Assembly (NCBI GenBank): GCA_019261985.1
Contig: JAFAQY010000042.1
Span: 1-64,000, forward strand
DNA: 64,000 bases
Direction of reading: 5' to 3'
From: Bryobacterales bacterium
Lineage (GTDB): Bacteria > Acidobacteriota > Terriglobia > Bryobacterales > Bryobacteraceae
The translations under genes and the position numbers were made by a program. Below, one piece after another: positions 1-64,000 of the stretch. The notes beneath the pieces were generated by a model that saw only the letters and a list, made by a program, of their open reading frames with translations, made no database searches and was not told where the DNA came from. Positions within the stretch are counted from its first letter, which is position 1. Each line of letters starts with the position of its first letter.

Positions 1-2469
1 GAGGACGGTTCCGGCGCACGCAAGGCGCAATCCTCGACCAAGCACCGATTGCAGGATCCACCCTCGGGAGCCACCGAGCGCGATACGGATTCCGATTTCG
101 CGCGTTCGCTCCGTAACTGAATAGTTGACTACTCCGTAAAGGCCGAGCATCGCCATCAGCAACGCCAGCGCGGCAAACAGCCCGAGTAGCGAGCTCGCGA
201 ATGTGCGGGGAGCGAGCGAATTGGAGATGAGTTCACTCAAAGGCGTGAGCGCCCGGACTGGCTGGTTGGGGTCGGCTTCGCGAACAGCGGCGCGGATTGC
301 CGGCGCCATCGCCGCGGCATCGCCCGGCGTTTTCGCTACGACCCATGCGACTGGCAAGCCCTGCTTCATCTGGAACAGGTTTATGTATATCTGACCTTTT
401 CCGCTATCGGCGGAGAGGTCAGCTCCGTTCACGTGTCCCACGATTCCGACGATCCTGTAGAACTCGGGGCCTGACGTCAACTGGAAACGTTTCGATAACG
501 GATCTTCGCCGGGCCAATACTGGCGGGCCAGGTCTTCGTCGATAAGGGCCACTGGTTCTGTCGCCGCATCATCGGATTCCAGGAATCCACGGCCTCGCTG
601 GATCGGAATCGCGAGAGTTGAGAAGTATCCAGGCGTGACATAGCGTCGATCCGCATGCGGCCCGGGGTCGCTGGCGGCCTGCTGCTTACCCTCGATAATG
701 AAGGACCCCGCATCTCCGTACTCAGTAAAGGGAACGCCAAGAGCGACTGCCGCCGAGGAGACGCCCGGCTTCGTGGCGAGGCGCTCCAGCACGGCGCGAT
801 AAAAAAGAGATTGCCTGGCAGCGTCCGGATACTGCTTGGCAGGTAGCGAGAACATCGCGGTCATCACGCCGCGCGCACTAAATCCGGGATTCACAGTTTG
901 GAGCCGCTCGAAGGAACGCAGGAACAGTGCCGCGGCGACCAAAAGGACCAACGCAAGTCCCGCCTCGATGGTGACCAATGCTGAACGAAGCCGCTGGGGG
1001 GCCGGCCCCGCAGTCGTGGATCGCGCCGAGCCTCGCAATACGCTGTTCGCTTCGGCATTGGATGCTCGCCAGGCGGGCGCGAGGCCGAAGAGAACGCCGC
1101 AGACGATTGCAGTCGCGCTGGTGAACAGGAGCACATACGGGTCGAGATGCGCACTAATGCCGGCGGCTACCCCTTCAGGCGCGATTTTCAGCAGAGATCG
1201 AATTCCCGCGTACGCCAACGCCACTCCCGTCACCGCGCCGGCAATCGAAAGCAGGATGCATTCTGAAATGATCTGTTGCCGAAGGCGGGCGCGGCCTGCA
1301 CCGAGCGCCGCCCGCACTCCCATTTCGACGGAACGCGCCGAGGTTCTGGCTAGCATCAACCCAGCGATATTCGCGCAGGCAATCAACAACAGAGCGCCGA
1401 CTGCTCCGAACAGGACCAGAACCGGTTTCCTGGTGTCATCGGAAATAAATTCGATGTACGGGACGCCGAACATTCCCCAAACGCCGTTCCTGGCAATTCT
1501 GGATCCCGGAGTTCCTGCATTCCACACCCGATCCGTCAGTATCTTGAGCCATGCATTCGCCTGCGCGGAAGACACACCGGCCTTCAGGCGAGCCACCGCC
1601 AGCAGGCTTTCGTTGAAGCGGTTCCCCGGAGAAAACTGCTGCTTAGGCAACCCGAGCGGAACCCACAACTCGGTCGAGGAGGGTATTCTGAAGTCCGGCT
1701 CCATGACCCCGATGATCCGGTACGTTTCCTGATTCAGTTCCATACTTCTGCCGAGAACGGACGCATCGCCGCCGAACAACCGGATCCAGGCTGCATGCGA
1801 AAGCACGACCACGCGATTGACATTCGGCTGGTCCTCTTCAGGTGAGAAAACCCGGCCTAGCACCAGCTTTGCGCCGAATACATCGAACCACTCGGCGGAA
1901 ACCGCGCTGCCCTCCAACCGCTCGGGAGTTGATTGAGTAGTGTAATTGAAGCCGACAGCGCGGGATACTGCCGTGTGCTCGAATATCTGGCGGCTGTCTC
2001 GGGCGTCGGCAAATGTCGGAGGCGAAACCGAGATGCTCTTGAGGTTGAGTTTGTCGTATTTCTCGCGAATCACCATCACGCGGTTCGGCTCCCTGATACC
2101 GGCGGGGTGTAGCAGGATTTGGTTCACCAGGCTGAAGATCGCCGTATTGGCCCCGATTCCAAGCGCCAGCGTCGCAACGGCCACCGCCGCGAACACCGGA
2201 TACTTTCGAAACTGCCTCAAAGCGTAGCGGAAATCCTGAGAGACCGCGTCCAAAAAATTCCATGTCCACATTTCCCGGCTCTCCTCTCTTAGATGAAGGA
2301 CATTGCCGAAGTTTCTGCGCGCCGCCGCATTCGCGTCTTCGGGCGCCACGCCGGTTCTCCGCAGCTTCGCCGCGCGCAGATCGATGTGAAGCTGCATTTC
2401 TTCCCGCAGCTCGCGATCGAGGCGTTTAAGCTTCAGTGCATTGATTAAACGGCGTAGCCAGACGATCAT
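1..2469 (-). CDS. ADOP-family ABC transporter permease (MacB/FtsX type), 3' end outside window
   Basis: The frame is open without a stop for 823 codons from the ATG at 2469 to base 1, so the last part of the gene lies outside the window. Residues 1-70 match the soluble permease-prefix region of acidobacterial duplicated orphan permeases. The first membrane segment (about 92-116, containing [12 protein letters not shown]) is followed by a MacB-like periplasmic domain. A three-helix FtsX block (LLIACANIAGLMLARTSAR), a second periplasmic domain and a second FtsX block complete the duplicated ADOP layout. These proteins sit in the inner membrane and are thought to act in MacB-like export or envelope stress; the substrate is unknown. 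The gene starts 10 nt after the PadR gene and is probably co-transcribed with it. Confidence 0.93.
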   Translation of the reverse strand, partial: MIVWLRRLINALKLKRLDRELREEMQLHIDLRAAKLRRTGVAPEDANAAARRNFGNVLHLREESREMWTWNFLDAVSQDFRYALRQFRKYPVFAAVAVATLALGIGANTAIFSLVNQILLHPAGIREPNRVMVIREKYDKLNLKSISVSPPTFADARDSRQIFEHTAVSRAVGFNYTTQSTPERLEGSAVSAEWFDVFGAKLVLGRVFSPEEDQPNVNRVVVLSHAAWIRLFGGDASVLGRSMELNQETYRIIGVMEPDFRIPSSTELWVPLGLPKQQFSPGNRFNESLLAVARLKAGVSSAQANAWLKILTDRVWNAGTPGSRIARNGVWGMFGVPYIEFISDDTRKPVLVLFGAVGALLLIACANIAGLMLARTSARSVEMGVRAALGAGRARLRQQIISECILLSIAGAVTGVALAYAGIRSLLKIAPEGVAAGISAHLDPYVLLFTSATAIVCGVLFGLAPAWRASNAEANSVLRGSARSTTAGPAPQRLRSALVTIEAGLALVLLVAAALFLRSFERLQTVNPGFSARGVMTAMFSLPAKQYPDAARQSLFYRAVLERLATKPGVSSAAVALGVPFTEYGDAGSFIIEGKQQAASDPGPHADRRYVTPGYFSTLAIPIQRGRGFLESDDAATEPVALIDEDLARQYWPGEDPLSKRFQLTSGPEFYRIVGIVGHVNGADLSADSGKGQIYINLFQMKQGLPVAWVVAKTPGDAAAMAPAIRAAVREADPNQPVRALTPLSELISNSLAPRTFASSLLGLFAALALLMAMLGLYGVVNYSVTERTREIGIRIALGGSRGWILQSVLGRGLRLACAGTVL

Positions 2470-2479
2470 CTTCGTTCAA

Positions 2480-2809
2480 TTACACGGGCTGAAGGATCCG
2501 GCCGATGGCGTTCGATACACGCCGATATCGCGAAAGCTCGCGTTCGAGCTGCGTGTGCCCGGCCCTGGTGATTTTGTAATAGCGCGCGCGGCGGTTTTCT
2601 TCGGTCTTCCCCCATTCGCCCGCGATCCATCCTTGCAGCAGCAAACGCTGGAGCGCGGGATATAACGACCCTTCTTCGACACGCAGCACGTCTTCGGAGC
2701 GCTCCTGAATAGCTTCCGCGATTTCGAATCCGTGCAGCCGGCCGCCTCGGAAGAGAGTTTGCAGAATCAGCATGTCTAAGGTGCCGGGAGGGATCGCTTC
2801 CTGCGACAT
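2480..2809 (-). CDS. PadR family transcriptional regulator
   Basis: The 109-residue protein has the short PadR winged-helix form. It starts with PPGTLDMLILQTL, and its recognition helix and wing include EEGSLYPALQRLLLQGWI followed by RRARYYKIT. PadR proteins of this kind usually pair with ADOP permeases in Acidobacteriota and repress their own transcription unit until an unknown signal releases them. The downstream ADOP gene begins 10 nt after the stop, so the two form an operon. The start codon lies 1 nt from a perfect palindrome that is the likely operator. Confidence 0.93.
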   Translation of the reverse strand: MSQEAIPPGTLDMLILQTLFRGGRLHGFEIAEAIQERSEDVLRVEEGSLYPALQRLLLQGWIAGEWGKTEENRRARYYKITRAGHTQLERELSRYRRVSNAIGRILQPV

Positions 2810-2810
2810 T

Positions 2811-2848
2811 ACATAGACAATCTATGTCATTAAGGGAGGCGTAGTCAA
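2811..2848 (-). promoter_or_regulatory. Promoter with overlapping palindromic PadR operator
   Basis: On the minus strand a -35 hexamer TTGACT (2848-2843) and a -10 element ATAGAT (2825-2820) are separated by 17 nt. The palindrome ACATAGA-caa-TCTATGT (2811-2827) covers the -10 and reaches to within 1 nt of the padR start codon. Bound repressor would block RNA polymerase, which fits autoregulation. The predicted transcription start falls about 3-5 nt before the ATG, so the mRNA would be almost leaderless. The promoter and operator are inferred from sequence only. Confidence 0.7.
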
Positions 2849-2887
2849 GTCGGAACTTCTACCACCCAACCGGCGCGTCGCGTCGCG

Positions 2888-5323
2888 TTACTCGTATCTG
2901 AAGGCGACCGTCGGATCAACGCGCGCGGCCCGGCGGGCGGGGATATAGCAGGCGAGCATCGTCACGATCGCGAGCAGGCCGGCGACGCTCACCAGCGTGG
3001 GCGCGTCCCATGCTCCCAAGTTGTAGAGTTGACTCGAAAGGGCCCGTGCGAATACGAGCGACCCTGCGAAGCCGATCACCAGGCCCACGAGCATCATCCA
3101 CGTCCCACCGCGCATGGCAAGCGCGAGCAAATTGCCGCGCGTCGCGCCCAGGGCCGCGCGAATTCCGATCTCGTTTGTGCGCTGCGCCACCGAATAAGAA
3201 ACCACGCCATAGATTCCGATGGCCGAAAGCGCAAGGGCAATCGCAGCGAATATGCTGAGCAAAATCGATCCTAGCCGGTCGTTGGTCATTGACTCCGACT
3301 TCATCCGGTCCAACGTCTTGAGGTCCGTCAAGGGCTGGTCTTTGTTGATCTGGTACACGGCATCGCGCAACGCACCCTGAAGAAGCTCCGGATTCAGCGA
3401 CGCGCGGACCGCGATGCCCCCGAAATATGCGGGGCTCTGCTCATTGGTGACATACACGGCCGGCTGGTCGCGCTTGTTATCTAACTCCGTCGCCCGTTCA
3501 TCCGCAACAACGCCGACAACTTCCCACGCGACCTCGGGACCGAACTGTGTTTTCCCCGGAATGATTTGTTGAATCAGGATGCGCTTGCCTACGGGGTTTT
3601 GATCGGGGAGATACTTCCGCCTCATGGTCTCATTGATTACTACTGCCGGCGGCGCTCCCGGTACGTCGTGTTCGTTTAGATTGCGCCCCTGAAGGAGCCG
3701 CATGCCGATGGTCCGGAAATACGAGGGGTCACCATTTTGAAGAAACACACTGTCCGGTTCGCCCGATCGACCTCGGGCTGTCCCGCAATTTGGAAGGGCA
3801 TGCCGTAGCCCCAGCCGCTCAGCGGGAGGGCCGACGCAAAAGCCACCTCGCGAACACCGGGAATCGCGCCGACATTCGCAACGATCGATTTCAGATAGAG
3901 ATTGAGTTTTACCGGGTCCGGGAACTGTTCTCTGGGAATCGGCACGCCGAACGTGATCACGTTGGTGGAGTCGAAGCCCATGTCCGCGGCGAGCATGCGC
4001 GAGAGACTCCGGAGCAGCAGGCCGGCCCCGGTCAAAACCACGAACGCCAAGGCTACTTGCGTGACGACCAGGGCCGTGCGGAGGGCCTTGCTGCCGGTCC
4101 CGGCGGACGTATTGCGCGCACGCTCCTTCATGACGCTGGCCACGTCGCCGCGCGTCACTACAATCGCCGGGGCGAGACCGAAGACGATTCCCGTGAGAAC
4201 GGAAAGCGAGAGGGTGAACAAGAGAACCCGAATGTCGAGCGCAACATCGGCCTCGGCCGGTAGCGTGTTCGGCGGAACGGCGGCTCTCAACGCAGCCATT
4301 CCCGCATAGCCTACGGCGAGGCCTAAGATCCCGCCGCCGAAAGACAGCAGCACGCTTTCCGTCAAGAACTGGCGGACGATTCGACCGCGCTCGCCGCCGA
4401 GAGCCGATCGGATGGCGATCTCCCGGCCTCGCCCGGCGCCGCGAACCAGCATAAGATTAGCGAGGTTTGCACAGGTGATCAAGAGCACCATCACTACAGC
4501 CGCCAACAAATGTACAAGGATTGTTTCAAGCCCGGCCCGGCCAGAATGTCCGCATAACTTTCGATCGAAACGCCCCAGCCCTTGTTGGAATCCGGATAAT
4601 CTTACGCGATGCGAGCTCCGATTGCATCCATCCGCTGGCGCGCGGCGGCGAGCGTGACGCCCGGCTTCAGCTTGGCGAAGGAGCCGAGCCAATGGAAGTT
4701 GCGCGTCATGTTCTCGGGCTGGAATACAAGCGGCATCTAGAACTGCGCGGCCAGACGATCGAATGAGCCGCCTGCCGGGAGTACGCCGACCACCGTATAC
4801 GGTTCCGCATCCAATCGAATGGTTTTCCCGATTAATTTCGGATCGCCACCGAATTGCGTTTCCCACAGAACATGACTCAACACCACGACGTGGTTCTTGC
4901 CCGGCTGATCTTCGCCGGCGACAAGCGTTCTGCCGAGAACCGCGTGTACTTCGAAGATTTGAAAGTATTCAGGCGCCACCTGGCCACGCCGCAATTGGAC
5001 CGGTTCACCGGAGCCCGAAAGGTCGCCACACCGCCGGTAAACGGTGTCATGTACTCAAAGACACTGTTCTGGTTCTTCCAATCGAGGTAGTTGAGAGTGG
5101 AGATTCCGTTCCGGCCACCCCTAGGCGGCTTTTCCATAACGAAGACGATTCGATCCGCGTCGGCATAGGGGAGTGGTTTCAGGAGCACGGCGTCAACGAA
5201 GCTGAAAATGGCCGTATTCGCGCCGATTCCGAGCGCCAGCGTCAGCAGGGAGACAACCGTGAAGCTGGGACTCTTGGCGAGCGATCGCGCGCCATAGCGA
5301 ATGTCATGGAGCAATCCTGTCAC
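2888..5323 (-). pseudogene. Decayed ADOP-family permease pseudogene
   Basis: Homology to a complete ADOP permease runs from [18 protein letters not shown] at 5323 to DPTVAFRYE at 2888, but it is spread over three frames. The frame changes near 5013-5022, within CCTTTCGGGC. It changes again near 4530-4550, just before GLETILVHLL, and a third time in a C-run near 3727-3732, between FKMVTP and SYFRT. Each change fits loss of one base. A TAG at 4737-4739 sits where the family has Trp (AQF-stop-MPLVF). A TAA at 4602-4604 sits where a Gln codon is likely (RIA-stop-DYPDS). Two nonsense codons besides the frameshifts argue against simple sequencing error. The family normally has about 800 residues. 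Confidence 0.88.
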
Positions 5324-5440
5324 GACGTCTCCTACATTGGTTCCGGTCGGAGGAAATCGCCGGCATACGTTCGAGAAAAGATACGTCGTTAAATACTCGG
5401 ATCACTGAAAAGAGTTACGGTGTTCTTCGCAGTGCCCGGC

Positions 5441-5479
5441 TGTGGGGCAGGATGCCATCCTGCGCGCGATTGCCAATCG
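5441..5479. repeat. Left arm of a long inverted repeat (palindromic repeat family)
   Basis: The 35-nt core 5445-5479 is an exact reverse complement of 5867-5901. The match extends four bases further out, to 5441 and 5905, with one mismatch. The arm contains two nested palindromes, CAGGATGCCATCCTG and CGATTGCCAATCG, joined by CGCG. The rest of 5324-5644, upstream of the small membrane gene, shows nothing else I can name. Confidence 0.85.
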
Positions 5480-5644
5480 TGCTAGGCGGTGTTGGTAAAA
5501 CGGTCAACAACTCGCCGTTCCGCGGACCAGGCCGCCGCAGGCTGTCCAGAAATCCACGGGTGAGTTGATGATTCTGTTGCATCGGGCCGTGCACAGGCGA
5601 TTTTCAATGCGCTCCCTTACGGCCGAACGTGCTAGAAAAGATCC

Positions 5645-5812
5645 GTGGGGAAACAGGTCGCTGTCGTGGTTTACGTGCTTGCGCTGGTTGCCGTTGTGGT
5701 CGGGGTGGATGTGCTGTTCTTCAGAAACCGATTCTGGTTGCGGCTGATGGTGAATGCCGGGATTGTCCTGGTGTTTTTGGCTTTCTACTTTAGATTTTTG
5801 AAGCGTCCGTGA
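5645..5812 (+). CDS. Small two-helix membrane protein, unknown function
   Basis: A GTG start at 5645 opens a 55-codon frame that reads as a credible small membrane protein. A first hydrophobic helix lies at about residues 5-25 (VAVVVYVLALVAVVVGV). A short basic loop follows (FFRNRFWLR), then a second helix (NAGIVLVFLAFYF) and a positively charged tail ending in KRP. The two helices with a basic loop and tail suggest both ends lie in the cytoplasm. There is no clear Shine-Dalgarno sequence and no operon partner. The gene sits alone between the two arms of an inverted repeat. It belongs to no family I can name with confidence. Confidence 0.6.
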   Translation: MGKQVAVVVYVLALVAVVVGVDVLFFRNRFWLRLMVNAGIVLVFLAFYFRFLKRP

Positions 5813-5866
5813 GCGATACGGGCGGGTTGCCATCCTGGGCGTCGTGCTTGGACATGTTCGCCAGCG

Positions 5867-5905
5867 CGATTGGCAATCGCGCGCAGGATGGCATCCTGCC
5901 CTACA
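5867..5905. repeat. Right arm of the long inverted repeat
   Basis: This segment is the inverted copy of 5441-5479, identical over 35 nt and near-identical over 39. It ends 19 nt before the stop codon of the phosphoesterase gene at 5924. With its partner it brackets about 390 bp holding the small membrane gene. Confidence 0.85.
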
Positions 5906-5923
5906 ACTGCACGAAGTGCAATT

Positions 5924-8900
5924 TTACAACTCGTCGTCGTCGCCGGCTTTGGTGTTTGTGGCCTTTTTAAAGGCGCTGGCGGGTTGGACCTTTTTTTCTC
6001 CCGGGTATGGACGCTTAAAGCCGGTGGCCTCGTACCAGTTCAGGTGGTTGACTGTGGCCGGATCTTCGGAGTCGGGCGTGTGTTGTTTGCCGGCGAAGAT
6101 CTGCGCCTTCTTCTTCATCCAGCCGGCCCTGAGAGCCTTAACCGCATGGCTCTCCTTCGGGATGGCCTGAGCCTGTAGCGCGGGCCTCGCGGCTGGGATG
6201 GGCTGAGTCGGAGTCTGGTTGACGCCCATCGTCAGCTCGACCTGGTTCGGTACGTGCGTCCACGGGCGGAAGTTATTTTCAGGCGGGTTGTCGATGAAGA
6301 GCGTCCGCATGGGCGAGGCCACGAGGTCAAACTGGTTCATGGGTGTCAGACCAAGGATCTGCTCGATGGTACGGGTCATATTGACTTGCGTGTAGAAGGT
6401 GCTGTCTACGGTTACGCCATCCCCGGATCCATCGGGGTTCACCTTCTGCTTCACGTATGGGCTGATGACATAGCCCGGGCTGCGGTGACCGTCGACGTGG
6501 TCAACGCCGTCCTGCGCGTCGTCTTCCTCGACGAAGATCGCCGAAGATGACCAAACCGGGCTGTGGCTGATCACATCGATAAAGCGGCCCAGAGCCAAAT
6601 CATTATCGGCCTGCATGGCTTGGGAGGACGGCGGGCCGCCGGTGTGGTCGGAGCTGATCCATAGCAACTCCAACTGGGGCACGGTGCCGTTTGCCACGTC
6701 CTTGGCGAAGTCCTGCGCCCAGATATCGACGCGGAACTGGTCGGGGATGCCGAGATCGAATTGCGGGTAGTTCTGGATGGTGTTGCGTATCAGGTTCGGA
6801 AGCGGAGAGTGCGAGGCGACGGTATTGAAGTTATAAAGCTGGCTCTCCTGGCCGGACTCGTAGGCCATGGCATCGTTGTAGAAGTCGATCCACAGCGGCT
6901 CGGTAGTGGACCCGGTGGGCGTCAGGAAGGTGTTGTACTCAATGTACTCGCCATAGTTCTTGAACGAGACGCCGGCCTTTGCAGCCATGTCCCACAGGTG
7001 GCCCTTCTTCTGGTAGGCAATCGCGTCGCCGCCGTTGGAGGGGTAGTCACGGACCCAGTCGGGCGACTGAACGTCGTCGGAGTAGGGCGCCATGGCCTGA
7101 ACGATCCAGTTGTGGCCGTCGGCCGACTGGCGGCTGGGGTCGTAGAAGTTGTCCAAAAGCGGAAAGCGCCGCACCAGCGCATGCGCGTTGGGCGTGACCC
7201 CGCCGGAGGTTGGATTGTCGCCGAAGACTGCGAGGGAGGGGTCGCCGTTGCCGCCGGGCACGTCACCCAGGATCTGATCGTAGGTGCGATTTTCACGAAC
7301 GATCACGAAGACGTGCTGGATCTTGGACGGAGCGCCGATCTTTTCGGGGATTGCGACCGGCTCGGCGGTGGGGCTGCCGCCCGATGCCGAATAGATATTT
7401 TCTAGCAGGTCCCAGTGGTTGTTCCGGAAAACCTGCTGCGTCATCACCACCAAGTCAGAGACTTTCGGCACGGGCACAATGCTTACAGTGCCAAGGTCCT
7501 GGTGCGTGTTGAAGCTCGTTACACCGTGCGAGGTTCCGTACGAATTTTCGGCGGTATTCTTCGGAGGAGGCGCGACGCCGTAACCCGTCGTGCCGATGCC
7601 CTTGTCATTGGCGACGAGAAGCGCGTTGTCCGCGGTATCCAACACAACCGAGCTCGGCGCATAGCCGACCGGGATCAGGCCCTTCACGGCGGAGGCGTTG
7701 AGGTCGACCACCGCGATCGCGTTGGCAGTATAAAGCGCGACATACGCGATGTTGTTCTTCGCATCGACGGCAATGGAGTTCGGCCCGGCGCCGTAGGCCG
7801 GATTGGGCTCGCCGGGCGCGCGGAAAGGCAGCCCGACGTCGATCGTGTTCACCACCTGGTTGGCGGTGGTGTCGATGACCGACAGGCTGTCGCTGTATGC
7901 ATTGGCGACCAACAGGTATTTGCCCCACAAGGCCATACCGGTGGGATGCAGACCGGTGGAGATGCTGCCGGTGACCGTGAACGAAGCCAGATCGACCACG
8001 GATATGGTGCCAGTGGACGTGGAGCCGGTAGGAAACTCGGCGACGACCGGTGTGCCGTTGGAGTATTGCTGGAAATCGTCCGCGGTGGCAATGCGGCCGG
8101 CCTCGTTCGAGACGTAGGCGGTCTTGCCCTCCGGTGAGATCACGACGCTATGCGGGACATTACCGACGCGGACCTCGGCGCCCTGCGCCGGGACCGCCGC
8201 GGTCAGGTCGATTTTGGTCAGCGTGTTGTTCGTGTCCAGCACGGCGTAGGCGGTTTTGCCGTCGGACGAAAGCGCGATGCCCATGGGATAGGAGGTGTTG
8301 CTAGACACGGTGTGGCCGCAGGGAATTTCAGCGCTGCCGGTGGTGCCCGGAGGGCTGTTAGGGAAGCAAGTAACAGTTGTCAGACTGCCTTTGCTGTCGA
8401 CATCGACCGGAACGGCGACTTGCGTGGGATAGGGGCTTGAGCCGCCGGTGGATGTAATCAAGCCTGTGGTGCGATCGACCGCGGCGACGGTAATGTGGCT
8501 GCTGTCCTGGCTGAACAGCAGGTGCAAGCCATCCGGCGTATAAGCGATGCCGGTGCTGCTGCCGTGGGAATCCTGTTTCGTCTGGGTATCCGACAAGTAT
8601 GGAGTGCTGTAGGTCTGCAGGACAGCGCCGGTCTGGGTGTTAAAGATCGTGACAGCCTGCGGGCCACCCATTTGAAGGACGGCGGCGGTATGCGTTTCGG
8701 TATTAGGGTTCAGCGCGACGGCCTTTGCGCGTGTGGTAATGCCCAGGTAGACGGGGATTCCGGCGGGGGTGATGATCTGGCCGTTACTGACGACCCACGG
8801 ATTGGGCAAGGTGGAGGGGTAGTTCGGGCCATTCGACAAGTTCTGGTTCGCGCCTACCTGGTAAGTTGGGAACAGCGGCGACTGACCGAGGAGCGCCGGA

Positions 8901-8983
8901 ACGCTCATCGCCGTGGCGAGGACGCCGGCGAGCAGATACGAAGAGTTAACGCCAGGAGGTTGGCGAGAAGTTTTCTCACACAT
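5924..8983 (-). CDS. Secreted YVTN beta-propeller / phosphoesterase fusion protein
   Basis: The ATG at 8983 is preceded by AAGGAGAA at good spacing, and the protein then starts with a clear signal peptide (MCEKTSRQPPGVNSSYLL to PALLGQS). A longer frame from 9070 is possible but lacks this support. The 1019-residue protein has two parts. Residues up to about 540 carry repeated YVTN/YncE-type propeller blades (KTAYVSNEAGRIA, NIAYVALYTANAIAVVDL). The rest matches the phosphoesterase family of phospholipase C and acid phosphatase relatives (IVRENRTYDQILGD, SADGHNWI, FVEEDDAQDGVDHVDGHR). It is probably a periplasmic or surface phosphomonoesterase or diesterase of unknown substrate. It lies 180 bp downstream of an Oar-like receptor in the same direction and may share its transcript. 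Confidence 0.9.
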   Translation of the reverse strand: MCEKTSRQPPGVNSSYLLAGVLATAMSVPALLGQSPLFPTYQVGANQNLSNGPNYPSTLPNPWVVSNGQIITPAGIPVYLGITTRAKAVALNPNTETHTAAVLQMGGPQAVTIFNTQTGAVLQTYSTPYLSDTQTKQDSHGSSTGIAYTPDGLHLLFSQDSSHITVAAVDRTTGLITSTGGSSPYPTQVAVPVDVDSKGSLTTVTCFPNSPPGTTGSAEIPCGHTVSSNTSYPMGIALSSDGKTAYAVLDTNNTLTKIDLTAAVPAQGAEVRVGNVPHSVVISPEGKTAYVSNEAGRIATADDFQQYSNGTPVVAEFPTGSTSTGTISVVDLASFTVTGSISTGLHPTGMALWGKYLLVANAYSDSLSVIDTTANQVVNTIDVGLPFRAPGEPNPAYGAGPNSIAVDAKNNIAYVALYTANAIAVVDLNASAVKGLIPVGYAPSSVVLDTADNALLVANDKGIGTTGYGVAPPPKNTAENSYGTSHGVTSFNTHQDLGTVSIVPVPKVSDLVVMTQQVFRNNHWDLLENIYSASGGSPTAEPVAIPEKIGAPSKIQHVFVIVRENRTYDQILGDVPGGNGDPSLAVFGDNPTSGGVTPNAHALVRRFPLLDNFYDPSRQSADGHNWIVQAMAPYSDDVQSPDWVRDYPSNGGDAIAYQKKGHLWDMAAKAGVSFKNYGEYIEYNTFLTPTGSTTEPLWIDFYNDAMAYESGQESQLYNFNTVASHSPLPNLIRNTIQNYPQFDLGIPDQFRVDIWAQDFAKDVANGTVPQLELLWISSDHTGGPPSSQAMQADNDLALGRFIDVISHSPVWSSSAIFVEEDDAQDGVDHVDGHRSPGYVISPYVKQKVNPDGSGDGVTVDSTFYTQVNMTRTIEQILGLTPMNQFDLVASPMRTLFIDNPPENNFRPWTHVPNQVELTMGVNQTPTQPIPAARPALQAQAIPKESHAVKALRAGWMKKKAQIFAGKQHTPDSEDPATVNHLNWYEATGFKRPYPGEKKVQPASAFKKATNTKAGDDDEL

Positions 8984-9163
8984 AAATCGTTCTCCTTCTT
9001 TTTCTCTGGATGCGACCCAAGTTCGTGACTTGGAATTCAGCTTTAGGTAGCCGGGCTTAGTGTGAGGCACGAAAATGACGCCGGTATTACGTGGATATAA
9101 CAGCCTTGTGTTTGAACCTACGCAACGCCTTAGGCGACAATAAGCTGGCTCACGCGTTAATGT

Positions 9164-12130
9164 TCAGAATTTCAGGCGCAGCGCTAGCTGAAACTGCCGC
9201 GGCGTTCCGCCGCCAGTGGCGCCGGAATTAAGAGGCGTCGTGATCTCGCCGAAGCTGAGAGGAGAAGACAGGTTCGCTTGAGGCTGGCCGTACTGAGCGC
9301 GATTCAGCAAGTTAAATACCTCCGCACGGAACAGCAATAAAACCCGTTCCTTCAATCTAATGGTCGTGGACAACGAGGCATCCATCTGATAGAGATCGGG
9401 GCCTCGCACTAAGTTGCGCCCAGTGTTGCCATACGCGCCCGCGGCAGGGACCGCAAACGCGGCCGGGTTGATCCATAGTTGCGGCGTTTGACCGCCCGGA
9501 GGCGTAAGCGGGACGCCCGGAACCAAGTCCGGCCGTTCCGATCCCGATACGCTATAACGATCCGGCAGCGCGGCGTTCGCGCGATTAAGAACCACATTCA
9601 CAGGTAAGCCAGTTCGCGCGGTGGCTATGGCGCTCAATTGCCAGCCTCCGAATATGGCGCGCGTTAAACCGGGAGTGGAAAGATACGGTTTCCCCGGTCC
9701 GAACGGCAGCTGATATACGCTCGATAAATTAAAAACCTGCCGCACGTCATAATCGCCGGCGGCCTTCTCGCAAGCGCGGCAAAAGACGTTTTGAGGCGTG
9801 TCCGCTTCGCCGCCGCCGATGCCTCCGTCGTTGATCGAATGCGACCACATGTAATTCGCAGCCACCAGCCAACCTTTCTGGAATGCGCGCTGCACGTTCA
9901 CTTGAAGCGCATGGAAGGTACTGTTGCTGTCGTTGCCGCGCCATGAAACGACCCCAAATTGCGGATACGGCGCTACCCCGGCATTGGGGTTAATGGTATT
10001 GGTGTACGTGGTTGTTAGAATATCCGTTCCTTTGTTGCCGACATAAGATACCGTGGCGACGGCGTTGCCTAGCAGGGTACGTTGGATGGAAGCGGTCCAC
10101 GCGGCGATGTACATATCTTTCCGCCGCCGGTACAAATCGCGCGGTGTCACGGTGCCCGTGGTATTGGCCAAATATGGCTCGATGGGATAACTAAGTCCAG
10201 GGGAATTGGCGGGAGAGAGCGTATATCGCAGAACGTCGTTGGAAATCGGAAGATTCTGGTCGTCTAACTGGCCATCCGTGTGATACAGCCCGCCACCGGC
10301 GCGAAGCACCGTCTTGCCGCGCGCCCAAGCCACAGACGCGCGAGGATCGAGATCGCCGTGCCGGGGAAAGGTGAATTGGGCCAACGGCGAGCAGTAGCCC
10401 CCGCAGGTTTCGAAATCGAAGGGAATCGCGCGGTTATCCACCTCGTGAAAAACATTGAAGAATGAATAACGCAAGCCTAACGTGAGTGTCAGGGCGCCCG
10501 TGGCTTTGTAGGTGTCCTCGAGGTAGCCATACGCCTGGGTTTTACGCAGTCGTTTGAGCGGCAGCAGCGATGTATAGGTCGCGCCGTCCATTTGATTATT
10601 GACAAAATTATTCAAGGAAAGATAGGTGAGAGCGCCGCTCTGTGAATTGCCCTGATTCATATTGATGCGTCTTATTAACACACCAAATTTGACAATGTGT
10701 TTGCCTTTTACCCAGGTCATGTCGTCGATATAGGAAAACGTGGTTCCATGGCCATCGGTGGTGGAACCCGCTGTTAGCGAGCTGAGATTGGAGACGCTGA
10801 CGGTGTACGCAACCGGCGAGATGTTGGCGGTGTGATAGATATCCTGATTGAAACCGAATTTCGCCTCATTCACCAGCGAAGGTGAAAAAACGTGAAACAG
10901 CTCGGCCACCCCATTGGCCAACTTGGTATCCGTGGTTGCGAGAGCGTTCAAGGCTCCCGTGGGAAGGGTGTAGACGGCCTCATCCGCGCTGAAGCGGACA
11001 TACGCCGTGGTCCGATCGGTGAAGCGATGATCGGCTCGAAACATGCCCGAATCTTCGTTGTCCACCTGATTCGAGCCCGCGACATAATTCCAGACTTGTG
11101 GATTTGAAGTTGGCGAAGTGCCCTTGGGATAGGCGTTGAGGATGGGCGCCAACGACGGCGACGCGATTTCCGCTTGCGTGAGAAAGAAAGGGCTTGGCAC
11201 GAGCCCGACCTGCGTATTGCCGAGGTGCTGGCGAAGGCCTTCGTAATTCGCGTAGAAGAACGTCTGGCCGTGAACAATGGGGCCGCCAAGATCGCCGCCG
11301 AATTGGTTCAGCAAAAACGGATCGGGCGATGGCCCGTCAAGCGGGGAACGAGCGTCGAAAACGTCATTGCGGAAGAAATCGAACGCGCCGCCATGCAGAG
11401 CGTTGGTTCCCGAGCGCGAGGCAACCGACATCTGTGCGCCCGCGAACATGCCTGTATCCGCGCGGAAATTCTGCGACTGGACTTGAAATTCGGAAATGGA
11501 ATCCAAGGGGATTGCCAGGCGCACGTATTCCTTTTGCGCCTGGTTGAGGATGCCGGAAGCATCGACGCCATCGAACAGGAAATTATTGTCATCCAACCCA
11601 TGCCCGGCGAAGCGGATGGTCCGCTGGTCGCTTGGGCCGTTGTCAATGGCCCCGGGTGAAAGCGCGGTCAGGTTCGACCAGTTCCTGCCATTCAATGGAA
11701 GTTCGCTAAGCTGCGCCTGTTCGAATGAAGCTGCAACGGCTGCGCTGGAGGGATCCACACGCACCAATGGCTCGGAAACCGTGGTGCTTCCGGATTGCTC
11801 GCTGGGCGTGAGTTGCACATTCAGCGTGCGCGTCTCGCCGATGATCTGTTCGACGTCCGTCACGCGATACTCGCCAAAACCGGCCTTTGTAACGGTGATC
11901 GTATATTGACCCAACGGAACGCCGTCTATTATGTAAGTCCCTTGGGAAGTGGTCTCAGTTTTTCGTTCTTGTCCGGTCGCGCGCTGTACTGCTGTCACAG
12001 TCGCACCCGGAACACGGGCGCCGGTTGAGTCCGCCACGGTGCCAGCTAGCGCCGAGCGATCGGTTTGCGCAAATAGCGCAATCGACGGCGCAATGCAGAA
12101 GACGCAAGCAAAACGCATCTTGTGACTCAC
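9164..12130 (-). CDS. Oar-like TonB-dependent outer membrane receptor
   Basis: The 988-residue protein starts with a signal peptide ending near LFAQ. A carboxypeptidase regulatory-like Ig domain follows (about 22-110, GTVADSTGARVPGATVTAVQ). The plug domain comes next (LSELPLNGRNWSNLTALSPGAID and the DGVDASG box), then a long beta-barrel closing with QFQLALRLKF. The C-terminal Phe and alternating pattern fit BAM-dependent insertion. Acidobacteria encode many such receptors, presumably for large or polymeric substrates, but the ligand here cannot be read from sequence. The gene precedes the propeller/phosphoesterase gene. Length is slightly short for the family but all parts are present. Confidence 0.92.
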   Translation of the reverse strand: MSHKMRFACVFCIAPSIALFAQTDRSALAGTVADSTGARVPGATVTAVQRATGQERKTETTSQGTYIIDGVPLGQYTITVTKAGFGEYRVTDVEQIIGETRTLNVQLTPSEQSGSTTVSEPLVRVDPSSAAVAASFEQAQLSELPLNGRNWSNLTALSPGAIDNGPSDQRTIRFAGHGLDDNNFLFDGVDASGILNQAQKEYVRLAIPLDSISEFQVQSQNFRADTGMFAGAQMSVASRSGTNALHGGAFDFFRNDVFDARSPLDGPSPDPFLLNQFGGDLGGPIVHGQTFFYANYEGLRQHLGNTQVGLVPSPFFLTQAEIASPSLAPILNAYPKGTSPTSNPQVWNYVAGSNQVDNEDSGMFRADHRFTDRTTAYVRFSADEAVYTLPTGALNALATTDTKLANGVAELFHVFSPSLVNEAKFGFNQDIYHTANISPVAYTVSVSNLSSLTAGSTTDGHGTTFSYIDDMTWVKGKHIVKFGVLIRRINMNQGNSQSGALTYLSLNNFVNNQMDGATYTSLLPLKRLRKTQAYGYLEDTYKATGALTLTLGLRYSFFNVFHEVDNRAIPFDFETCGGYCSPLAQFTFPRHGDLDPRASVAWARGKTVLRAGGGLYHTDGQLDDQNLPISNDVLRYTLSPANSPGLSYPIEPYLANTTGTVTPRDLYRRRKDMYIAAWTASIQRTLLGNAVATVSYVGNKGTDILTTTYTNTINPNAGVAPYPQFGVVSWRGNDSNSTFHALQVNVQRAFQKGWLVAANYMWSHSINDGGIGGGEADTPQNVFCRACEKAAGDYDVRQVFNLSSVYQLPFGPGKPYLSTPGLTRAIFGGWQLSAIATARTGLPVNVVLNRANAALPDRYSVSGSERPDLVPGVPLTPPGGQTPQLWINPAAFAVPAAGAYGNTGRNLVRGPDLYQMDASLSTTIRLKERVLLLFRAEVFNLLNRAQYGQPQANLSSPLSFGEITTPLNSGATGGGTPRQFQLALRLKF

Positions 12131-12195
12131 AAGTGTTGCAGCGCAATGTTAATACAGAATGAAACAGCTTTGCCGCCAAAGTCAGGAGGCACAAT

Positions 12196-12237
12196 GCGGG
12201 CTGACGTCCGCCGCAGGCTGAAGCCTGGCATGCTACG
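12196..12237. repeat. Intergenic palindrome unit
   Basis: Two small palindromes stand side by side: CGGGCTGACGTCCG and CAGGCTGAAGCCTG, joined by CCG. The pattern is the same as in other intergenic palindromes of this window. It lies upstream of the Oar-like receptor, at the edge of a debris region. Confidence 0.55.
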
Positions 12238-12330
12238 CCGCCGACGTGCCGCGCTTTGAATCCATTCCCACGACGCCCCCATGGATGCAGTAATATTGTC
12301 GGACGACGATTGCGGAGGGGTCATAGACTT

Positions 12331-12630
12331 GCAACACCGCCGGAAATGGAGCAGTTCTTGCATTCGGCTCTGGAGCGTGAGCCGAATGAGCGGCAGGCGT
12401 TCCTGGAAGCCGCATGCGGCGGAGACGGCGAGCTGCGGCGCGAGCTTGAGCTCCTGTTGGCGCAGCGAGAGCAAGCGGGGACTTTGCTTGAAACTCGCGC
12501 CATGGATTACAGTGCTTCCACCCGGATGCTCACCGCGACCGCTTTGGGACGGCAGTTCGGGCCGTATCGGATCATTGCTCCCTTGGGTGCCGGAGGCATG
12601 GGCGAGGTCTACCGCGCGCATGACAGCAGG
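12331..12630 (+). pseudogene. N-terminal fragment of a Ser/Thr protein kinase
   Basis: The frame reads EMEQFLHSALEREPNERQAF, then ELRREVE-like helices, then FGPYRIIAPLGAGGMGEVYR. This is the pre-kinase region and glycine-rich loop of acidobacterial Hanks-type kinases. Homology stops abruptly at AHDSR, before the catalytic Lys, HRD and DFG motifs. No convincing start codon precedes it. It is a truncated, non-functional remnant of a gene normally above 800 residues. Confidence 0.75.
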
Positions 12631-12735
12631 CACCATGCTCGTGAGCGGGGATACGCCAAGAGCGACGGCCGCACCGAGCGCGTTCCCTTGAACACCGAAC
12701 ATCAAGTTCTGGACGACGTGCTCCGTTGGCGCGGA
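12631..12735 (-). pseudogene. Possible C-terminal ADOP/FtsX permease fragment
   Basis: On the minus strand the segment reads HVVQNLMFGVQGN, then LGAAVALGVSPLTSMVPAV. This resembles the last membrane helices of ADOP permeases (LLFGV...TFGAAVALL...PARRA) with small losses. It directly abuts the kinase fragment but has opposite polarity. The match is short and could be chance. I see nothing in 12736-12893. Confidence 0.3.
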
Positions 12736-12893
12736 ATCCCGCGGAATCGAAATATTAGCCCTGAATGAGGCGCTCGATTCACTAGCCAGCGAGAAGGCTG
12801 GGGTCGGGCGCCAATGGCCGCCACTCAGCAACTGAGCCCGGCGGGCCTGTGGTCCGTCTCGGCGGCGATGCTAATAGGTACGCTAGCTGATCG

Positions 12894-14516
12894 TTACGCG
12901 CCGGGTACCCGGTGGGAAACGTTCTTGGGGGTGGTCTTCTGCGCCACTGCGGTGGCTCTGTGTGAGGTTTCCTTCTTTTGACCCGCGGCAACCGAAGCTA
13001 CTGCCGGCTTCTTCACCGTCGCCGCAGCGGACGTATGAGTTTTGGCAGGGGCCGCGGCGCGTTTCACCACTGCAGGCTTTTCTGCGACAGGGGCTACCGG
13101 TACAGCCACAAAACGTCCCTCCGGATCGCCGAATTCGGCTCGCTGCACGCGCCAGGAGTCACGGTGATTGGGAGGAACTACGGCGAATGCCTCCTCCAAG
13201 CGGTCCGTCGTCCCTAGGGGAATGTGCAAGCGGTAACCTGCCGGGGCTACATTTTTCAACACCGCAGGGTTCAGTTCGCGAATTTCGCTCACGGGCCGAT
13301 CCATCGCGGAAGCGACCAGCGCCAGATTGGTTGGCGCCGCGAGTTCGGTGGTATCGAATTCCATAGGCGGATCGGCAACTACGTCTTCCACTCCGTAATC
13401 CGCGGCGTTCTTGGAAACGATGATCATCGCCAGGATGGCGGGAACGTAATTGGCCGTTTCTTGCGGAAGGACGCCCATACGGCGCAGAGTCCAGAAGTCG
13501 GCGTATCCGGTCCTTTGGACGGCGCGATCGATACACAAGGGACCGCAGTTGTACGCGGCCATCGCGAGATACCAGTCGCCCAAATGATCGTAAAGGTCGT
13601 GCAGGTGGCGAGCGGCGGCCCGAGTGGCCTGCTCGGGGTCCATTCGCAGATCCATCGCCGGAGTTACCTTAAGACCGTATTCCTCGCCTCGGAACTTCGC
13701 GAACTGCCATACGCCCACGCACAGCTTATTCGAGATGGCGTGCGGCTGGAAGCCGGATTCGGCTTGGGCCACGAAAATCAATTCCTGCGGCAGCCCTTCG
13801 GCCGCCAGCGCCTTCTCAATCATTCCCTTATAGCGACCCGAGCGGCGAAGCCCGGCTTCCAGGATCTTTTTGCCGCGTGGGGAAGAAAAGAAGTTAATGT
13901 AACTGAGGACCGGGTCGTTTACCTGGAGCGGGAGCTGGGAGGTGGTGGCTTGGATTTGATCTCTGACTTTATTTCGTAGGGAGGGGTCTACCGGGAAGGT
14001 CAAGTCCAGGATTTCGTCGAGCGGGCTTTTGTCGTAGGAAACCTGGGCATCCGGCTGGCTTGCTCCCAGTTCCCCTGTGTCATAGCGGTAGACCGACTCG
14101 ATCAACTCATCCAACCGCTGCTCCACCTTCAGGCGGTCCGGCGCGTCCTCCGGGGCGCTAAGCAGGATCTCGATCGCGCGATTGAACTCCCAGCGAGCAT
14201 CCTCGATTCGTCCTTCTTTAATAGCGCGCTTACCGGCGGCGTACCGGTCGTCGGCTCGTTTGATGAGGAATTCGGCATCGGTGGGGCGGGCAATTACCGG
14301 AAAGGAAGCGCTGAGGGAAGGAACTTCGTTCGCGTAAAGGTCTAAAGCCAGCGGCGGCGGTTCGCTCAAAGCCGCCTCTGCAGGGGGAGGAGCGGGCGGC
14401 AAGAAGAACGTCCGGAACTTCTGGGGTGGGGTCGTGGTTGCGCAACCGGCGAGTACCGCGATGCCAGCAGTCGCTGCCACGCCCAATGCCGAACGGAGGA
14501 TTCGAAATTGGGTCAT
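12894..14516 (-). CDS. Lipoprotein lytic transglycosylase (MltD-like)
   Basis: The ATG at 14516 gives 540 residues beginning with a lipoprotein signal whose lipobox LAGC places Cys25 at the mature N-terminus. A charged helical region (about 80-150) precedes an SLT domain. The catalytic Glu is E253 in FVAQAESGFQPHAIS, followed by GVWQFAKFRGEEYGL and the AAYNCGP motif typical of family 1 transglycosylases. A LysM-like segment (NLALVASAMDRPVSEIRELN) and an Ala/Lys/Pro-rich tail follow. It should cleave peptidoglycan glycan strands to anhydromuropeptides in the periplasm. A longer frame starts at 15224 but runs through the neighbour's opposite-strand sequence and is rejected. It is divergent from the Oar-like receptor at 14731. 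Confidence 0.92.
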   Translation of the reverse strand: MTQFRILRSALGVAATAGIAVLAGCATTTPPQKFRTFFLPPAPPPAEAALSEPPPLALDLYANEVPSLSASFPVIARPTDAEFLIKRADDRYAAGKRAIKEGRIEDARWEFNRAIEILLSAPEDAPDRLKVEQRLDELIESVYRYDTGELGASQPDAQVSYDKSPLDEILDLTFPVDPSLRNKVRDQIQATTSQLPLQVNDPVLSYINFFSSPRGKKILEAGLRRSGRYKGMIEKALAAEGLPQELIFVAQAESGFQPHAISNKLCVGVWQFAKFRGEEYGLKVTPAMDLRMDPEQATRAAARHLHDLYDHLGDWYLAMAAYNCGPLCIDRAVQRTGYADFWTLRRMGVLPQETANYVPAILAMIIVSKNAADYGVEDVVADPPMEFDTTELAAPTNLALVASAMDRPVSEIRELNPAVLKNVAPAGYRLHIPLGTTDRLEEAFAVVPPNHRDSWRVQRAEFGDPEGRFVAVPVAPVAEKPAVVKRAAAPAKTHTSAAATVKKPAVASVAAGQKKETSHRATAVAQKTTPKNVSHRVPGA

Positions 14517-14714
14517 GAGCAGTAAACCCTCAATTCTACCAAGGAGATCACAGGCGAAGTCAACCGGGGGTACCCCTTGGAATAAGGGCGGGGAATGACG
14601 GTCTTTCCAGCCGCAGTCAGCCGGCGAAACCTGATGCCCTGCAGCATGGTCTAAATGGATTGAAACTGGCGGCGGGCTGCTTGGCAGGCAACGGTGCGGC
14701 TTTATCGCAATCCC

Positions 14715-14723
14715 TGATATTAT
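14715..14723 (+). promoter_or_regulatory. Extended -10 promoter, probably leaderless transcript
   Basis: TGA followed by TATTAT (14718-14723) forms an extended -10. The expected transcription start, 6-8 nt on, coincides with the ATG at 14731 of the receptor gene. No -35 is obvious at 17 nt, which an extended -10 can tolerate. Confidence 0.5.
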
Positions 14724-14730
14724 CTGCTTC

Positions 14731-17700
14731 ATGGATTGGGGTCGCAGAATGAATGTGAAGTGGGCGTGCCTTCTTTTGGCGACTACGGCGACCGCCTGGG
14801 CCCAAGTTACCGGGTCGATCTCCGGCAGGGTGGAGGACCCGACCGGCGCGGCAGTTAGCGACGCGACCATTACGGTGCGAAACCTCGAAACCGGGGCGAT
14901 TCGCTCCACCACCACTGACGGGGTGGGTGGCTTTACGATTCGCTCTTTGCCGCTCGGGCCGCAGGAGATCAAAGCCGAAAAGACCGGGTTCAGGCCGGAG
15001 ATCCGCAGCGGCATCGATTTAGAGGTCGGCCAGGATGCCGTGGTCACGCTGAGGCTGGAAGTCGGCGAGATCGCCCAGGCGATAACGGTCCTGGAGGAAG
15101 CGCCTGTAGTAAATACGACCCCCTCCTCTGTTTCCGGCATGGTCGGCGAGCGAGAGGTCAAGGACCTGCCGTTGAACGGGAGAAGCTTCGATAACCTGAT
15201 CACGCTGAATCCGGGGGCGATCAATTACACCTCCATGAAAAGCGTCAATACGACCACCAGCGAGGGAAATTCGTTCTCGGTCGCGGGGCGGCGGCCTCAG
15301 GACAATCTGTTTTTACTGAACGGCATCGAATTGACCGGCACCAGCCAGCTTGCGGACACTCCGGGAAGCGTCAGCGGATACATGCTCGGAATCGATGCCG
15401 TTCGCGAATTCAACCTGCTTACAGACACCTATGGGGCCGAATACGGCAAGCGATCCGGCGGACAGGTTGCGGTCGTGACGCAGTCCGGTTCCAATACGGT
15501 GCACGGATCGATGTTCGAGTTTCTCCGCAATAGCGCCCTGGACTCGCCAGGAACCTTCGATCAGGGAGTGGTGCCTCCATTCCGCAGAAATCAATTCGGC
15601 GGCGCGCTGGGAGGTCCGCTGAAGAAAGATCGTTTATTTCTGTTCGGCAATTATGAAGGGTACCGGCAATCGCTTGCGGCCACCAGCGTCAGCGTGGTCC
15701 CCGACGATTACGCTCGCCAGGGCTTGCTCTACAGCGCCACAAAGGGCGGTTATGCCCCCGTTCAAAACCTGAATCCGGCGATGCTTCCGTACATGGCGTT
15801 GTGGCCGCAGGCTAACGGCCCTCAGCTAACGGTGAACGGCGTTCCGAGCGGCACGGCCCAGGCGTTTTATAATCCCAGGAACACGGTCCATGAGGATTTC
15901 GGCACGGTGCGGGCCGACTATAATCCGCGCGACCAAGACCGCTTGTCGCTTTCCTACACCATCGATGACGGCCACAGCTTGATTCCGCTCGCGGACCCGC
16001 TGTTTGCGTCGGGGCTTCAACTTAGCGCTCAGGTGGCTAGCCTGGAGGAAATGCACATCTTCTCGCCGCGGGTCCTCAATACGTTCCGTGCGGGGTTTTC
16101 ACGGGCGGGATTCGATTTCGACTCTGCGACTTCGACGGCATTTCCCGCTAATCTTTCCTTCGTTGCCGGCGCTGCGCCGGGAAGCATTACTATCAATGCC
16201 GGAATCACATCGGCGGGCAACAGTACCAATGCCGGCGCGTCGAACCGGCGCAATCTTTTCACCTACGCGGACGATCTCCAAATCACCAGGGGCATTCACC
16301 AGCTAACCGCGGGAGTGTGGCTGCAATGGGTGCAAGATAACGAGGACATCGTCTCCAAACGTTTGGGCATCGCGACGTTCAGCACGCTAACGACGTTTCT
16401 GCAGGGAACTCTCGTGAATTTCCAGGTTGTTCCCAATCACACGGAACTCGGCTGGCGGAGTCTTTTCGGCGCTTGGTACGTGCAGGATGCGATGAAGCTG
16501 CGTCGCAATCTGACCTTTCAGGCTGGATTGCGTTACGAATTTACTACCGGGTGGAATGAAGAATCGGGCCGTGCCGCCAATTACATTACGGACGCAAACG
16601 GGGTGTTGATGACCAATCCTCGGATCGCGGGCTCGGTCTTCACGACCAACAACGCGACCCATCTGCTCGGGCCAAGAACGGGCTTGGCTTGGGACCCCTT
16701 CAGCAACGGCAAAACCGCGGTCCGCGCCGGATTCGGACTCTATTATTCATTGATCGATGCACTGAGTTTTCAGCTAAACGGTCTGCCGCCCTATAACGGA
16801 TCGGCGACGTTCACCGGCTCCCTACCCCCGCTGCTGCCGATTACTGCGAATGTTCCCGTGCCGCCGTCTTGCGGTCCTGGCGTGCCCCAGCCGTGTACCA
16901 TCTTCCAGCCGTTTGGGGTGCAGCCGGATGCGTTCACTCCCGCGGTTGCCGAATGGAATCTCAGCGTTCAGCAGGAACTCGGGCACAACACTGCTCTTCG
17001 GGTTGCTTATGTAGGTTCGCACGGTTATCACGGATTGCTGAACATCGATGCGAATAGCGTCCCCGCGCAGACGTGCGAAGACGCGAACGGCTGCACCGCG
17101 GGAGGAATAAACGCGGCCCGATCGACGGTTCCCCAGGGCGCTCGATACATTCCCGTGACTCCGGTGCGTCCCAATCCCTATCTTTCCGCCGGGTTCTTCT
17201 GGTACACGGAAGGCAACAGCAGCTATAACGCGCTGCAACTCGACCTCACCCACCGCTTAAGCCGTGGCCTGCAATTCCGCGCGGCTTATACCTGGTCCAA
17301 GAACCTGGACCTGAACTCCGGCTTAACGGGCGCCCAGGCCAACAACCAGTCCCAGATGGTGATGGATCGCCTTGACATACGCCGGGACTGGGGCCCGTCG
17401 GCGCTCAACATCACCAGCCAGGCGAGCCTCTCGGGTTCCTATGAGTTGCCTTTCGGTAGATCGATGCATGGCTTTGAGAGAAAGCTGGTGGACGGCTGGC
17501 AGGTGAACACCATTGCGACGCTGATGACCGGGTTTCCGTTCACGCCGGTAATCGGCGCGAACCTTTCCGGCGACGGCAATACTAGAAATCCGGACCGCCC
17601 TTCGTTAGACCCCAGCTTCACTGGCCCAGTCATCCTTGGAACTCAGACTCAATGGTTTAATCCGAAGGCGTTCCTTCTGCCCGCGGCAGGCACGTGGGGC

Positions 17701-17955
17701 AACCTGGGGCGCGGCGTCTATACAGGCCCCGGCTTGGCCACAGTGGATTTTTCCGTCTTTAAAAATACACCGCTTTCAGAGCGGGTCCGATTGCAATTCC
17801 GAGCGGAGATTTTCAACCTGTTGAATCGGATGAACCTGGGAACGCCGAACGGAACCGTGTTCTCCGGGACATCGATCAGCGGCTCGGCCGGATTGATCAC
17901 CACGCTCGCGACGACGCCGAGGCAGGTCCAGTTCGGATTGAAGCTCGTTTTTTGA
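14731..17955 (+). CDS. Oar-like TonB-dependent outer membrane receptor
   Basis: The 1074-residue protein has a signal peptide (WACLLLATTATAWAQ) and a carboxypeptidase regulatory-like domain (about 25-110, SISGRVEDPTGAAVSDATI). A plug with LPLNGRSFDNLITLNPGAIN and the NGIELTG box follows, then GAEYGKRSGGQVAVVTQSG and a long barrel ending VQFGLKLVF. It is a full-length homologue of the 9164-12130 receptor and the two differ throughout. The start could also be the ATG at 14749, which keeps the signal peptide. A small cytochrome-like gene follows 44 nt downstream. Confidence 0.92.
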   Translation: MDWGRRMNVKWACLLLATTATAWAQVTGSISGRVEDPTGAAVSDATITVRNLETGAIRSTTTDGVGGFTIRSLPLGPQEIKAEKTGFRPEIRSGIDLEVGQDAVVTLRLEVGEIAQAITVLEEAPVVNTTPSSVSGMVGEREVKDLPLNGRSFDNLITLNPGAINYTSMKSVNTTTSEGNSFSVAGRRPQDNLFLLNGIELTGTSQLADTPGSVSGYMLGIDAVREFNLLTDTYGAEYGKRSGGQVAVVTQSGSNTVHGSMFEFLRNSALDSPGTFDQGVVPPFRRNQFGGALGGPLKKDRLFLFGNYEGYRQSLAATSVSVVPDDYARQGLLYSATKGGYAPVQNLNPAMLPYMALWPQANGPQLTVNGVPSGTAQAFYNPRNTVHEDFGTVRADYNPRDQDRLSLSYTIDDGHSLIPLADPLFASGLQLSAQVASLEEMHIFSPRVLNTFRAGFSRAGFDFDSATSTAFPANLSFVAGAAPGSITINAGITSAGNSTNAGASNRRNLFTYADDLQITRGIHQLTAGVWLQWVQDNEDIVSKRLGIATFSTLTTFLQGTLVNFQVVPNHTELGWRSLFGAWYVQDAMKLRRNLTFQAGLRYEFTTGWNEESGRAANYITDANGVLMTNPRIAGSVFTTNNATHLLGPRTGLAWDPFSNGKTAVRAGFGLYYSLIDALSFQLNGLPPYNGSATFTGSLPPLLPITANVPVPPSCGPGVPQPCTIFQPFGVQPDAFTPAVAEWNLSVQQELGHNTALRVAYVGSHGYHGLLNIDANSVPAQTCEDANGCTAGGINAARSTVPQGARYIPVTPVRPNPYLSAGFFWYTEGNSSYNALQLDLTHRLSRGLQFRAAYTWSKNLDLNSGLTGAQANNQSQMVMDRLDIRRDWGPSALNITSQASLSGSYELPFGRSMHGFERKLVDGWQVNTIATLMTGFPFTPVIGANLSGDGNTRNPDRPSLDPSFTGPVILGTQTQWFNPKAFLLPAAGTWGNLGRGVYTGPGLATVDFSVFKNTPLSERVRLQFRAEIFNLLNRMNLGTPNGTVFSGTSISGSAGLITTLATTPRQVQFGLKLVF

Positions 17956-17999
17956 AATCGCGCGGGCGCTTGACGCGGTTCTGTTGTAAGCTTTGCTAT

Positions 18000-18413
18000 A
18001 TGCTTTGGATACGTCTTTCCGTAGCCGCCGTCATCGCCTGCTCCTTCGTAGCAGCGCAATCGACCCTGGATTTTGAAACTTATCGGGCGAAGGTCGAGCC
18101 GATCTTTCTCAAGAAACGGCCCGGGCATGCGCGTTGCGTTGCGTGCCACTCCGCCAGCAATAGCTTGTTCAAGCTGCAGCCGCTGCCTGAAGGCGCGACC
18201 GCCTGGACTCCGGAGCAATCGAAGATGAATTTCGATTCGGTTTCGAAGCTGGTGAAACCCGGCGGCGATCCGCTTGCCAGCCGTTTGTTGAAACACCCGC
18301 TTGCGGAAGACGCCGGGGGCGACGAATTTCACAACGGTGGCCGGCAGTTCACTTCGCAGAACGATCCGGATTGGCAGACCATCGCCGCATGGGTGCGGGG
18401 CTCGAAACAGTAG
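18000..18413 (+). CDS. Small secreted c-type cytochrome-like protein
   Basis: The ATG at 18000 gives 137 residues with a signal peptide (LWIRLSVAAVIACSFVAAQ). A single haem-binding motif C46-V-A-C49-H50 sits in a context (YRAKVEPIFLKKRPGHARCVACH) usual for acidobacterial planctomycete-type cytochrome domains that precede DUF1549-like modules. The C-terminus DPDWQTIAAWVRGS is the usual end of such single-haem domains. It probably carries electrons in the periplasm. No clear axial Met is seen. A TTG start at 17952 would overlap the receptor stop and is less likely. Confidence 0.78.
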   Translation: MLWIRLSVAAVIACSFVAAQSTLDFETYRAKVEPIFLKKRPGHARCVACHSASNSLFKLQPLPEGATAWTPEQSKMNFDSVSKLVKPGGDPLASRLLKHPLAEDAGGDEFHNGGRQFTSQNDPDWQTIAAWVRGSKQ

Positions 18414-18447
18414 AGCCTGAAACACCGCGCGGGCTTACGATGGAGTC

Positions 18448-18714
18448 ATGTCCGTCTACGAAGAACGCGCCGCCGAGCTTGAGGAACACGAGTTCCGCAT
18501 GGGCCTGGAGCGCGGCCGGCTCGCCGTAGCCCTGGATCTATTGACGGACGCGCTCGTGCTGGTGGGCCAGCACGGGGTTTATTGCCAGAGCGCCCGCCAG
18601 CCGGGCAAACCCGCCATGGACATCCAGATGATCGACAAATGCCTTACCGACGCCAAGGAACTGGTATCGAGCGTCATGGTGGAGATCCGGCGAAAAAAAC
18701 TAGAGGCGAGTTAA
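18448..18714 (+). CDS. Conserved-looking small helical protein, unknown function
   Basis: The 88-residue acidic protein begins MSVYEERAAELEEHEFR and is almost wholly helical by composition. It has one Cys and no signal peptide or membrane segment, so it is probably cytoplasmic. Good codon use and a clean ATG support it as a gene. Its last 15 nt overlap the end of the convergent MBL gene. I do not recognise the family. Confidence 0.6.
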   Translation: MSVYEERAAELEEHEFRMGLERGRLAVALDLLTDALVLVGQHGVYCQSARQPGKPAMDIQMIDKCLTDAKELVSSVMVEIRRKKLEAS

Positions 18715-19332
18715 GAACGGATTCCGTTCCTTCTCGCGGCCGATCGTCGTGTTCGAGCCATGGCCGGGAATCACGACTGCTGTTTCCGGTAGCGTCAGCA
18801 GCTTCGTGTGAATGGAGCGCAAGATCTGGCGCGAGTCGCCGCCGGGAAGATCCGTCCGGCCGATGCTGTCGCGGAATAGCGTGTCGCCCGCGACCAGCTT
18901 ATTCTCCGCTGGAATCCAGATCGAAATGCTTCCTTGAGTGTGTCCGGGCGTGTGCAGAATGTGGAAAGGCGTCTGGCCGAGCGTTAGGGTATCGCCCTCG
19001 TTCGCTGCCGAGTCGATATCCGTACGTTGCATGCGAGGCATGCCAAGCCAGGACGATTGCACGTCGAGATTGTCGTACAGCTCCTGATCGCTGGAATTCA
19101 TGTATACCGGCGCCCCGGTCGCGGCTTTGAGCTTCGCCGCGCCGCCGATGTGGTCGATGTGCGCGTGCGTGATCACGATGGCTCTCACGCGCAGCGAGTG
19201 CTTCTCCAGGATCGCGACGATGTCTTCGATTTGGTCGCCGGGGTCTACGACGATCGCTTCGCGCGTAGCTTCGTCCCCGAAGATGGAGCAGTTGCACTGT
19301 AACAGGCCAACGGGAAGGATCTCGTGAATCAC
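18700..19332 (-). CDS. MBL-fold hydrolase, glyoxalase II-like
   Basis: The 210-residue protein carries the metallo-beta-lactamase signature H56-A-H58-I-D60-H61. Downstream metal ligands lie in LHTPGHTQGSISIW, VAGDTLFRDSIGRTDL and VIPGHGSNTTIG. This is the compact YcbL/glyoxalase II-like form that hydrolyses thioesters such as S-lactoylglutathione analogues. The exact substrate is unknown. The GTG start at 19332 shares a base with the TAG stop of the upstream pyrophosphatase gene (TAGTG), so translation is probably coupled. Confidence 0.88.
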   Translation of the reverse strand: MIHEILPVGLLQCNCSIFGDEATREAIVVDPGDQIEDIVAILEKHSLRVRAIVITHAHIDHIGGAAKLKAATGAPVYMNSSDQELYDNLDVQSSWLGMPRMQRTDIDSAANEGDTLTLGQTPFHILHTPGHTQGSISIWIPAENKLVAGDTLFRDSIGRTDLPGGDSRQILRSIHTKLLTLPETAVVIPGHGSNTTIGREKERNPFLTRL

Positions 19333-20009
19333 TACCCGATTGTAGCTTTGGCGGAAACTACATCCGCAAAAACGAAGCCATCCCGCTCGACAATTTCCCC
19401 GGTGCATACCTGCAAGGGCGCTGTGAACACCGGGGCATCGTAGACGAACGTGTGGAACTCGCCGTTTTCTCCGCACCGATCGGCGGATTCGGGCAGGTCG
19501 GCGAGGAACCGGTCGTCGAAATCCCGGCCAGCGAAGGATCTCGGTAGCTTCGCCGGATCTACGCAGGTGACTTTGGCTTTTACGCCCGCCGCGATCATGT
19601 CGCGCGCAAGCTGCCCCGTCGGAAGTTGCCACACGGGGAACAGCGGCTCCAGCCCGGTGCCTTGCAGTTGCCGGACGCGGTAATCGCGAATGTCTTGAAG
19701 AAACAGATCGCCGAACGCAAACGCGGCGATGTGTTCGGCTGCCGCGCGCCGGCACAGGTCGCTCATCCGGGATTCATATTCGGCATTCGAGCAGGGCCAC
19801 GGCAATTCTACTTGCCAGAGAGGCAAGCCGGCCGCCTCCGCTTGCGCCAGCACCAACTCGCGCCGTACGGCGTGCATCGCGACCCGGTCCGCGGAGGAGT
19901 TGAATGTGGTTACGAGAGCTGCGACATCAATATCGGAGCGCCGGCGCAGGATATGCAGCGCCCAAGCGCTGTCTTTACCGCTACTCCAGGAAAGGAGCGT
20001 TTTTTTCAA
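19332..20009 (-). CDS. Dph6-like ATP pyrophosphatase (adenine nucleotide alpha hydrolase fold)
   Basis: The protein begins with the PP-loop LLSWSSGKDSAWALH. It continues with features of the Dph6/MJ0570 family: FNSSADRVAMHAVRRELVLAQAEAAGLPL, FGDLFLQDIRDYRV, GENGEFHTFVYDAPVF. Eukaryotic and archaeal Dph6 amidates diphthine on EF-2. Bacteria lack diphthamide, so the bacterial substrate is unknown. The TTG start at 20009 lies 4 nt after the upstream stop. An upstream ATG at 20075 would overlap that gene by 60 nt and adds no conserved sequence. It gives 225 residues. Confidence 0.82.
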   Translation of the reverse strand: MKKTLLSWSSGKDSAWALHILRRRSDIDVAALVTTFNSSADRVAMHAVRRELVLAQAEAAGLPLWQVELPWPCSNAEYESRMSDLCRRAAAEHIAAFAFGDLFLQDIRDYRVRQLQGTGLEPLFPVWQLPTGQLARDMIAAGVKAKVTCVDPAKLPRSFAGRDFDDRFLADLPESADRCGENGEFHTFVYDAPVFTAPLQVCTGEIVERDGFVFADVVSAKATIG

Positions 20010-20013
20010 ATTG

Positions 20014-20550
20014 TCAGGCGTCGACAGGCCGGAGCACAGGAGCACGGCGGCGCGCCAGCAGCGCGTAGCCGCCAAACATCAGGACAGTGTAAAAGACGTC
20101 CCCCGCGAATTGGTTCCCATAGAAAGGAAGCGCCGCAACATAGCAGGCGCCCAGACCAGCCAGGGTGCGGGGATAGAGTTGGCCCGCGGCCCAAACGGCA
20201 AAATTCGTCACCACGAAAAACGAAAGGCTGGATGCAAGGGCAGCGGCTGCGATGCTTATGAACCCGCGACTGCGGGCCAAGCGGCCGAGCAGCACGGGGA
20301 TCAACGCGGCCGCGTACACCCATTCAAAACCACGATGAAACCCAAGCACGATATCGCTGAGGGCAAGCGAGAGTAGCACGGCCAAGACTCCGGTGACAGC
20401 TCTTCGGGCGCGCGCCCCCGCAAACAGACCGATCGCAATGAGCGGGGTGAAATTCCAGGGGTGGGGAAGCAGGCGCGCCGCGGCGCCGGCCGCCACGATG
20501 CCGATCCACATCCACGCAGCGGACCTCTGGATAGCCTGGGGAGTTTCCAT
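20014..20550 (-). CDS. DUF6580-type integral membrane protein
   Basis: The 178-residue protein has about five membrane helices. It contains the family pattern RLLPHPWNFTPLIAIGLFAGA near the start and GNQFAGDVFYTVLMFGGYALL near the end. Such proteins are annotated as putative transport proteins, perhaps of ECF S-component type, but no ligand is established. AGGAGA stands at good distance before the ATG at 20550. It is the third gene of the five-gene minus-strand operon. Confidence 0.78.
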   Translation of the reverse strand: METPQAIQRSAAWMWIGIVAAGAAARLLPHPWNFTPLIAIGLFAGARARRAVTGVLAVLLSLALSDIVLGFHRGFEWVYAAALIPVLLGRLARSRGFISIAAAALASSLSFFVVTNFAVWAAGQLYPRTLAGLGACYVAALPFYGNQFAGDVFYTVLMFGGYALLARRRAPVLRPVDA

Positions 20551-20571
20551 GGTGATCTCCTGTGGGATATT

Positions 20572-21138
20572 TTATCTTTTTAAAACGGGCGATGCGGAGA
20601 GATCGTATTCGTGCAGGTCCCGCCATCGATTTCCCCACGTGTTCTGGACGAAGCAAACGTGTTCGAGCATGAAGGAGCCGGGATAGGGAAACTCGCGCCA
20701 GCGCCGGGATGCGACCTGAAATTTACGCGCGACTTCCGATGCGTCGGAGTTCTGGGCGAGCGTGATATGCGGGGAGTAATCCCACACCTCGGGCGCCAGG
20801 TGGCAATAGCCGCGGTCTAGCTTTGCGTGCATGCCGCGCAGTTCCTCATATCCACGGCCTATCGACAAGTAAACGACATCGGATCGCCCGAAAATTTTCA
20901 CGCCTCCCAGTTCCACACGGAAGGGGTGCATTTCTTCAAGCGTTTCCAGCAGTTGGGCCCAAGCGGAATGGGGTGAACATGCCAGCAGCCTGGGAGGCAA
21001 AATCGTCAAGTGTGCCTTGGCCACGCAGCCGGGTTCCAGCTCTTGCCGCAATCCGTCTATAAAGCTCCCAAGAGGGGCCGGTAAATACGCAACCAAAGCG
21101 AAGGAATTTAGCGGTCCCCCGCCGTTACAGCCAGACAT
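20572..21138 (-). CDS. 2H phosphoesterase / 2'-5' RNA ligase-like protein
   Basis: The 188-residue protein has the paired HxT motifs of the LigT superfamily, H43-L-T45 (KAHLTILPPR) and H124-I-T126 (YSPHITLAQ), about 80 residues apart. Members cleave or ligate 2',5' or 2',3'-cyclic phosphodiester bonds in RNA or small molecules. The reaction here is not known. It lies 21 nt before the DUF6580 gene and 13 nt after the upstream hypothetical gene, so it is within the operon. Confidence 0.83.
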   Translation of the reverse strand: MSGCNGGGPLNSFALVAYLPAPLGSFIDGLRQELEPGCVAKAHLTILPPRLLACSPHSAWAQLLETLEEMHPFRVELGGVKIFGRSDVVYLSIGRGYEELRGMHAKLDRGYCHLAPEVWDYSPHITLAQNSDASEVARKFQVASRRWREFPYPGSFMLEHVCFVQNTWGNRWRDLHEYDLSASPVLKR

Positions 21139-21151
21139 TACTTGTTAAATT

Positions 21152-21511
21152 CTATTCTACGACAGCGGGAGCTGCCTCCGGGTGCTCCGAGGTGCCTGTG
21201 TTGTCGGGTTTCGGTTCTGGCAGTACCCAGCGTGCCTCCTCGAAACCGACGAACTTGAAGATGCGCAGCTCGCCGTTCTCCGATTCGAGAAGATCGCCGG
21301 GCTCAAGCGGCGCGGGCGTTTCGCGCAGAGCGAAATATGCGGCATAAGGAGTGGCTGCTTCCACAGCCGCGCCCTCAAGAATATTTCCTTCCGCCGTGAC
21401 CGGAGAAATGTAATCGCGCGGCTTCACGTTCGCGGCTCCGCTCACATGCGGGGCGTAGCGGAAGGATTGCCGCAGGTGGTTTCTGAGCCGGTAGATTCGG
21501 TAGGTAGCCAT
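21152..21511 (-). CDS. Hypothetical protein, first gene of the operon
   Basis: Starting at the ATG at 21511 the protein has 119 residues and begins MATYRIYRLRNHLRQSFRY. It is a mixed alpha/beta soluble protein without signal or membrane segment. Its tail (PEPKPDNTGTSEHPEAAPA) is rich in Pro and acidic residues and probably disordered. A frame back to 21637 exists but is Arg-rich and overlaps the divergent gene at 21593. I do not recognise the family. Confidence 0.6.
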   Translation of the reverse strand: MATYRIYRLRNHLRQSFRYAPHVSGAANVKPRDYISPVTAEGNILEGAAVEAATPYAAYFALRETPAPLEPGDLLESENGELRIFKFVGFEEARWVLPEPKPDNTGTSEHPEAAPAVVE

Positions 21512-21592
21512 AGCAACGGGTCTATTATCGCCGAATACAATTCGGAATGGAATGTCTTCTCGATGAATTAGCGGCTTCAGTATGATTGAGGC

Positions 21593-22792
21593 GTGAAGCG
21601 GTTGTTGGGTTTGATAACGGCGGCGTTTGCGGCGCAAGCTGCATCGCCGACGTTCTATCGCGACGTTCTGCCACTGTTACAAAATCATTGCCAGGAGTGC
21701 CATCGCCCCGGCGAAGTCGCGCCAATGCCCTTCGTTACCTACGAGCAGGTACGGCCTTGGGCGAAGGCCATCCGCACCGCTGTCTCAACGGGGAAAATGC
21801 CCCCGTGGTTTGCCGACCCCTGCTGTGGAAAATTCGAAAACGACCGGTCTCTGTCAGCCGGGGAGAAGGAGACCTTGATGAACTGGGCAGCGTCTGGCGC
21901 GGCCGCCGGCGACCCGCGCGACGCGCCGCCGCCGCGAGCCTGGACCGAACGCTGGAATCTGCCATCGCGGCCCGATCAGATTTTGTCGATGCCAAAAGCT
22001 TTTCAGGTGCCTGCGAAGGGAGCGGTCGAATATCAATACTTCATCGTCCCAACAGGATTTAAGGAAGATCGGTGGGTGAAAGCGGCCGAGGTGAGGCCTA
22101 GTGAGAGGGCTGTCGTGCACCATGCGGTGGTCTACATTCGCGAGCCCGGCTCCACGTGGACGCGCGGGCCGACCAAGGCAGATATTTTAGCCATCTATTC
22201 GCCCGGCAGCGCGCCGGATGTTTCACCCTCGGGTATGGCCAAGCTGGTGAAAGCCGGATCGGACCTGGTAATCGAGATCCACTACACTCCTTCGGGCAAA
22301 GCTGTCGCGGATCGGACGCAAGTGGCGATGACGTTCGCTCCATGGCCTCCAATCAAGCGCGTCCTCACGTTGCAAATGGATAATTCGACCTTCCGGATCC
22401 CGCAGGGGGCGCGCGATTATCGCGTTACCGTATGGGGAACGCTCCCAAACGATGCGCTGCTTCTGGGATTTTTCCCGCACATGCACTTGCGTGGAAAATC
22501 GTTCGAGTACACCCGAATTCGCGACGATGGTCAGCCGGAAACGCTGCTGAAGGTCGCGCCGTACGATTTCTACTGGCAGCTTTCTTACCGCCTCGCCCAT
22601 CCGTTGCCGCTTAAAAAGGGCACGCGGCTCGAATGGATCGGGACCTTCGATAACTCCGCGAATAACGCGCGCAATCCCGATCCCACGGCGGAAGTCCGCT
22701 ACGGGCACCAAAGCTGGGAAGAGATGATGATCGGGTTTTTCGACGTCGCGGTTGATCCAGATGTCGATAAGAACGCATTTTTTGCCAGGTAG
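21593..22792 (+). CDS. Secreted haem-containing copper type II monooxygenase-like protein
   Basis: A GTG start gives 399 residues with a signal peptide. First comes a c-type haem motif C33-Q-E-C36-H37 in a cytochrome domain (about 20-105, VLPLLQNHCQECHRPGEVAPMPF). The rest resembles the copper type II ascorbate-dependent monooxygenase fold of peptidylglycine alpha-hydroxylating enzymes. Its candidate copper ligands are H176-H177 (VVHHAVVY), H230 (IEIHYTP) and H296-M-H298 (FPHMHLRGKSFEY). The haem could feed electrons to the copper site directly. The substrate is unknown. Confidence 0.82.
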   Translation: MKRLLGLITAAFAAQAASPTFYRDVLPLLQNHCQECHRPGEVAPMPFVTYEQVRPWAKAIRTAVSTGKMPPWFADPCCGKFENDRSLSAGEKETLMNWAASGAAAGDPRDAPPPRAWTERWNLPSRPDQILSMPKAFQVPAKGAVEYQYFIVPTGFKEDRWVKAAEVRPSERAVVHHAVVYIREPGSTWTRGPTKADILAIYSPGSAPDVSPSGMAKLVKAGSDLVIEIHYTPSGKAVADRTQVAMTFAPWPPIKRVLTLQMDNSTFRIPQGARDYRVTVWGTLPNDALLLGFFPHMHLRGKSFEYTRIRDDGQPETLLKVAPYDFYWQLSYRLAHPLPLKKGTRLEWIGTFDNSANNARNPDPTAEVRYGHQSWEEMMIGFFDVAVDPDVDKNAFFAR

Positions 22793-22811
22793 GGCGAGCT
22801 TGAGCTTGCCC
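22792..22811. repeat. Short palindrome after the monooxygenase gene
   Basis: GGGCGAGCTTGAGCTTGCCC folds back on itself with one mismatch. It begins on the last base of the stop codon. It has no T-run and resembles the CAAGCTGAAGCTTG units at 25063. Confidence 0.5.
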
Positions 22812-22841
22812 GACGCGCGCTTGAACTTTCTCCAAAAATGC

Positions 22842-22879
22842 TTGCAATCCAACTATCGCTATAGTAGAGTCTATTTAGA
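22842..22879 (+). promoter_or_regulatory. Likely blaI-type promoter and operator
   Basis: TTGCAA (22842-22847) and TAGAGT (22865-22870) are 17 nt apart. Between and around them lie ACTAT-cgct-ATAGT (22852-22865) and TCTA-tt-TAGA (22870-22879), plausible half-sites for BlaI/MecI autorepression. This is inferred from position and symmetry. Confidence 0.4.
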
Positions 22880-22895
22880 TCGTAGTCGGATTGAA

Positions 22896-23282
22896 ATGGC
22901 TTACTCCCGTTTGACGAAATTCGAGATTCAGATAATGGAGACATTTTGGAGCCGCGGAGCCTGCTCCGTCCGAGAGATTCAGGAGGCATTCCCGGAGGCT
23001 AGCCGCCCGGCGTACACAACCGTCCAGACTACGGTGTACCGGTTAGAACGGAAGAAGGCGCTTCGAGTGGTCAAGCGAATATCGAACGCCAATATCTTTG
23101 AAGCGGTGATCTCCCGCAACGACGCGCAACGAAGATTGATCCATGAGCTTCTCAGCTTCTTTGGAGGCCAGGGAAAGCCCGTTATGGCGCACCTTATTGA
23201 AACGGGGAGTCTGTCGCTCGAGGATGTGAAAGAAGCGGAGCGAGAACTGCGGAAGCTCGCCAGAAAGGACACGGCCCGATGA
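22896..23282 (+). CDS. BlaI/MecI/CopY family transcriptional repressor
   Basis: The 128-residue protein starts MAYSRLTKFEIQIMETFW. Its winged-helix core is SVREIQEAF and AYTTVQTTVYRLERKKALRV, followed by a helical dimerisation tail. BlaI-type repressors are inactivated when a partner M56 membrane protease is triggered. The stop overlaps the start of the M56 gene (ATGA), which supports a two-gene sensor-repressor module. A longer frame from 22752 reads through the promoter region and is rejected. Confidence 0.92.
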   Translation: MAYSRLTKFEIQIMETFWSRGACSVREIQEAFPEASRPAYTTVQTTVYRLERKKALRVVKRISNANIFEAVISRNDAQRRLIHELLSFFGGQGKPVMAHLIETGSLSLEDVKEAERELRKLARKDTAR

Positions 23283-25057
23283 TCCCGTCGTATTTGTCGC
23301 CACTCGCTAATCACCTCTGGCAGTCGACCGTTTTCGCGGCCGCGGCCGGGCTTCTTACGCTGGCATTTAAAAACAGCCGAGCCGCGGTCCGGTATGGCAT
23401 CTGGCTGGCCGCTTCCTTGAAGTTTCTTGTCCCGTTCGCGTTACTGGCGGCTCTCGGTGGTCAAATCGCGTGGCGGAAAGCGCCCGAGGCTCCGCCTCCT
23501 GCGCTCACGTTTGCCGTCGATCAAATCGGCCGCCCATTTTCCGCGGCCACGACGCTGGCGCCGGGTCCGGCGCCCGCGCGCAATGGTCCGAGGATTCTCT
23601 TCGCCGTATGGCTTTGCGGCTTTTTGGCGATCGTTCTTGCGTGGACGCTCCGCTGGCGGCGTATCCGCCGCGCCGTCCGAGCGGCGACGCCGCTCGAGCT
23701 GAATGCGCCGATTCCAGGCGTGTGTTCTCCTTCCCGGCTGGAGCCGGGGATTGTTGGAATTTTTCAGCCGGTCTTGCTGTTGCCGGAAGGCATCGGGGAC
23801 AGGCTCACCCCCGCGCAGTGGGCCGCGATCCTGGCGCACGAACTATGTCACGCGGCCCGCCGCGACAATCTGACTTCCGCCATCCATATGGCGGTCGAGG
23901 CGATTTTCTGGTTTCATCCGCTGGTGTGGTGGATCGGAACCCGGCTGGTGAATGAGCGCGAACGCGCCTGTGACGAAGCGGTGCTGCTGCGCGGCTGCGA
24001 CAGAGAGAGCTATGCCGAAGGAATTCTAAAGGTGTGCAAGTTCTATCTGGAATCGCCGCTGACCTGCGCGGCAGGAGTTACGGGCGCGGATCTAAAGAAA
24101 CGCATGGAGGAGATCATGACGCGACCCGTTATGCGCAAGCTGGATGTGGGGAAAAAGCTGCTACTGGCCGCGGCATTAACCGCCGCGGCCGCGGCGCCCG
24201 TGCTTATTGGAGTAATGGAATCGCCGCGCCTCTTGGGACAGTCCCAGCCGGCCGAACGGCTGGCCTTTGAAGTGGCATCCATAAAGGAGAACAAAACTCA
24301 GGATGCTCGCGATGGGCGTGGGTTGCAGTTTCTTCCCGGGGGCAGGTTCGTTGCTAAGAATATCCCGCTTATTATCCTTATCTCAAGCGCATACAACTTG
24401 CCGCCTCAGACTTCACGGCTGACCTCCGCGCCCGGCGTCGATCAAGCCATAAGGCAAGCATGGTTTAGCATCGAAGCCACTGCCCCGCCGGGGGCAATCA
24501 CCGAAAGCACAACGATCAAGACTCGGGAAGAAAAAATGCGGCTCATGCTGCAGACGCTATTAGCGGATCGATTCAAGCTGGTTATGCGCCGCGAAACGAA
24601 GGAGGAGCCCGTTTACGCAGCGGTGGTGGCGCGGGGAGGCCCCAAGCTTCAGAAGGCCGCGGTAGACGAAAAAGATTGCAAAGACAGCACGTCCGGCCCT
24701 AACGATCCGGCATGGTGCCATGGCTTTGCGGGCGGCCAGGGGCAAGGGCTCCGCGGTCCGGCGGTGAGTATCTCGGATTTGGTATCGGCCGCCGAGAATT
24801 TTGCCGACCGGCCGGTGATAGACAAGACCGGCCTTCAAGGTCTCTTCAATATCCAAACGGAGGGTTGGGTGCCGATGCGGCCTCGCCCGCCGCGTCCTCC
24901 CGGGCAAGACCCGACAGCGGAGGATCTGGCTTTTGCCGATCCCGCGCGCCCGACCCTTTTCCAGATCTTCGACCGGCTCGGACTGAAGCTGGAGTCCACG
25001 AAGGCTCCTGTGGAGGTGTTCGTGATCGAGCATATCGAAAGGCCGTCGGACAATTGA
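23279..25057 (+). CDS. M56 metallopeptidase fused to a DUF3738 (TIGR03435) domain
   Basis: The 592-residue protein has BlaR1-like N-terminal helices (about 10-60 and 105-125) and a zinc protease core with H187-E-L-C-H191 (AILAHELCHAARRDN). The downstream Glu region is VNERERACDEAVLL. A last membrane helix (about 294-312) leads to an extracytoplasmic TIGR03435/DUF3738 domain starting at LAFEVASIKENK. That domain stands in place of the penicillin-binding sensor of BlaR1. The protein probably senses an unknown external signal and cleaves or releases the adjacent BlaI-type repressor. Confidence 0.9.
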   Translation: MIPSYLSPLANHLWQSTVFAAAAGLLTLAFKNSRAAVRYGIWLAASLKFLVPFALLAALGGQIAWRKAPEAPPPALTFAVDQIGRPFSAATTLAPGPAPARNGPRILFAVWLCGFLAIVLAWTLRWRRIRRAVRAATPLELNAPIPGVCSPSRLEPGIVGIFQPVLLLPEGIGDRLTPAQWAAILAHELCHAARRDNLTSAIHMAVEAIFWFHPLVWWIGTRLVNERERACDEAVLLRGCDRESYAEGILKVCKFYLESPLTCAAGVTGADLKKRMEEIMTRPVMRKLDVGKKLLLAAALTAAAAAPVLIGVMESPRLLGQSQPAERLAFEVASIKENKTQDARDGRGLQFLPGGRFVAKNIPLIILISSAYNLPPQTSRLTSAPGVDQAIRQAWFSIEATAPPGAITESTTIKTREEKMRLMLQTLLADRFKLVMRRETKEEPVYAAVVARGGPKLQKAAVDEKDCKDSTSGPNDPAWCHGFAGGQGQGLRGPAVSISDLVSAAENFADRPVIDKTGLQGLFNIQTEGWVPMRPRPPRPPGQDPTAEDLAFADPARPTLFQIFDRLGLKLESTKAPVEVFVIEHIERPSDN

Positions 25058-25062
25058 GGCGG

Positions 25063-25145
25063 TCCGACAAGCTGAAGCTTGTCGTTACTGGTTCCGACAA
25101 GCTGAAGGTTGTAATTACGGTTTCGACAAGCTGAAACTTGTCGTA
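25063..25145. repeat. Three tandem palindromes between convergent genes
   Basis: Three units of 29-30 bp each carry CGACAAGCTGAAGCTTGTCG or a variant. The first is a perfect palindrome with a GA loop, the second has four mismatches and the third has one. They fill the whole gap between two converging genes and could act as terminator or mRNA-end protector, although no long T-run follows. Confidence 0.8.
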
Positions 25146-26690
25146 CTAATTCGCCTTGCCGGCGGCCATCTTCAACTCCGAGAAAGCCACTTTGCGGTTG
25201 TCCGCGGGCAGGTGTATCGGAATAATGCGATCGACGTCGAGCTTCAGCCGCTCGATGTTCGCCAGCAAGTTGGTTTGATAGTTGTTGATCGTCGCCGGAG
25301 GCTGCGTCGCCACCTGGTTCGGCACGTTGAATTCGTCGGCTTCGATCAAAATCTTCTGCTTCGGCAGGTAGATCATCAGCATATCGTCGGCATGCATGCT
25401 GTTATCGACGTGGTAGATGTCGATCTCGTGCTCCCCGTCCGTCAGCTTCTTGCCCTCGCCAACGTACTCGACCTTGATCTTTGGTTGTGGATTCATGGAT
25501 GCCATCTTGTCCGGAACCAGCGTGTGCGGGTACTTCAGCATCGATTCATAGAAGCCCTTATTCACCTGGCTGGTAATGATGGTCGCGCCCTCGGCGACAA
25601 AGCGCCGCAGTCCGCCCGAGTGGTCCGTGTGCGAATGCGTGTTGATCACGTACTTGATGGGCTTGTTCGGCACCAGCATTTTCGCTTGCGCAATGATCAG
25701 CTCGGCGCGCATCTCGTTCGAGGGGCCTTCGATGACCACGATGTAGTTCTTAAAATCCGCGATAACCGAGCCATATCCACCCCTGACCAGCCAGAAGCCG
25801 CCTCCCAGATCTTCGGAGTCAACCACCTGAGCAACTCCCCGGCCGCCGCCGCCCGGAGCGCCTTTAGCCGCGGCTTTGCCATCGCCGCCCTTGCCTCCAC
25901 CTTTGCCATCACCGCCTTTTGCTCCTCCACGGCCAGCGGGAGGCGTGAGATCCACGGGAACGTTCGCCTTCACATCCGCAACGTTCAACTCGAAAAACTT
26001 CATCTTTTCGCCCTGATACTCCACGATATGCGTGGGAAACTTCACGCCATTGAAATCCTTCCACCCGGTGTAAATTGCGTTGTAAATCTGATCGCCGAAG
26101 GGGTTGACGTCGATTTTGGTTTCCACCTTCTCCACGTAGCCCTGATCGTTGATATAACCGGTAACCGGCGCCTTATTGTCGCCGGTGAACGCTACGACGG
26201 TGAACTTCTTGCCTTTGATGGTTTCGGATTTCACACTCGCATTTTTTTCGAGAGCGGTCTTCAGAAAACCTTGCGGCAGAAGAATGTACTCGAGCTGCGT
26301 GTTCCAAGGCGCGTTCGGACCGGCGTTGGTGACCTGATTTTGATTCTGTTCGGGCGAGGGATTCGTGGTGCCGCAGCCGCCGTGGCCGTTAGGCTCGCCT
26401 TCGCCGCGGACCCGCTGAATGCGCCAGCCTTTAGCGTCGAAATCGATCGACCGCACGTACTGTTTGTCGGAGTAGCGCCGCCACCAGCCCGTATGTACGT
26501 TCGGTTCCTGGCCGACGCAGGTGTCAAATCCCTCGCCGGAGATGACGAGGGTCTTCAGATTTTCCGTTCCCATCGCCTTCATCGAGTTTGCGACGACGGT
26601 TCTGAGGTCCGAAGGCGAATCAGCCGCCCATACGGTCACCAGCGCCGCGGCGGATGCGAGGGCCGCGCCGAGAATACTTTTTTTCAACAT
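25146..26690 (-). CDS. Secreted MBL-fold metallo-hydrolase with Gly/Lys-rich linker
   Basis: GGAGGT precedes the ATG at 26690. The 514-residue protein has a signal peptide (SILGAALASAAALVTVWAA). Its N-terminal beta-rich domain (about 25-250) is of the kind found before MBL domains in acidobacterial proteins. A low-complexity Gly/Lys/Asp linker (about 254-287) follows, then the MBL domain with HSHTDHSGG, further ligand regions around HVDNSMHADDM and IEADEFN, and a closing IIPIHLP. It is probably a periplasmic hydrolase of unknown substrate. The linker DNA is built of short GGCAAAGGTGG-like repeats. Confidence 0.85.
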   Translation of the reverse strand: MLKKSILGAALASAAALVTVWAADSPSDLRTVVANSMKAMGTENLKTLVISGEGFDTCVGQEPNVHTGWWRRYSDKQYVRSIDFDAKGWRIQRVRGEGEPNGHGGCGTTNPSPEQNQNQVTNAGPNAPWNTQLEYILLPQGFLKTALEKNASVKSETIKGKKFTVVAFTGDNKAPVTGYINDQGYVEKVETKIDVNPFGDQIYNAIYTGWKDFNGVKFPTHIVEYQGEKMKFFELNVADVKANVPVDLTPPAGRGGAKGGDGKGGGKGGDGKAAAKGAPGGGGRGVAQVVDSEDLGGGFWLVRGGYGSVIADFKNYIVVIEGPSNEMRAELIIAQAKMLVPNKPIKYVINTHSHTDHSGGLRRFVAEGATIITSQVNKGFYESMLKYPHTLVPDKMASMNPQPKIKVEYVGEGKKLTDGEHEIDIYHVDNSMHADDMLMIYLPKQKILIEADEFNVPNQVATQPPATINNYQTNLLANIERLKLDVDRIIPIHLPADNRKVAFSELKMAAGKAN

Positions 26691-26812
26691 TGAACTACCT
26701 CCATCGATGGACCGCTTGCCGCCGCCTTCCAGCGGGTTTTTGCCAGTGTTAAAGGCGGAAGGCCAACGGCGTATGTTACATCGGAAGCCTGCCGGGAAGC
26801 AAACGCTTCATC

Positions 26813-26861
26813 GTGGGGCAGGCTGGCAAAATGCGGCGGCTCGCAAGCCTGCCTGCCCCAC
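26813..26861. repeat. Palindromic repeat GTGGGGCAGGC...GCCTGCCCCAC
   Basis: An 11-bp stem GTGGGGCAGGC/GCCTGCCCCAC encloses an inner pair built around GGCGGCTCGC. It shares the GTGGGGCAG head with the elements at 5441, 55337 and 57236. It lies between the MBL gene and the NTF2-like gene. The rest of 26691-26887 holds nothing else I can identify. Confidence 0.75.
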
Positions 26862-26887
26862 TTGGCTACCGAGCCAAGCAAACTTCG

Positions 26888-27391
26888 CTATTGAGCCAAG
26901 CGGTCGAGGGTTACGGCAGTGGCCTGGTCGTTGACTAATTTCCACTCGCGGCCGCGCTTTTGCCAGACGTCCAAAACTCGCGTGGCGAGCAGATACGGTT
27001 GCTGCGTCTTCTCGTCCGTGCCCCGGTCCAGGACGAGGGCTGTGTAGACGGCCGCATTTTCCAGCACCCGCACCTCGCGCTGGGACGATTGGGAGGAAGT
27101 TTGCTCCGTCCCACCGACGGCGGCCAGAACATCGCGTTTGACGATGATGCCTCCGCCTACGGTAATACCGCGGTAATCGTCCGCAATCAGTCGATCGACG
27201 TCCGCGACGCGATGCTGCGATTCGGCTTCGTCCAGCAGATCCTCCAAATGCAGAATCGTCGCGGTGATCGCTTGAGGCGTTTCGGCGGGATCGGTTTTCT
27301 TATTCGTGGACGTTCGCGCTCCCTCAAGGCACAACGACGCAGCCACCAGCCCGGCCACTGGAATGACGGTCGAAGTCCGAAAACTACTCAT
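26888..27391 (-). CDS. Secreted NTF2-like (DUF4440/SnoaL) protein
   Basis: From the ATG at 27391 the protein has 167 residues. It starts with a signal peptide (SFRTSTVIPVAGLVAASLCLEG) and carries an NTF2-like cone fold: HLEDLLDEAESQHRVADVDRLIADDYRGITVGG, then YLLATRVLDVWQKRGREWKLVNDQAT. These folds bind or turn over small molecules, but the ligand is unknown. The gene starts 5 nt after the pyrE stop and is likely co-transcribed. An upstream start at 27478 would run back into pyrE. Confidence 0.8.
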   Translation of the reverse strand: MSSFRTSTVIPVAGLVAASLCLEGARTSTNKKTDPAETPQAITATILHLEDLLDEAESQHRVADVDRLIADDYRGITVGGGIIVKRDVLAAVGGTEQTSSQSSQREVRVLENAAVYTALVLDRGTDEKTQQPYLLATRVLDVWQKRGREWKLVNDQATAVTLDRLAQ

Positions 27392-27396
27392 GGGCG

Positions 27397-27957
27397 TTAT
27401 TTTGGCTCTGCCGGACGCGAGCCGGGTTTCTCCACCGGGATCCCCTGTTTGCATAACGGGCACTCCCCCGGCTCCCATGCGGCCGCTTCCAATGTCGCCA
27501 GCGCCACTCGCGGCACTCCCAGATCTGCGCGGCCGCCGCTACGGTCGATGATCGAACCTGCGGCGAGTACCCGCGCGCCCGCCGCTTGCAGCACCTCGAT
27601 TACTTCGCGCGTGCTGCCGCCGGTGGTCACCACGTCCTCGATCACCACCGCCGTTTCGCCCCGCCGGAGGTCAAAGCCCCGGCGCAGACTCATCTTGCGG
27701 TTCGCATCGCGCTCGGTGAAAATGAACCGGCAGCCTAGCGCCCGCGCGACCTCATGGCCGATAATCAGCCCGCCCAGAGCGGGAGACGCGACAACATCGC
27801 AAGCGGGAACGTGCGCGGCAAGCTCGCGCCCCAGGCGCTCGGCGATTTGCGGATGCTGAAGCACCAGCGCGCATTGCAGGTATTCGCTGGAGTGCAGCCC
27901 GCTGGTAAGCTGAAAATGCCCCTTCAGATACGCTCCGGTTTCCCGGAATGCATCCAT
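27397..27957 (-). CDS. pyrE: Orotate phosphoribosyltransferase
   Basis: The enzyme makes orotidine 5'-phosphate from orotate and PRPP in pyrimidine synthesis. Family motifs are clear: FRETGAYLKGHFQLTSGLHS at the start, ASPALGGLIIGHEVA, the FTERDANRKMSLRRGF loop, and the PRPP site VVIEDVVTTGGSTREV. The tail has a Cys pair (PGECPLCKQG) seen in many short PyrE proteins. I chose the ATG at 27957 (186 residues) because the next ATG, at 28014, overlaps a TATATA element that may be the -10. That longer start remains possible. Confidence 0.9.
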   Translation of the reverse strand: MDAFRETGAYLKGHFQLTSGLHSSEYLQCALVLQHPQIAERLGRELAAHVPACDVVASPALGGLIIGHEVARALGCRFIFTERDANRKMSLRRGFDLRRGETAVVIEDVVTTGGSTREVIEVLQAAGARVLAAGSIIDRSGGRADLGVPRVALATLEAAAWEPGECPLCKQGIPVEKPGSRPAEPK

Positions 27958-28143
27958 CGTGCGTGCTTGCACGGATGGCTGGAGCGAAGAAGTTGTGCGG
28001 GAGGCCAAATCCATATATAACAGACAAAGGCGCGTTTCGAAGGACAGCACTGACGCTTGAGACAGGCTGCGTCTCTGCCGAACGGCCAGGCCAAGCTGTA
28101 ACTAGCCGTCCGGCCAATAACGTCTTGACGTATAGGAGTGTGG

Positions 28144-29589
28144 ATGAAGAAGTCGAATCGAAAATGGTTGGTCGGGCTGGCGATTCTGGTTGCGCTCGCC
28201 GCGGTGGGTGGATTTACTTTTTACAACAGCTCGAAGAAAGTGGACTACATCACAGCGAAGATTGAGCGCGGCGATATCGATGCGACCATTTCCGCGACCG
28301 GCACCTGCAATGCGGTTATAAACGTTCAGGTGGGCAGCCAGGTATCCGGAAATATCCTGGAATTGCACGCCGACTACAACTCGAAGGTTACGAAGGGCCA
28401 GCTCGTCGCGGTCATCGACCCCGCTCCTTTCCAAGCCAAAGTGGATCAGGCAAAAGCCGCGCTCGATAGCGCGAAAGCTTCCGCAATGAACGCGCGCGCG
28501 AGCCTGAAAAAAGCCCAGGCGGACGTGGCCAACGCGAAGGCAAATATCGCGAATCAGGACGCCAATATCGTCAAATCGAAGAGTGCGGTCAGCGATGCCA
28601 AAGTGAAGCTGGACCGCCGCAAGGCGATGGTGAAGGACGGCATCATCGCGCAAGAAGATCTGGATACGGCGCAGGCTACGTACGATCAGGCGGTCGCGCT
28701 GCTGAACGCAGCCAATGCGCAAATGGATGCCGCGAAGGACAGCCAGGAGTCCGCAATCGCGCAAGAGGACGTTATCAAGACGCAAATCGACAGCGCCGAA
28801 GCCAGCGTAAAACAGCAGAACGCGAATCTGGAGCAGGCGCAGCTCGATCTTTCCCATACCCACATCGTGTCGCCCGTGGATGGAACGGTGATCGCGCGCA
28901 ACATGGACGTCGGCCAGACCGTGGCTGCTTCGTTTTCCGCGCCGACGATTTTCAACATCGCCCAGGATCTGACAAAGATGCAGGTGGACGCCAATATCGA
29001 TGAGTCCGATATCGGCCGGGTCCGCCTGGATCAACCCGTGAGCTTCACGGTGGATGCATTTCCGGGACAGGTGTTTAGGGGCAGTGTTACGCAAATCCGC
29101 CAGAACCCGACCAACGTCCAGAACGTGATCACTTATGACGTGGTGATCAGGTTCAGCAATGACGACTTGAAGCTGTTCCCCGGCATGACCGCCAATGTTC
29201 GCATCCTGACGGATCGCCAGATGGATGTGTTGAGGCTTCCCAACGCGGCGATTCGCTTTCGGCCGCCGGATGCTCCCGCTCCCGATAAAGGTAAAACCGG
29301 ATTCGGCGGAGGCGATAAGGGCAAAGGTGGATTCGGCGGGGGCGATAAAGGAAAGGGCGGCCGCGGAGGCGGCGGCTTTCAAACCGTGTACTTGCTGGGC
29401 GAAGATGGAAAGCCTAAGCCTGTGCGGGTACGCACGGGAGCGGGCGACGGCAATTTCGTATCCGTGCTCAGCGACAATCTAAAGGAAGGCGACACAGTTA
29501 TCACCGGAATTCAAATCCAGGCGAAGAACGGCCCCGGCGGATTCCCCGGCCAGCAGCAGCAGAATTTCAAGGGCGGGAGAGGTTTCTAG
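28144..29589 (+). CDS. Periplasmic adaptor of a MacA/HlyD-type export system
   Basis: AGGAG (28134-28138) stands 5 nt before this ATG, which decides it over the GTG at 28138. The 481-residue protein has an N-terminal membrane anchor, a biotinyl-lipoyl half-motif (VQVGSQVSGNILELHADYNSKV) and a long coiled-coil hairpin (about 90-230). The second lipoyl half (HIVSPVDGTVIARNMDVGQTV) and a beta-barrel domain follow. Near residues 379-415 an unusual insertion repeats DKGK-GFGGG about three times. It should bridge the MacB-like permease and the TolC-like channel encoded downstream. Confidence 0.92.
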   Translation: MKKSNRKWLVGLAILVALAAVGGFTFYNSSKKVDYITAKIERGDIDATISATGTCNAVINVQVGSQVSGNILELHADYNSKVTKGQLVAVIDPAPFQAKVDQAKAALDSAKASAMNARASLKKAQADVANAKANIANQDANIVKSKSAVSDAKVKLDRRKAMVKDGIIAQEDLDTAQATYDQAVALLNAANAQMDAAKDSQESAIAQEDVIKTQIDSAEASVKQQNANLEQAQLDLSHTHIVSPVDGTVIARNMDVGQTVAASFSAPTIFNIAQDLTKMQVDANIDESDIGRVRLDQPVSFTVDAFPGQVFRGSVTQIRQNPTNVQNVITYDVVIRFSNDDLKLFPGMTANVRILTDRQMDVLRLPNAAIRFRPPDAPAPDKGKTGFGGGDKGKGGFGGGDKGKGGRGGGGFQTVYLLGEDGKPKPVRVRTGAGDGNFVSVLSDNLKEGDTVITGIQIQAKNGPGGFPGQQQQNFKGGRGF

Positions 29590-29595
29590 CGAAAT

Positions 29596-30381
29596 ATGGC
29601 TAGCGCAATCTCGCCCGACCCACAGTCGGCGCTGATCAAGATCGATCACCTGACCAAGGACTATCACATCGGCGACATCACCGTTCACGCTCTCCGCGGC
29701 GTCACGCTGCACATCGAACGCGGAAGCTTTGTCGCGATCATGGGACCGTCCGGTTCCGGCAAATCCACGTTCATGAATATCATCGGGTGCTTGGATAAGC
29801 CGACTAACGGCACCTATTATCTCGACGGGGTCAGCGTGGGAACGCTCGACCGCGATCAACTGGCGGAAATTCGCAATAGAAAAGTCGGATTCGTTTTCCA
29901 GCAGTTCAATTTGCTGGCGAGAACCACGGCGCTCGAAAATGTCGAGCTTCCGCTGCTGTATTCCGATCAGGACAAAACGAAGCACAAGGAACGGGCCATG
30001 GAGGCGCTGAAGGCGGTCGGCCTGGCGGACCGCTGGGAACATCATCCCAGCCAGCTTTCCGGCGGCCAGCAACAGCGCGTGGCCATCGCGCGCAGTTTGA
30101 TTTGCAATCCGCAGTTAATCCTGGCCGACGAGCCGACCGGCGCGCTGGACTCCAAAACCAGCGTTGAAATCATGGCGATTTTTCAGCGCCTGAACCGGGA
30201 GCAAGGCATCAGCATCGTAGTGGTGACGCATGAACCCGATATTGCTCATTACGCCGACCGCATCATTACCTTCAAGGACGGCAAGGTTTTAAGCGACGAG
30301 ATGGTATCCGAACCGCGCAATGCCGCGCGAGAGCTGGAGCAGTGGGTGACCGAAGAGGAAGAAGAGGAGCCGGTGGCATGA
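29596..30381 (+). CDS. ABC transporter ATP-binding protein (MacB/LolD type)
   Basis: The 261-residue ATPase has Walker A GPSGSGKS (50-57), Q-loop [11 protein letters not shown], signature LSGGQ (154-158), Walker B LILADEP (174-180) and the switch His in VVVTHEPD. The tail is acidic ([10 protein letters not shown]). It lies 6 nt after the adaptor gene, and its stop overlaps the permease start (ATGA). It powers the export pump. In MacB the ATPase and permease are fused, but here they are separate genes. Confidence 0.95.
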
Positions 30382-31610
30382 ACAAGGTCTTCCAAAGCAT
30401 GAAAATTGCGTTCCGGGCGCTGCGCGTGAACAAATTGCGCAGCGCTCTGACGATGCTCGGCATCATCATCGGGGTCGGCGCGGTAATTGCGATGGTGGCT
30501 GTCGGCAGCGGCGCAACGCAGCGCATTCAGGAGCAGATCGCGTCGATCGGCAGCAACGTGATTATCGTGCAGCCCGGCAGCTTGAATATCGGGGGCGTGC
30601 GCCAGGGCTGGGGCAACGCCCAGACTTTGACCGAGGACGACGCCAGGGCGATCGGCTCGGAACTCACCAGCGTGCAATACGCCGCTCCCCTTCAGCAGAA
30701 CTACACGCAGGTCGTGTTCGGCAACAACAACTGGTATACCCAGGTGCGCGGCACCACGCCCGACTACCTGACCATCCGCGACATTGCCGTTTCAAGCGGC
30801 CAGCCCTTTACGCAAGCGGATGTCGATTCCTCCGCCAAAGTGTGCCTGCTCGGCAAAACCGTCGCCGACAACCTGTTCGGAGGCAGCGATCCGGTTGGCC
30901 AGATTATCCGCGTAAAGAAAGTTCCGTTCACGGTTGTCGGCGTTCTTGCGCCCAAGGGACAATCGCCGACGGGCCAGGATCAGGACGACATGATCGTGAT
31001 GCCGATCAGCACGGCGAAGAAGAAGGTCATCGGCGGACGGCAGAACAATATGCAGGTGGTAGGGCAGATCCTGGTTCAGGCGCGCGACGGCGCCACCAAG
31101 ATCGCGGTCAACGAAATCGAGGGTCTGCTGCGGCAGCGGCACCGCTTGCAGGCTGCGCAGGACGACGATTTCGCCGTTCAGAACCTCGAAGAAGTCTTTG
31201 CCGCGCAGGAAACTTCGGCGGAGGTGATGTCGATCCTGCTGGCGTCCATCGCATCGGTGTCGCTTATCGTGGGCGGCATCGGAATCATGAACATCATGCT
31301 TGTGTCGGTGACGGAGCGCACTAAGGAGATCGGGCTTCGCCAGGCGGTCGGCGCCAAAACAGGCGACATCCTTTCGCAATTCCTGGTCGAGGCGGTTACG
31401 CTGAGCATCGCGGGCGGCACCATCGGGATTATTCTGGGCGTCGGCGCGAGTCTGCTGATTTCGTATTTCGCAAGCTGGTCCACCGTGGTGAGTATCGGCT
31501 CGGTTCTGTTGGCGTTTTTATTCTCGGCTCTCGTGGGCGTATTTTTCGGATATTATCCCGCGCGCAAGGCGGCGTTCCTCGATCCCATCGAGGCCTTGCG
31601 CTATGAGTAG
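30378..31610 (+). CDS. ABC transporter permease (MacB-like)
   Basis: The ATG at 30378 overlaps the ATPase stop, giving 410 residues. The first helix (KLRSALTMLGIIIGVGAVIAM) is followed by a large periplasmic MacB domain (about 50-280). Three C-terminal helices of the FtsX block (ASVSLIVGGIGIMNIMLVSVTERTKEIGLRQAVGA and beyond) end in DPIEALRYE. It is the classical four-helix mechanotransmission type, not the duplicated ADOP type. It works with the adaptor and TolC-like protein encoded on either side. Confidence 0.95.
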   Translation: MNKVFQSMKIAFRALRVNKLRSALTMLGIIIGVGAVIAMVAVGSGATQRIQEQIASIGSNVIIVQPGSLNIGGVRQGWGNAQTLTEDDARAIGSELTSVQYAAPLQQNYTQVVFGNNNWYTQVRGTTPDYLTIRDIAVSSGQPFTQADVDSSAKVCLLGKTVADNLFGGSDPVGQIIRVKKVPFTVVGVLAPKGQSPTGQDQDDMIVMPISTAKKKVIGGRQNNMQVVGQILVQARDGATKIAVNEIEGLLRQRHRLQAAQDDDFAVQNLEEVFAAQETSAEVMSILLASIASVSLIVGGIGIMNIMLVSVTERTKEIGLRQAVGAKTGDILSQFLVEAVTLSIAGGTIGIILGVGASLLISYFASWSTVVSIGSVLLAFLFSALVGVFFGYYPARKAAFLDPIEALRYE

Positions 31611-31651
31611 ATGAGCCGCTTATCCCTCCGCGACGTAGACCCAATGGCATA

Positions 31652-31670
31652 CGGAGGCTGGACGCCTCCG
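31652..31670. repeat. Intergenic stem-loop after the permease gene
   Basis: CGGAGGC-tggac-GCCTCCG forms a 7-bp stem 42 nt after the permease stop. No T-run follows, so it resembles the dispersed palindromes here more than an intrinsic terminator. Confidence 0.5.
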
Positions 31671-31816
31671 GTGCTACGATGAAGGGAAAATTCTGCGGCC
31701 CGCAAGGGCGCGTGGGCGTTATTTATTCAACAAATGAATCCGCCCGGGCGGTCTATCCGCGGGAGTTTAGATGAAGTCGCGGTAATTAGAAGTATCTTCC
31801 GTTGAGGTTAGCCTAC

Positions 31817-33817
31817 ATGAAACAAGTTCAGCCGTACATCGCCGTCCTGTGTGCATCTCTGGTGGCCGCGCCGCAGAGCTTTGCGCAGCCGCAGATCAAT
31901 GGAGAGACCGAGGACCAAACTCCGCGTCTTGAAACCGAGGCTCCCCACTGGTATTCGACATTCACGCACACGTATAACCCGAAAATCGTGCCCCCGATCA
32001 CGGTCTCTAATTCGACCAGGATCGATTCGCTGATGCGAGGGGGAAACCTCTATCTGTCGCTCCAGGACGCCGTCGCGCTGGTGCTCGAGAACAATATCGA
32101 TATCGAGGTCTCGCGCTATGGTTTCCTGATCGCCGATCAAAACCTTAAACTAGCGCGAAGCGGCGGAGGAACGGGAACGGTGAACACGAACGTGGCCGGC
32201 GCGGCAACCAGCGCGGGAGCGCCGGGCGCGGGCGCGGGTCTGGTGACGGCGGGCGGCGGCAACACGGTCAGCACCGCCGGCGGCGTAACGACAACGGGAG
32301 TACCGGGTGGTGTTCCTATTCCAAGCCTGGATCCCGTGCTGACTGGAACCGTTCAATGGGGTCACACCACCACTCCCCAACAGAACACGATTACGACAGG
32401 CACGACGTCGCTGATAACTCAAGCCAAGACATACAATTTCGGAATTTCCCAAGGCTTTGTTACCGGGGGCACCGCTACGCTCAGCTTCAACAATGCGATT
32501 TCGGATCAAAATGCGATTCGAAGTATTTACAATCCGTACACCAATTCGAGCCTGGATCTTCAAGTCAGCCAGCCCTTACTGCAGGGCTTCGGCTTGGCGC
32601 TCAATAATCGCAACATTCGGATCGCCAAGAACAATGTGAAGGTCACCGACTACACCTTCCGGCAGCAGGTAATCTCGAGCGTCGTCAACGTCATTCAACT
32701 GTACTGGAACCTGGTGAGTTACATCGAAAACGCCGAGGTGGACCAGCAAGCTCTGGCGTATTCCACAAAGCTGCTGGAGGACAACAAAAAGCAGGTGGAG
32801 ATCGGTACGCTCGCTCCGGTGGAAGTCACGCGCGCGGAAGCCGAGGTCGCCACCGATCAACAAAATTTACTGACAGCGCAGACCACGGTCCGGCAGCAGG
32901 AAGTGATTTTGAAAAATGCCATCAGCCGCAACGGCGTCGCCAGTTTGGAAATCGCGGAAGCGCACATCATTCCCACGGACCGGATCCGGATTCCGGATGT
33001 CGAGCCGGTAATTCCAATGCAAGACCTGGTTTCAGAGGCATTGACCAAACGTCCCGATTTGGCCCAAACGCAGATGCAACTTGAAAATTCCAAGATCTCG
33101 CTCACCGGCATCCGGAACGCCATGCTGCCGCAGCTCAATTTGATTGCCGATTTGCGCAACAATGGTTTAACCGGCTTTCCCAACCCGCTGGCTCCCGGCG
33201 TCGCGGCAACTAATGTTTCTACCGTAAACACTGCCGATCCGTTTTTCGTCGGCGGGTACGGCAACGTGCTCGGGCAGATCTTCGGCCGCAATTTCCCGAA
33301 CTACACGGTTGGCGCGCAGCTCAATATCCCTCTCCGCAACCGCGCCGCGCAAGCCAACATGGCGGTCGCGCAGCTTCAGTTGCGGCAAAGCGAATTGCAG
33401 GTACAGAAATCCGTGAACCAGATCCGGCAGGACGTAAACAACGCGTTGATCGCGATCGAGCAGGCGCGCGCGCGGTATTCGGCGGCGGATAAAAGCGTCG
33501 TTCTCGAACAGCAGCTCCTGGATGCCGAGCAAAAGAAATACGCGCTCGGAACTTCCACTCCATTCAACGTAATCCAGGTGCAACGGGATTTGGCAAATTC
33601 GCAGCTCGCCGAAGTACAGGCACTGACGGCATACGGCCTGGCCAAGGCGCAGCTCGATCAGGCTTTAGGAAGTACGTTGGAGAACAACAACGTTCAGGTG
33701 GATGAGGCGAAAACCGGGAAGGTCGAACGGCCGCCGGATCCCATCCCGGATTTGAATCGCACCGGACGGAACGGCACAGGCGCTACGCCGACTGCGGGCG
33801 TGGATTTGAAACGCTAG
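31817..33817 (+). CDS. TolC-family outer membrane efflux protein
   Basis: The ATG at 31817 gives 666 residues with a signal peptide (VQPYIAVLCASLVAAPQSFAQ). GAGG lies 9 nt upstream. Two OEP repeats are visible: LQDAVALVLENNIDIEVSRYG begins the first, and LVSEALTKRPDLAQTQMQLENSKISLTGIRNAMLPQL belongs to the second. Long coiled-coil helices follow. A Gly/Ala/Thr-rich segment (about 120-185) is inserted in the first repeat and probably forms a flexible surface loop. It completes the tripartite pump with the three preceding genes, about 200 bp downstream of the permease. Confidence 0.93.
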   Translation: MKQVQPYIAVLCASLVAAPQSFAQPQINGETEDQTPRLETEAPHWYSTFTHTYNPKIVPPITVSNSTRIDSLMRGGNLYLSLQDAVALVLENNIDIEVSRYGFLIADQNLKLARSGGGTGTVNTNVAGAATSAGAPGAGAGLVTAGGGNTVSTAGGVTTTGVPGGVPIPSLDPVLTGTVQWGHTTTPQQNTITTGTTSLITQAKTYNFGISQGFVTGGTATLSFNNAISDQNAIRSIYNPYTNSSLDLQVSQPLLQGFGLALNNRNIRIAKNNVKVTDYTFRQQVISSVVNVIQLYWNLVSYIENAEVDQQALAYSTKLLEDNKKQVEIGTLAPVEVTRAEAEVATDQQNLLTAQTTVRQQEVILKNAISRNGVASLEIAEAHIIPTDRIRIPDVEPVIPMQDLVSEALTKRPDLAQTQMQLENSKISLTGIRNAMLPQLNLIADLRNNGLTGFPNPLAPGVAATNVSTVNTADPFFVGGYGNVLGQIFGRNFPNYTVGAQLNIPLRNRAAQANMAVAQLQLRQSELQVQKSVNQIRQDVNNALIAIEQARARYSAADKSVVLEQQLLDAEQKKYALGTSTPFNVIQVQRDLANSQLAEVQALTAYGLAKAQLDQALGSTLENNNVQVDEAKTGKVERPPDPIPDLNRTGRNGTGATPTAGVDLKR

Positions 33818-33836
33818 TGCTTCGCTCAACCGCTCA

Positions 33837-33960
33837 AGGCGGGCTGAAGCCCGCCGCAGGCTGCAGCCCGGCTGCAGCCTGCCCCACAGGCGGCTGAAGC
33901 CCGCTGCCTGGAGATTGGCCATCCCAGTAAAGCTGGGCAGCGGGCTGAAGCCCGCTGCAC
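33837..33960. repeat. Cluster of three CGGGCTGAAGCCCG palindromes
   Basis: The motif GGGCTGAAGCCCGC, or a variant with CGGCTGAAGCCCG, occurs near 33841, 33891 and 33942. Between them are CAGGCTGCAGCCCGGCTGCAGCCTG and the tail GCCCCACAGG, a reversed copy of the GTGGGGC head of the family. The cluster starts 20 nt after the efflux gene. Confidence 0.8.
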
Positions 33961-34171
33961 ATGGCGGGCTGTCACGGCTCTTTGCACCCGCTGCAAATCT
34001 GGACGTGCGAATCATGTCATTTCCGGTAAGTTTTCCAGGTAGTAAACCAGGAATAATGAATCCTTAAACGACCGGAAAATGCGGTTTTATCATTAGAATT
34101 CAGTAATTTACCGTATACCTCTATTTTTTGGCTGGGTACTTGCCCTTATAGTTGCCGCAAACAATCTATAT

Positions 34172-34288
34172 GAAGGCTCAAGGAAATTCGGTGGTCCTGC
34201 CATTTGCGTTACCCCTTGCGATAACCCCTAATAAGCCCCAGTAGTCCCTTCTGAATCCCCCTCAGCTAAACCGTTTCCTTGAGCCTTC
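34172..34288. other. Long inverted repeat enclosing phased C-tracts; possible structured RNA
   Basis: GAAGGCTCAAGGAAA (34172-34186) pairs perfectly with TTTCCTTGAGCCTTC (34274-34288). After a 2-nt bulge, CGGT (34189-34192) pairs with ACCG (34270-34273), giving a 19-bp stem around a 77-nt loop. The loop carries C-runs starting at 34212, 34225, 34236, 34246 and 34257, 10-13 bp apart. The segment is not protein-coding as far as I can see, and it precedes the VWFA gene. The rest of 33961-34348 is AT-richer and shows no gene. Confidence 0.6.
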
Positions 34289-34348
34289 GATAGTGCGGGG
34301 GTTCAATAAAGGTTCAAAATCGGCGGCTCCCGCGCGCCAGCGCTGGGA

Positions 34349-34354
34349 TATAAT
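34349..34354 (+). promoter_or_regulatory. -10 element TATAAT of the VWFA gene
   Basis: A consensus TATAAT ends 10 nt before the ATG at 34365. The predicted transcription start is therefore only about 3-5 nt upstream of the start codon. No strong -35 is seen at 17 nt. Confidence 0.5.
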
Positions 34355-34364
34355 CTCAGGTGTG

Positions 34365-35414
34365 ATGTGGTCCCCACTTGGCCGCTTCAGTCCCCGGATT
34401 GGGCCCCTGATCAGCGCGCTTATTAGCCGAAGATCCGCGTGGGCGGGGGCATTCGTCGCCTGTCTCGCATTCGCCCAGCAACCCATTCGGGTGCAGGTAA
34501 ACGAGGTTATCGTTCCGGTCACCGTTACCGATGAAAAAGGGCGCTTCGTCTCCAACCTGGAACAGAGCGATTTCCAGATCTTCGACCAGGGAAAAGAGCA
34601 GACGATTCGCTTCTTTAATCGAGAACGCAATCAGCCGGTCGTAATCGGGCTGCTGATGGATCTTAGCAATAACAGCAAAAGCCAGTGGAAAAGCTATCTG
34701 GATGCCGCGAGCGAGTTGATGTACACTTTGCTCCCCGGCGACAAGAAATATTCGGGCTACCTGATTGGTTATTCGACGGAAGCCGAAGTGATGGTGGACA
34801 CCACGCCTGAGGCCGACCCCATCGTCCAGAAACTGAAAAAGAGCAAGCCGGGCGGCGGCGCGGCTCTCTACGACGCCATCTACATGGCTTGCACGAGCCG
34901 CAAATTGGTCAGCGGCGAACCCGTCGAGCCAAGGCGAGTGATCGTGGTGATCGGAGACGGCCACGACAACGCCAGCAAGAAATCGTTGAACGAAGTCATC
35001 GAGTTAGCGCAACGCAATCTGGTTACGATCTACGGCATCAGCACCACCGCGTACGGATTCCAGACCGGCAGCGAGAACATCCTCGAAAAGCTGGCGGAGG
35101 AGACCGGAGGACGGGTGGAGTACCCTCTGATGAACGTGTACAAAGACGTATCGGGATATCTTTCGACCCCGTCCGACGAGGGCAATTTCGCATACAAGGT
35201 CGGAACCGGCGGCTATGCGTCCGCGCTTTCGAATGCCGTGTTTAAAGCGATCGGCAATGTGGCGGGCGAGATCACCACGCAATACATTCTGAGGTATATA
35301 CCGGACGGCTCCAGCTCCGATTCCGACCGCAACTTCCGCGCGATCAATGTGAAGGTCGATCTGCCGGATGTGAAGGTTCGCGCCCGCAAGGGTTATTACC
35401 CATATAATCCGTAA
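34365..35414 (+). CDS. VWFA-related protein of the acidobacterial TIGR03436 family
   Basis: The ATG at 34365 gives 349 residues with an N-terminal hydrophobic export signal (SAWAGAFVACLAFAQ). The family opening is VQVNEVIVPVTVTDEKGRFV followed by LEQSDFQIFDQGKEQ. A von Willebrand A domain follows with a MIDAS-like DLSNNSKS and a later VIVVIGDGHDN strand. The C-terminus KVRARKGYYPYNP is typical of TIGR03436. The role is unknown; VWFA domains usually bind proteins through a metal. A start at 34293 would lie upstream of the TATAAT. Confidence 0.9.
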   Translation: MWSPLGRFSPRIGPLISALISRRSAWAGAFVACLAFAQQPIRVQVNEVIVPVTVTDEKGRFVSNLEQSDFQIFDQGKEQTIRFFNRERNQPVVIGLLMDLSNNSKSQWKSYLDAASELMYTLLPGDKKYSGYLIGYSTEAEVMVDTTPEADPIVQKLKKSKPGGGAALYDAIYMACTSRKLVSGEPVEPRRVIVVIGDGHDNASKKSLNEVIELAQRNLVTIYGISTTAYGFQTGSENILEKLAEETGGRVEYPLMNVYKDVSGYLSTPSDEGNFAYKVGTGGYASALSNAVFKAIGNVAGEITTQYILRYIPDGSSSDSDRNFRAINVKVDLPDVKVRARKGYYPYNP

Positions 35415-35617
35415 CCGTTGAGTCCGATAAGACCCATCAGCGCAGAGGGCCGGGTGCGGGAACGGCGCGGCCTAAGATTGTACATACCCGGCCGCGGCGG
35501 GCGGCGTTGTGGCTGGATTACGTCAAAGCCCAACGCCCAGCGCGGGAACCCAGCCGGCGCCGAGCTTTTAAACTGCGCCGCGCCGGGTTGCGGGCGCGCC
35601 GAGTTCCCGAGGTGCCG

Positions 35618-36406
35618 ATGCCTATCGTAGAGACGCAGCCGGGGCGGCTTTGCATTCTCGAAGTCGAGAAACCGGGCGGCGATGTGATGCCGGTCGGCGT
35701 TTTGCTCATCGATCCGGCCCACGACAAGCTCTACGTGCGTGTACGCCGCGATTGGGACAATATACTTCCCGAGGAATCCGACGTTCTCGAAGCCATGGAA
35801 AAGGGCTTGGCCCACCTTGCGAATGAGATCGGCGCGGTCGCGCTGCTCGAATATTTGCAAGCGACGCTTTCGAATACCTTTCGGATGAGCGAGCCGGGCG
35901 ACATTATGGTGGAGGACTTTGAACGCGCGGTGGCGCGATTGTACCGGCGGCATGTGCCTTCTACTATCCGGCCGTTCGTTACTCATCTGCCGCGCTATGC
36001 CGTAGCGGTCGCGGCCGGCAAGTTTCTGGATAACCAGGAAGTGGTCGAGGAAGACTGGATCGAGGCGCCCGAGGACCTGAAACTCACTCCCGGCATGTTC
36101 ATCGCCCGTATCGCGGGGCGGTCCATGGAGCCCAAAATTTCCGACGGGAGCCTCTGCGTTTTCCGCGCGCCCGTCGTAGGCTCGCGCCAAGGACGCCTGG
36201 TTCTGGTGGAGGCTTTGGGGCGGGGAAATAATGACCGCTACACCGTGAAACGCTACCGGAGCGAAAAAAGTCAACTCCCTTCAGGCGCATGGAGCCATGA
36301 CCGTATACGTCTGGAACCGCTGAATCCGGAATTCGAGGCTTGGGACTTGGCCCCGGAAGAAGATCGCTACCGGATTTTCGCCGAGTTTTTGCGCGTTCTG
36401 GAATAA
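35618..36406 (+). CDS. LexA/UmuD-like S24 autoprotease with unknown N-terminal domain
   Basis: The ATG at 35618 follows GAGGTG and gives 262 residues. The C-terminal half (about 125-262) matches S24 peptidases. It has an Ala-Gly cleavage site at A133-G134 (VAVAAGKFLDN), the nucleophile S169 in ARIAGRSMEPKISDG and the general base K211 in RYTVKRY. The N-terminal 120 residues contain no helix-turn-helix. They read as a compact alpha/beta domain (MPVGVLLIDPAHDKLYVRVR, then helices around EAMEKGLAHLANEIGAVALL). Cleavage would release this head. A start at 35507 adds only an Arg-rich stretch. The ALDH gene begins 20 nt downstream. Confidence 0.85.
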   Translation: MPIVETQPGRLCILEVEKPGGDVMPVGVLLIDPAHDKLYVRVRRDWDNILPEESDVLEAMEKGLAHLANEIGAVALLEYLQATLSNTFRMSEPGDIMVEDFERAVARLYRRHVPSTIRPFVTHLPRYAVAVAAGKFLDNQEVVEEDWIEAPEDLKLTPGMFIARIAGRSMEPKISDGSLCVFRAPVVGSRQGRLVLVEALGRGNNDRYTVKRYRSEKSQLPSGAWSHDRIRLEPLNPEFEAWDLAPEEDRYRIFAEFLRVLE

Positions 36407-36426
36407 GCTTCGCCGCCATCTCGCAA

Positions 36427-37866
36427 ATGATGGAAGCTCACGAAGAAGTAATTTCGTTCAATCCCGCTACCGGAAAACAGCTCGGCCGCGTACCGCTCGC
36501 GGGCGAAACCGAGTACGAATCCACCATCGTCCGCGCGCACGCAACCTTTCTCCGCTGGCGCATGCTGCCCGCGCCCCAGCGCGGCGAGATCGTGCGCGAA
36601 ATCGGCGACGAGCTGCGCCGAGCCAAGCGCGACCTGGGGCGGCTGGTGACGCAAGAGGCCGGAAAGATTCTGGCCGAAGGCGAAGGCGAAGTACAAGAAA
36701 TGATCGACATTGCGGGGTTCGCCGTGGGCCTTTCGCGCCAGCTTTACGGCCTGACCATGCCGAGCGAGCGCCGCGGCCACCGCATGTACGAGCAGTGGCA
36801 GCCGCTGGGCGTAGTCGGAGTAATCACCGCTTTCAATTTCCCCGTAGCCGTGTGGAGCTGGAATGCTCTGATCGCGATGGTGTGCGGCGACACTGTGGTG
36901 TGGAAGCCATCGCTCAAAACTCCTTTGACCGCGGTCAAAGTACAGCAAATCTGCGATACCGTGCTGGCGCGCCACGGATGGGAGGGCGTCCTGAATCTGT
37001 TAGCCGGCAGCGACGGGCACATCGCGAGCCGCCTGGTCCGCGATGTCCGTGTGCCTCTTATCAGCGCGACGGGCTCGGTTCGGATGGGCAAGCAAGTGGC
37101 GCCGGTCGTAGCCGCGCGGCTCGGGCGGACGCTGCTGGAACTGGGAGGCAACAACGGCGTAATCGTCATGGATGACGCCGACCCGGATCTGGTTGTCCGC
37201 GCCGTCCTGTTCGGCGCCGTCGGAACGGCAGGCCAGCGCTGCACTACCATCCGCCGTCTGTTTGTGCAGAAAGGCGTCGCGCCCCAGATCGCGGAGCGCC
37301 TTATCGCCGCATACCGGCAGGTCCGCGTTGGAGATCCCCTCGATCCCTCCACGTTGATGGGGCCGCTGATCGACCGAAGCGCGGTGGACAACATGATGCG
37401 CGGGCTCGAGATCATCCGGGAGCAGGGCGGCGAGGTGCTCTACGGCGGAAAGCACCTGGAGGGCTGCTTCGTCGAGCCAACGATTGTGCGCTCGCGCCCG
37501 GATATGCCGGTCCTAAAGGAAGAAATCTTCGCGCCCATTTTGCACTTAATTGAATTCGAAACGCTGGAACAAGCGATCGCGTGGCACAACGATGTTCCCC
37601 AGGGGCTTTCGTCGGCGATATTCACCAACGGCTTGATCGCATCGGAACGGTTCCTGAGCGCGCGCGGCAGCGACTGCGGTATCGCAAACGTCAATATCGG
37701 CACCAGCGGGGCCGAGATCGGCGGAGCATTTGGCGGCGAAAAGGAAACCGGCGGCGGACGGGAATCGGGGAGCGATTCGTGGAAAGCCTATATGCGCCGG
37801 CAGACGGTTACCGTAAACTGGTCGAACGAGCTGCCGCTCGCGCAGGGGATCACGTTTGAGTTGTAG
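36427..37866 (+). CDS. ALDH7-type aldehyde dehydrogenase, probable L-aminoadipate-semialdehyde dehydrogenase
   Basis: The 479-residue enzyme has the ALDH catalytic Cys in GTAGQRCTTIRRLF, the Glu in LLELGGNNGVIV and the NAD-binding N of FNFPVAVWSWN. The C-terminal GTSGAEIGGAFGGEKETGGG and RESGSDSWKAYMRRQT blocks mark the ALDH7/antiquitin branch, which oxidises 2-aminoadipate 6-semialdehyde in lysine breakdown. Two ATGs stand in tandem at 36427 and 36430. It follows the S24 gene by 20 nt and is probably co-transcribed, though no functional link is known. Confidence 0.92.
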   Translation: MMEAHEEVISFNPATGKQLGRVPLAGETEYESTIVRAHATFLRWRMLPAPQRGEIVREIGDELRRAKRDLGRLVTQEAGKILAEGEGEVQEMIDIAGFAVGLSRQLYGLTMPSERRGHRMYEQWQPLGVVGVITAFNFPVAVWSWNALIAMVCGDTVVWKPSLKTPLTAVKVQQICDTVLARHGWEGVLNLLAGSDGHIASRLVRDVRVPLISATGSVRMGKQVAPVVAARLGRTLLELGGNNGVIVMDDADPDLVVRAVLFGAVGTAGQRCTTIRRLFVQKGVAPQIAERLIAAYRQVRVGDPLDPSTLMGPLIDRSAVDNMMRGLEIIREQGGEVLYGGKHLEGCFVEPTIVRSRPDMPVLKEEIFAPILHLIEFETLEQAIAWHNDVPQGLSSAIFTNGLIASERFLSARGSDCGIANVNIGTSGAEIGGAFGGEKETGGGRESGSDSWKAYMRRQTVTVNWSNELPLAQGITFEL

Positions 37867-37883
37867 TAATTAAAAGCATCTTT

Positions 37884-37908
37884 CGCAAAGCCCGCAAAGA
37901 TCGCAAAG
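37884..37908. repeat. Three tandem 9-bp repeats CGCAAAGNN
   Basis: CGCAAAG recurs at 37884, 37893 and 37902 in the gap between two converging genes. It has no clear hairpin. Confidence 0.5.
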
Positions 37909-37920
37909 AAACTGCGAATC

Positions 37921-39033
37921 TCACTGCGAGACCAGAAATTCAAATGTGAAAAAGATATGCTCTGACTGCGGCGTCGCCCCCGGCTGACTCCGAGCCCCCA
38001 GCCTCATCTGTTGCTGCGCGGCCGCGCGATTCAGAGCGGTCTGGTTCAGGCTCGCATCGCTGCTCGCGAGGATTTCGAGCTCGCTTATGCTGCCGTCCGG
38101 CATCGCATTGCCATGTAGTACGGCTACCTGGATACGTGAATTGCCCGTCGCGCCGGGAACGGGCAATTTGCCAAGCGGAACAAACCCGCGGAATCGCGAC
38201 CCGCCGTCCATCACGCGGCCGACGCCGGCTGCGGTTAAACCATTCGTGTTGAAAAGAGCGGCGCTCGCCGCAGGATCGGTGACGTTTTCGATCCTGGCAT
38301 CCACGATCTGGCGGCCCGCTTCGGTAATCGTGAAACCGTTCGGAATCGTTTTGCCGTGGAATTGTTTTGCGGTGCTGTAATCGTACCGGACATACAAGCC
38401 GGGCGCCGGAGAGTATGTCGTGAGGAGACCGGTATTCGAATCCACGCAGTACTCTTCCTCTTCCCAATTGCGCGCGCCTGTAAATGTTCGCCCGCCGGCG
38501 CCGGTCACGTTCAAAACACAGCTTTGCGCCGCGCCGTTGAGGTATCCCGCCGCAACTCTTATCGCGGCCCGAGGCCCCATCGGCGGGTTAACGAAGAAAA
38601 TCGCCTCGCGCACCTGCTTGAGTCTCAGCGGAATCGAGCCGCCCGCTTGATTGCTATAAGCAAGCCCCTGCGTCGAACCCGGATAGACCGTAACCCCCGA
38701 GTAGTTCGGTCCTTGCGCCGTCCAGCGATATGCTCCCCGGATAGCAATATCTTCCATCGTCCAGCTTCCGTCGGAGGGAAGACTGCCCGAAGTGAGGAAG
38801 GAGGTCTTTAAGTCGTACGGCTGCGCGCGGACGTTCGATAGATCCCGGGCATGCGTGAGCAGCATTGTGGCAGCCAGACGCTGCTCGGGCGTTTGCACTT
38901 GCTGAGCAGCGGCCGTGACGAGTTCCAGTGGATCGGCAGGTATTGGGGGCCGGGGTAGCGATTCGAAGGGACCCTGCCCGAAGGCCGCGGCGGAAGATGC
39001 AAACAGGATTACACGCGAGACTCGCTTGAACAT
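37921..39033 (-). CDS. Secreted protein with a TonB C-terminal-like domain
   Basis: From the ATG at 39033 the protein has 370 residues and a signal peptide (FKRVSRVILFASSAAAFG). The first 280 residues contain beta-rich segments I cannot assign. The last 70 (ATGNSRIQVAVLHGNAMPDGSISELEILASSDASLNQ and on) resemble the TonB C-terminal fold of acidobacterial secreted proteins. It is the last gene of a four-gene operon, 18 nt after the DUF6152 gene. A TTG start at 39051 would abut the previous stop. Confidence 0.7.
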   Translation of the reverse strand: MFKRVSRVILFASSAAAFGQGPFESLPRPPIPADPLELVTAAAQQVQTPEQRLAATMLLTHARDLSNVRAQPYDLKTSFLTSGSLPSDGSWTMEDIAIRGAYRWTAQGPNYSGVTVYPGSTQGLAYSNQAGGSIPLRLKQVREAIFFVNPPMGPRAAIRVAAGYLNGAAQSCVLNVTGAGGRTFTGARNWEEEEYCVDSNTGLLTTYSPAPGLYVRYDYSTAKQFHGKTIPNGFTITEAGRQIVDARIENVTDPAASAALFNTNGLTAAGVGRVMDGGSRFRGFVPLGKLPVPGATGNSRIQVAVLHGNAMPDGSISELEILASSDASLNQTALNRAAAQQQMRLGARSQPGATPQSEHIFFTFEFLVSQ

Positions 39034-39051
39034 AGGTTTAGCCCGGGGCAA

Positions 39052-39474
39052 CTATTTGAACGTGGTCCCCGGGGCCGCGCCCGGATCGCCCGCCGAGGAG
39101 CCGACGAAGAGTTTCTTGCCATCCGCGAACGTGATCACGCTGCCGTTGGCCTTATTCGCTCCGTCTTTTGCTTGGAAACCCTCCACGAAGATTTCGGTGC
39201 CGGGCAGCAGCGACTGCTTGGTCCAGCCGCGCCGCAGCAGCGCATTCGGAGCGGCGGCCTCGATCATCCATTCCTGAGTCTGTCCGTCCTCGGCCTTTAC
39301 GTTGATCCGAATCCAGGCATGCGGGTTGATCCACTCCATTTTGACGACCGTGCCTTTGAATTTCACCGGTTTATCGGCATCGAACTCCGCGGCGAATGCA
39401 TGGTGGGCCCATACGGGCACCGCGGCGAGGAGCAACAGTCCAGCGGCAACGATAAACGACAGTGTTTTTTTCAT
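39052..39474 (-). CDS. DUF6152 family secreted protein
   Basis: AGGAGA precedes the ATG. The 140-residue protein has a signal peptide ending AVPVWA. The family hallmark HHAFAAEFDADKPVKFKGTVVKMEWINPHAWI follows, and then WMIEAAAPNALLRRGWTKQSLLPG. DUF6152 proteins look like small periplasmic beta-barrels (OB-like) of unknown role. In Acidobacteria they often stand beside the HWEGDTLVVE family, as here. Confidence 0.9.
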   Translation of the reverse strand: MKKTLSFIVAAGLLLLAAVPVWAHHAFAAEFDADKPVKFKGTVVKMEWINPHAWIRINVKAEDGQTQEWMIEAAAPNALLRRGWTKQSLLPGTEIFVEGFQAKDGANKANGSVITFADGKKLFVGSSAGDPGAAPGTTFK

Positions 39475-39486
39475 ATGGTCTCCTGA

Positions 39487-40530
39487 TTACTTCCCGGCGG
39501 CTTTCGCGGCGGCAGCCTTCTTTTCCAGAGCGCGCGCCCCGCTCAAGGAATCGAACATCGCGTAATTCCCCTCATGACACGCATACTCGAAATTTCGGTA
39601 ACCCGGCTCTTGCGTCAGCGGGAAGCCGACTTTGAACGGCTTCACCCACGTCTTCGGATCGTCGATGGTGATCTCATACCGCATCTCGTTCGGCCCAACG
39701 CGCGTGAAGCGCTCGATGGTGGTCATCGACTCGCTCGTAGGCATGCCGCCGCCGTTGCCGACGATTCCGGTGCGGTTGCCGAGGAAATTCGTCGTCTCAA
39801 CGACCAAGGTGTCGCCCTCCCAATGGCCGCGCGGATCTCCCATGTAGGAGCGCACGCGAGTGCTCGCATGCGGACGCCCGTCTAATGGAATCACGCGAGC
39901 TTCATGCACCATTTCTTGCATGATGGTCACGTAGCCGTGACCCTGCACGATTTGCTGGCCGTTGCCGTAAATGACCGGGAAGATGGATCCCGGCACGCCG
40001 CGCGTAATGCAGCGGATGTAATAGCTGAAATCTTCCCACGAATCGGCCTTCGGCGCGTTGTTTCCGGCTCCTTCCGGAACCGGCCTCAACCTGGCATCCG
40101 CCGTGGTATTGGGCACGCGGCCATCCGGCGGATCGACGACCAGAGACGTCTGCCTGCAGGGCCGGCGGGCGCGCTCGCCCCAATGGCCCGGGGGTCCCGT
40201 CCCGACACCGTGATCGGGCGCGACCGTTTCCTGCAAATCGTTTTGCTGCTGTCTTTCGAGCTGTTTTTCTCGATCCGCGAGCTCGTCCTCGGTGTAGTAC
40301 AACCGGTCACCGAGATTCACGGGCCGGCTTAGCGGTGTGCCGATGCAGTCGTCGCTGGTCCAGGTGCCTTGTAAATCCGGATCGCCCCAAGGGGTCTTTG
40401 GCTGAGTCCAAGATTTCGCGGTGGCGGCCGCGACCTTCGCAGTCTGCGCGACGGCGCGCTCAGCGGCCAGCGCAAAGACGCCGGCAACGGCCAGCACGCT
40501 TGCGATTGACGAAAGGTATCGATGTCGCAT
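39487..40530 (-). CDS. Secreted protein of the HWEGDTLVVE family (acidobacterial, unknown function)
   Basis: AAGGAGAG lies before the ATG. The 347-residue protein has a signal peptide (YLSSIASVLAVAGVFALA) and the pattern PWGDPDLQGTWTSDD near its start. HWEGDTLVVETTNF stands in the middle, MTTIERFTRVGPNEMRYEITIDDP further on, and FEYACHEGNYAMFDSLSGA near the end. No known catalytic motif is seen. It is paralogous to the next upstream gene, and a remnant of a third copy lies at 52229-52392. Confidence 0.8.
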   Translation of the reverse strand: MRHRYLSSIASVLAVAGVFALAAERAVAQTAKVAAATAKSWTQPKTPWGDPDLQGTWTSDDCIGTPLSRPVNLGDRLYYTEDELADREKQLERQQQNDLQETVAPDHGVGTGPPGHWGERARRPCRQTSLVVDPPDGRVPNTTADARLRPVPEGAGNNAPKADSWEDFSYYIRCITRGVPGSIFPVIYGNGQQIVQGHGYVTIMQEMVHEARVIPLDGRPHASTRVRSYMGDPRGHWEGDTLVVETTNFLGNRTGIVGNGGGMPTSESMTTIERFTRVGPNEMRYEITIDDPKTWVKPFKVGFPLTQEPGYRNFEYACHEGNYAMFDSLSGARALEKKAAAAKAAGK

Positions 40531-40547
40531 ACGACTCTCCTTCCTGC

Positions 40548-41360
40548 CTACTTCTTCCTCAGATCCCCGTAGATCAGTTCTTCGGCGTATTCAACGCACT
40601 TAAACTCGTTTAGCTGCGCGCCCTTTTCCTTGCGCCGGTATAACACCGTGGCTATTTTCCATGGCCGCGTGTAGATGGTTTTATCTTCGATAGTCGCTTC
40701 GTAATTGATGTGATCTGCGTCCGGCATGGTGAACCGTTCAATTACATGCGTATTCTCGGTCTGAAAATTCCCCGACCGGTCATACCAGCTATTGCCGTTT
40801 AAATCGGCCACATCGACCACCAATGTGTCGCCTTCCCAGTGCCCATTCGAAGTTCCCATCCATGTATCGACCGAGCCCGGCTGAAACTTCCCCATATTCA
40901 CCACGCGATTGGCGGTGGCATATTCGTAGGCGAAGGCGATGTCCTTCTGGGATTGAATGATCTGGAACGGAAAGGCCATGTAGTTGGCGCGCGGAATTCC
41001 CGGCATGTAGCATTTGATCTCCGGATCGAGCTTCATGCGGTTCTTCAGGTTTTCCTGTTGCTGCTTTAAAGCCGCGGGAGTGTATGGAATCTCGCCGCCC
41101 TGAACGATCCCTTGCCCCGCCGGCTCGGCGCCGGTTGCGCCAAGCTGAAAAAACTGTCCGGCATGCGCGCTATGGTCTTGAATATCCCAGTACGCCGTCC
41201 CCAGGGCCTGCCACAAGCCGGTAAAATTCGGCTTGCCATCCGGCATTCGCGGGATCTGCGGACCGGTTCGGGCCTGAGTTTGGGCGTGTGCAAGCGCAAG
41301 AAAAAACACAGACGAGGCGAGCAAAGCAGCGCGGCTCCGCCATCGTTGCGAGATAAGCAT
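40548..41360 (-). CDS. Secreted protein, paralogue of the HWEGDTLVVE family
   Basis: The 270-residue protein has a signal peptide (AALLASSVFFLALAHAQ), then PDGKPNFTGLWQALG, GHWEGDTLVVDVADLNGNSW and THVIERFTMPDADHINYEATIEDK. It shares the family core with the gene 17 nt downstream but has a shorter N-terminal half and no CHEGN box. It is the first gene of the operon and is divergent from the LVIVD-repeat gene at 41545. Function is unknown. Confidence 0.78.
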   Translation of the reverse strand: MLISQRWRSRAALLASSVFFLALAHAQTQARTGPQIPRMPDGKPNFTGLWQALGTAYWDIQDHSAHAGQFFQLGATGAEPAGQGIVQGGEIPYTPAALKQQQENLKNRMKLDPEIKCYMPGIPRANYMAFPFQIIQSQKDIAFAYEYATANRVVNMGKFQPGSVDTWMGTSNGHWEGDTLVVDVADLNGNSWYDRSGNFQTENTHVIERFTMPDADHINYEATIEDKTIYTRPWKIATVLYRRKEKGAQLNEFKCVEYAEELIYGDLRKK

Positions 41361-41544
41361 ATCGAAGGCATTTCATCACCGCGGCGTATGGGTGTCAAGC
41401 ATGCGGAACGGCTGTGAATACGCTGCAAAATGATGTCGCCCGCTGACTGGCGGCGAACCGTCAGCTTTCCGAGCGAGTGGTGCTCGATCTGGTCGCGGGG
41501 CCGCTGACGAGCAACGCGTGTATGCTGGTGGGGCTGGAGCTAGC

Positions 41545-42864
41545 ATGAGTAACATGACTCGGCGCGATTGCGGAAAAGGTTTAGCCGGCCTCGCGGCGCT
41601 GGCGTCTGTTGCCACGAAATCGCGGGCGCAGGAGAGTGCAATTCCGCCGCAAGGTATCGGACACCGGTTTCGTCATTTGTCTTACAGCGACATCGGCGGG
41701 CGGCCCGATAGCGTTCAGGTGATGCTGAACCGCCGGCATCTGTATGTCGGCCACATGTTCAGTAATGGCGTCACGATTTTGGATGCTAGCGATCCGCGCA
41801 ACCTGAAACCGGCGGGGTTCTTTACCGGCGGAGACTACACTCGCACGCATCACTTGCAGGTTTCGGGCGATCTGCTGCTGCTCGCCAATGGCGCGAATAT
41901 TGTCGCCATGCAGTCCTATGACAATATTCGCGGCTATTTCGAGAACGCGTTGGCCGATAGCATCACCAATCGAAAGAAATTCCGCTCCGGGCTGAGCATT
42001 CACGATATTTCAAAGCCCGCCCAGATGAGGGAAATCGCGTTTCTGGAAATGCCGGGACTCGGTGTTAACCGGCTCTGGTGGTCGGGTGGGCGTTATGCCG
42101 CCGTCGCCGCGCATTTCGACGGCTTCACCGATCACTTCCTTTGCATGGTGGATCTGCAGAACATCGCCAAGCCGGAAATCGTGGGGCGATGGTGGATGCC
42201 GGGGATGAATCGCGCGGCGGGTGAGCCGTCGACCTTGCCTGCCGGACGCCGCGTGGCGCTGCATCATATGATCACGGCCGGAAATCGCGGCTACGGCGCG
42301 TGGCGCGACGGCGGCTTCACGGTCCACGATCTTTCGGACCCCACGAACCCGAAACTGATTTCGCATATCAATTGGTGTCCTCCGTTTCCGGGCGGAACGC
42401 ATACTCCGCTCCCATTGCCCGGCAGGAAGCTGGCCGTTGTCGCCGACGAAGCGAACGCAGAAAAATGCGCCAAGGGCACGTTCTGCACATTCATCGTGGA
42501 TTTAAGGGCAGAGGAAAACCCGGTGACAATCGCGACCTTGCCGGCTCCGCAAGAAAGGGATTTTTGCGGAGTGGGCGTGTTCGGGCCGCATAACCTGCAC
42601 GAAAACCGGCCAGGCACGTTCCGCAGCGAAGAGACGATCTTTGCCACCTACAATGTCGCAGGCGTTCGCGTTTTCAACATCAAGGATGCGTTCGCGCCGA
42701 AGGAAATCGGCTACTGGACGCCACCGCCGCCAAAGAAGCTCATCGATCCGCGCCCCAACGTTGGACTGGCGGCAAAATCGGCGGACATTCTGGTGACGAC
42801 AGATGGGCTGGTGTATGTCACGGACTGGAACGCGGGTTTAAACGTTCTTCAGTATGAAGGCTGA
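41545..42864 (+). CDS. Tat-exported LVIVD-repeat beta-propeller protein
   Basis: GGAG lies 5 nt before the ATG at 41545, which supports it over 41518. The 439-residue protein starts with a twin-arginine signal (MTRRDCGKGLAGLAAL). Propeller repeats of the LVIVD type follow: GVTILDASDPRNLKPAGF, GLSIHDISKPAQMREIAF, GFTVHDLSDPTNPKLIS, GVRVFNIKDAFAPKEIG. Tat export suggests folding or cofactor loading in the cytoplasm. It is probably a binding or scaffold protein of unknown partner. A small gene starts 8 nt downstream. Confidence 0.87.
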   Translation: MSNMTRRDCGKGLAGLAALASVATKSRAQESAIPPQGIGHRFRHLSYSDIGGRPDSVQVMLNRRHLYVGHMFSNGVTILDASDPRNLKPAGFFTGGDYTRTHHLQVSGDLLLLANGANIVAMQSYDNIRGYFENALADSITNRKKFRSGLSIHDISKPAQMREIAFLEMPGLGVNRLWWSGGRYAAVAAHFDGFTDHFLCMVDLQNIAKPEIVGRWWMPGMNRAAGEPSTLPAGRRVALHHMITAGNRGYGAWRDGGFTVHDLSDPTNPKLISHINWCPPFPGGTHTPLPLPGRKLAVVADEANAEKCAKGTFCTFIVDLRAEENPVTIATLPAPQERDFCGVGVFGPHNLHENRPGTFRSEETIFATYNVAGVRVFNIKDAFAPKEIGYWTPPPPKKLIDPRPNVGLAAKSADILVTTDGLVYVTDWNAGLNVLQYEG

Positions 42865-42872
42865 ATCGACCC

Positions 42873-43091
42873 ATGGACCGCCAATCGGCGGACGCCGGCG
42901 AAGACTTCGCGACTTTGTATCGGCGCGCTTTTGAGGACTACGGGACCCAGGCGCTTTGGAACAAACGGATGCTTGAGCAGCCGACCCCGGAAGATGCGCT
43001 CGTGGTGGCACGGGCGCTGCGGATCGAAGGCGACCGAGAGGCCCGCAAGCTGGCTGAAGACATCGAGAGAGCTTGCCGTGCCACTATCTAA
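42873..43091 (+). CDS. Small acidic protein upstream of a broken nucleotidyltransferase
   Basis: The 72-residue protein (MDRQSADAGEDFATLYRRAF, ending DIERACRATI) is helical and cytoplasmic by composition. Its last 14 nt overlap the GTG start of the AbiEii-like gene, a two-gene layout often seen in acidobacterial genomes. By analogy with other small gene plus nucleotidyltransferase pairs, it could be the antitoxin-like partner. This is inference. Confidence 0.6.
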   Translation: MDRQSADAGEDFATLYRRAFEDYGTQALWNKRMLEQPTPEDALVVARALRIEGDREARKLAEDIERACRATI

Positions 43092-43909
43092 AAATCCAGA
43101 CGGACATTCTCAAGCTCCTCGCCTGCATCGCGACCCCGAAAGCTATGTGGCGGGCGCCCGCGCTTTAAACAGCGCCGGGCCGCGCTATTCAAGGGATATC
43201 GATGTTTTTCACGGCCGCGAAGAACGCGCTGCGTCAGCCGCCGCCAGCGATACGCAAACACTGGAAGCAGCCGGCTATGGCGTGCGATAGATACGGCGTG
43301 AACCGGCGATCTATACCGCTGAGGTCACCGGTCCGAGCGGCTGGACGCATCTGGAATGGGTTGTCGATAGCGAGTTTCGCTTTTTCCCCGTAATGAAGGA
43401 TGACACCTTTGGGTATGGACCATCCGGTTGACCTTGCGACGAATAAGATTATGGCGGCCGCCAACCGCCGCGAACTCCGCGACATCGTGGATCTGGTAAC
43501 TATCCATGAAACCATCCTTCCGCTTGGAGCCGTCGCCTGGGCCGCGGTCGAAAAGTCACTCGGATACACGCCGGAAGGATTGATTGCCGAAATCCGGCGT
43601 AACTCCAACTACCCCGCTGCCGAGTGGCGGGCGCTTCACAGCACGGAACCCATTGACCCGATCCCGACAATGGGAAAACTTCGCACCGCGCTTGGTGATG
43701 CCGAGGCTTTCGTTACCCGAATGCCGACTCACAAAGTCGGCTTGCTGTTTCTACAAACCGGCAAAATCGTGCAGCCCGACCCCGACCGGCTTGAAAGCTA
43801 TCAGACGCATGCTGGGCAGCCTCGCGGTCAATGGCCTACCAGCGCCGACATCACATCCGCGATGCTGGAGCGCTATAAGAAATCGAGCAGTCATCAGCCA
43901 AAGCCGTAG
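43078..43909 (+). pseudogene. AbiEii-like nucleotidyltransferase, broken by frameshifts and a stop
   Basis: The gene starts GTG at 43078 (VPLSK). The frame slips at an A5 run at 43088-43094, where the correct reading continues KIQTDILKLLA. It slips back near 43127 to HRDPESYVAGA. The core RYSRDIDVFHGREER shows the nucleotidyltransferase Asp pair. A TAG at 43288-43290 replaces a Trp codon (GYGVR-stop-IRREP), and a further shift near 43411-43418 separates DDTFGY from HPVDLATNKIMAAANRRELRD. The rest is intact to 43909. One nonsense and three frame changes mean it cannot make the full protein. Confidence 0.82.
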
Positions 43910-44001
43910 CCCCCGCAAATCCGGCGATTTTCGGCAGTCCCCAAAGGGTTAGATTTACGCCTTGCAGGTTTTCCTAGGAACCTGGTCCCTCATAATGCAG
44001 G

Positions 44002-45213
44002 TCAGTTCTCAAACGCTGTCCGTAGCTGTCCCACCAGCCACGCCAAATCCTCCTGCTCAATGATTAGCGGAGGCGCCAGACGAATTACGTGATCGTGAGT
44101 TTCCTTGCACAGCACGCCCAAATCTTTCAGGCGCTCGCAATACGGGCGCGCGGGACCTAGCAGCTCAATCCCGATAAGCAGGCCGCGGCCGCGGATTTCA
44201 TTGATGTGCGGATGATGAAGCTTGCGCAACTCGTAAAGCAGCCATGCGCCGAGCTCTTGCGAGCGCTCGGCCAGCCGCTCCTCTTCGAGCACGCGTAGCG
44301 CGGCGCGGGCCACGGCACAAGCCAGCGGATTCCCTCCGTAGGTGCTGCCGTGGCTGCCCGGACGGAAGACGTCCAAGACTTCGCGACTGGACACCACAGC
44401 GGAGACCGGATAAGTTCCGCCGGAGAGAGCCTTGCCCAGAATGAGCACGTCCGGCTGAACGTTCTCGGCGTGGCACGCGAGAAGATGCCCGGTGCGGCCG
44501 AGCCCGGTCTGAATCTCGTCCGCGACCAGCAGCACCCGTTCGCGGCGGCAGATCGCGGCGGCATCGCGGAGGAATCCATCCGGCGGAATCAGGATGCCCG
44601 CTTCACACTGGATTGGCTCGAATAAGAACGCGCACGTGCTCGCCGTGAGGGCGCGTTCAAGAGTCTCGGCATCACCGAAAGGAATTGTCACAAAGCCGGG
44701 CGTGAACGGTCCGAACCCGTCCTTGTACAGAGGCTCCGAAGAAAAACCCGTAATCGTGGTGGTGCGTCCGTGAAAGTTGTTTTCGCAGACAATGATTTCC
44801 GCCTGACCTAGCGGGATGCCCTTGCGCGTGTAACCCCAGCGGCGCGATGCCTTGATCGCGGTTTCCACAGCTTCCGCGCCCGTGTTCATGGGCAGCACCA
44901 TTTCCATTCCGCATGCTCGAGCGAGCTCGGATACAAAACGCGGGAGCTGATCGTTGCGGAAGGCGCGAGAAGTGAGCGTGACGCGCTCGGCCTGTTCCTT
45001 CAGCGCTTGGATGATACGCGGGTGGCAGTGGCCTTGATTCACTGCTGAGTAGGCGCTCAGGCAATCGAGATATTTTCGGCCGTCGACGTCGTACACCCAG
45101 GCTCCGGAGGCGTGCTCCACCACGACATCGAGAGGATGATAATTGTGCGCGCCCCACCGCTCCTCGATGGAAATCAGTTCTTCGGCCTGCGTTCTGGACT
45201 TCGCGTGGGCCAT
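44002..45213 (-). CDS. rocD: Ornithine aminotransferase
   Basis: The 403-residue class III PLP enzyme has the OAT-specific opening ERWGAHNYHPLDVVVEHASG. It also has NTGAEAVETAIKASRRWGY, the PLP-Asp region VADEIQTGLGRTG and the Schiff-base Lys in LILGKALSGG. It converts ornithine to glutamate-5-semialdehyde, which cyclises to pyrroline-5-carboxylate. The ATG at 45213 overlaps the proC stop (TGATG), so translation is coupled to the enzyme that uses its product. A longer frame to 45378 lies inside proC. Confidence 0.94.
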   Translation of the reverse strand: MAHAKSRTQAEELISIEERWGAHNYHPLDVVVEHASGAWVYDVDGRKYLDCLSAYSAVNQGHCHPRIIQALKEQAERVTLTSRAFRNDQLPRFVSELARACGMEMVLPMNTGAEAVETAIKASRRWGYTRKGIPLGQAEIIVCENNFHGRTTTITGFSSEPLYKDGFGPFTPGFVTIPFGDAETLERALTASTCAFLFEPIQCEAGILIPPDGFLRDAAAICRRERVLLVADEIQTGLGRTGHLLACHAENVQPDVLILGKALSGGTYPVSAVVSSREVLDVFRPGSHGSTYGGNPLACAVARAALRVLEEERLAERSQELGAWLLYELRKLHHPHINEIRGRGLLIGIELLGPARPYCERLKDLGVLCKETHDHVIRLAPPLIIEQEDLAWLVGQLRTAFEN

Positions 45214-46124
45214 CAGTGGCCGCCGCCGGAGCCGGCTCGGTGGCTGGCGGAGTTCTCGGATATTTTCGAAGTGGATGCGCCCAATTGGGCCGCGATCTTG
45301 GTGGCTTCCTCCACGGCGCGCGCGAGCACCGAACGGATGCGCCCGTCCTCCAGCATGAGCAAGCCTCCGATGGTGCAACCGGCCGGAGTAGTGACATCGT
45401 CGCGTAGAGCCGCGGGATGGCGGCCGGAATCCAGCACCATCTTCGCGGCTCCGAGGGCCGTTTGGGCTACAAGCGTCAGGGCAAGCTGCCGCGGCAGGCC
45501 CACGCGGACGCCTGCATCCGCGAGCGCCTCCATAATCAGAAACTGATAGCCGGGTCCGCTTCCGCTAAGCGCGGTTACGGCGTTGAAGTGGACTTCGTCG
45601 AGCGGCAGGCACTTGCCGACGCCTTCAAATATTCGCTCAGCCCGGTCGAGATGAATTTTGGAAGCGCTAGATCCGGCGCAGACGACGGTCATGCCTTCGC
45701 CCACGATGGCGGGCGTGTTCGGCATGGCGCGCACAACCGGGTTTTCCGTGCCGAGGAGCGATTCGATCCGGTCCGTGGACACGCCGGCGAGGATCGAGAT
45801 CAGCAGCGTGTCGCGCCGCAGTCCGGCGTTTCGCAAACTGGCGAGCACGACCGGCGCATCGGCCGGCTTGACACAGATCAAAATGAGGTCCGCGGCCGGG
45901 ACGCGACGGCCATAATCCGTTTCGACCGGAACGCCCAACGTCTCCGCAGCTTTGGAACATGCGGACGGGTTTTTATCGGCAGCCCAAATGCGGTCCGCGC
46001 CGACGACACCGCTTGCGATCAGGCCTCGTATGAGGGTTTGCCCCATAACTCCGGCGCCGATTACGCCGAGCGTCATGCCGTCCGCGACAACGGGAGTATT
46101 TGAAGACAGAGAATGCTTTGACAT
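45213..46124 (-). CDS. proC: Pyrroline-5-carboxylate reductase
   Basis: The 303-residue protein has the Rossmann start LGVIGAGVMGQTLIRGL. NADPH-site and substrate features are CVKPADAPVVL, SILAGVSTDRIESLLG, RAMPNTPAIVGEGMTV and the C-terminal ALSGSGPGYQFLIMEALADAG with DDVTTPAGCTIGGL. It reduces pyrroline-5-carboxylate to proline. Together with the coupled rocD it forms an ornithine-to-proline route. The tail (SKISENSASHRAGSGGGH) is a low-complexity extension. An N-terminal extension of about 15 residues precedes the fold. Confidence 0.95.
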   Translation of the reverse strand: MSKHSLSSNTPVVADGMTLGVIGAGVMGQTLIRGLIASGVVGADRIWAADKNPSACSKAAETLGVPVETDYGRRVPAADLILICVKPADAPVVLASLRNAGLRRDTLLISILAGVSTDRIESLLGTENPVVRAMPNTPAIVGEGMTVVCAGSSASKIHLDRAERIFEGVGKCLPLDEVHFNAVTALSGSGPGYQFLIMEALADAGVRVGLPRQLALTLVAQTALGAAKMVLDSGRHPAALRDDVTTPAGCTIGGLLMLEDGRIRSVLARAVEEATKIAAQLGASTSKISENSASHRAGSGGGH

Positions 46125-46189
46125 TGTGAGTTCTTTCGATTCTAATACGGCGGGTCAAATCGCAAAACGGTTTTTGCGACTATTGAGGG

Positions 46190-46600
46190 GTGCTGAAACG
46201 AACTGAGCGGGTTGAGATTCGCCCCGCCGCAAAGGCAGACATGGCGGGCATCCGCAGCCTGATCCGTTTGTATCCGAAACAACTGGTGCAGCAGGATCTG
46301 CCGCGCGTGAGTTCTTTCTTCATTGCGTGCTCGGGCGGAAGACTGGTCGGATGCTGTGCGCTCCAAATTTACTCAAAGCGAATGGCCGAGGTGCGCAGCC
46401 TGGCGGTTCATCCCGATTTCCGAGAGGCGGGGGTGGCGTCGAGACTGGTACAGTGCTGTATCGAGCGAGCCAAACAGCGCGGGATCAAAGAAGTATTCGC
46501 GGTGACGAGCGCGACGTCATTTTTTGGACGGCTCGGGTTTGTTACGTTCCGGCGCGAGAAAACAGCGATGTTTTATGAGCTGGCGCCCATGCTGGAGTAA
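46190..46600 (+). CDS. GNAT N-acetyltransferase, resembling short N-acetylglutamate synthases
   Basis: The 136-residue GNAT protein has EIRPAAKADMAGIRSLIRLY at its start and the acetyl-CoA loop VRSLAVHPDFREAGVASRLVQ, then KEVFAVTSATSFFGRLGF. This pattern resembles the short ArgA-like N-acetylglutamate synthases. Being divergent from proC-rocD, a role in arginine or ornithine metabolism is plausible but not shown. The GTG start has no well-placed Shine-Dalgarno, and no better start keeps the first strand. Confidence 0.78.
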   Translation: MLKRTERVEIRPAAKADMAGIRSLIRLYPKQLVQQDLPRVSSFFIACSGGRLVGCCALQIYSKRMAEVRSLAVHPDFREAGVASRLVQCCIERAKQRGIKEVFAVTSATSFFGRLGFVTFRREKTAMFYELAPMLE

Positions 46601-46628
46601 GCGGATGCCGAGCGCTTTTGCGGCAGCA

Positions 46629-48182
46629 TCACAGTGGAATGTTGCCGTGCTTTTTTCGCGGCGACGAATCTACCTTCGTCTCCAGCATTTTCAGGGCGCG
46701 GATCACGCGCGGCCGGGTTTGACGCGGCTCGATCACGTCATCCACAAACCCGTGTTCGGCGCTGACAAATGGATTTGCAAAACGGTCGCGAAATTCTTCT
46801 GTTTTCGCGCGGCGCACGGCCTCTTGTTCCTCGCCCGTCGCCGCGGCCGCGATTTCGCGGCGGTATACGATATTCACCGCGGCTTCCGGTCCCATCACGG
46901 CAATCTCCGCCGAGGGCCATGCCAGGTTCACGTCGGTGCGTAAGTGCTTCGACCCCATAACGCAGTATGCGCCGCCGTAGGCCTTGCGCGTAATCACGGT
47001 CACCTTCGGCACGGTGGCTTCGGCAAATGCGTAGAGGAGCTTCGCTCCATGGCGGATGATCCCGCCGAATTCCTGAGCAGTGCCCGGAAGAAAACCGGGG
47101 ACGTCCTCAAACGTCAGAATCGGAATTTGAAACGCGTCGCAAAACCGCACGAAGCGCGCGCCTTTCACGGATGAATCGATATCCAGGCAACCGGCGAGAA
47201 ACGCCGGCTGATTGGCCACCACCCCCACCACGCGCCCGTCCATGCGAGCGAAGCCGGTGACGATATTTTTGGCCCAGTGCTCCTGTACCTCGAAAAAGCG
47301 GCCGTCGTCGATGACGCGGCGGATCACGTCCTTCATGTCGTAGGGCACGCCTGAGGATTCGGGAACCAGCGAATCCAGTGCCGCATCTTCGCGATCCGCC
47401 GGGTCCGTGCAGGCCATATGCGCCGGGCCGTCAAGATTGTTCTGCGGAAGATAGCTCATCAGCTCGCGGATCATCGCCAGGCATTCCGCGTCGTCGTGCG
47501 CCAGAAAATGCGCCACGCCGCTTACGGAATTATGCGTCATCGCGCCACCGAGCGCTTCCTTGGTGACGTCTTCATGTGTCACCGTCTTAATCACGTCTGG
47601 GCCGGTGATGAACATGTAACTAACGCCTTCTACCATGAAGACGAAATCCGTGAGGGCAGGCGAGTACACAGCGCCGCCAGCGCACGGTCCCATGATGGCG
47701 GAGATCTGGGGTATCACTCCGCTCGAAAGCGTGTTGCGCAGGAAAATATCGGCGTAGCCGGCGAGCGAAAGCACGCCTTCCTGAATACGCGCGCCCCCAG
47801 AATCGTTCAAACCGATAACCGGCGCGCCGGTTTTGAGCGAGAGGTCCATGATCTTCATGATCTTTTTTGCGTTCGTCTCCGAAAGAGAGCCGCCAAACAC
47901 CGTGAAGTCCTGCGCGAATACGTATACAGGGCGGCCATGAATCATTCCCCACCCGGTGACAAATCCGTCGCCGTCGACGATCTGGTCCTCCATGCCGAAA
48001 TCGCGCGAGCGGTGGCGCACAAGCTTATCGGTTTCCTCGAATGAGCCTTCATCCAGCAGCAGATCGATGCGCTCCCGCGCGGAGAGCTTGCCCTCTTTAT
48101 GTTGGCGGCCGCGGCGCTCTTCGCCTCCGCCCGCCTCGGCCGCGGCATGACGGCGGCGCAGTTCGGCTAATCGTTCTGACAT
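46629..48182 (-). CDS. Acyl-CoA carboxylase beta subunit (propionyl-CoA carboxylase type)
   Basis: The 517-residue protein is a carboxyltransferase of the PccB/AccD5 type: [88 protein letters not shown], and the family end RKKHGNIPL. It moves CO2 from biotin to propionyl-CoA or a similar acyl-CoA. No biotin carboxylase or carrier gene is nearby, so its partners must be elsewhere. The ATG at 48182 is preferred over a GTG two codons upstream. Confidence 0.94.
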
Positions 48183-48221
48183 ATTCACGCGTAAGAGATT
48201 AGGGTAACTCGCGATCCGGTG

Positions 48222-48524
48222 CTAATGGTCCGATTCACGCAGAAACTCATAGCGTTCAATGGCGGCGGCGCAACATCTGTGGTGTTTGCGCAGCAGCGTG
48301 CCTGCGCAAAACAAGCGCACCACGCGACCGTGGCTTCGGTGTTGAAAAAGCTGAATGATGTACTCCACATACTGGCCCGGCTGAACCGCGATTTCGCCCG
48401 TAAAGGCAACTCCGCTGGAACTCACGTTGCAGGTTTCGCCTTCCACTCCCGCAGCGCTCCGCGGCGATACGATTTTCAAAGGCAGTTTCAAAGGGAAACG
48501 CCGGCTCCTCCGTTGATCAGGCAC
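48222..48524 (-). CDS. PilZ domain protein
   Basis: The 100-residue protein begins RRSRRFPLKLPLKI, close to the c-di-GMP-binding RxxxR of PilZ domains. NVSSSGVAFTGEIAVQPGQ follows, matching the second D/NxSxxG motif. It probably binds cyclic di-GMP and acts in surface behaviour or signalling. The start is GTG. It lies 39 nt upstream of the carboxylase gene on the same strand. Confidence 0.82.
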   Translation of the reverse strand: MPDQRRSRRFPLKLPLKIVSPRSAAGVEGETCNVSSSGVAFTGEIAVQPGQYVEYIIQLFQHRSHGRVVRLFCAGTLLRKHHRCCAAAIERYEFLRESDH

Positions 48525-48620
48525 TAGTATCTGACGTTTGCATATAGCTTGTACGCGGTCAATCGTAAAAATTACGAATTACGGCCGCAGAAGGACGATG
48601 CGATAACCTGAAAGTTGCCC

Positions 48621-50555
48621 ATGAGTAGCGTACAAATAACCCTTCCGGACGGAAGTGTTCAAAGCATCGCGGCGGGGACGCGGCCGATCGATGTGGCGCG
48701 CTGGATCAGCCCCCGCCTGGCGGATGACGCCGTCGTCGCGCGCGTAAACGGCCAATTATGGGATCTTACCCGGGGACTGGATTCCGACGCGAAGCTCGAG
48801 ATACTTACACCCAAGAACTCAGAATCGCTTGAAGTTTACCGCCACTCGACCGCCCATTTGCTGGCCGCAGCCGTGCTGGAGTTGTTCCCGGAGACGAAGC
48901 TTGGCATCGGGCCGCCCATAGAAACGGGGTTCTATTACGATTTCCAGCGTGACGAGCCATTCACGCCGGACGATCTCGAGAAAATCGAAACGCGCATGTG
49001 GGAGATTCAAGCGCGCGATCTGCCGTACGAGCGCAAGTACACACCCAAGCCCGAGGGGCTGAAGCTGTATGCGGACCAGCCCATGAAAATCGAGCTGATA
49101 AACGAGCGCGCGGGCGATATATTTTCCGAGTACACCCTGGGCCCGAATTTCATCGATTTCTGCCGCGGTCCGCACATTCCGTCAACGAAAAAGATCAAGG
49201 CTTTCAAGCTGCTGTCGATCGCCGGGGCGTATTGGAAGGGCGACGAGCACAATCAGCGCCTGCAACGGATTTACGGGACCGCCTTTTTCAGTAAAAAGGA
49301 TCTGGAAGAGTATCTGAATAAGCTCGAAGAGGCCAAGCGGCGCGATCATCGCAAGCTCGGGCAGGAGCTGGATTTATTCAGCATTCAGGATCTGGCCGGG
49401 CCGGGTTTGGTTTTCTTCCACCCCAAGGGAGCAATCATTCGTAAGCTGATCGAGGACTGGATGCGCGACCAGTATCTCAAGCGGGGATATTCGTTGGTCT
49501 ACACGCCGCACGTCATGCGGGCCGATTTATGGAACACATCGGGACACCTCAAGAACTTCGGGGAGAACATGTTCGCGGGCATGGAACTAGATGACGCCGA
49601 GTACCGGCTGAAGCCGATGAACTGCCCCGGGCACATCCTCATTTATCGCGATAAGCTGCGCAGCTACCGCGAATTGCCGGTGCGGCTGGGCGAATTGGGC
49701 ACTGTGTATCGTTATGAGCGCAGCGGCACCATGCACGGCTTGCTGCGCGTACGCGGGTTCACGCAAGACGATGCACACATCTTCTGTACTCCGGGCCAAA
49801 TCGAAGATGAAGTGGTGGGCTGCCTCGAGTTCGCGATGGACGTGCTGAAGACGTTCGGCTTCGACCAGTACGATGCCGAAATCTCGACCTGGGATGGCGG
49901 CGCGAGCGGAAAATACATGGGCACCGCCGAAGAATGGGACATCGCCGAGAAGGCGCTGATGAGGGCGGTGGAGCGGCTGCACATAAACGCACCTGTTATT
50001 CGCGACGAAGCGGCTTTCTATGGCCCGAAGATCGACGTGAAATTATTGGACGCGCTCGGGCGGAAATGGCAGCTTTCAACGGTCCAGTTCGACTTCAACC
50101 TGCCCCGGCGTTTCGAGCTCGAATATGTCGCCGAGGACGGGAAAAAGCACCAGCCGCTAATGGTCCATCGCGCCTTGTACGGCAGCGTCGAGCGGTTTTT
50201 CGGCACGCTGGTCGAGCACTATGCGGGGGCATTTCCTGTTTGGCTGGCCCCCGTACAAGCGGTGGTGATGCCGATCACCGATCGGCAGCTCGAGTACGCT
50301 CGTAGCGTGCATGAGCGCTTGGAAGCAGCCGGTTTCCGCGTCCAGCTTGACGATCGCAAGGAAAAAGTGAACCTCAAGATCCGGGAGGCGCAGGTGCAGA
50401 AGACGCCGTACATGCTGGTGGTCGGCGATCGCGAAGCGGAGTCCGGCACTGTTGCCGTCCGCCACCGCAAGCACGCCGACATGGGCGCGAAGCCGCTGGA
50501 TCAGTTCATTGCGGACCTGCGCGCCGCGGTGGATTTGAAAGTGGCCACCGACTAG
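48621..50555 (+). CDS. thrS: Threonine--tRNA ligase
   Basis: The 644-residue class II synthetase has an N-terminal TGS domain (about 1-62, ITLPDGSVQSIAAGTRPIDVA), the second editing-like domain with EVYRHSTAHLLAAAVLELFP and the catalytic core (MRADLWNTSGHLKNFGENMF, MNCPGHILIYR). The anticodon-binding domain ends the protein. Zinc ligands are expected in the MNCPGH region and later His residues. It charges tRNA-Thr. No T-box or terminator-like leader is evident upstream; TCGTAA-aaa-TTACGA near 48563 is a weak stem. Confidence 0.96.
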   Translation: MSSVQITLPDGSVQSIAAGTRPIDVARWISPRLADDAVVARVNGQLWDLTRGLDSDAKLEILTPKNSESLEVYRHSTAHLLAAAVLELFPETKLGIGPPIETGFYYDFQRDEPFTPDDLEKIETRMWEIQARDLPYERKYTPKPEGLKLYADQPMKIELINERAGDIFSEYTLGPNFIDFCRGPHIPSTKKIKAFKLLSIAGAYWKGDEHNQRLQRIYGTAFFSKKDLEEYLNKLEEAKRRDHRKLGQELDLFSIQDLAGPGLVFFHPKGAIIRKLIEDWMRDQYLKRGYSLVYTPHVMRADLWNTSGHLKNFGENMFAGMELDDAEYRLKPMNCPGHILIYRDKLRSYRELPVRLGELGTVYRYERSGTMHGLLRVRGFTQDDAHIFCTPGQIEDEVVGCLEFAMDVLKTFGFDQYDAEISTWDGGASGKYMGTAEEWDIAEKALMRAVERLHINAPVIRDEAAFYGPKIDVKLLDALGRKWQLSTVQFDFNLPRRFELEYVAEDGKKHQPLMVHRALYGSVERFFGTLVEHYAGAFPVWLAPVQAVVMPITDRQLEYARSVHERLEAAGFRVQLDDRKEKVNLKIREAQVQKTPYMLVVGDREAESGTVAVRHRKHADMGAKPLDQFIADLRAAVDLKVATD

Positions 50556-50760
50556 TTTCCTATTTGCACAAATGGGATCACCCCGCCGCTTGGACTGGCG
50601 TGGGGACACCTTGAATCGGTGCTATCGTGTGGACATGGCGTCCGGGACGCCTCCTGTCCGCGGAAAGGACCGAGTCCACTCGCATTCATCGCTGGTAACT
50701 TACGAACTTTCTTTCAGCCTGCAATAGCGGACGTCAGGCGCTATGAAAGGATGTTCCTCG

Positions 50761-52098
50761 ATGAAGAAATCTCTCCCGTGTCAACCAAGCTTCATCCAAT
50801 TGAAGCATCAAGCAAAAGACCTCCTCAAAGCATTTCGCATGGGGAACCAAGAAGCGCTGGCACAATTTCGTCAGTATCATGCTCGCTCGACCGAACGCGG
50901 TGCTGTGACGCTGCGCGATGCGCAATCAGTTGTGGCACGCCAGTACGGATTTGCGAGTTGGCCGAAGCTCAAGCAGCATGTAGAGCTGCTTACGAGTGTG
51001 GACACCCGCATTCAGAAGCTGCGAGCGGAATTTGCCGCCGGCGACCGCGACGCCAGGTTGCGTCTGCTCCGTCCGGCGCACTCGAAAATCCGATTCGCAA
51101 ACTACGATCCCGAAGCTCCGTCGCTCTCCGAGGCGGATGCGCGGTTACTCGTGGCGAACGAGGAAGGTTACGCGTACTGGAGTAAGTACGATAGTTTCCT
51201 CCACTTGGATCCGGCCGTGCAAGCCGCCATCGCCGCGGTCCGAACCGGCGACTTGGCAAAGCTGCGTGAAATTTTGCGTTCCGACGCCTCAGCCGCAGAT
51301 CCGAAATGGGTTCCCGGGTACACGCCCACCAAGGACCCGGTCCCGAATGATTCCATTCCGCTCTTCTGCATATCCGAAGCGGTCTGGCGCAGAACAAATC
51401 GAGCGGGGAACGATTACGAACTCGCACGCGAGCTTATCGCGGCCGGAGCCGACGTAGACGCAGAAGGCGGCTTACCGCTGGTGGGAGCGGTCAGCTTCAA
51501 CGCCGCCGGCGCAGTCCAAGCGCTTCTCGACGGAGGCGCGGCCGTGAACGGCGTCGATGACGATGGCGTACCAATGGCTTACCCGATTCATTTCGGCTTC
51601 GGAGCTATCGCCGAGTTGCTTGCCGCACGCGGTGCGCAGATCGACCTGCGCTTCGCGGCTGGTTTAGGCCGGCTCGATGCCGTCAAGAATTGGTTCAATC
51701 CGGATGGCTCATTGAAACCGGGCGCGGGCGCGTTAGCAGACCCGTACGGCTTCGAGAGTAAATTGAGGGGGCAGTCGCCGCTTCGTTGTGAGCGGACACG
51801 GCCGAACACCCTCAGCCAGGCGTTCTACTTCGCTTGCGTCAACGGCAAGCTCGACGTCGCCGATTTCTTGCTGTCCCAAGGGGCCGAAATTAATGCGATA
51901 GTTCCGGGACTGGATACGAAGGTGACAGTTCTTCATCGTATAGCCACAATGGACACAGCCGCAGAGCGGGTGATCCGGTTTTTGCTTGCACGTGGAGCAG
52001 ATCCATCAGTCCGCGATCGGCAGCACCAGGCAACACCTGCCGAGTGGGCGAGATACCATAACCGCGATGCAAATGCCAATTTGCTGGAATCCGCGTAA
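50761..52098 (+). CDS. Ankyrin-repeat protein
   Basis: AAAGGA lies upstream at usable distance from the ATG at 50761, giving 445 residues; the ATG at 50743 is the alternative. The N-terminal QAKDLLKAFRMGNQEALAQF and ARQYGFASWPKLKQHVE are typical of cytoplasmic ankyrin proteins of Acidobacteria. Ankyrin repeats follow, for example ELARELIAAGADVDAEGGLPL, VQALLDGGAAVNGVDDDG, LDVADFLLSQGAEINA and IRFLLARGADPSVRDRQHQATPAEWA. It probably binds another protein; the partner is unknown. It stands alone. Confidence 0.9.
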   Translation: MKKSLPCQPSFIQLKHQAKDLLKAFRMGNQEALAQFRQYHARSTERGAVTLRDAQSVVARQYGFASWPKLKQHVELLTSVDTRIQKLRAEFAAGDRDARLRLLRPAHSKIRFANYDPEAPSLSEADARLLVANEEGYAYWSKYDSFLHLDPAVQAAIAAVRTGDLAKLREILRSDASAADPKWVPGYTPTKDPVPNDSIPLFCISEAVWRRTNRAGNDYELARELIAAGADVDAEGGLPLVGAVSFNAAGAVQALLDGGAAVNGVDDDGVPMAYPIHFGFGAIAELLAARGAQIDLRFAAGLGRLDAVKNWFNPDGSLKPGAGALADPYGFESKLRGQSPLRCERTRPNTLSQAFYFACVNGKLDVADFLLSQGAEINAIVPGLDTKVTVLHRIATMDTAAERVIRFLLARGADPSVRDRQHQATPAEWARYHNRDANANLLESA

Positions 52099-52228
52099 TC
52101 GGTCAGGTGGGGCTAGCAGCAAGGCAGTGACCGAGCGCCTTCCAAATCTCGAATCGCGATGGGCGGAGCAATCCGCTTCAGAACGTTTTTGAAGGCGTTT
52201 CAGATGAGTCGCGCCGCAGCCGAGACAC

Positions 52229-52392
52229 TCACCTCAGGCTTCCTCGCGCGGACGACGCCGCAGCCACCTCGTCCGCGCGAGCGCCGGCGAGTATACCCGG
52301 CACCCGATATTTCCCTCATGGCAGGCATATTCGAAGAACGGATCAGTGGAACGGCTCAACGGCATCATGGTAGGTTCAGTCCACGCTCGATG
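52229..52392 (-). pseudogene. C-terminal remnant of a third HWEGDTLVVE-family gene
   Basis: The minus strand reads WTEPTMMPLSRSTDPFFEYACHEGNI. After a frameshift it continues ILAGARADEVAAASSARGSLR and stops at 52229. Both parts match the C-terminal end of the protein encoded at 39487-40530. Nothing before WTEP matches the family, so the rest is lost. In the remaining sequence from 52099 to 52489 I see no other gene. Confidence 0.65.
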
Positions 52393-52489
52393 GCGCCTCT
52401 GGGCGTAAGCACAGCGTTTGAATGCGAATGGCGAAAACTACGGCACGGAGCGATTAATCTGGCAAGCGCTCGGGTGCCGTAAGGATACA

Positions 52490-52888
52490 CTATTTAGTCT
52501 TTTCCTCCAGGGCGCGAACCCGGTCTCGCAGCTCCGCGATCGCCTTGTCCCGGTCATGAATCAGTTCCTCTATGCGCTCGGCCGTCTTATTCAATCCGCC
52601 AATGGAAAGCGACCCGGAAACGATGGTCGTGGAGTGGCGCCTCGTGACCTGTTCGATGCGCTGCACCTGCTCGCGTGTTTCATTGCGGAAGTCGTGTAAC
52701 TCCCGCGACAGACTCCCGGCTAATTGAATCACGAGTTCGCGAAACTGTTCGAACTCGCGGTTGATCGATTCCCGAAACTGTTCCAGATCACGCTTCGTAG
52801 TCTCACGAAGCTCCTCACGAAGCTGCTCACGAAGCTGCTCTAAATCTCGTTTCGTGGCCGGGGCACTGCCATTATTGGGTGTAGACAT
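52490..52888 (-). CDS. Coiled-coil protein, unknown function
   Basis: The 132-residue protein is almost entirely charged helix: KRDLEQLREQLREELRETTK repeats as KRDLEQFRESINREFEQFRE, followed by HDFRNETREQVQRIEQV and a final coiled coil ending ALEEKTK. The N-terminal repeats are mirrored in DNA by a tandem CACGAAGCTGCT-like unit (about 52800-52845). It has no signal or membrane segment. It probably forms a homo-oligomeric rod; the role is unknown. Confidence 0.7.
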   Translation of the reverse strand: MSTPNNGSAPATKRDLEQLREQLREELRETTKRDLEQFRESINREFEQFRELVIQLAGSLSRELHDFRNETREQVQRIEQVTRRHSTTIVSGSLSIGGLNKTAERIEELIHDRDKAIAELRDRVRALEEKTK

Positions 52889-53017
52889 AAGAACCGAATT
52901 GTTTACGGCAGAAGCGGCGTTACCCTCCTCGCACGATCCTCCCTTTTAGAGTCTAACAATCCCGCACGTTCCGTTATTAAGACCGGGCAGAGCGTGGCTC
53001 GCGTGCTCCGGCTGCCT

Positions 53018-54166
53018 TCACCCCAAATACCTCCTTAAATCCTCCACTCGAAAACAATGCGCCGCCGCCGTCTCCCGAGTAATCTTCCCGCCCCGCACCA
53101 TCTCTGCCAGGCACTGCTCCATCGTGATCATCCCCTCCCCGCGGCCGGTCGAAATGGCCGTGTAGAGCTGCTGGTCCTCGCCCTTGCGGATTAAGCCCCG
53201 CACACCGCTCGTCGCCATCAGAATTTCATTTGCCGGGAGGCGGCCGCCGGAGATCGCGGGAACAAGCTGCTGCGCGATTACGGCCAGCAGCGCCAGTGAA
53301 AGCTGTTGCCGGATCTGGCTTTGGTTGCTGGAAGGAAAAGAATCCAGAATGCGCGAGACCGCTTGCGACGTGTCGTTCGTGTGCAGCGTCGACAGCACCA
53401 GATGCCCGGTTTCGGCCGCGGTCAGGACCGTGGCGATGGTCTCGGCATCGCGCATTTCGCCGACTAAAATCACATCCGGATTCTGGCGTAAAATGCTGCG
53501 CAGGGAACCCGCAAAATCGGTAGCGTCGCCGCCGACCTCGATCTGCTCGACAATTGAGTTGCGGTTTGAGTGCACGAACTCCACCGGATCTTCGATCGTG
53601 ACGATATGATCGCGACGCTGCGTATTGATCAGGTCCACCAGCGCCGCCAATGTCGAGCTCTTGCCGCATCCCGCCGGTCCTGTAATCAAAACCAGACCTT
53701 GCCGCGCATCTGCGAAACACCGCAACACCGCCGGCAAATGCAACGAATCGAGCGTCGGAATTTTATCCGGCAGCAAGCGCAAGCTGCCCGCAAGCGTTCC
53801 GCGCTGGTAGTGTACATTCGCGCGAAATCTTCCGATGCCTTCGCGGCTGAAGCATAGATCCGCTGACTTCGCGCGCTGCAACTCCTGCACCTGCGCGGTG
53901 CTCATCAAGGCAAGCAGCAGATTGCGCGCATCGTCGGCGGTAAGCGGCGGCCCCGATCCCTGCGAGAGCTTGCCGCCGACGCGCAGCGTCACCGGAGCGC
54001 CCGGAATCAACAGCAAATCCGAAGCGCCGCTCCTGACCGCGTGTGTCAATACATTGTCGAGCCGGCTGAAGTCGGCCGGCGCCCCTGCGTGAGCCTCGCG
54101 CGATCCCGGCGCCGCGCGGTTAAGCTCGGCAACGATTTGGGCGAGTTCGTCTTCGTAGCCCGGCAC
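53018..54166 (-). CDS. PilT-like type IV pilus retraction ATPase
   Basis: The 382-residue ATPase has an N-terminal PAS-like domain (SRLDNVLTHAVRSGASDLLLIPG) and Walker A GPAGCGKSS (163-171). It also has an Asp box (TIEDPVEFVH), Walker B ILVGEMRDAETI and the His box VLSTLHTNDT. These make it a PilT/PilU family motor. It carries an extra N-terminal 35 residues and a Ser in place of the Thr of GKT. The GTG start is 3 nt after the SMP-30 gene stop. No other pilus gene is in the window. Confidence 0.9.
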   Translation of the reverse strand: MPGYEDELAQIVAELNRAAPGSREAHAGAPADFSRLDNVLTHAVRSGASDLLLIPGAPVTLRVGGKLSQGSGPPLTADDARNLLLALMSTAQVQELQRAKSADLCFSREGIGRFRANVHYQRGTLAGSLRLLPDKIPTLDSLHLPAVLRCFADARQGLVLITGPAGCGKSSTLAALVDLINTQRRDHIVTIEDPVEFVHSNRNSIVEQIEVGGDATDFAGSLRSILRQNPDVILVGEMRDAETIATVLTAAETGHLVLSTLHTNDTSQAVSRILDSFPSSNQSQIRQQLSLALLAVIAQQLVPAISGGRLPANEILMATSGVRGLIRKGEDQQLYTAISTGRGEGMITMEQCLAEMVRGGKITRETAAAHCFRVEDLRRYLG

Positions 54167-54169
54167 GCT

Positions 54170-55222
54170 TCAACAAATGTGCGCCCCGGCGGTCTGCACG
54201 TACACGACATAAAGCGACTGGCTCGCCGCCATGAACAGGCGGTTGCGCTTCGCCCCGCCGAAGCTGATATTCGCGCAGTTCTCGGGAAGCCGGATCACGC
54301 CGATAGGCTCGCCGCTCGGAGTAAGGATCTGCACTCCCGGCGTTGCGCCCGCCCAAATGTTCCCATCTACGTCGCAGCGGATTCCATCCGCCGCGGCATT
54401 CTGGCCGCTCGCCAGGGGATTCGTCATCGTCAACAGGCGTTTGCCGTTTTTCAGGCCCTTCCCGTCGATATCGTACACGCGAATATCATGAGGCATCCCG
54501 GTATCGGCAACGTAGACCTTCTTGTAATCCGGCGAAAAACAAATTCCATTCGGTTTATCGGCATCGTCGGTGACCTTGTCCATCTGCCCCGTTTTCGGGT
54601 CCACGCGGTAAACCGCATCCTTCACCTCCGATTGTGCCTTGAACCCTTCGTATGTCCCCTGAATCCCGTACGTGGGATCGGTAAACCAGATGCTGCCGTC
54701 CGGGTGCACCGCGATATCGTTCGGCGAATTCAGCCGCTTGCCCTGAAACTTATCGGCAATGACCGTCGTCGTGCCATCCGGCTCATAGCGCACCACGCGC
54801 CGGTTTCCGTGCTCGCAAGACAACTCGCGGCCTTCGAAGTCGAACGTGTTTCCGTTGCTATAACCGGAAGGGTTTCGAAAAACGGTAACGCGCCCGTCGT
54901 CTTCCACCCAGCGCATCTGCACATTATTAGGAATGTCGCTCCACACCAAGTAACGGCCCACGCCATTCCACGCCGGCCCTTCCGACCAGAGCGTTCCCGT
55001 GTACAAACGGTGGATAGTGGTGTTGCCGATCATGTACCGCCGGAAGCGATTGTCGAGCGCGATCACGTCGGGGTCGGGATAACGCACCGGCACCTGTCCG
55101 GACCAGTCCCGCGGCGCATAAGCGGGAGGTTGCGGCTGCTGCGCGCGCAGCGCGGGACTGAGCGCGGCCGCGCCGGCGGCAGCCAGGAAGGATCGGCGAT
55201 TACACACCTGAAATGTCGGCAT
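54170..55222 (-). CDS. Tat-exported SMP-30/gluconolactonase-like protein
   Basis: The 350-residue protein has a twin-arginine signal (NRRSFLAAAGAAALSPALRAQ). It then shows six-bladed propeller features of the SMP-30 family: EGPAWNGVGRYLVWSDIPNN, RLNSPNDIAVHPDGSIWFTDPTYG, KPNGICFSPDYKKVYVADTG and ADGIRCDVDGNIWAG. Divalent-metal ligands are expected at E of EGPAW, the N/D of NSPND and the D of ADG. It should hydrolyse a sugar lactone in the periplasm. It directly precedes the PilT-like gene. Confidence 0.92.
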   Translation of the reverse strand: MPTFQVCNRRSFLAAAGAAALSPALRAQQPQPPAYAPRDWSGQVPVRYPDPDVIALDNRFRRYMIGNTTIHRLYTGTLWSEGPAWNGVGRYLVWSDIPNNVQMRWVEDDGRVTVFRNPSGYSNGNTFDFEGRELSCEHGNRRVVRYEPDGTTTVIADKFQGKRLNSPNDIAVHPDGSIWFTDPTYGIQGTYEGFKAQSEVKDAVYRVDPKTGQMDKVTDDADKPNGICFSPDYKKVYVADTGMPHDIRVYDIDGKGLKNGKRLLTMTNPLASGQNAAADGIRCDVDGNIWAGATPGVQILTPSGEPIGVIRLPENCANISFGGAKRNRLFMAASQSLYVVYVQTAGAHIC

Positions 55223-55336
55223 ATCAGCTTAGGTATATCAGAGAACCGTGAATTGCAAAATGGGTCGGGCCTGTGGTGATCCGAGAGTTCGGAGCAAAAT
55301 ACATCTTCCGCTTCGGCCTAAGCCATGAGAACCCGG

Positions 55337-55445
55337 GTGGGGCAGCCTTCAGGCTGCGGCGGGCTTCAGCCCGCCGGGGGCGGGCTTTAGCGCGCCCCGG
55401 CCGCTTGGCGGACTAAAGTCCGCCGCAGCCTAAAGGCTGCCCCAC
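55337..55445. repeat. 109-bp element with 39-bp imperfect terminal inverted repeats
   Basis: The left end GTGGGGCAGCCTTCAGGCTG, then CGGCGGGCTTCAGCCCGCC, is mirrored on the right with four differences (AGCCTAAAGG and GGACTAAAGTCC). Each half contains two smaller palindromes. The last 16 nt (55430-55445) overlap the end of the DUF6886 gene and supply its stop codon. Confidence 0.85.
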
Positions 55446-55963
55446 ATTGGCCGGGGTTGTGCATTTGCTTTGCGGATGATTGAAAACTTCAGGCCGGAGC
55501 CGACTATAGCATCGATGATCGGCCATAAGTTTTTCACAATACGCAATTCGATCCCTGCCTCGACATGCCGCGTAAGTAGATCGCCCACGGGCGAAACGCT
55601 TAACGGCGCCACATCGCAGCGTGTTACCCAATAACCAGCGTCGGGAAACTTCGGCTCGAAGAGCGCTGGATTGAATTCATAGGAATAGAGCTGACACCGT
55701 CGAAGCCGCTCTAGCCAAACACTCTCTATCGCGTGCAACCGGCGCGCACCTCCTAATCCAAGAAGAGCACCGGCTCCGGCGATCGGTTCTGTCTCGACCG
55801 CCCAACAACAGGCGCGCGGACAATCGCGTGGAAACCAGTAACTGGGAGCATGCTCTTCATCCAGCGCCCAGACCAAAGGCTCATTCTCGGTCGCTGTCAC
55901 TGCTACATGAGGTCGAAACAACTTGATGGTCGGGTCCTCCGAAAAATGCAACAGGGTGCGCAC
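55430..55963 (-). CDS. DUF6886 family protein
   Basis: The 177-residue protein opens with the family motif LLHFSEDPTIKLFRPHVAVT and then PLVWALDEEHAPSYWFPRDCPRACCWAVE. It is cytoplasmic by composition and has no known activity. The last residues (MWGSL) and the stop codon come from the palindromic element at 55337-55445, so the natural C-terminus may have been replaced. Confidence 0.85.
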   Translation of the reverse strand: MRTLLHFSEDPTIKLFRPHVAVTATENEPLVWALDEEHAPSYWFPRDCPRACCWAVETEPIAGAGALLGLGGARRLHAIESVWLERLRRCQLYSYEFNPALFEPKFPDAGYWVTRCDVAPLSVSPVGDLLTRHVEAGIELRIVKNLWPIIDAIVGSGLKFSIIRKANAQPRPMWGSL

Positions 55964-56017
55964 GACTGCATTTTACAAGCGCGACAAACTGGTGGAAATA
56001 ACGTTGGCGGATGCCGT

Positions 56018-57286
56018 TTACGCTCTTGCGTGACTCTGCATCCGCGGGCGTGGACTATTTTGGCGGGGACCGACATAGCGCTGCAAAAGCATAACTCCCA
56101 CAAGCGGCAGCACTGACAATCCCGCGCACACGGGTGTAAACCCGACTAAGTCCACCGCCAGACCGATCGCGGGAGACAGCGCAGCCGCCATCAGGCCATA
56201 AGAACAAGTAAGAGCCGCAACTCCAAATGCTGCGTGCCTGGCGCCGAACAGGTCTATCGGAAGCGCGTAAATATTCGTTGAAAGCGTCAGAGTAGAGAAA
56301 AAGCTCAAGCTGATCGCCGCCGTCGCGAGCCCATCGCTGGGCATGAAAGGCACGGCCGCGGTCAGCAACAGGACACACGCGCCGATCCAGCAGACTCGCA
56401 ATCGAGCCTTCACCGCGGGCGAGCCTCGTTTGATCAAGTAATAGGCGGCCGCGCCGCCCACAAATCCACCCGCAATTCCCAGCACCGTGGGAATCCACAC
56501 GAACTGCCGGTTCGCCTGGTCCTGCGCCATGTGCCTCGCCTGTACGAAATACACCGTAGTCCAATTGGTCCAGAGCAAAAAAACCGTCATGACGAAGGCG
56601 TTCCCAATTGCGAGCCCCCACAAACGGCCATCCCGCAGCAACTCGGTCATCGTCGTTGTCCGCTCTTGTTTTTTGACGGCCCGCGCCGGCACTCGCCGGG
56701 ACGTAACCCACCACAGCGGAATCCACAGCAAACCGCCGATCCCGCACGCCGCGAAGACGGACCGCCATCCGAATCGCGGCGCCAGTGAGGCCACCAACAA
56801 CGGCGCCGCAATAGACCCCAAGCTCAGCCCCACGTTATTTATTGCCGTACCGAGCGCCAATTCGTGCGATTCAAGATACGTCGCGTTTGCTTTACCGGTA
56901 GACGGAATACTCGCCGCTTCGGCGGCGCCCAGAATCGTCCGGCACGCGAGCAGCCCTGAAAAGCTTCGCAGCAGCGCCGTCACCGCTCCGGCGAGCGACC
57001 ATACGGCTACGGCGATCGTGGCGCCGAGATTCAGCCCGACAAAATCGATAAACCACCCCGCGAATGGCGCAATTATCGAATAGGAGAGATTAAATACAGA
57101 TTGAATTTGACCATATTGCGCATAACTCAGATGAAATTCCGACCGTAGTGTAGGCGCAACCGCGGCTAATAATTGCCGGTCAAGATAATTTAAGGAAGTG
57201 GAAAGAACGAAGACCGCAACGGCTATCCAGCGCGTGTGGGGCAGGTTGCCAACCTGCGGCGGGTTGCCAACCCGCCTGGCGATCAT
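56018..57286 (-). CDS. Major facilitator superfamily transporter (ACS-like)
   Basis: The 422-residue protein has about 12 membrane helices. MFS signatures include SLNYLDRQLLAAVAPTLRSEFHLS, the loop FAGWFIDFVGLNLGATIAVAVWSLAG and GAAEAASIPSTGKANATYLE. It resembles the anion:cation symporters that take up hexuronates and similar acids. The first 18 residues (MIARRVGNPPQVGNLPHT) are encoded by a palindromic repeat unit. The first helix starts directly after. The ATG overlaps the upstream stop (ATGA), so the genes are coupled. Confidence 0.9.
   Translation of the reverse strand: MIARRVGNPPQVGNLPHTRWIAVAVFVLSTSLNYLDRQLLAAVAPTLRSEFHLSYAQYGQIQSVFNLSYSIIAPFAGWFIDFVGLNLGATIAVAVWSLAGAVTALLRSFSGLLACRTILGAAEAASIPSTGKANATYLESHELALGTAINNVGLSLGSIAAPLLVASLAPRFGWRSVFAACGIGGLLWIPLWWVTSRRVPARAVKKQERTTTMTELLRDGRLWGLAIGNAFVMTVFLLWTNWTTVYFVQARHMAQDQANRQFVWIPTVLGIAGGFVGGAAAYYLIKRGSPAVKARLRVCWIGACVLLLTAAVPFMPSDGLATAAISLSFFSTLTLSTNIYALPIDLFGARHAAFGVAALTCSYGLMAAALSPAIGLAVDLVGFTPVCAGLSVLPLVGVMLLQRYVGPRQNSPRPRMQSHARA
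57236..57276. repeat. Palindromic repeat unit inside the MFS coding sequence
   Basis: GTGGGGCAGGTTGCCAACCTG followed by CGGCGGGTTGCCAACCCGCC has the same head, spacer and tail as the left half of the element at 55337. Both inner palindromes carry TTGCCAA where the other has CTTCAG. It is read in frame as the N-terminus of the transporter. Confidence 0.85.
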
Positions 57287-58794
57287 GGAAACTCGACCAC
57301 CTGTACGTCACCAGCCGTAGTCAGCTTCGCGTCGGCCTTTCCGTTATGAACCACATTAATCTTCCGCCCCGGCTTCTGCACGCCGCAGACGAACTCCGCC
57401 TGCCCTTTTCCCTTAACGGTGAGTTTATTCGGATCTCGAATCATCAGCCGCACCGCTGTCCCGGAAGCGGGCTGAACCGTAAGCCGCATTGCTTCCGTCA
57501 TGCAATCGACGCGAGTCAGCGTACCGCTGACCTTCTGCCCGTCCGGATCGTTCCACCACGCCTGCGCAGTCTCGCCGGGTTTCAAGCCGCCCATCCGCTG
57601 ATTGGCGGCAAGCTCCGCCGAGTGAACCTCAGCCGCCGCGGAATCCTTGATGCGCTGAAGCTCCGCCGCGCGCTCCTCCGCGAGCCGCTTCTTCTCGCCA
57701 ATCTCAAACGCCGCCCGTTCCTCTTCGAAATCGATGCGGGTCTTATGAATCCGTTCACGCTCGGTATCGTTAGCGGCGGCGCGCTCGGCCACCATCCATG
57801 ACTTTTCCGCGTCCGCGTATTGGTCCGCCGCGGTTTGACTTTTCGCCAACTCTTGCCAGAGCTCAGAATTACGAGGCTCCAGGGTAGCCGCCGTCTTCAG
57901 TTCGTTGACTTTCGCGGCCGGCTCGGTTTCGAGTCCCGCGAGCTTGAGGTGGGGCTCAGCCCAACGAGGATTGGCTTTCGCCGCCAACTCCAGCGCCGGA
58001 CGCGTTCCTTTCGCCAGCAACCCGCGCGGGCTGTCCGGCGGAAATTCTTTGCCCTGAGCCTTTAGCCCCGCGAAAAGCTCGTTCACCGCCGATTCAGGAA
58101 CCTGCGCCTCAATGAAGTCGTGATTGGGGTTGATCGTCAATCCCGAAGCCGGGGCCGCCGCGAAAGTTCCGCCTTTGGCATAAGCATCCACGCGGCTTTC
58201 CAATTCGGCTTTGGACAAATCGAAAGAGTTCTTGATTGCTATGGCTTCGTCCGCGCCCTGCTGAAGATTGTTCAAGTAGATGTGCAATCTGCCGGCGTAA
58301 TCCGGCTGGGTAGCCAACATTTGCAACTTGATCCAAGCCCGCGATCGTTCTGCCGGAGGCGCTCCGATCGAAACTCTGGTCGCGTTTACCTGAATGGTAG
58401 AAAATAAATCGCACAGCGCATTTTCGGTCGCGTCGGGCATCCGTCCGGCATTATCTTCGAGAAACTTCCGCGTCAAAGCCCGAAGCCAATCCTGGGGCAG
58501 GGGTTTATCGGCCGTCCAAGCGGCCAGCGTCTCCGCGCCGCCCACTACAAACGGTTGCCGAAGCGCATAACCCGAGTACTCCCGCTGGTTTGCAAATAAT
58601 ACAAGCTTGATGGGCCAGACTAACTGCAGATCGTTCTTGCCAAGCTCGGTGGCCAGCACATGCCGGAGCTGCTCCAGTTCCATCAACCGGTCGCGCGCAG
58701 GCTTGTCCCCGGCATCGCTGATTACGTGAAATGGCCCGGACTTGTACTCGGTCCAGTTCGCGCCGAAGACGGGCAGAACGGTAAGCCAGAACAA
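57283..58794 (-). CDS. Large secreted helical/TPR-like protein, unknown function
   Basis: Coding homology begins at the short signal FWLTVLPVFGA, so I chose the TTG at 58794; a CTG at 58797 is also possible. Any start further up would lie within tRNA-Ser. The roughly 503-residue protein has NWTEYKSGPFHVISDAGDKPARDRLMELEQLRHVL, typical of acidobacterial peptidase-MA/DUF1570-like surroundings. TPR-like helices follow (WAEPHLKLAGLETEPAAKVNELKTAATLEPRNSELW), then a long charged coiled coil and a C-terminal beta domain (about 430-503). It is probably periplasmic. It overlaps the MFS gene by 4 nt. Confidence 0.72.
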   Translation of the reverse strand: MFWLTVLPVFGANWTEYKSGPFHVISDAGDKPARDRLMELEQLRHVLATELGKNDLQLVWPIKLVLFANQREYSGYALRQPFVVGGAETLAAWTADKPLPQDWLRALTRKFLEDNAGRMPDATENALCDLFSTIQVNATRVSIGAPPAERSRAWIKLQMLATQPDYAGRLHIYLNNLQQGADEAIAIKNSFDLSKAELESRVDAYAKGGTFAAAPASGLTINPNHDFIEAQVPESAVNELFAGLKAQGKEFPPDSPRGLLAKGTRPALELAAKANPRWAEPHLKLAGLETEPAAKVNELKTAATLEPRNSELWQELAKSQTAADQYADAEKSWMVAERAAANDTERERIHKTRIDFEEERAAFEIGEKKRLAEERAAELQRIKDSAAAEVHSAELAANQRMGGLKPGETAQAWWNDPDGQKVSGTLTRVDCMTEAMRLTVQPASGTAVRLMIRDPNKLTVKGKGQAEFVCGVQKPGRKINVVHNGKADAKLTTAGDVQVVEFP

Positions 58795-58800
58795 CAGGAT

Positions 58801-58895
<95 letters not shown>

Positions 58896-58960
58896 GTCGT
58901 TCGAACGCGGGATGCGTGGGTCAGACGGGTTCAACGAGGATAGTAACACATCCAGAAACG

Positions 58961-58988
58961 AAAATGCTCACCCGGAGGTGAGCATTTT
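58961..58988 (-). terminator. Strong bidirectional intrinsic terminator
   Basis: A perfect 12-bp stem AAAATGCTCACC/GGTGAGCATTTT with loop CGGA has A and T runs on both sides, so it can work in both directions. On the minus strand it ends the secA-DUF6599 transcript and separates it from tRNA-Ser. The 58989-59238 gap between it and the DUF6599 stop shows no gene. Confidence 0.88.
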
Positions 58989-59238
58989 TCGAACCCTGTA
59001 TTAGGCAGGGTGATGTACATGGGAGAATCAGATTCGACGGCTTCGCAACCGCCAAAACCTGTGTGTGATTGGATATTAGGGCGTAGCAGGGTTTGAAGTC
59101 AAGGGAAAAACTCGGGCTGGCTCGCATGCGGTTAAATTGGTTTGCCCGAACGGGTTAGCGCGAACGAGTTTTTTCGCGCCCAAACGGGGGTTCTGTGGAT
59201 AATTGCTCCGCCGAAAACCCGAAATCCCTCCAATTCAT

Positions 59239-60228
59239 TCATTTTTCTAGTCTTAGAGTGATCATCATGTCCGAATCCGGTCCTTTCCACCCAAGCTTGC
59301 GGAGGACCACTCTGAAGCCCCCGAAAGCAATGCCCGCGACGAGGCAAAGCCCGAGCACGATTCCGGCCAACACCATGATGGTAAGGATCATTTTGGCGGA
59401 GTCGGTGACCGTGGGCCCGCCCAGCTGCTCGTTCCACATCAGGTTTATGTTGTAGGCGACTTGCGCCAGGAGGCGCTCTGCAGCATCGGCGTCGGGAGGT
59501 TGGACGATGACTGCCAGCAGCGGCCCCGCACGCTTGGCAATCGCGCCAGGCACCTTCTGGAAGTCGTTGTAGCGTTCCATGGCAATGGCCGGGGTCGGGT
59601 AGTTGTAAATAGCGAGGACCATCGGCCCTTTCGGGGTGGAATACGTTCCGAGCTGGGCTTCGGTGCCGAGGTGGAATGCCGCGACCGAGGGGGAGATCGC
59701 CGGTTGGAAGCGCTCCAAAGAAACTGGACCTACGACGTAGCGCTCCGAGTTCGGGATCAGGCCGTTCTTGGGCAGATCGTCTTTCAATACCGGGAGCGGT
59801 GAGTTCTCGTACCGTGGGAGATCGAGATAGAACGCCTCGAGGTCTTGTTGTACCGGTCGTGTGCCAGTTAATTGGAGAACATAGTTCCCTTGAAGATAAG
59901 CGGAGGGCGCTTCCGCCTTGTGGAATTCAAGAAATGCCAGCGCTCCCGTGGAGTCCTTGAATCGCCACGCGATGGCTTGGAAGTTCCCCTGGCCGCCTGC
60001 ATAAGAGGCTTGCTCGGCTTCTTCGAAGCCGTATTCCTGAAATAAAGGCGCGTCGGCGGCCGCGACCGGCTTCGCGGAGTTCCGGTGGAATGGACCAATT
60101 TGCTCCGGGAAGATTGCGCCTCCGGCGCTAAGCGGGAATAAAACGCAGGCGACAAAAACCGATAGCCTGCCCCACTTACTGGCGTCTGCCGTCTGGCGTC
60201 TGGCCGCTATCGTTACGCTCCGCAGCAT
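59239..60228 (-). CDS. DUF6599 family protein with C-terminal membrane anchor
   Basis: The ATG at 60228 lies inside the last codons of secA (16-nt overlap), giving 329 residues. A signal-like segment ([18 protein letters not shown]) is followed by the DUF6599 domain ([63 protein letters not shown]). A membrane helix ([26 protein letters not shown]) and a basic tail end it. The N-terminal codons include a heptamer repeat and a GTGGGGCAGGCT segment shared with the palindromic elements. Function is unknown. It is co-transcribed with secA. Confidence 0.8.
60166..60206. repeat. Heptamer repeat GCCAGAC in the DUF6599 N-terminal coding region
   Basis: On the minus strand GCCAGAC-GCCAGAC-GGCAGAC-GCCAG makes nearly four 7-bp units (60181-60206). 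Next to it stands GTGGGGCAGGCTA (60166-60177 region), the head of the palindromic repeat family. Because 7 is not a multiple of 3, the repeat is not driven by protein sequence. Confidence 0.65.
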
Positions 60229-63131
60229 TTCTTGTACTTCTTTCCACTCCCGCAGGGGCAGGGGTCGTTGCGGCCGGCTTTCTTGGCGGCCAGTTTCGGC
60301 TGTTGCGGCGCCGAAGATTCGCCGCCCACGAATTGCAATTGATCGAGCTCTCTTTGCTTCTTCCGCTGGATATTGCTCGTAAGATCCATAACGGCCGACT
60401 GGGCAGCCTTGCTGACGGGGGCTGGGGTTATGGTGGCGACGCCGACCGGTTCGGCTTGGCCTTCCTCTTCCGGCTCGTCCGCCCACAGATCCGGATACGG
60501 AATATTGGCGGGGACTTCGCTCCCGGGCGCGGGCTCTTCGACGCGCTGCAAGAAGAACAGGTACCGGATGGTTTCGTCTTCAATCCGGTCCATCATGTCC
60601 TGGAAGAGCACAAAAGATTCCTTCTTGTACTCGATCAGCGGATCTTTCTGGCCGTAGCCGCGGAGGCCGATGCCTTCCTTGAGGTGGTCCATCGACAACA
60701 GATGGTCCTTCCACTGGTTGTCGATGACGTTCAGCATGATCATGCGCTCGGTTTCGCGCATTAATTCCGTGCCGATCATGTTTTCTTTTTCACCGTATTT
60801 ATTGACTAATTGCTCGCGAATTTCCTCTTCCGCTTGACGGCGGTCCAAGTTCATCAGGCTTTCGGTACGCATTTTCACGCCGAATTGAGTCAAGATGTCG
60901 GATTCAAGCCCGGTCCAATCCCAGGTGCTGGTGTGGCCTTTTTCGGGCAGGCGGGCATCGACATAGGAAGCCACAATCCCCTCGATGATTTCGAGAACAC
61001 GCGCCTTTTGATCCTGGCCTTCGAGCAGCGCGCGGCGCATGCCGTAGACGGCCTGGCGCTGCTTGTTCATTACGTCGTCGTATTCGAGGACGTGTTTGCG
61101 GGAGGCGAAGTTTTGCGCTTCTACGGCCTTTTGCGCGGCCGCGATGCGGCGGGTGATCATTTTGCTCTCGATCGGCACATCTTCTTCCATGCCGAGGCGC
61201 AGCATGAGATTCTGCATCTTCGGCCCGCCGAAGATACGCATCAGGTCGTCTTGTAGCGATAGATAGAAGCGCGCGCTGCCGGGGTCGCCCTGGCGGCCGG
61301 CGCGGCCGCGAAGCTGGTTATCGATGCGGCGGGATTCGTGGCGCTCCGTGCCCAGAATGTGCAGGCCGCCGAGTTCCACTACTTCATCGTGCTCTTTGAG
61401 CGTTTCGGCTTTGAAGCGTTCGTAAACGCGTTCCCATTCCTCTCGCTCCGGCGTGCCGATAGCCGCGATTTGCAGGGAATCGGGGTCTTTGTTTTCCTTC
61501 CGCAGGCGCTCCTTAGCCATGAATTCCGGATGGCCGCCGAGCAGAATGTCGGTGCCGCGTCCGGCCATATTGGTCGAGACCGTGACCGCGGCTTTACGTC
61601 CGGCCTGGGCGACGATGAACGCTTCGCGCTCGTGATTTTTGGCGTTCAAAACCTCGTGTCTGACGCCCATTTTCTTGAGAATTCCCGATAACCGCTCGGA
61701 TTTCTCGACGGAAACAGTGCCGACCAGAACCGGCTGGCCTTTCTCGTTCAGGGATTTGATTTCCTTGGCCGCATTGCGGAATTTCTCTTCTTCGGTGCGA
61801 TAGACAATATCGGAGAACTCGTGCCGGCGCAGGGGCTTGTTGGTGGGAATAATGGTGACGTCGAGATTGTAGATTTTGTTCAACTCAGCCGCTTCCGTAT
61901 CGGCGGTGCCGGTCATACCCGCGAGCTTTTTGTACATGCGGAAGTAGTTTTGAAAGGTGATGGTGGCGAGCGTTTGGTTTTCGCGCTGGATGCGGACGCC
62001 TTCCTTGGCCTCGATGGCCTGATGCAAACCATCCGACCAGCGTCGGCCGGGCATCAGGCGTCCTGTGAATTCGTCCACGATGATGACTTCTTCATCCTTA
62101 ATAACGTAATCGCGATCGCGGAGATAGAGCACGTGCGCCTTGAGGGCCTGTTGCACGTGGTGGTTCATCTCCATATTGATCGCTTCGTAGAGGTTGCCCA
62201 GGCCGAGGAGCTTTTCCACTTTGAGGACGCCCTCTTCGGTAAGCGCCACCGAGCGGTGCTTCTCTTCAACGGTGTAATCGCCGGTCATCCATTTTTGACC
62301 CGGCTCCTTGCCTTCGATTACTTCGCCGCGAATCAGGTTGGGGATGATGCGGTTCACGCGATAGTACTTGTCGGTGGACTCCTCGCTGGGGCCCGAAATA
62401 ATAAGCGGCGTGCGGGCTTCGTCGATCAGGATGGAGTCGACTTCGTCCACAATGGCATAGTTGAATATCTTAAGTTGGGTGCCCCTGTTATCAGGCGCCT
62501 GTACAGAAATGTGCTCGATGTTTCGCTGGACGCAATCGGCCAGGCGGAATTTCATGTTGTCGCGGAGGTAGTCGAAGCCGTATTCGTTGTTGGTTCCGTA
62601 GGTGATATCGCAGCCGTAGCTTTCCCGGCGCTCGCTGTCGTCCAGATCGTGGACGATCACGCCGACGCTCATGCCGAGGGCTTTATAGATGCGGCCCATC
62701 CATTCCGAGTCGCGCTTGGCCAGATAATCGTTTACCGTGACGACATGGACCCCCTTCCGCGTAAGCGCATTCAGATACACGGGCAGCGTGGCGACGAGCG
62801 TTTTGCCTTCGCCGGTCTTCATTTCCGCGACCTTGCCGCGATGGAGCACGACGCCGCCGATGAGCTGGACGTCGAAGTGGCGCATATTGAGCATGCGGCG
62901 GCCGGCTTCGCGGACGGTGGCGAAGGCGGGGATCAGAAGGTCTTCGAGCGAGGCGCCTTGATCGAGTTGCTCACGGAAAGTCACTGTTTGGGCGGCGAGC
63001 TCGGTGTCGGAGAGCGCTTGCATCTGCGGCTCGAGCTCGTTAATCGCAGCGATCATCGGCCGCATCGCCTTTACTTCGCGCTCATGCTTGGTGCCAAAGA
63101 TTTTGGCGAGGATGGTTTCGAAAGTATTCAT
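60213..63131 (-). CDS. secA: Protein translocase subunit SecA
   Basis: The 972-residue ATPase drives preproteins through SecYEG. Visible features are Walker A MKTGEGKT (104-111), [14 protein letters not shown], the DEAD-like box [41 protein letters not shown], and [21 protein letters not shown]. The scaffold and helical domains follow. A C-terminal zinc tail, [19 protein letters not shown], binds SecB or ribosomes. The DUF6599 gene starts within its last codons. Heptamer repeats lie both before its start and after its end. Confidence 0.98.
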
Positions 63132-63141
63132 AAAGAGCCCT

Positions 63142-63245
63142 CAGCTATCAGCTTTCAGCTATCAGCTTGCACAGGTGGGTTATCAGCCGTCGGTTATCAG
63201 TTTTCAGTTTTCAAATGCTGAACGCTGATCGCTGACGGCTGAAGC
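63142..63245. repeat. Heptanucleotide-periodic repeat upstream of secA
   Basis: Four units CAGCTAT/CAGCTTT/CAGCTAT/CAGCTTG fill 63142-63169. After 9 nt a second run of nine 7-mers (63179-63241) goes from GTTATCA and GTTTTCA to AATGCTG, AACGCTG, ATCGCTG and ACGGCTG. The early units carry CAGC and the late ones its complement GCTG, so the whole array can fold back on itself. It lies 10 nt upstream of the secA start codon. Confidence 0.8.
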
Positions 63246-63252
63246 TAAATCG

Positions 63253-63597
63253 TCAGCAGCGGAGCTGGGGCCGTTGTTGGGCGCGAAGGTTTGGCGGCGG
63301 GACCAACGGGTTCGTCACCATCCATAGCGAATGGCCGAGCGGGGTATCGGCAAGGGCGGCTGTGGAGAGGAACGCTTCGGGCGACGGGCGCCGTGCGCGG
63401 GCATGCGCCGACGGCGCTTCGGCCGCCGGAGCCACGAGTTGGAAAACAGAATGAATAAGACGAACCAGCGGATGCTGCGCCTTTGACTGCACACCGGGCT
63501 GCTTCGGCGATTGAGGCCCAGCCGCGATGATTGCCATGAGCGCCGACACCCCGAGGAGCGGGGCGAGGCCGGCGAGGACAGTGCGGCGGAGGCGCAT
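63253..63597 (-). CDS. Short secreted or membrane-anchored protein, unknown function
   Basis: The ATG at 63597 gives 114 residues with an N-terminal hydrophobic segment (RTVLAGLAPLLGVSALMAIIAAG). A Pro/Ala/His-rich region follows, and the C-terminus is PLVPPPNLRAQQRPQLRC. An ATG at 63612 would add five residues. The protein lies upstream of secA on the same strand. I do not recognise it, and the low complexity leaves some doubt that it is translated. Confidence 0.45.
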   Translation of the reverse strand: MRLRRTVLAGLAPLLGVSALMAIIAAGPQSPKQPGVQSKAQHPLVRLIHSVFQLVAPAAEAPSAHARARRPSPEAFLSTAALADTPLGHSLWMVTNPLVPPPNLRAQQRPQLRC

Positions 63598-63867
63598 GAC
63601 TTCTAGCCGCATCTTAGCATAAACAGGCGAAATTGACGCCTCTTCAGCCTGCAACGCACGATCCAGAGCGCGCCGCTGAAAAGCCCCGCTCGCTCTCGAC
63701 CGGGGAGCTTGAAGACGATCACCTGCGCGTACGCCGAGTAGAGGACCTCTTCGGAGCCGGGCGCTTCTGAAAGAACCACATCGCCCAACGTCGCGCCAGG
63801 TGCGCCCTTTTTGGTGAGCAGCCGGCGAGTAGATCGAGCGCTTGCGGACTCGGCTTTCGAATGGATT
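63598..63867. other. Gap with no assignable gene
   Basis: A minus-strand stretch here reads LGDVVLSEAPGSEEVLYSAY and on, which has a protein-like look but no start signal and no family I know. It could be debris. I see no repeat or RNA structure. Confidence 0.3.
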
Positions 63868-64000
63868 TCATGTGAGCAAAGTGATCGCGGCGCCCGGCGA
63901 GACGATGCCCGGTTTTATCACACAGGCATAGAACCCGCTAAGGCCCCACACTTCCGATGATGAATCGCCTCTCATGGCGCGAGCGTCGTAGATGGCCCCC
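63868..64000 (-). CDS. MOSC-domain-like protein, C-terminal end only
   Basis: The frame enters from outside the window and gives 43 residues ending GLSGFYACVIKPGIVSPGAAITLLT. The closing pattern (Gly-x-Tyr-Ala-x-Val, then Pro-Gly-x-x-x-x-Pro-Gly) matches the last strands of MOSC domains, found in molybdenum-cofactor and related sulfur-carrier enzymes. Too little is present to say more. Confidence 0.4.
   Translation of the reverse strand, partial: GAIYDARAMRGDSSSEVWGLSGFYACVIKPGIVSPGAAITLLT

Follow-up and report, generated by a model that had tools for sequence, protein, structure and literature searches.

The window, by which we mean the whole stretch of DNA analyzed (64,000 nucleotides), contains a gene encoding a two-part protein, referred to here as DUF3037-S24. 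The gene lies on contig C60 of the 6.5-Mb genome of a soil bacterium. Its features and those of its surroundings are collected in Table 1, together with the S24-tailed enzymes that are described below.

Table 1. Features of the DUF3037-S24 locus, and loci of S24-tailed enzymes
Feature	Position or locus	Strand	Remark
VWA-domain gene (TIGR03436 acidobact_VWFA)	34293..35414	+	upstream, conserved neighbor
DUF3037-S24 gene	35618..36406	+	262 aa, ATG start
Head, residues 1-120, divergent DUF3037	35618..35977	+	strands/helices predicted
Tail, residues 121-262, S24 autoprotease domain, LexA fold	35978..36403	+	Pfam and model
Predicted scissile bond Ala133-Gly134	36014..36019	+	A 47/47, G 43/47; low-confidence model loop
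Predicted catalytic Ser169	36122..36124	+	invariant 47/47
Predicted catalytic Lys211	36248..36250	+	invariant 47/47
Aldehyde dehydrogenase, L-piperidine-6-carboxylate dehydrogenase type	36430..37866	+	downstream, non-conserved
S24-tailed enzymes	L052, L054, L055, L179-L198		other Acidobacteriota

The neighboring genes were compared across homologs, as the preliminary description had proposed. The VWA gene was found upstream, in the same orientation, at 45 of the 52 other loci compared; five of these 52 are duplicates from genomes that were already represented. Downstream, mutY was found at the two loci checked for it, with one match over the model cutoff and the other just under it. The aldehyde dehydrogenase (ALDH) gene of the window starts 23 bases downstream of the DUF3037-S24 gene on the same strand, and its product scored 746.5 bits against the L-piperidine-6-carboxylate dehydrogenase model (cutoff, 730). 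Co-transcription with this gene had been suggested, but ALDH was present in the flanks of none of the 52 other loci (most flanks were 1.5 kb long, and some were cut by contig ends), and an ALDH operon was therefore rejected as a meaningful link.

Some part of the DUF3037-S24 protein was matched in 91 of the 299 genomes of the class. Within Bryobacteraceae, a match was obtained in 66 of 67 genomes, G097 being the one without; G129, G261 and G293 are among the few with a partial match. The named relatives (n = 18) were labeled as Bryobacteraceae, Bryobacterales, Solibacter or other Acidobacteria groups. The family had no match in phage records, and its single match in plasmid records was a tail-only one in Halomonas. 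No description of an S24-DUF3037 fusion was found in the titles and abstract openings of the papers listed, where absence is not the same as absence in print. The alignment used below has 47 sequences, including the window protein; it represents the loci examined, compared with the 66 family genomes with a match, and omits second copies (L002, L034, L036, L039, L067 and L068) as well as L011. At L011, in genome G193, a single stop codon separates the DUF3037 head from the S24 tail, around position 1840, a result of either decay or an assembly error.

The S24 tail and the DUF3037-like head

Pfam matched Peptidase_S24 at residues 130 to 254 with 39.5 bits (cutoff, 23.3), and the same domain was matched at an E value of ≤0.1 in all 47 aligned sequences. 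The preliminary description had stated that the Ala133-Gly134 site, Ser169 and Lys211 of LexA and UmuD were kept, and the alignment confirmed this: A133, S169 and K211 were invariant, and residue 134 was Gly except in 4 of the 47 proteins, where it was Thr. Loss of the Ala-Gly site or of Ser/Lys in most homologs was thus not seen among these sequences. An AlphaFold model of the full protein had a mean pLDDT of 88.5. Its residues 118 to 262 superposed on LexA (1jhh_A) with a Z score of 14.5 and an rmsd of 2.4 over 123 aligned residues, and its best fold matches were LexA structures, including entries of LexA on RecA filaments. The cut site sits in a low-confidence loop of this model. Sequence searches against solved structures found no relative with the single protein as the query and one with the family profile, a LexA matched over the S24 part (E = 0.0098). 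Judged from the sequence and the model, the autoprotease half looks intact.

Three S24 matches were obtained in the genome at an E value of ≤0.001. The other two are a LexA with a DNA-binding head (contig C67) and a sub-threshold protein (C16), which we read as a signal peptidase. By its predicted fold and its residues, DUF3037-S24 belongs with the S24 autoproteases rather than with the LexA/CI repressors.

The head had been described as unassigned and faintly like DUF3037. The likeness proved real, and the head could be assigned. Pfam matched DUF3037 at residues 24 to 113 with 21.1 bits, just below the cutoff of 22.6; a match at an E value of ≤0.1 was obtained in 28 of the 47 homologs and none in the other 19, and at an E value of ≤0.001 Pfam found no DUF3037 in the window's own genome. 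Five S24-fused relatives (G004, G193, G258, G306 and G313) exceeded the cutoff, two of them only with neighboring pieces. A profile built from the heads of S24 proteins alone retrieved DUF3037 proteins without S24 at 20 distinct loci, with E values down to 8e-21, and missed 8 of the 17 non-S24 DUF3037 loci found by Pfam. In a profile-profile comparison with 14 stand-alone DUF3037 proteins, the head matched with a probability of 98.9% and an E value of 1.6e-17; the head alignment (A3) took in 64 of 68 rows. By homology, then, the head is a divergent DUF3037 that scores under the Pfam cutoff.

In a model of the head alone (pLDDT, 89), three strands are followed by a layer of helices, then by two short strands and a last helix. 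The strand pair noted earlier at residues 24 to 42 was recovered as predicted strands at 23 to 32 and 37 to 42. Neither Pfam nor the secondary structure seen in two models revealed a recognizable helix-turn-helix (HTH), in agreement with the preliminary description, and a hidden DNA-binding head, not seen in the two models, was rejected. The structural search that had been proposed along with the prediction gave no convincing solved match: the best Z score was 4.3, and Foldseek returned nothing at an E value of ≤0.001. This does not show that the fold of the head is new.

HipA_2 kinases and DUF3037 across the class

DUF3037 proteins have recently been tied to HipA kinases. In the accessible text of PMC12548924, defense by the Retron-Sda1 operon was abolished when the HipA kinase was deleted, and loss of the DUF3037 gene proved toxic. 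The authors' proposal is that the kinase is a toxin which the DUF3037 protein neutralizes, and the PADLOC name given there for HipA kinase/DUF3037 pairs is PDC-M66. DS-6, or HipAD, consists of a HipA-like kinase and a protein with DUF3037 and DUF1829, according to the portion of PMC13092281 at hand; the kinase mutant was without defense, and the second protein was modeled on DNA.

The window's own genome has one HipA_2 kinase, at C117:2289-3131 (281 residues read; HipA_2, 46.6 bits), which matched PDC-M66A in PADLOC with an E value of 4.7e-9. Its residues D134, N139 and D176, which we take to be the catalytic and metal positions of the HipA family, were invariant in 37 kinases of Bryobacteraceae and 19 from other families. 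A canonical HipA_C toxin was dropped as a candidate because it had no match in the genome at an E value of ≤0.001. No DUF3037 was found in the 9 kb read around the C117 kinase, and the sole DUF3037 match of this genome was the S24 fusion, on a different contig.

Of the 299 class genomes, 224 had both a kinase and a DUF3037, 15 only the kinase, 6 only the DUF3037 and 54 neither, in a count that ignores shared ancestry. The corresponding numbers for the 67 Bryobacteraceae genomes were 65, 1 (G097), 1 (G234) and 0, and by our own reading of the match columns, 49 of the 67 had a single kinase match together with a single DUF3037 match. What was matched as DUF3037 in G261 is a short protein adjoining another kinase. 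Since both genes are near-universal in Bryobacteraceae, their co-occurrence there is uninformative and gives no internal test.

Outside Bryobacteraceae, the two genes were neighbors, whereas inside the family they were apart. In other families, kinase and DUF3037 were adjacent in 46 of 46 genomes among the matches listed, with a gap of 3 to 232 nt. Among the 20 non-S24 loci found by the head profile, 19 adjoined a HipA_2 kinase, and at L060/L119 the distance was about 3.5 kb. In a Pfam analysis of 61 relatives, a HipA_2 match adjoined 15 of 17 non-S24 DUF3037 genes, the two others being in G133 (C76) and G331 (C102). None of the 37 core kinases of Bryobacteraceae examined, most with a 1.5-kb flank, had an adjoining DUF3037; this set omits the divergent family kinases L063, L064, L084 and L119, the first three of which do adjoin one. 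The kinase was adjacent to DUF3037-S24 in no family genome read, and the closest spacing was 16 kb, on the same contig in G165. Therefore, the pairing of the two proteins is drawn from elimination, co-occurrence and the linkage seen in other families. In a quick tree, all 19 kinases from other families fell into one group (SH-aLRT, 99), with L085 and L093 labeled as alone by the head profile and linked by Pfam. The most parsimonious history has a single event on the Bryobacteraceae branch, in which the DUF3037 gene was separated from the kinase and gained an S24 tail.

Several loci differed from this layout. L063 (3369-3746) and L064 (3396-3827) encode short DUF3037 proteins, in frames of 126 and 144 residues, without the C-terminal domain; both adjoin divergent HipA_2 kinases of Bryobacteraceae, and the pair at L064 is oppositely oriented. 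At L060/L119, a hydrophobic, membrane-like stretch follows the DUF3037-like head, and the kinase is again a divergent one. A second kinase is present in G284, and the matches listed include no DUF3037 near it.

With PADLOC, the L058 pair matched both PDC-M66A and PDC-M66B, and the window protein matched no model, PDC-M66B included. Distance correlations were weak and did not single out the head: in 10 genomes, the head-kinase correlation was 0.46 (0.47 with LexA as a control), and in 34 genomes the tail-kinase value (0.51) was higher than the head-kinase value (0.43). VWA was a poor control in this analysis.

Transcriptional control was examined with a motif from lexA promoters. Of the 22 stretches listed from upstream of lexA, 19 contain TTCGCC after a run rich in T, mostly as TTTC-N8-TTCGCC, which is a putative operator. 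Many of the lexA upstream stretches of Bryobacteraceae (L199-L228) share a longer pattern, TTGA..TTTC-N8-TTCGCC..(C)AATA, possibly a direct-repeat LexA operator. A matrix was built from 16 sites, among them the genome's own lexA site (23.6), and scores were compared with shuffles that keep single-base content only. For the fusion gene, 22 upstream regions, each up to 2 kb long, were scored; the highest value was 11.6, and three of these regions lay above 10.9, the 95th percentile of the shuffles. The 55 regions upstream of HipA_2 kinases, a set with repeated copies and with some linked kinases from other families, showed a weak excess (median, 3.7 versus 1.7 in shuffles), with at least 8 above 9.1, the corresponding 95th percentile, and 2 above 15. 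The window as a whole had 5 matches with one mismatch, versus 8.95 expected. Upstream of the DUF3037-S24 gene, no convincing copy of this putative motif was found, and transcriptional SOS control of the gene was thus not supported. A link to the SOS response, if any, is therefore more likely to act on the protein than on transcription.

S24 domains on restriction and defense enzymes

The family alignment was searched against 297 genomes of the phylum. Matches were obtained in 60, and 23 of the tail matches lay in open frames of at least 795 residues. Pfam scans of 14 of the 20 stretches fetched revealed restriction- or defense-type domains in 13; L198 (152 residues) had S24 alone. In these 13 and in L052, L054 and L055, the partners of the tail were HSDR_N with SWI2/SNF2 or an HsdR C-terminal domain, Type_ISP_C with an N6 methylase, DEAD/Helicase_C/MZB, ResIII proteins and Schlafen group 3 helicases. 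According to PADLOC, the two MZB proteins scanned matched DruE models, one ResIII protein gave a sub-cutoff match to the model of the BPTD_3080 restriction endonuclease, and one Schlafen-type protein matched defense models weakly. At L052, the S24 domain is internal to HsdR, flanked by the nuclease and motor domains.

The catalytic Ser and Lys and the Ala of the cut site were present in 24 of 24 restriction or defense tails, and Gly followed in 22 of 24 by eye; in L055 the residue after Ala-Ala is Asp by eye, and the alignment-based count scores it as Gly. In a tree of S24 domains made by a quick method with 16 of the 47 fusion tails, the DUF3037-S24 tails formed one group (support, 98) and, together with the tails fused to enzymes, were separated (100) from six LexA rows, which came from Bryobacteraceae and included the LexA of the window's own genome. 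L053, L181, L184, L185 and L195 carry guessed labels in this tree. No description of S24-tailed defense enzymes was found in the titles and abstract openings of the papers listed, which does not amount to their absence in print.

This distinct clade may serve bacterial immunity as a portable module, a safety device or a trigger at the level of the protein, through which DNA-damage signals would cut effectors or antitoxins directly and bypass transcription. We put this forward tentatively, as an idea with somewhat less than an even chance of being right. It would span type I, ISP and other restriction enzymes, DruE- and Schlafen-like helicases and, in Bryobacteraceae, the DUF3037 partner of a HipA_2 kinase.

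A proposed self-cutting partner of HipA_2

We propose, with a probability of roughly 0.5, that DUF3037-S24 is an antitoxin-type DUF3037 protein whose usual C-terminal part has been swapped for an S24 autoprotease, so that it acts as a self-cutting partner of a HipA_2 kinase. The likely partner is the stand-alone HipA_2 kinase found elsewhere in the same genome. LexA and UmuD dimerize through their S24 tails. The intact DUF3037-S24 protein, probably dimeric in the same way, would bind and restrain the kinase. An activating signal, most simply a RecA-single-stranded DNA filament, would engage the tail, and Ser169 and Lys211 would then cut the Ala133-Gly134 bond. The head would lose its dimerizing tail, the complex would weaken and the freed kinase would slow growth. 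From the domains and the gene layout, we infer a partnership, a cleavage, its trigger and a cleavage that inactivates rather than activates the head. Because the protein is near-universal in Bryobacteraceae, a role in growth or stress is as plausible as one in phage defense.

The same partnership could work with the opposite sign or constitutively, the tail mainly serving dimerization or the cleaved head silencing the kinase after stress. Since the DUF3037/DUF1829 protein of HipAD was modeled on DNA, in the part of PMC13092281 available, a swapped tail may chiefly replace a dimerization or DNA-binding function, and the Ala-Thr found at 4 of the 47 cut sites also speaks for such a version. However, Ser, Lys and the preceding Ala are kept without exception, which is more than a mere dimerization domain would need, and we consider such a version improbable. 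Cleavage triggered by something other than RecA, such as kinase binding, crowding or another stress, has a substantial chance, although we would not bet on it. IrvR of Streptococcus mutans, a LexA-like protein, is described as an exception to RecA control in the sections of PMC7101444 consulted; the S24 clade is distinct from LexA, and the gene has no convincing lexA-promoter motif. On the other hand, the predicted fold aligns best with LexA, RecA-filament-bound entries included.

The head might also be a DUF3037 relative with another job, unrelated to HipA_2, in a general stress switch tied to VWA or DNA repair. The conserved VWA gene and the mutY matches point that way, as do the unlinked kinase, the tail that correlates with the kinase as well as the head does, and the window protein's lack of a PADLOC match. 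We regard this as rather unlikely, however, because DUF3037 of other families adjoins a kinase that groups with the core kinase of Bryobacteraceae and because a single kinase match accompanies a single DUF3037 match in most (49/67) genomes of the family.

If the self-cutting partnership is true, a LexA-type self-cutting switch would control a toxin-kinase system directly, bypassing both transcription and the usual protease-degraded antitoxin. DUF3037 would gain a natural variant, the control of which could be dissected with S169A and A133/G134 mutants. The S24 clade on restriction and Druantia-like enzymes leads to the testable idea that hosts toggle dangerous nucleases after DNA damage.

Among the systems compared, LexA, UmuD and CI share with DUF3037-S24 the fold (in the predicted model), the Ala-Gly site and the Ser-Lys dyad, but here no DNA-binding head was recognized and the tail clade is separate from the six LexA rows. 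The S24-tailed HsdR, type ISP, DruE-like, BPTD_3080-type and Schlafen group 3 enzymes have tails of the same S24 clade with a similar cut-site context; their tails follow several hundred to about 1,900 residues of nuclease, helicase or methyltransferase, in contrast to the 120-residue DUF3037 here. HTH-S24 regulators, as far as the available text of PMC7826846 goes, are assigned to Xre/HipA modules, and S24 proteins are tied there to HipA antitoxins by prediction. These regulators share the S24 domain and the predicted HipA antitoxin tie, but they combine it with an HTH and are taken as transcription regulators (PMC7826846, same text), whereas DUF3037-S24 has no recognizable HTH. A further comparison is with HipAD/DS-6/PDC-M66, in which DUF3037 is homologous to the head and whose kinase has a counterpart in the same genome, the HipA_2 protein matching PDC-M66A. 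The two-gene layout is kept by other families of the class. The differences are that the genes are non-adjacent here, that the C-terminal part is S24 and that the protein is near-universal in Bryobacteraceae. DUF3037-S24 is not filed as HipAD/PDC-M66 because of the separate genes and the different C-terminal part; it may work like that system.
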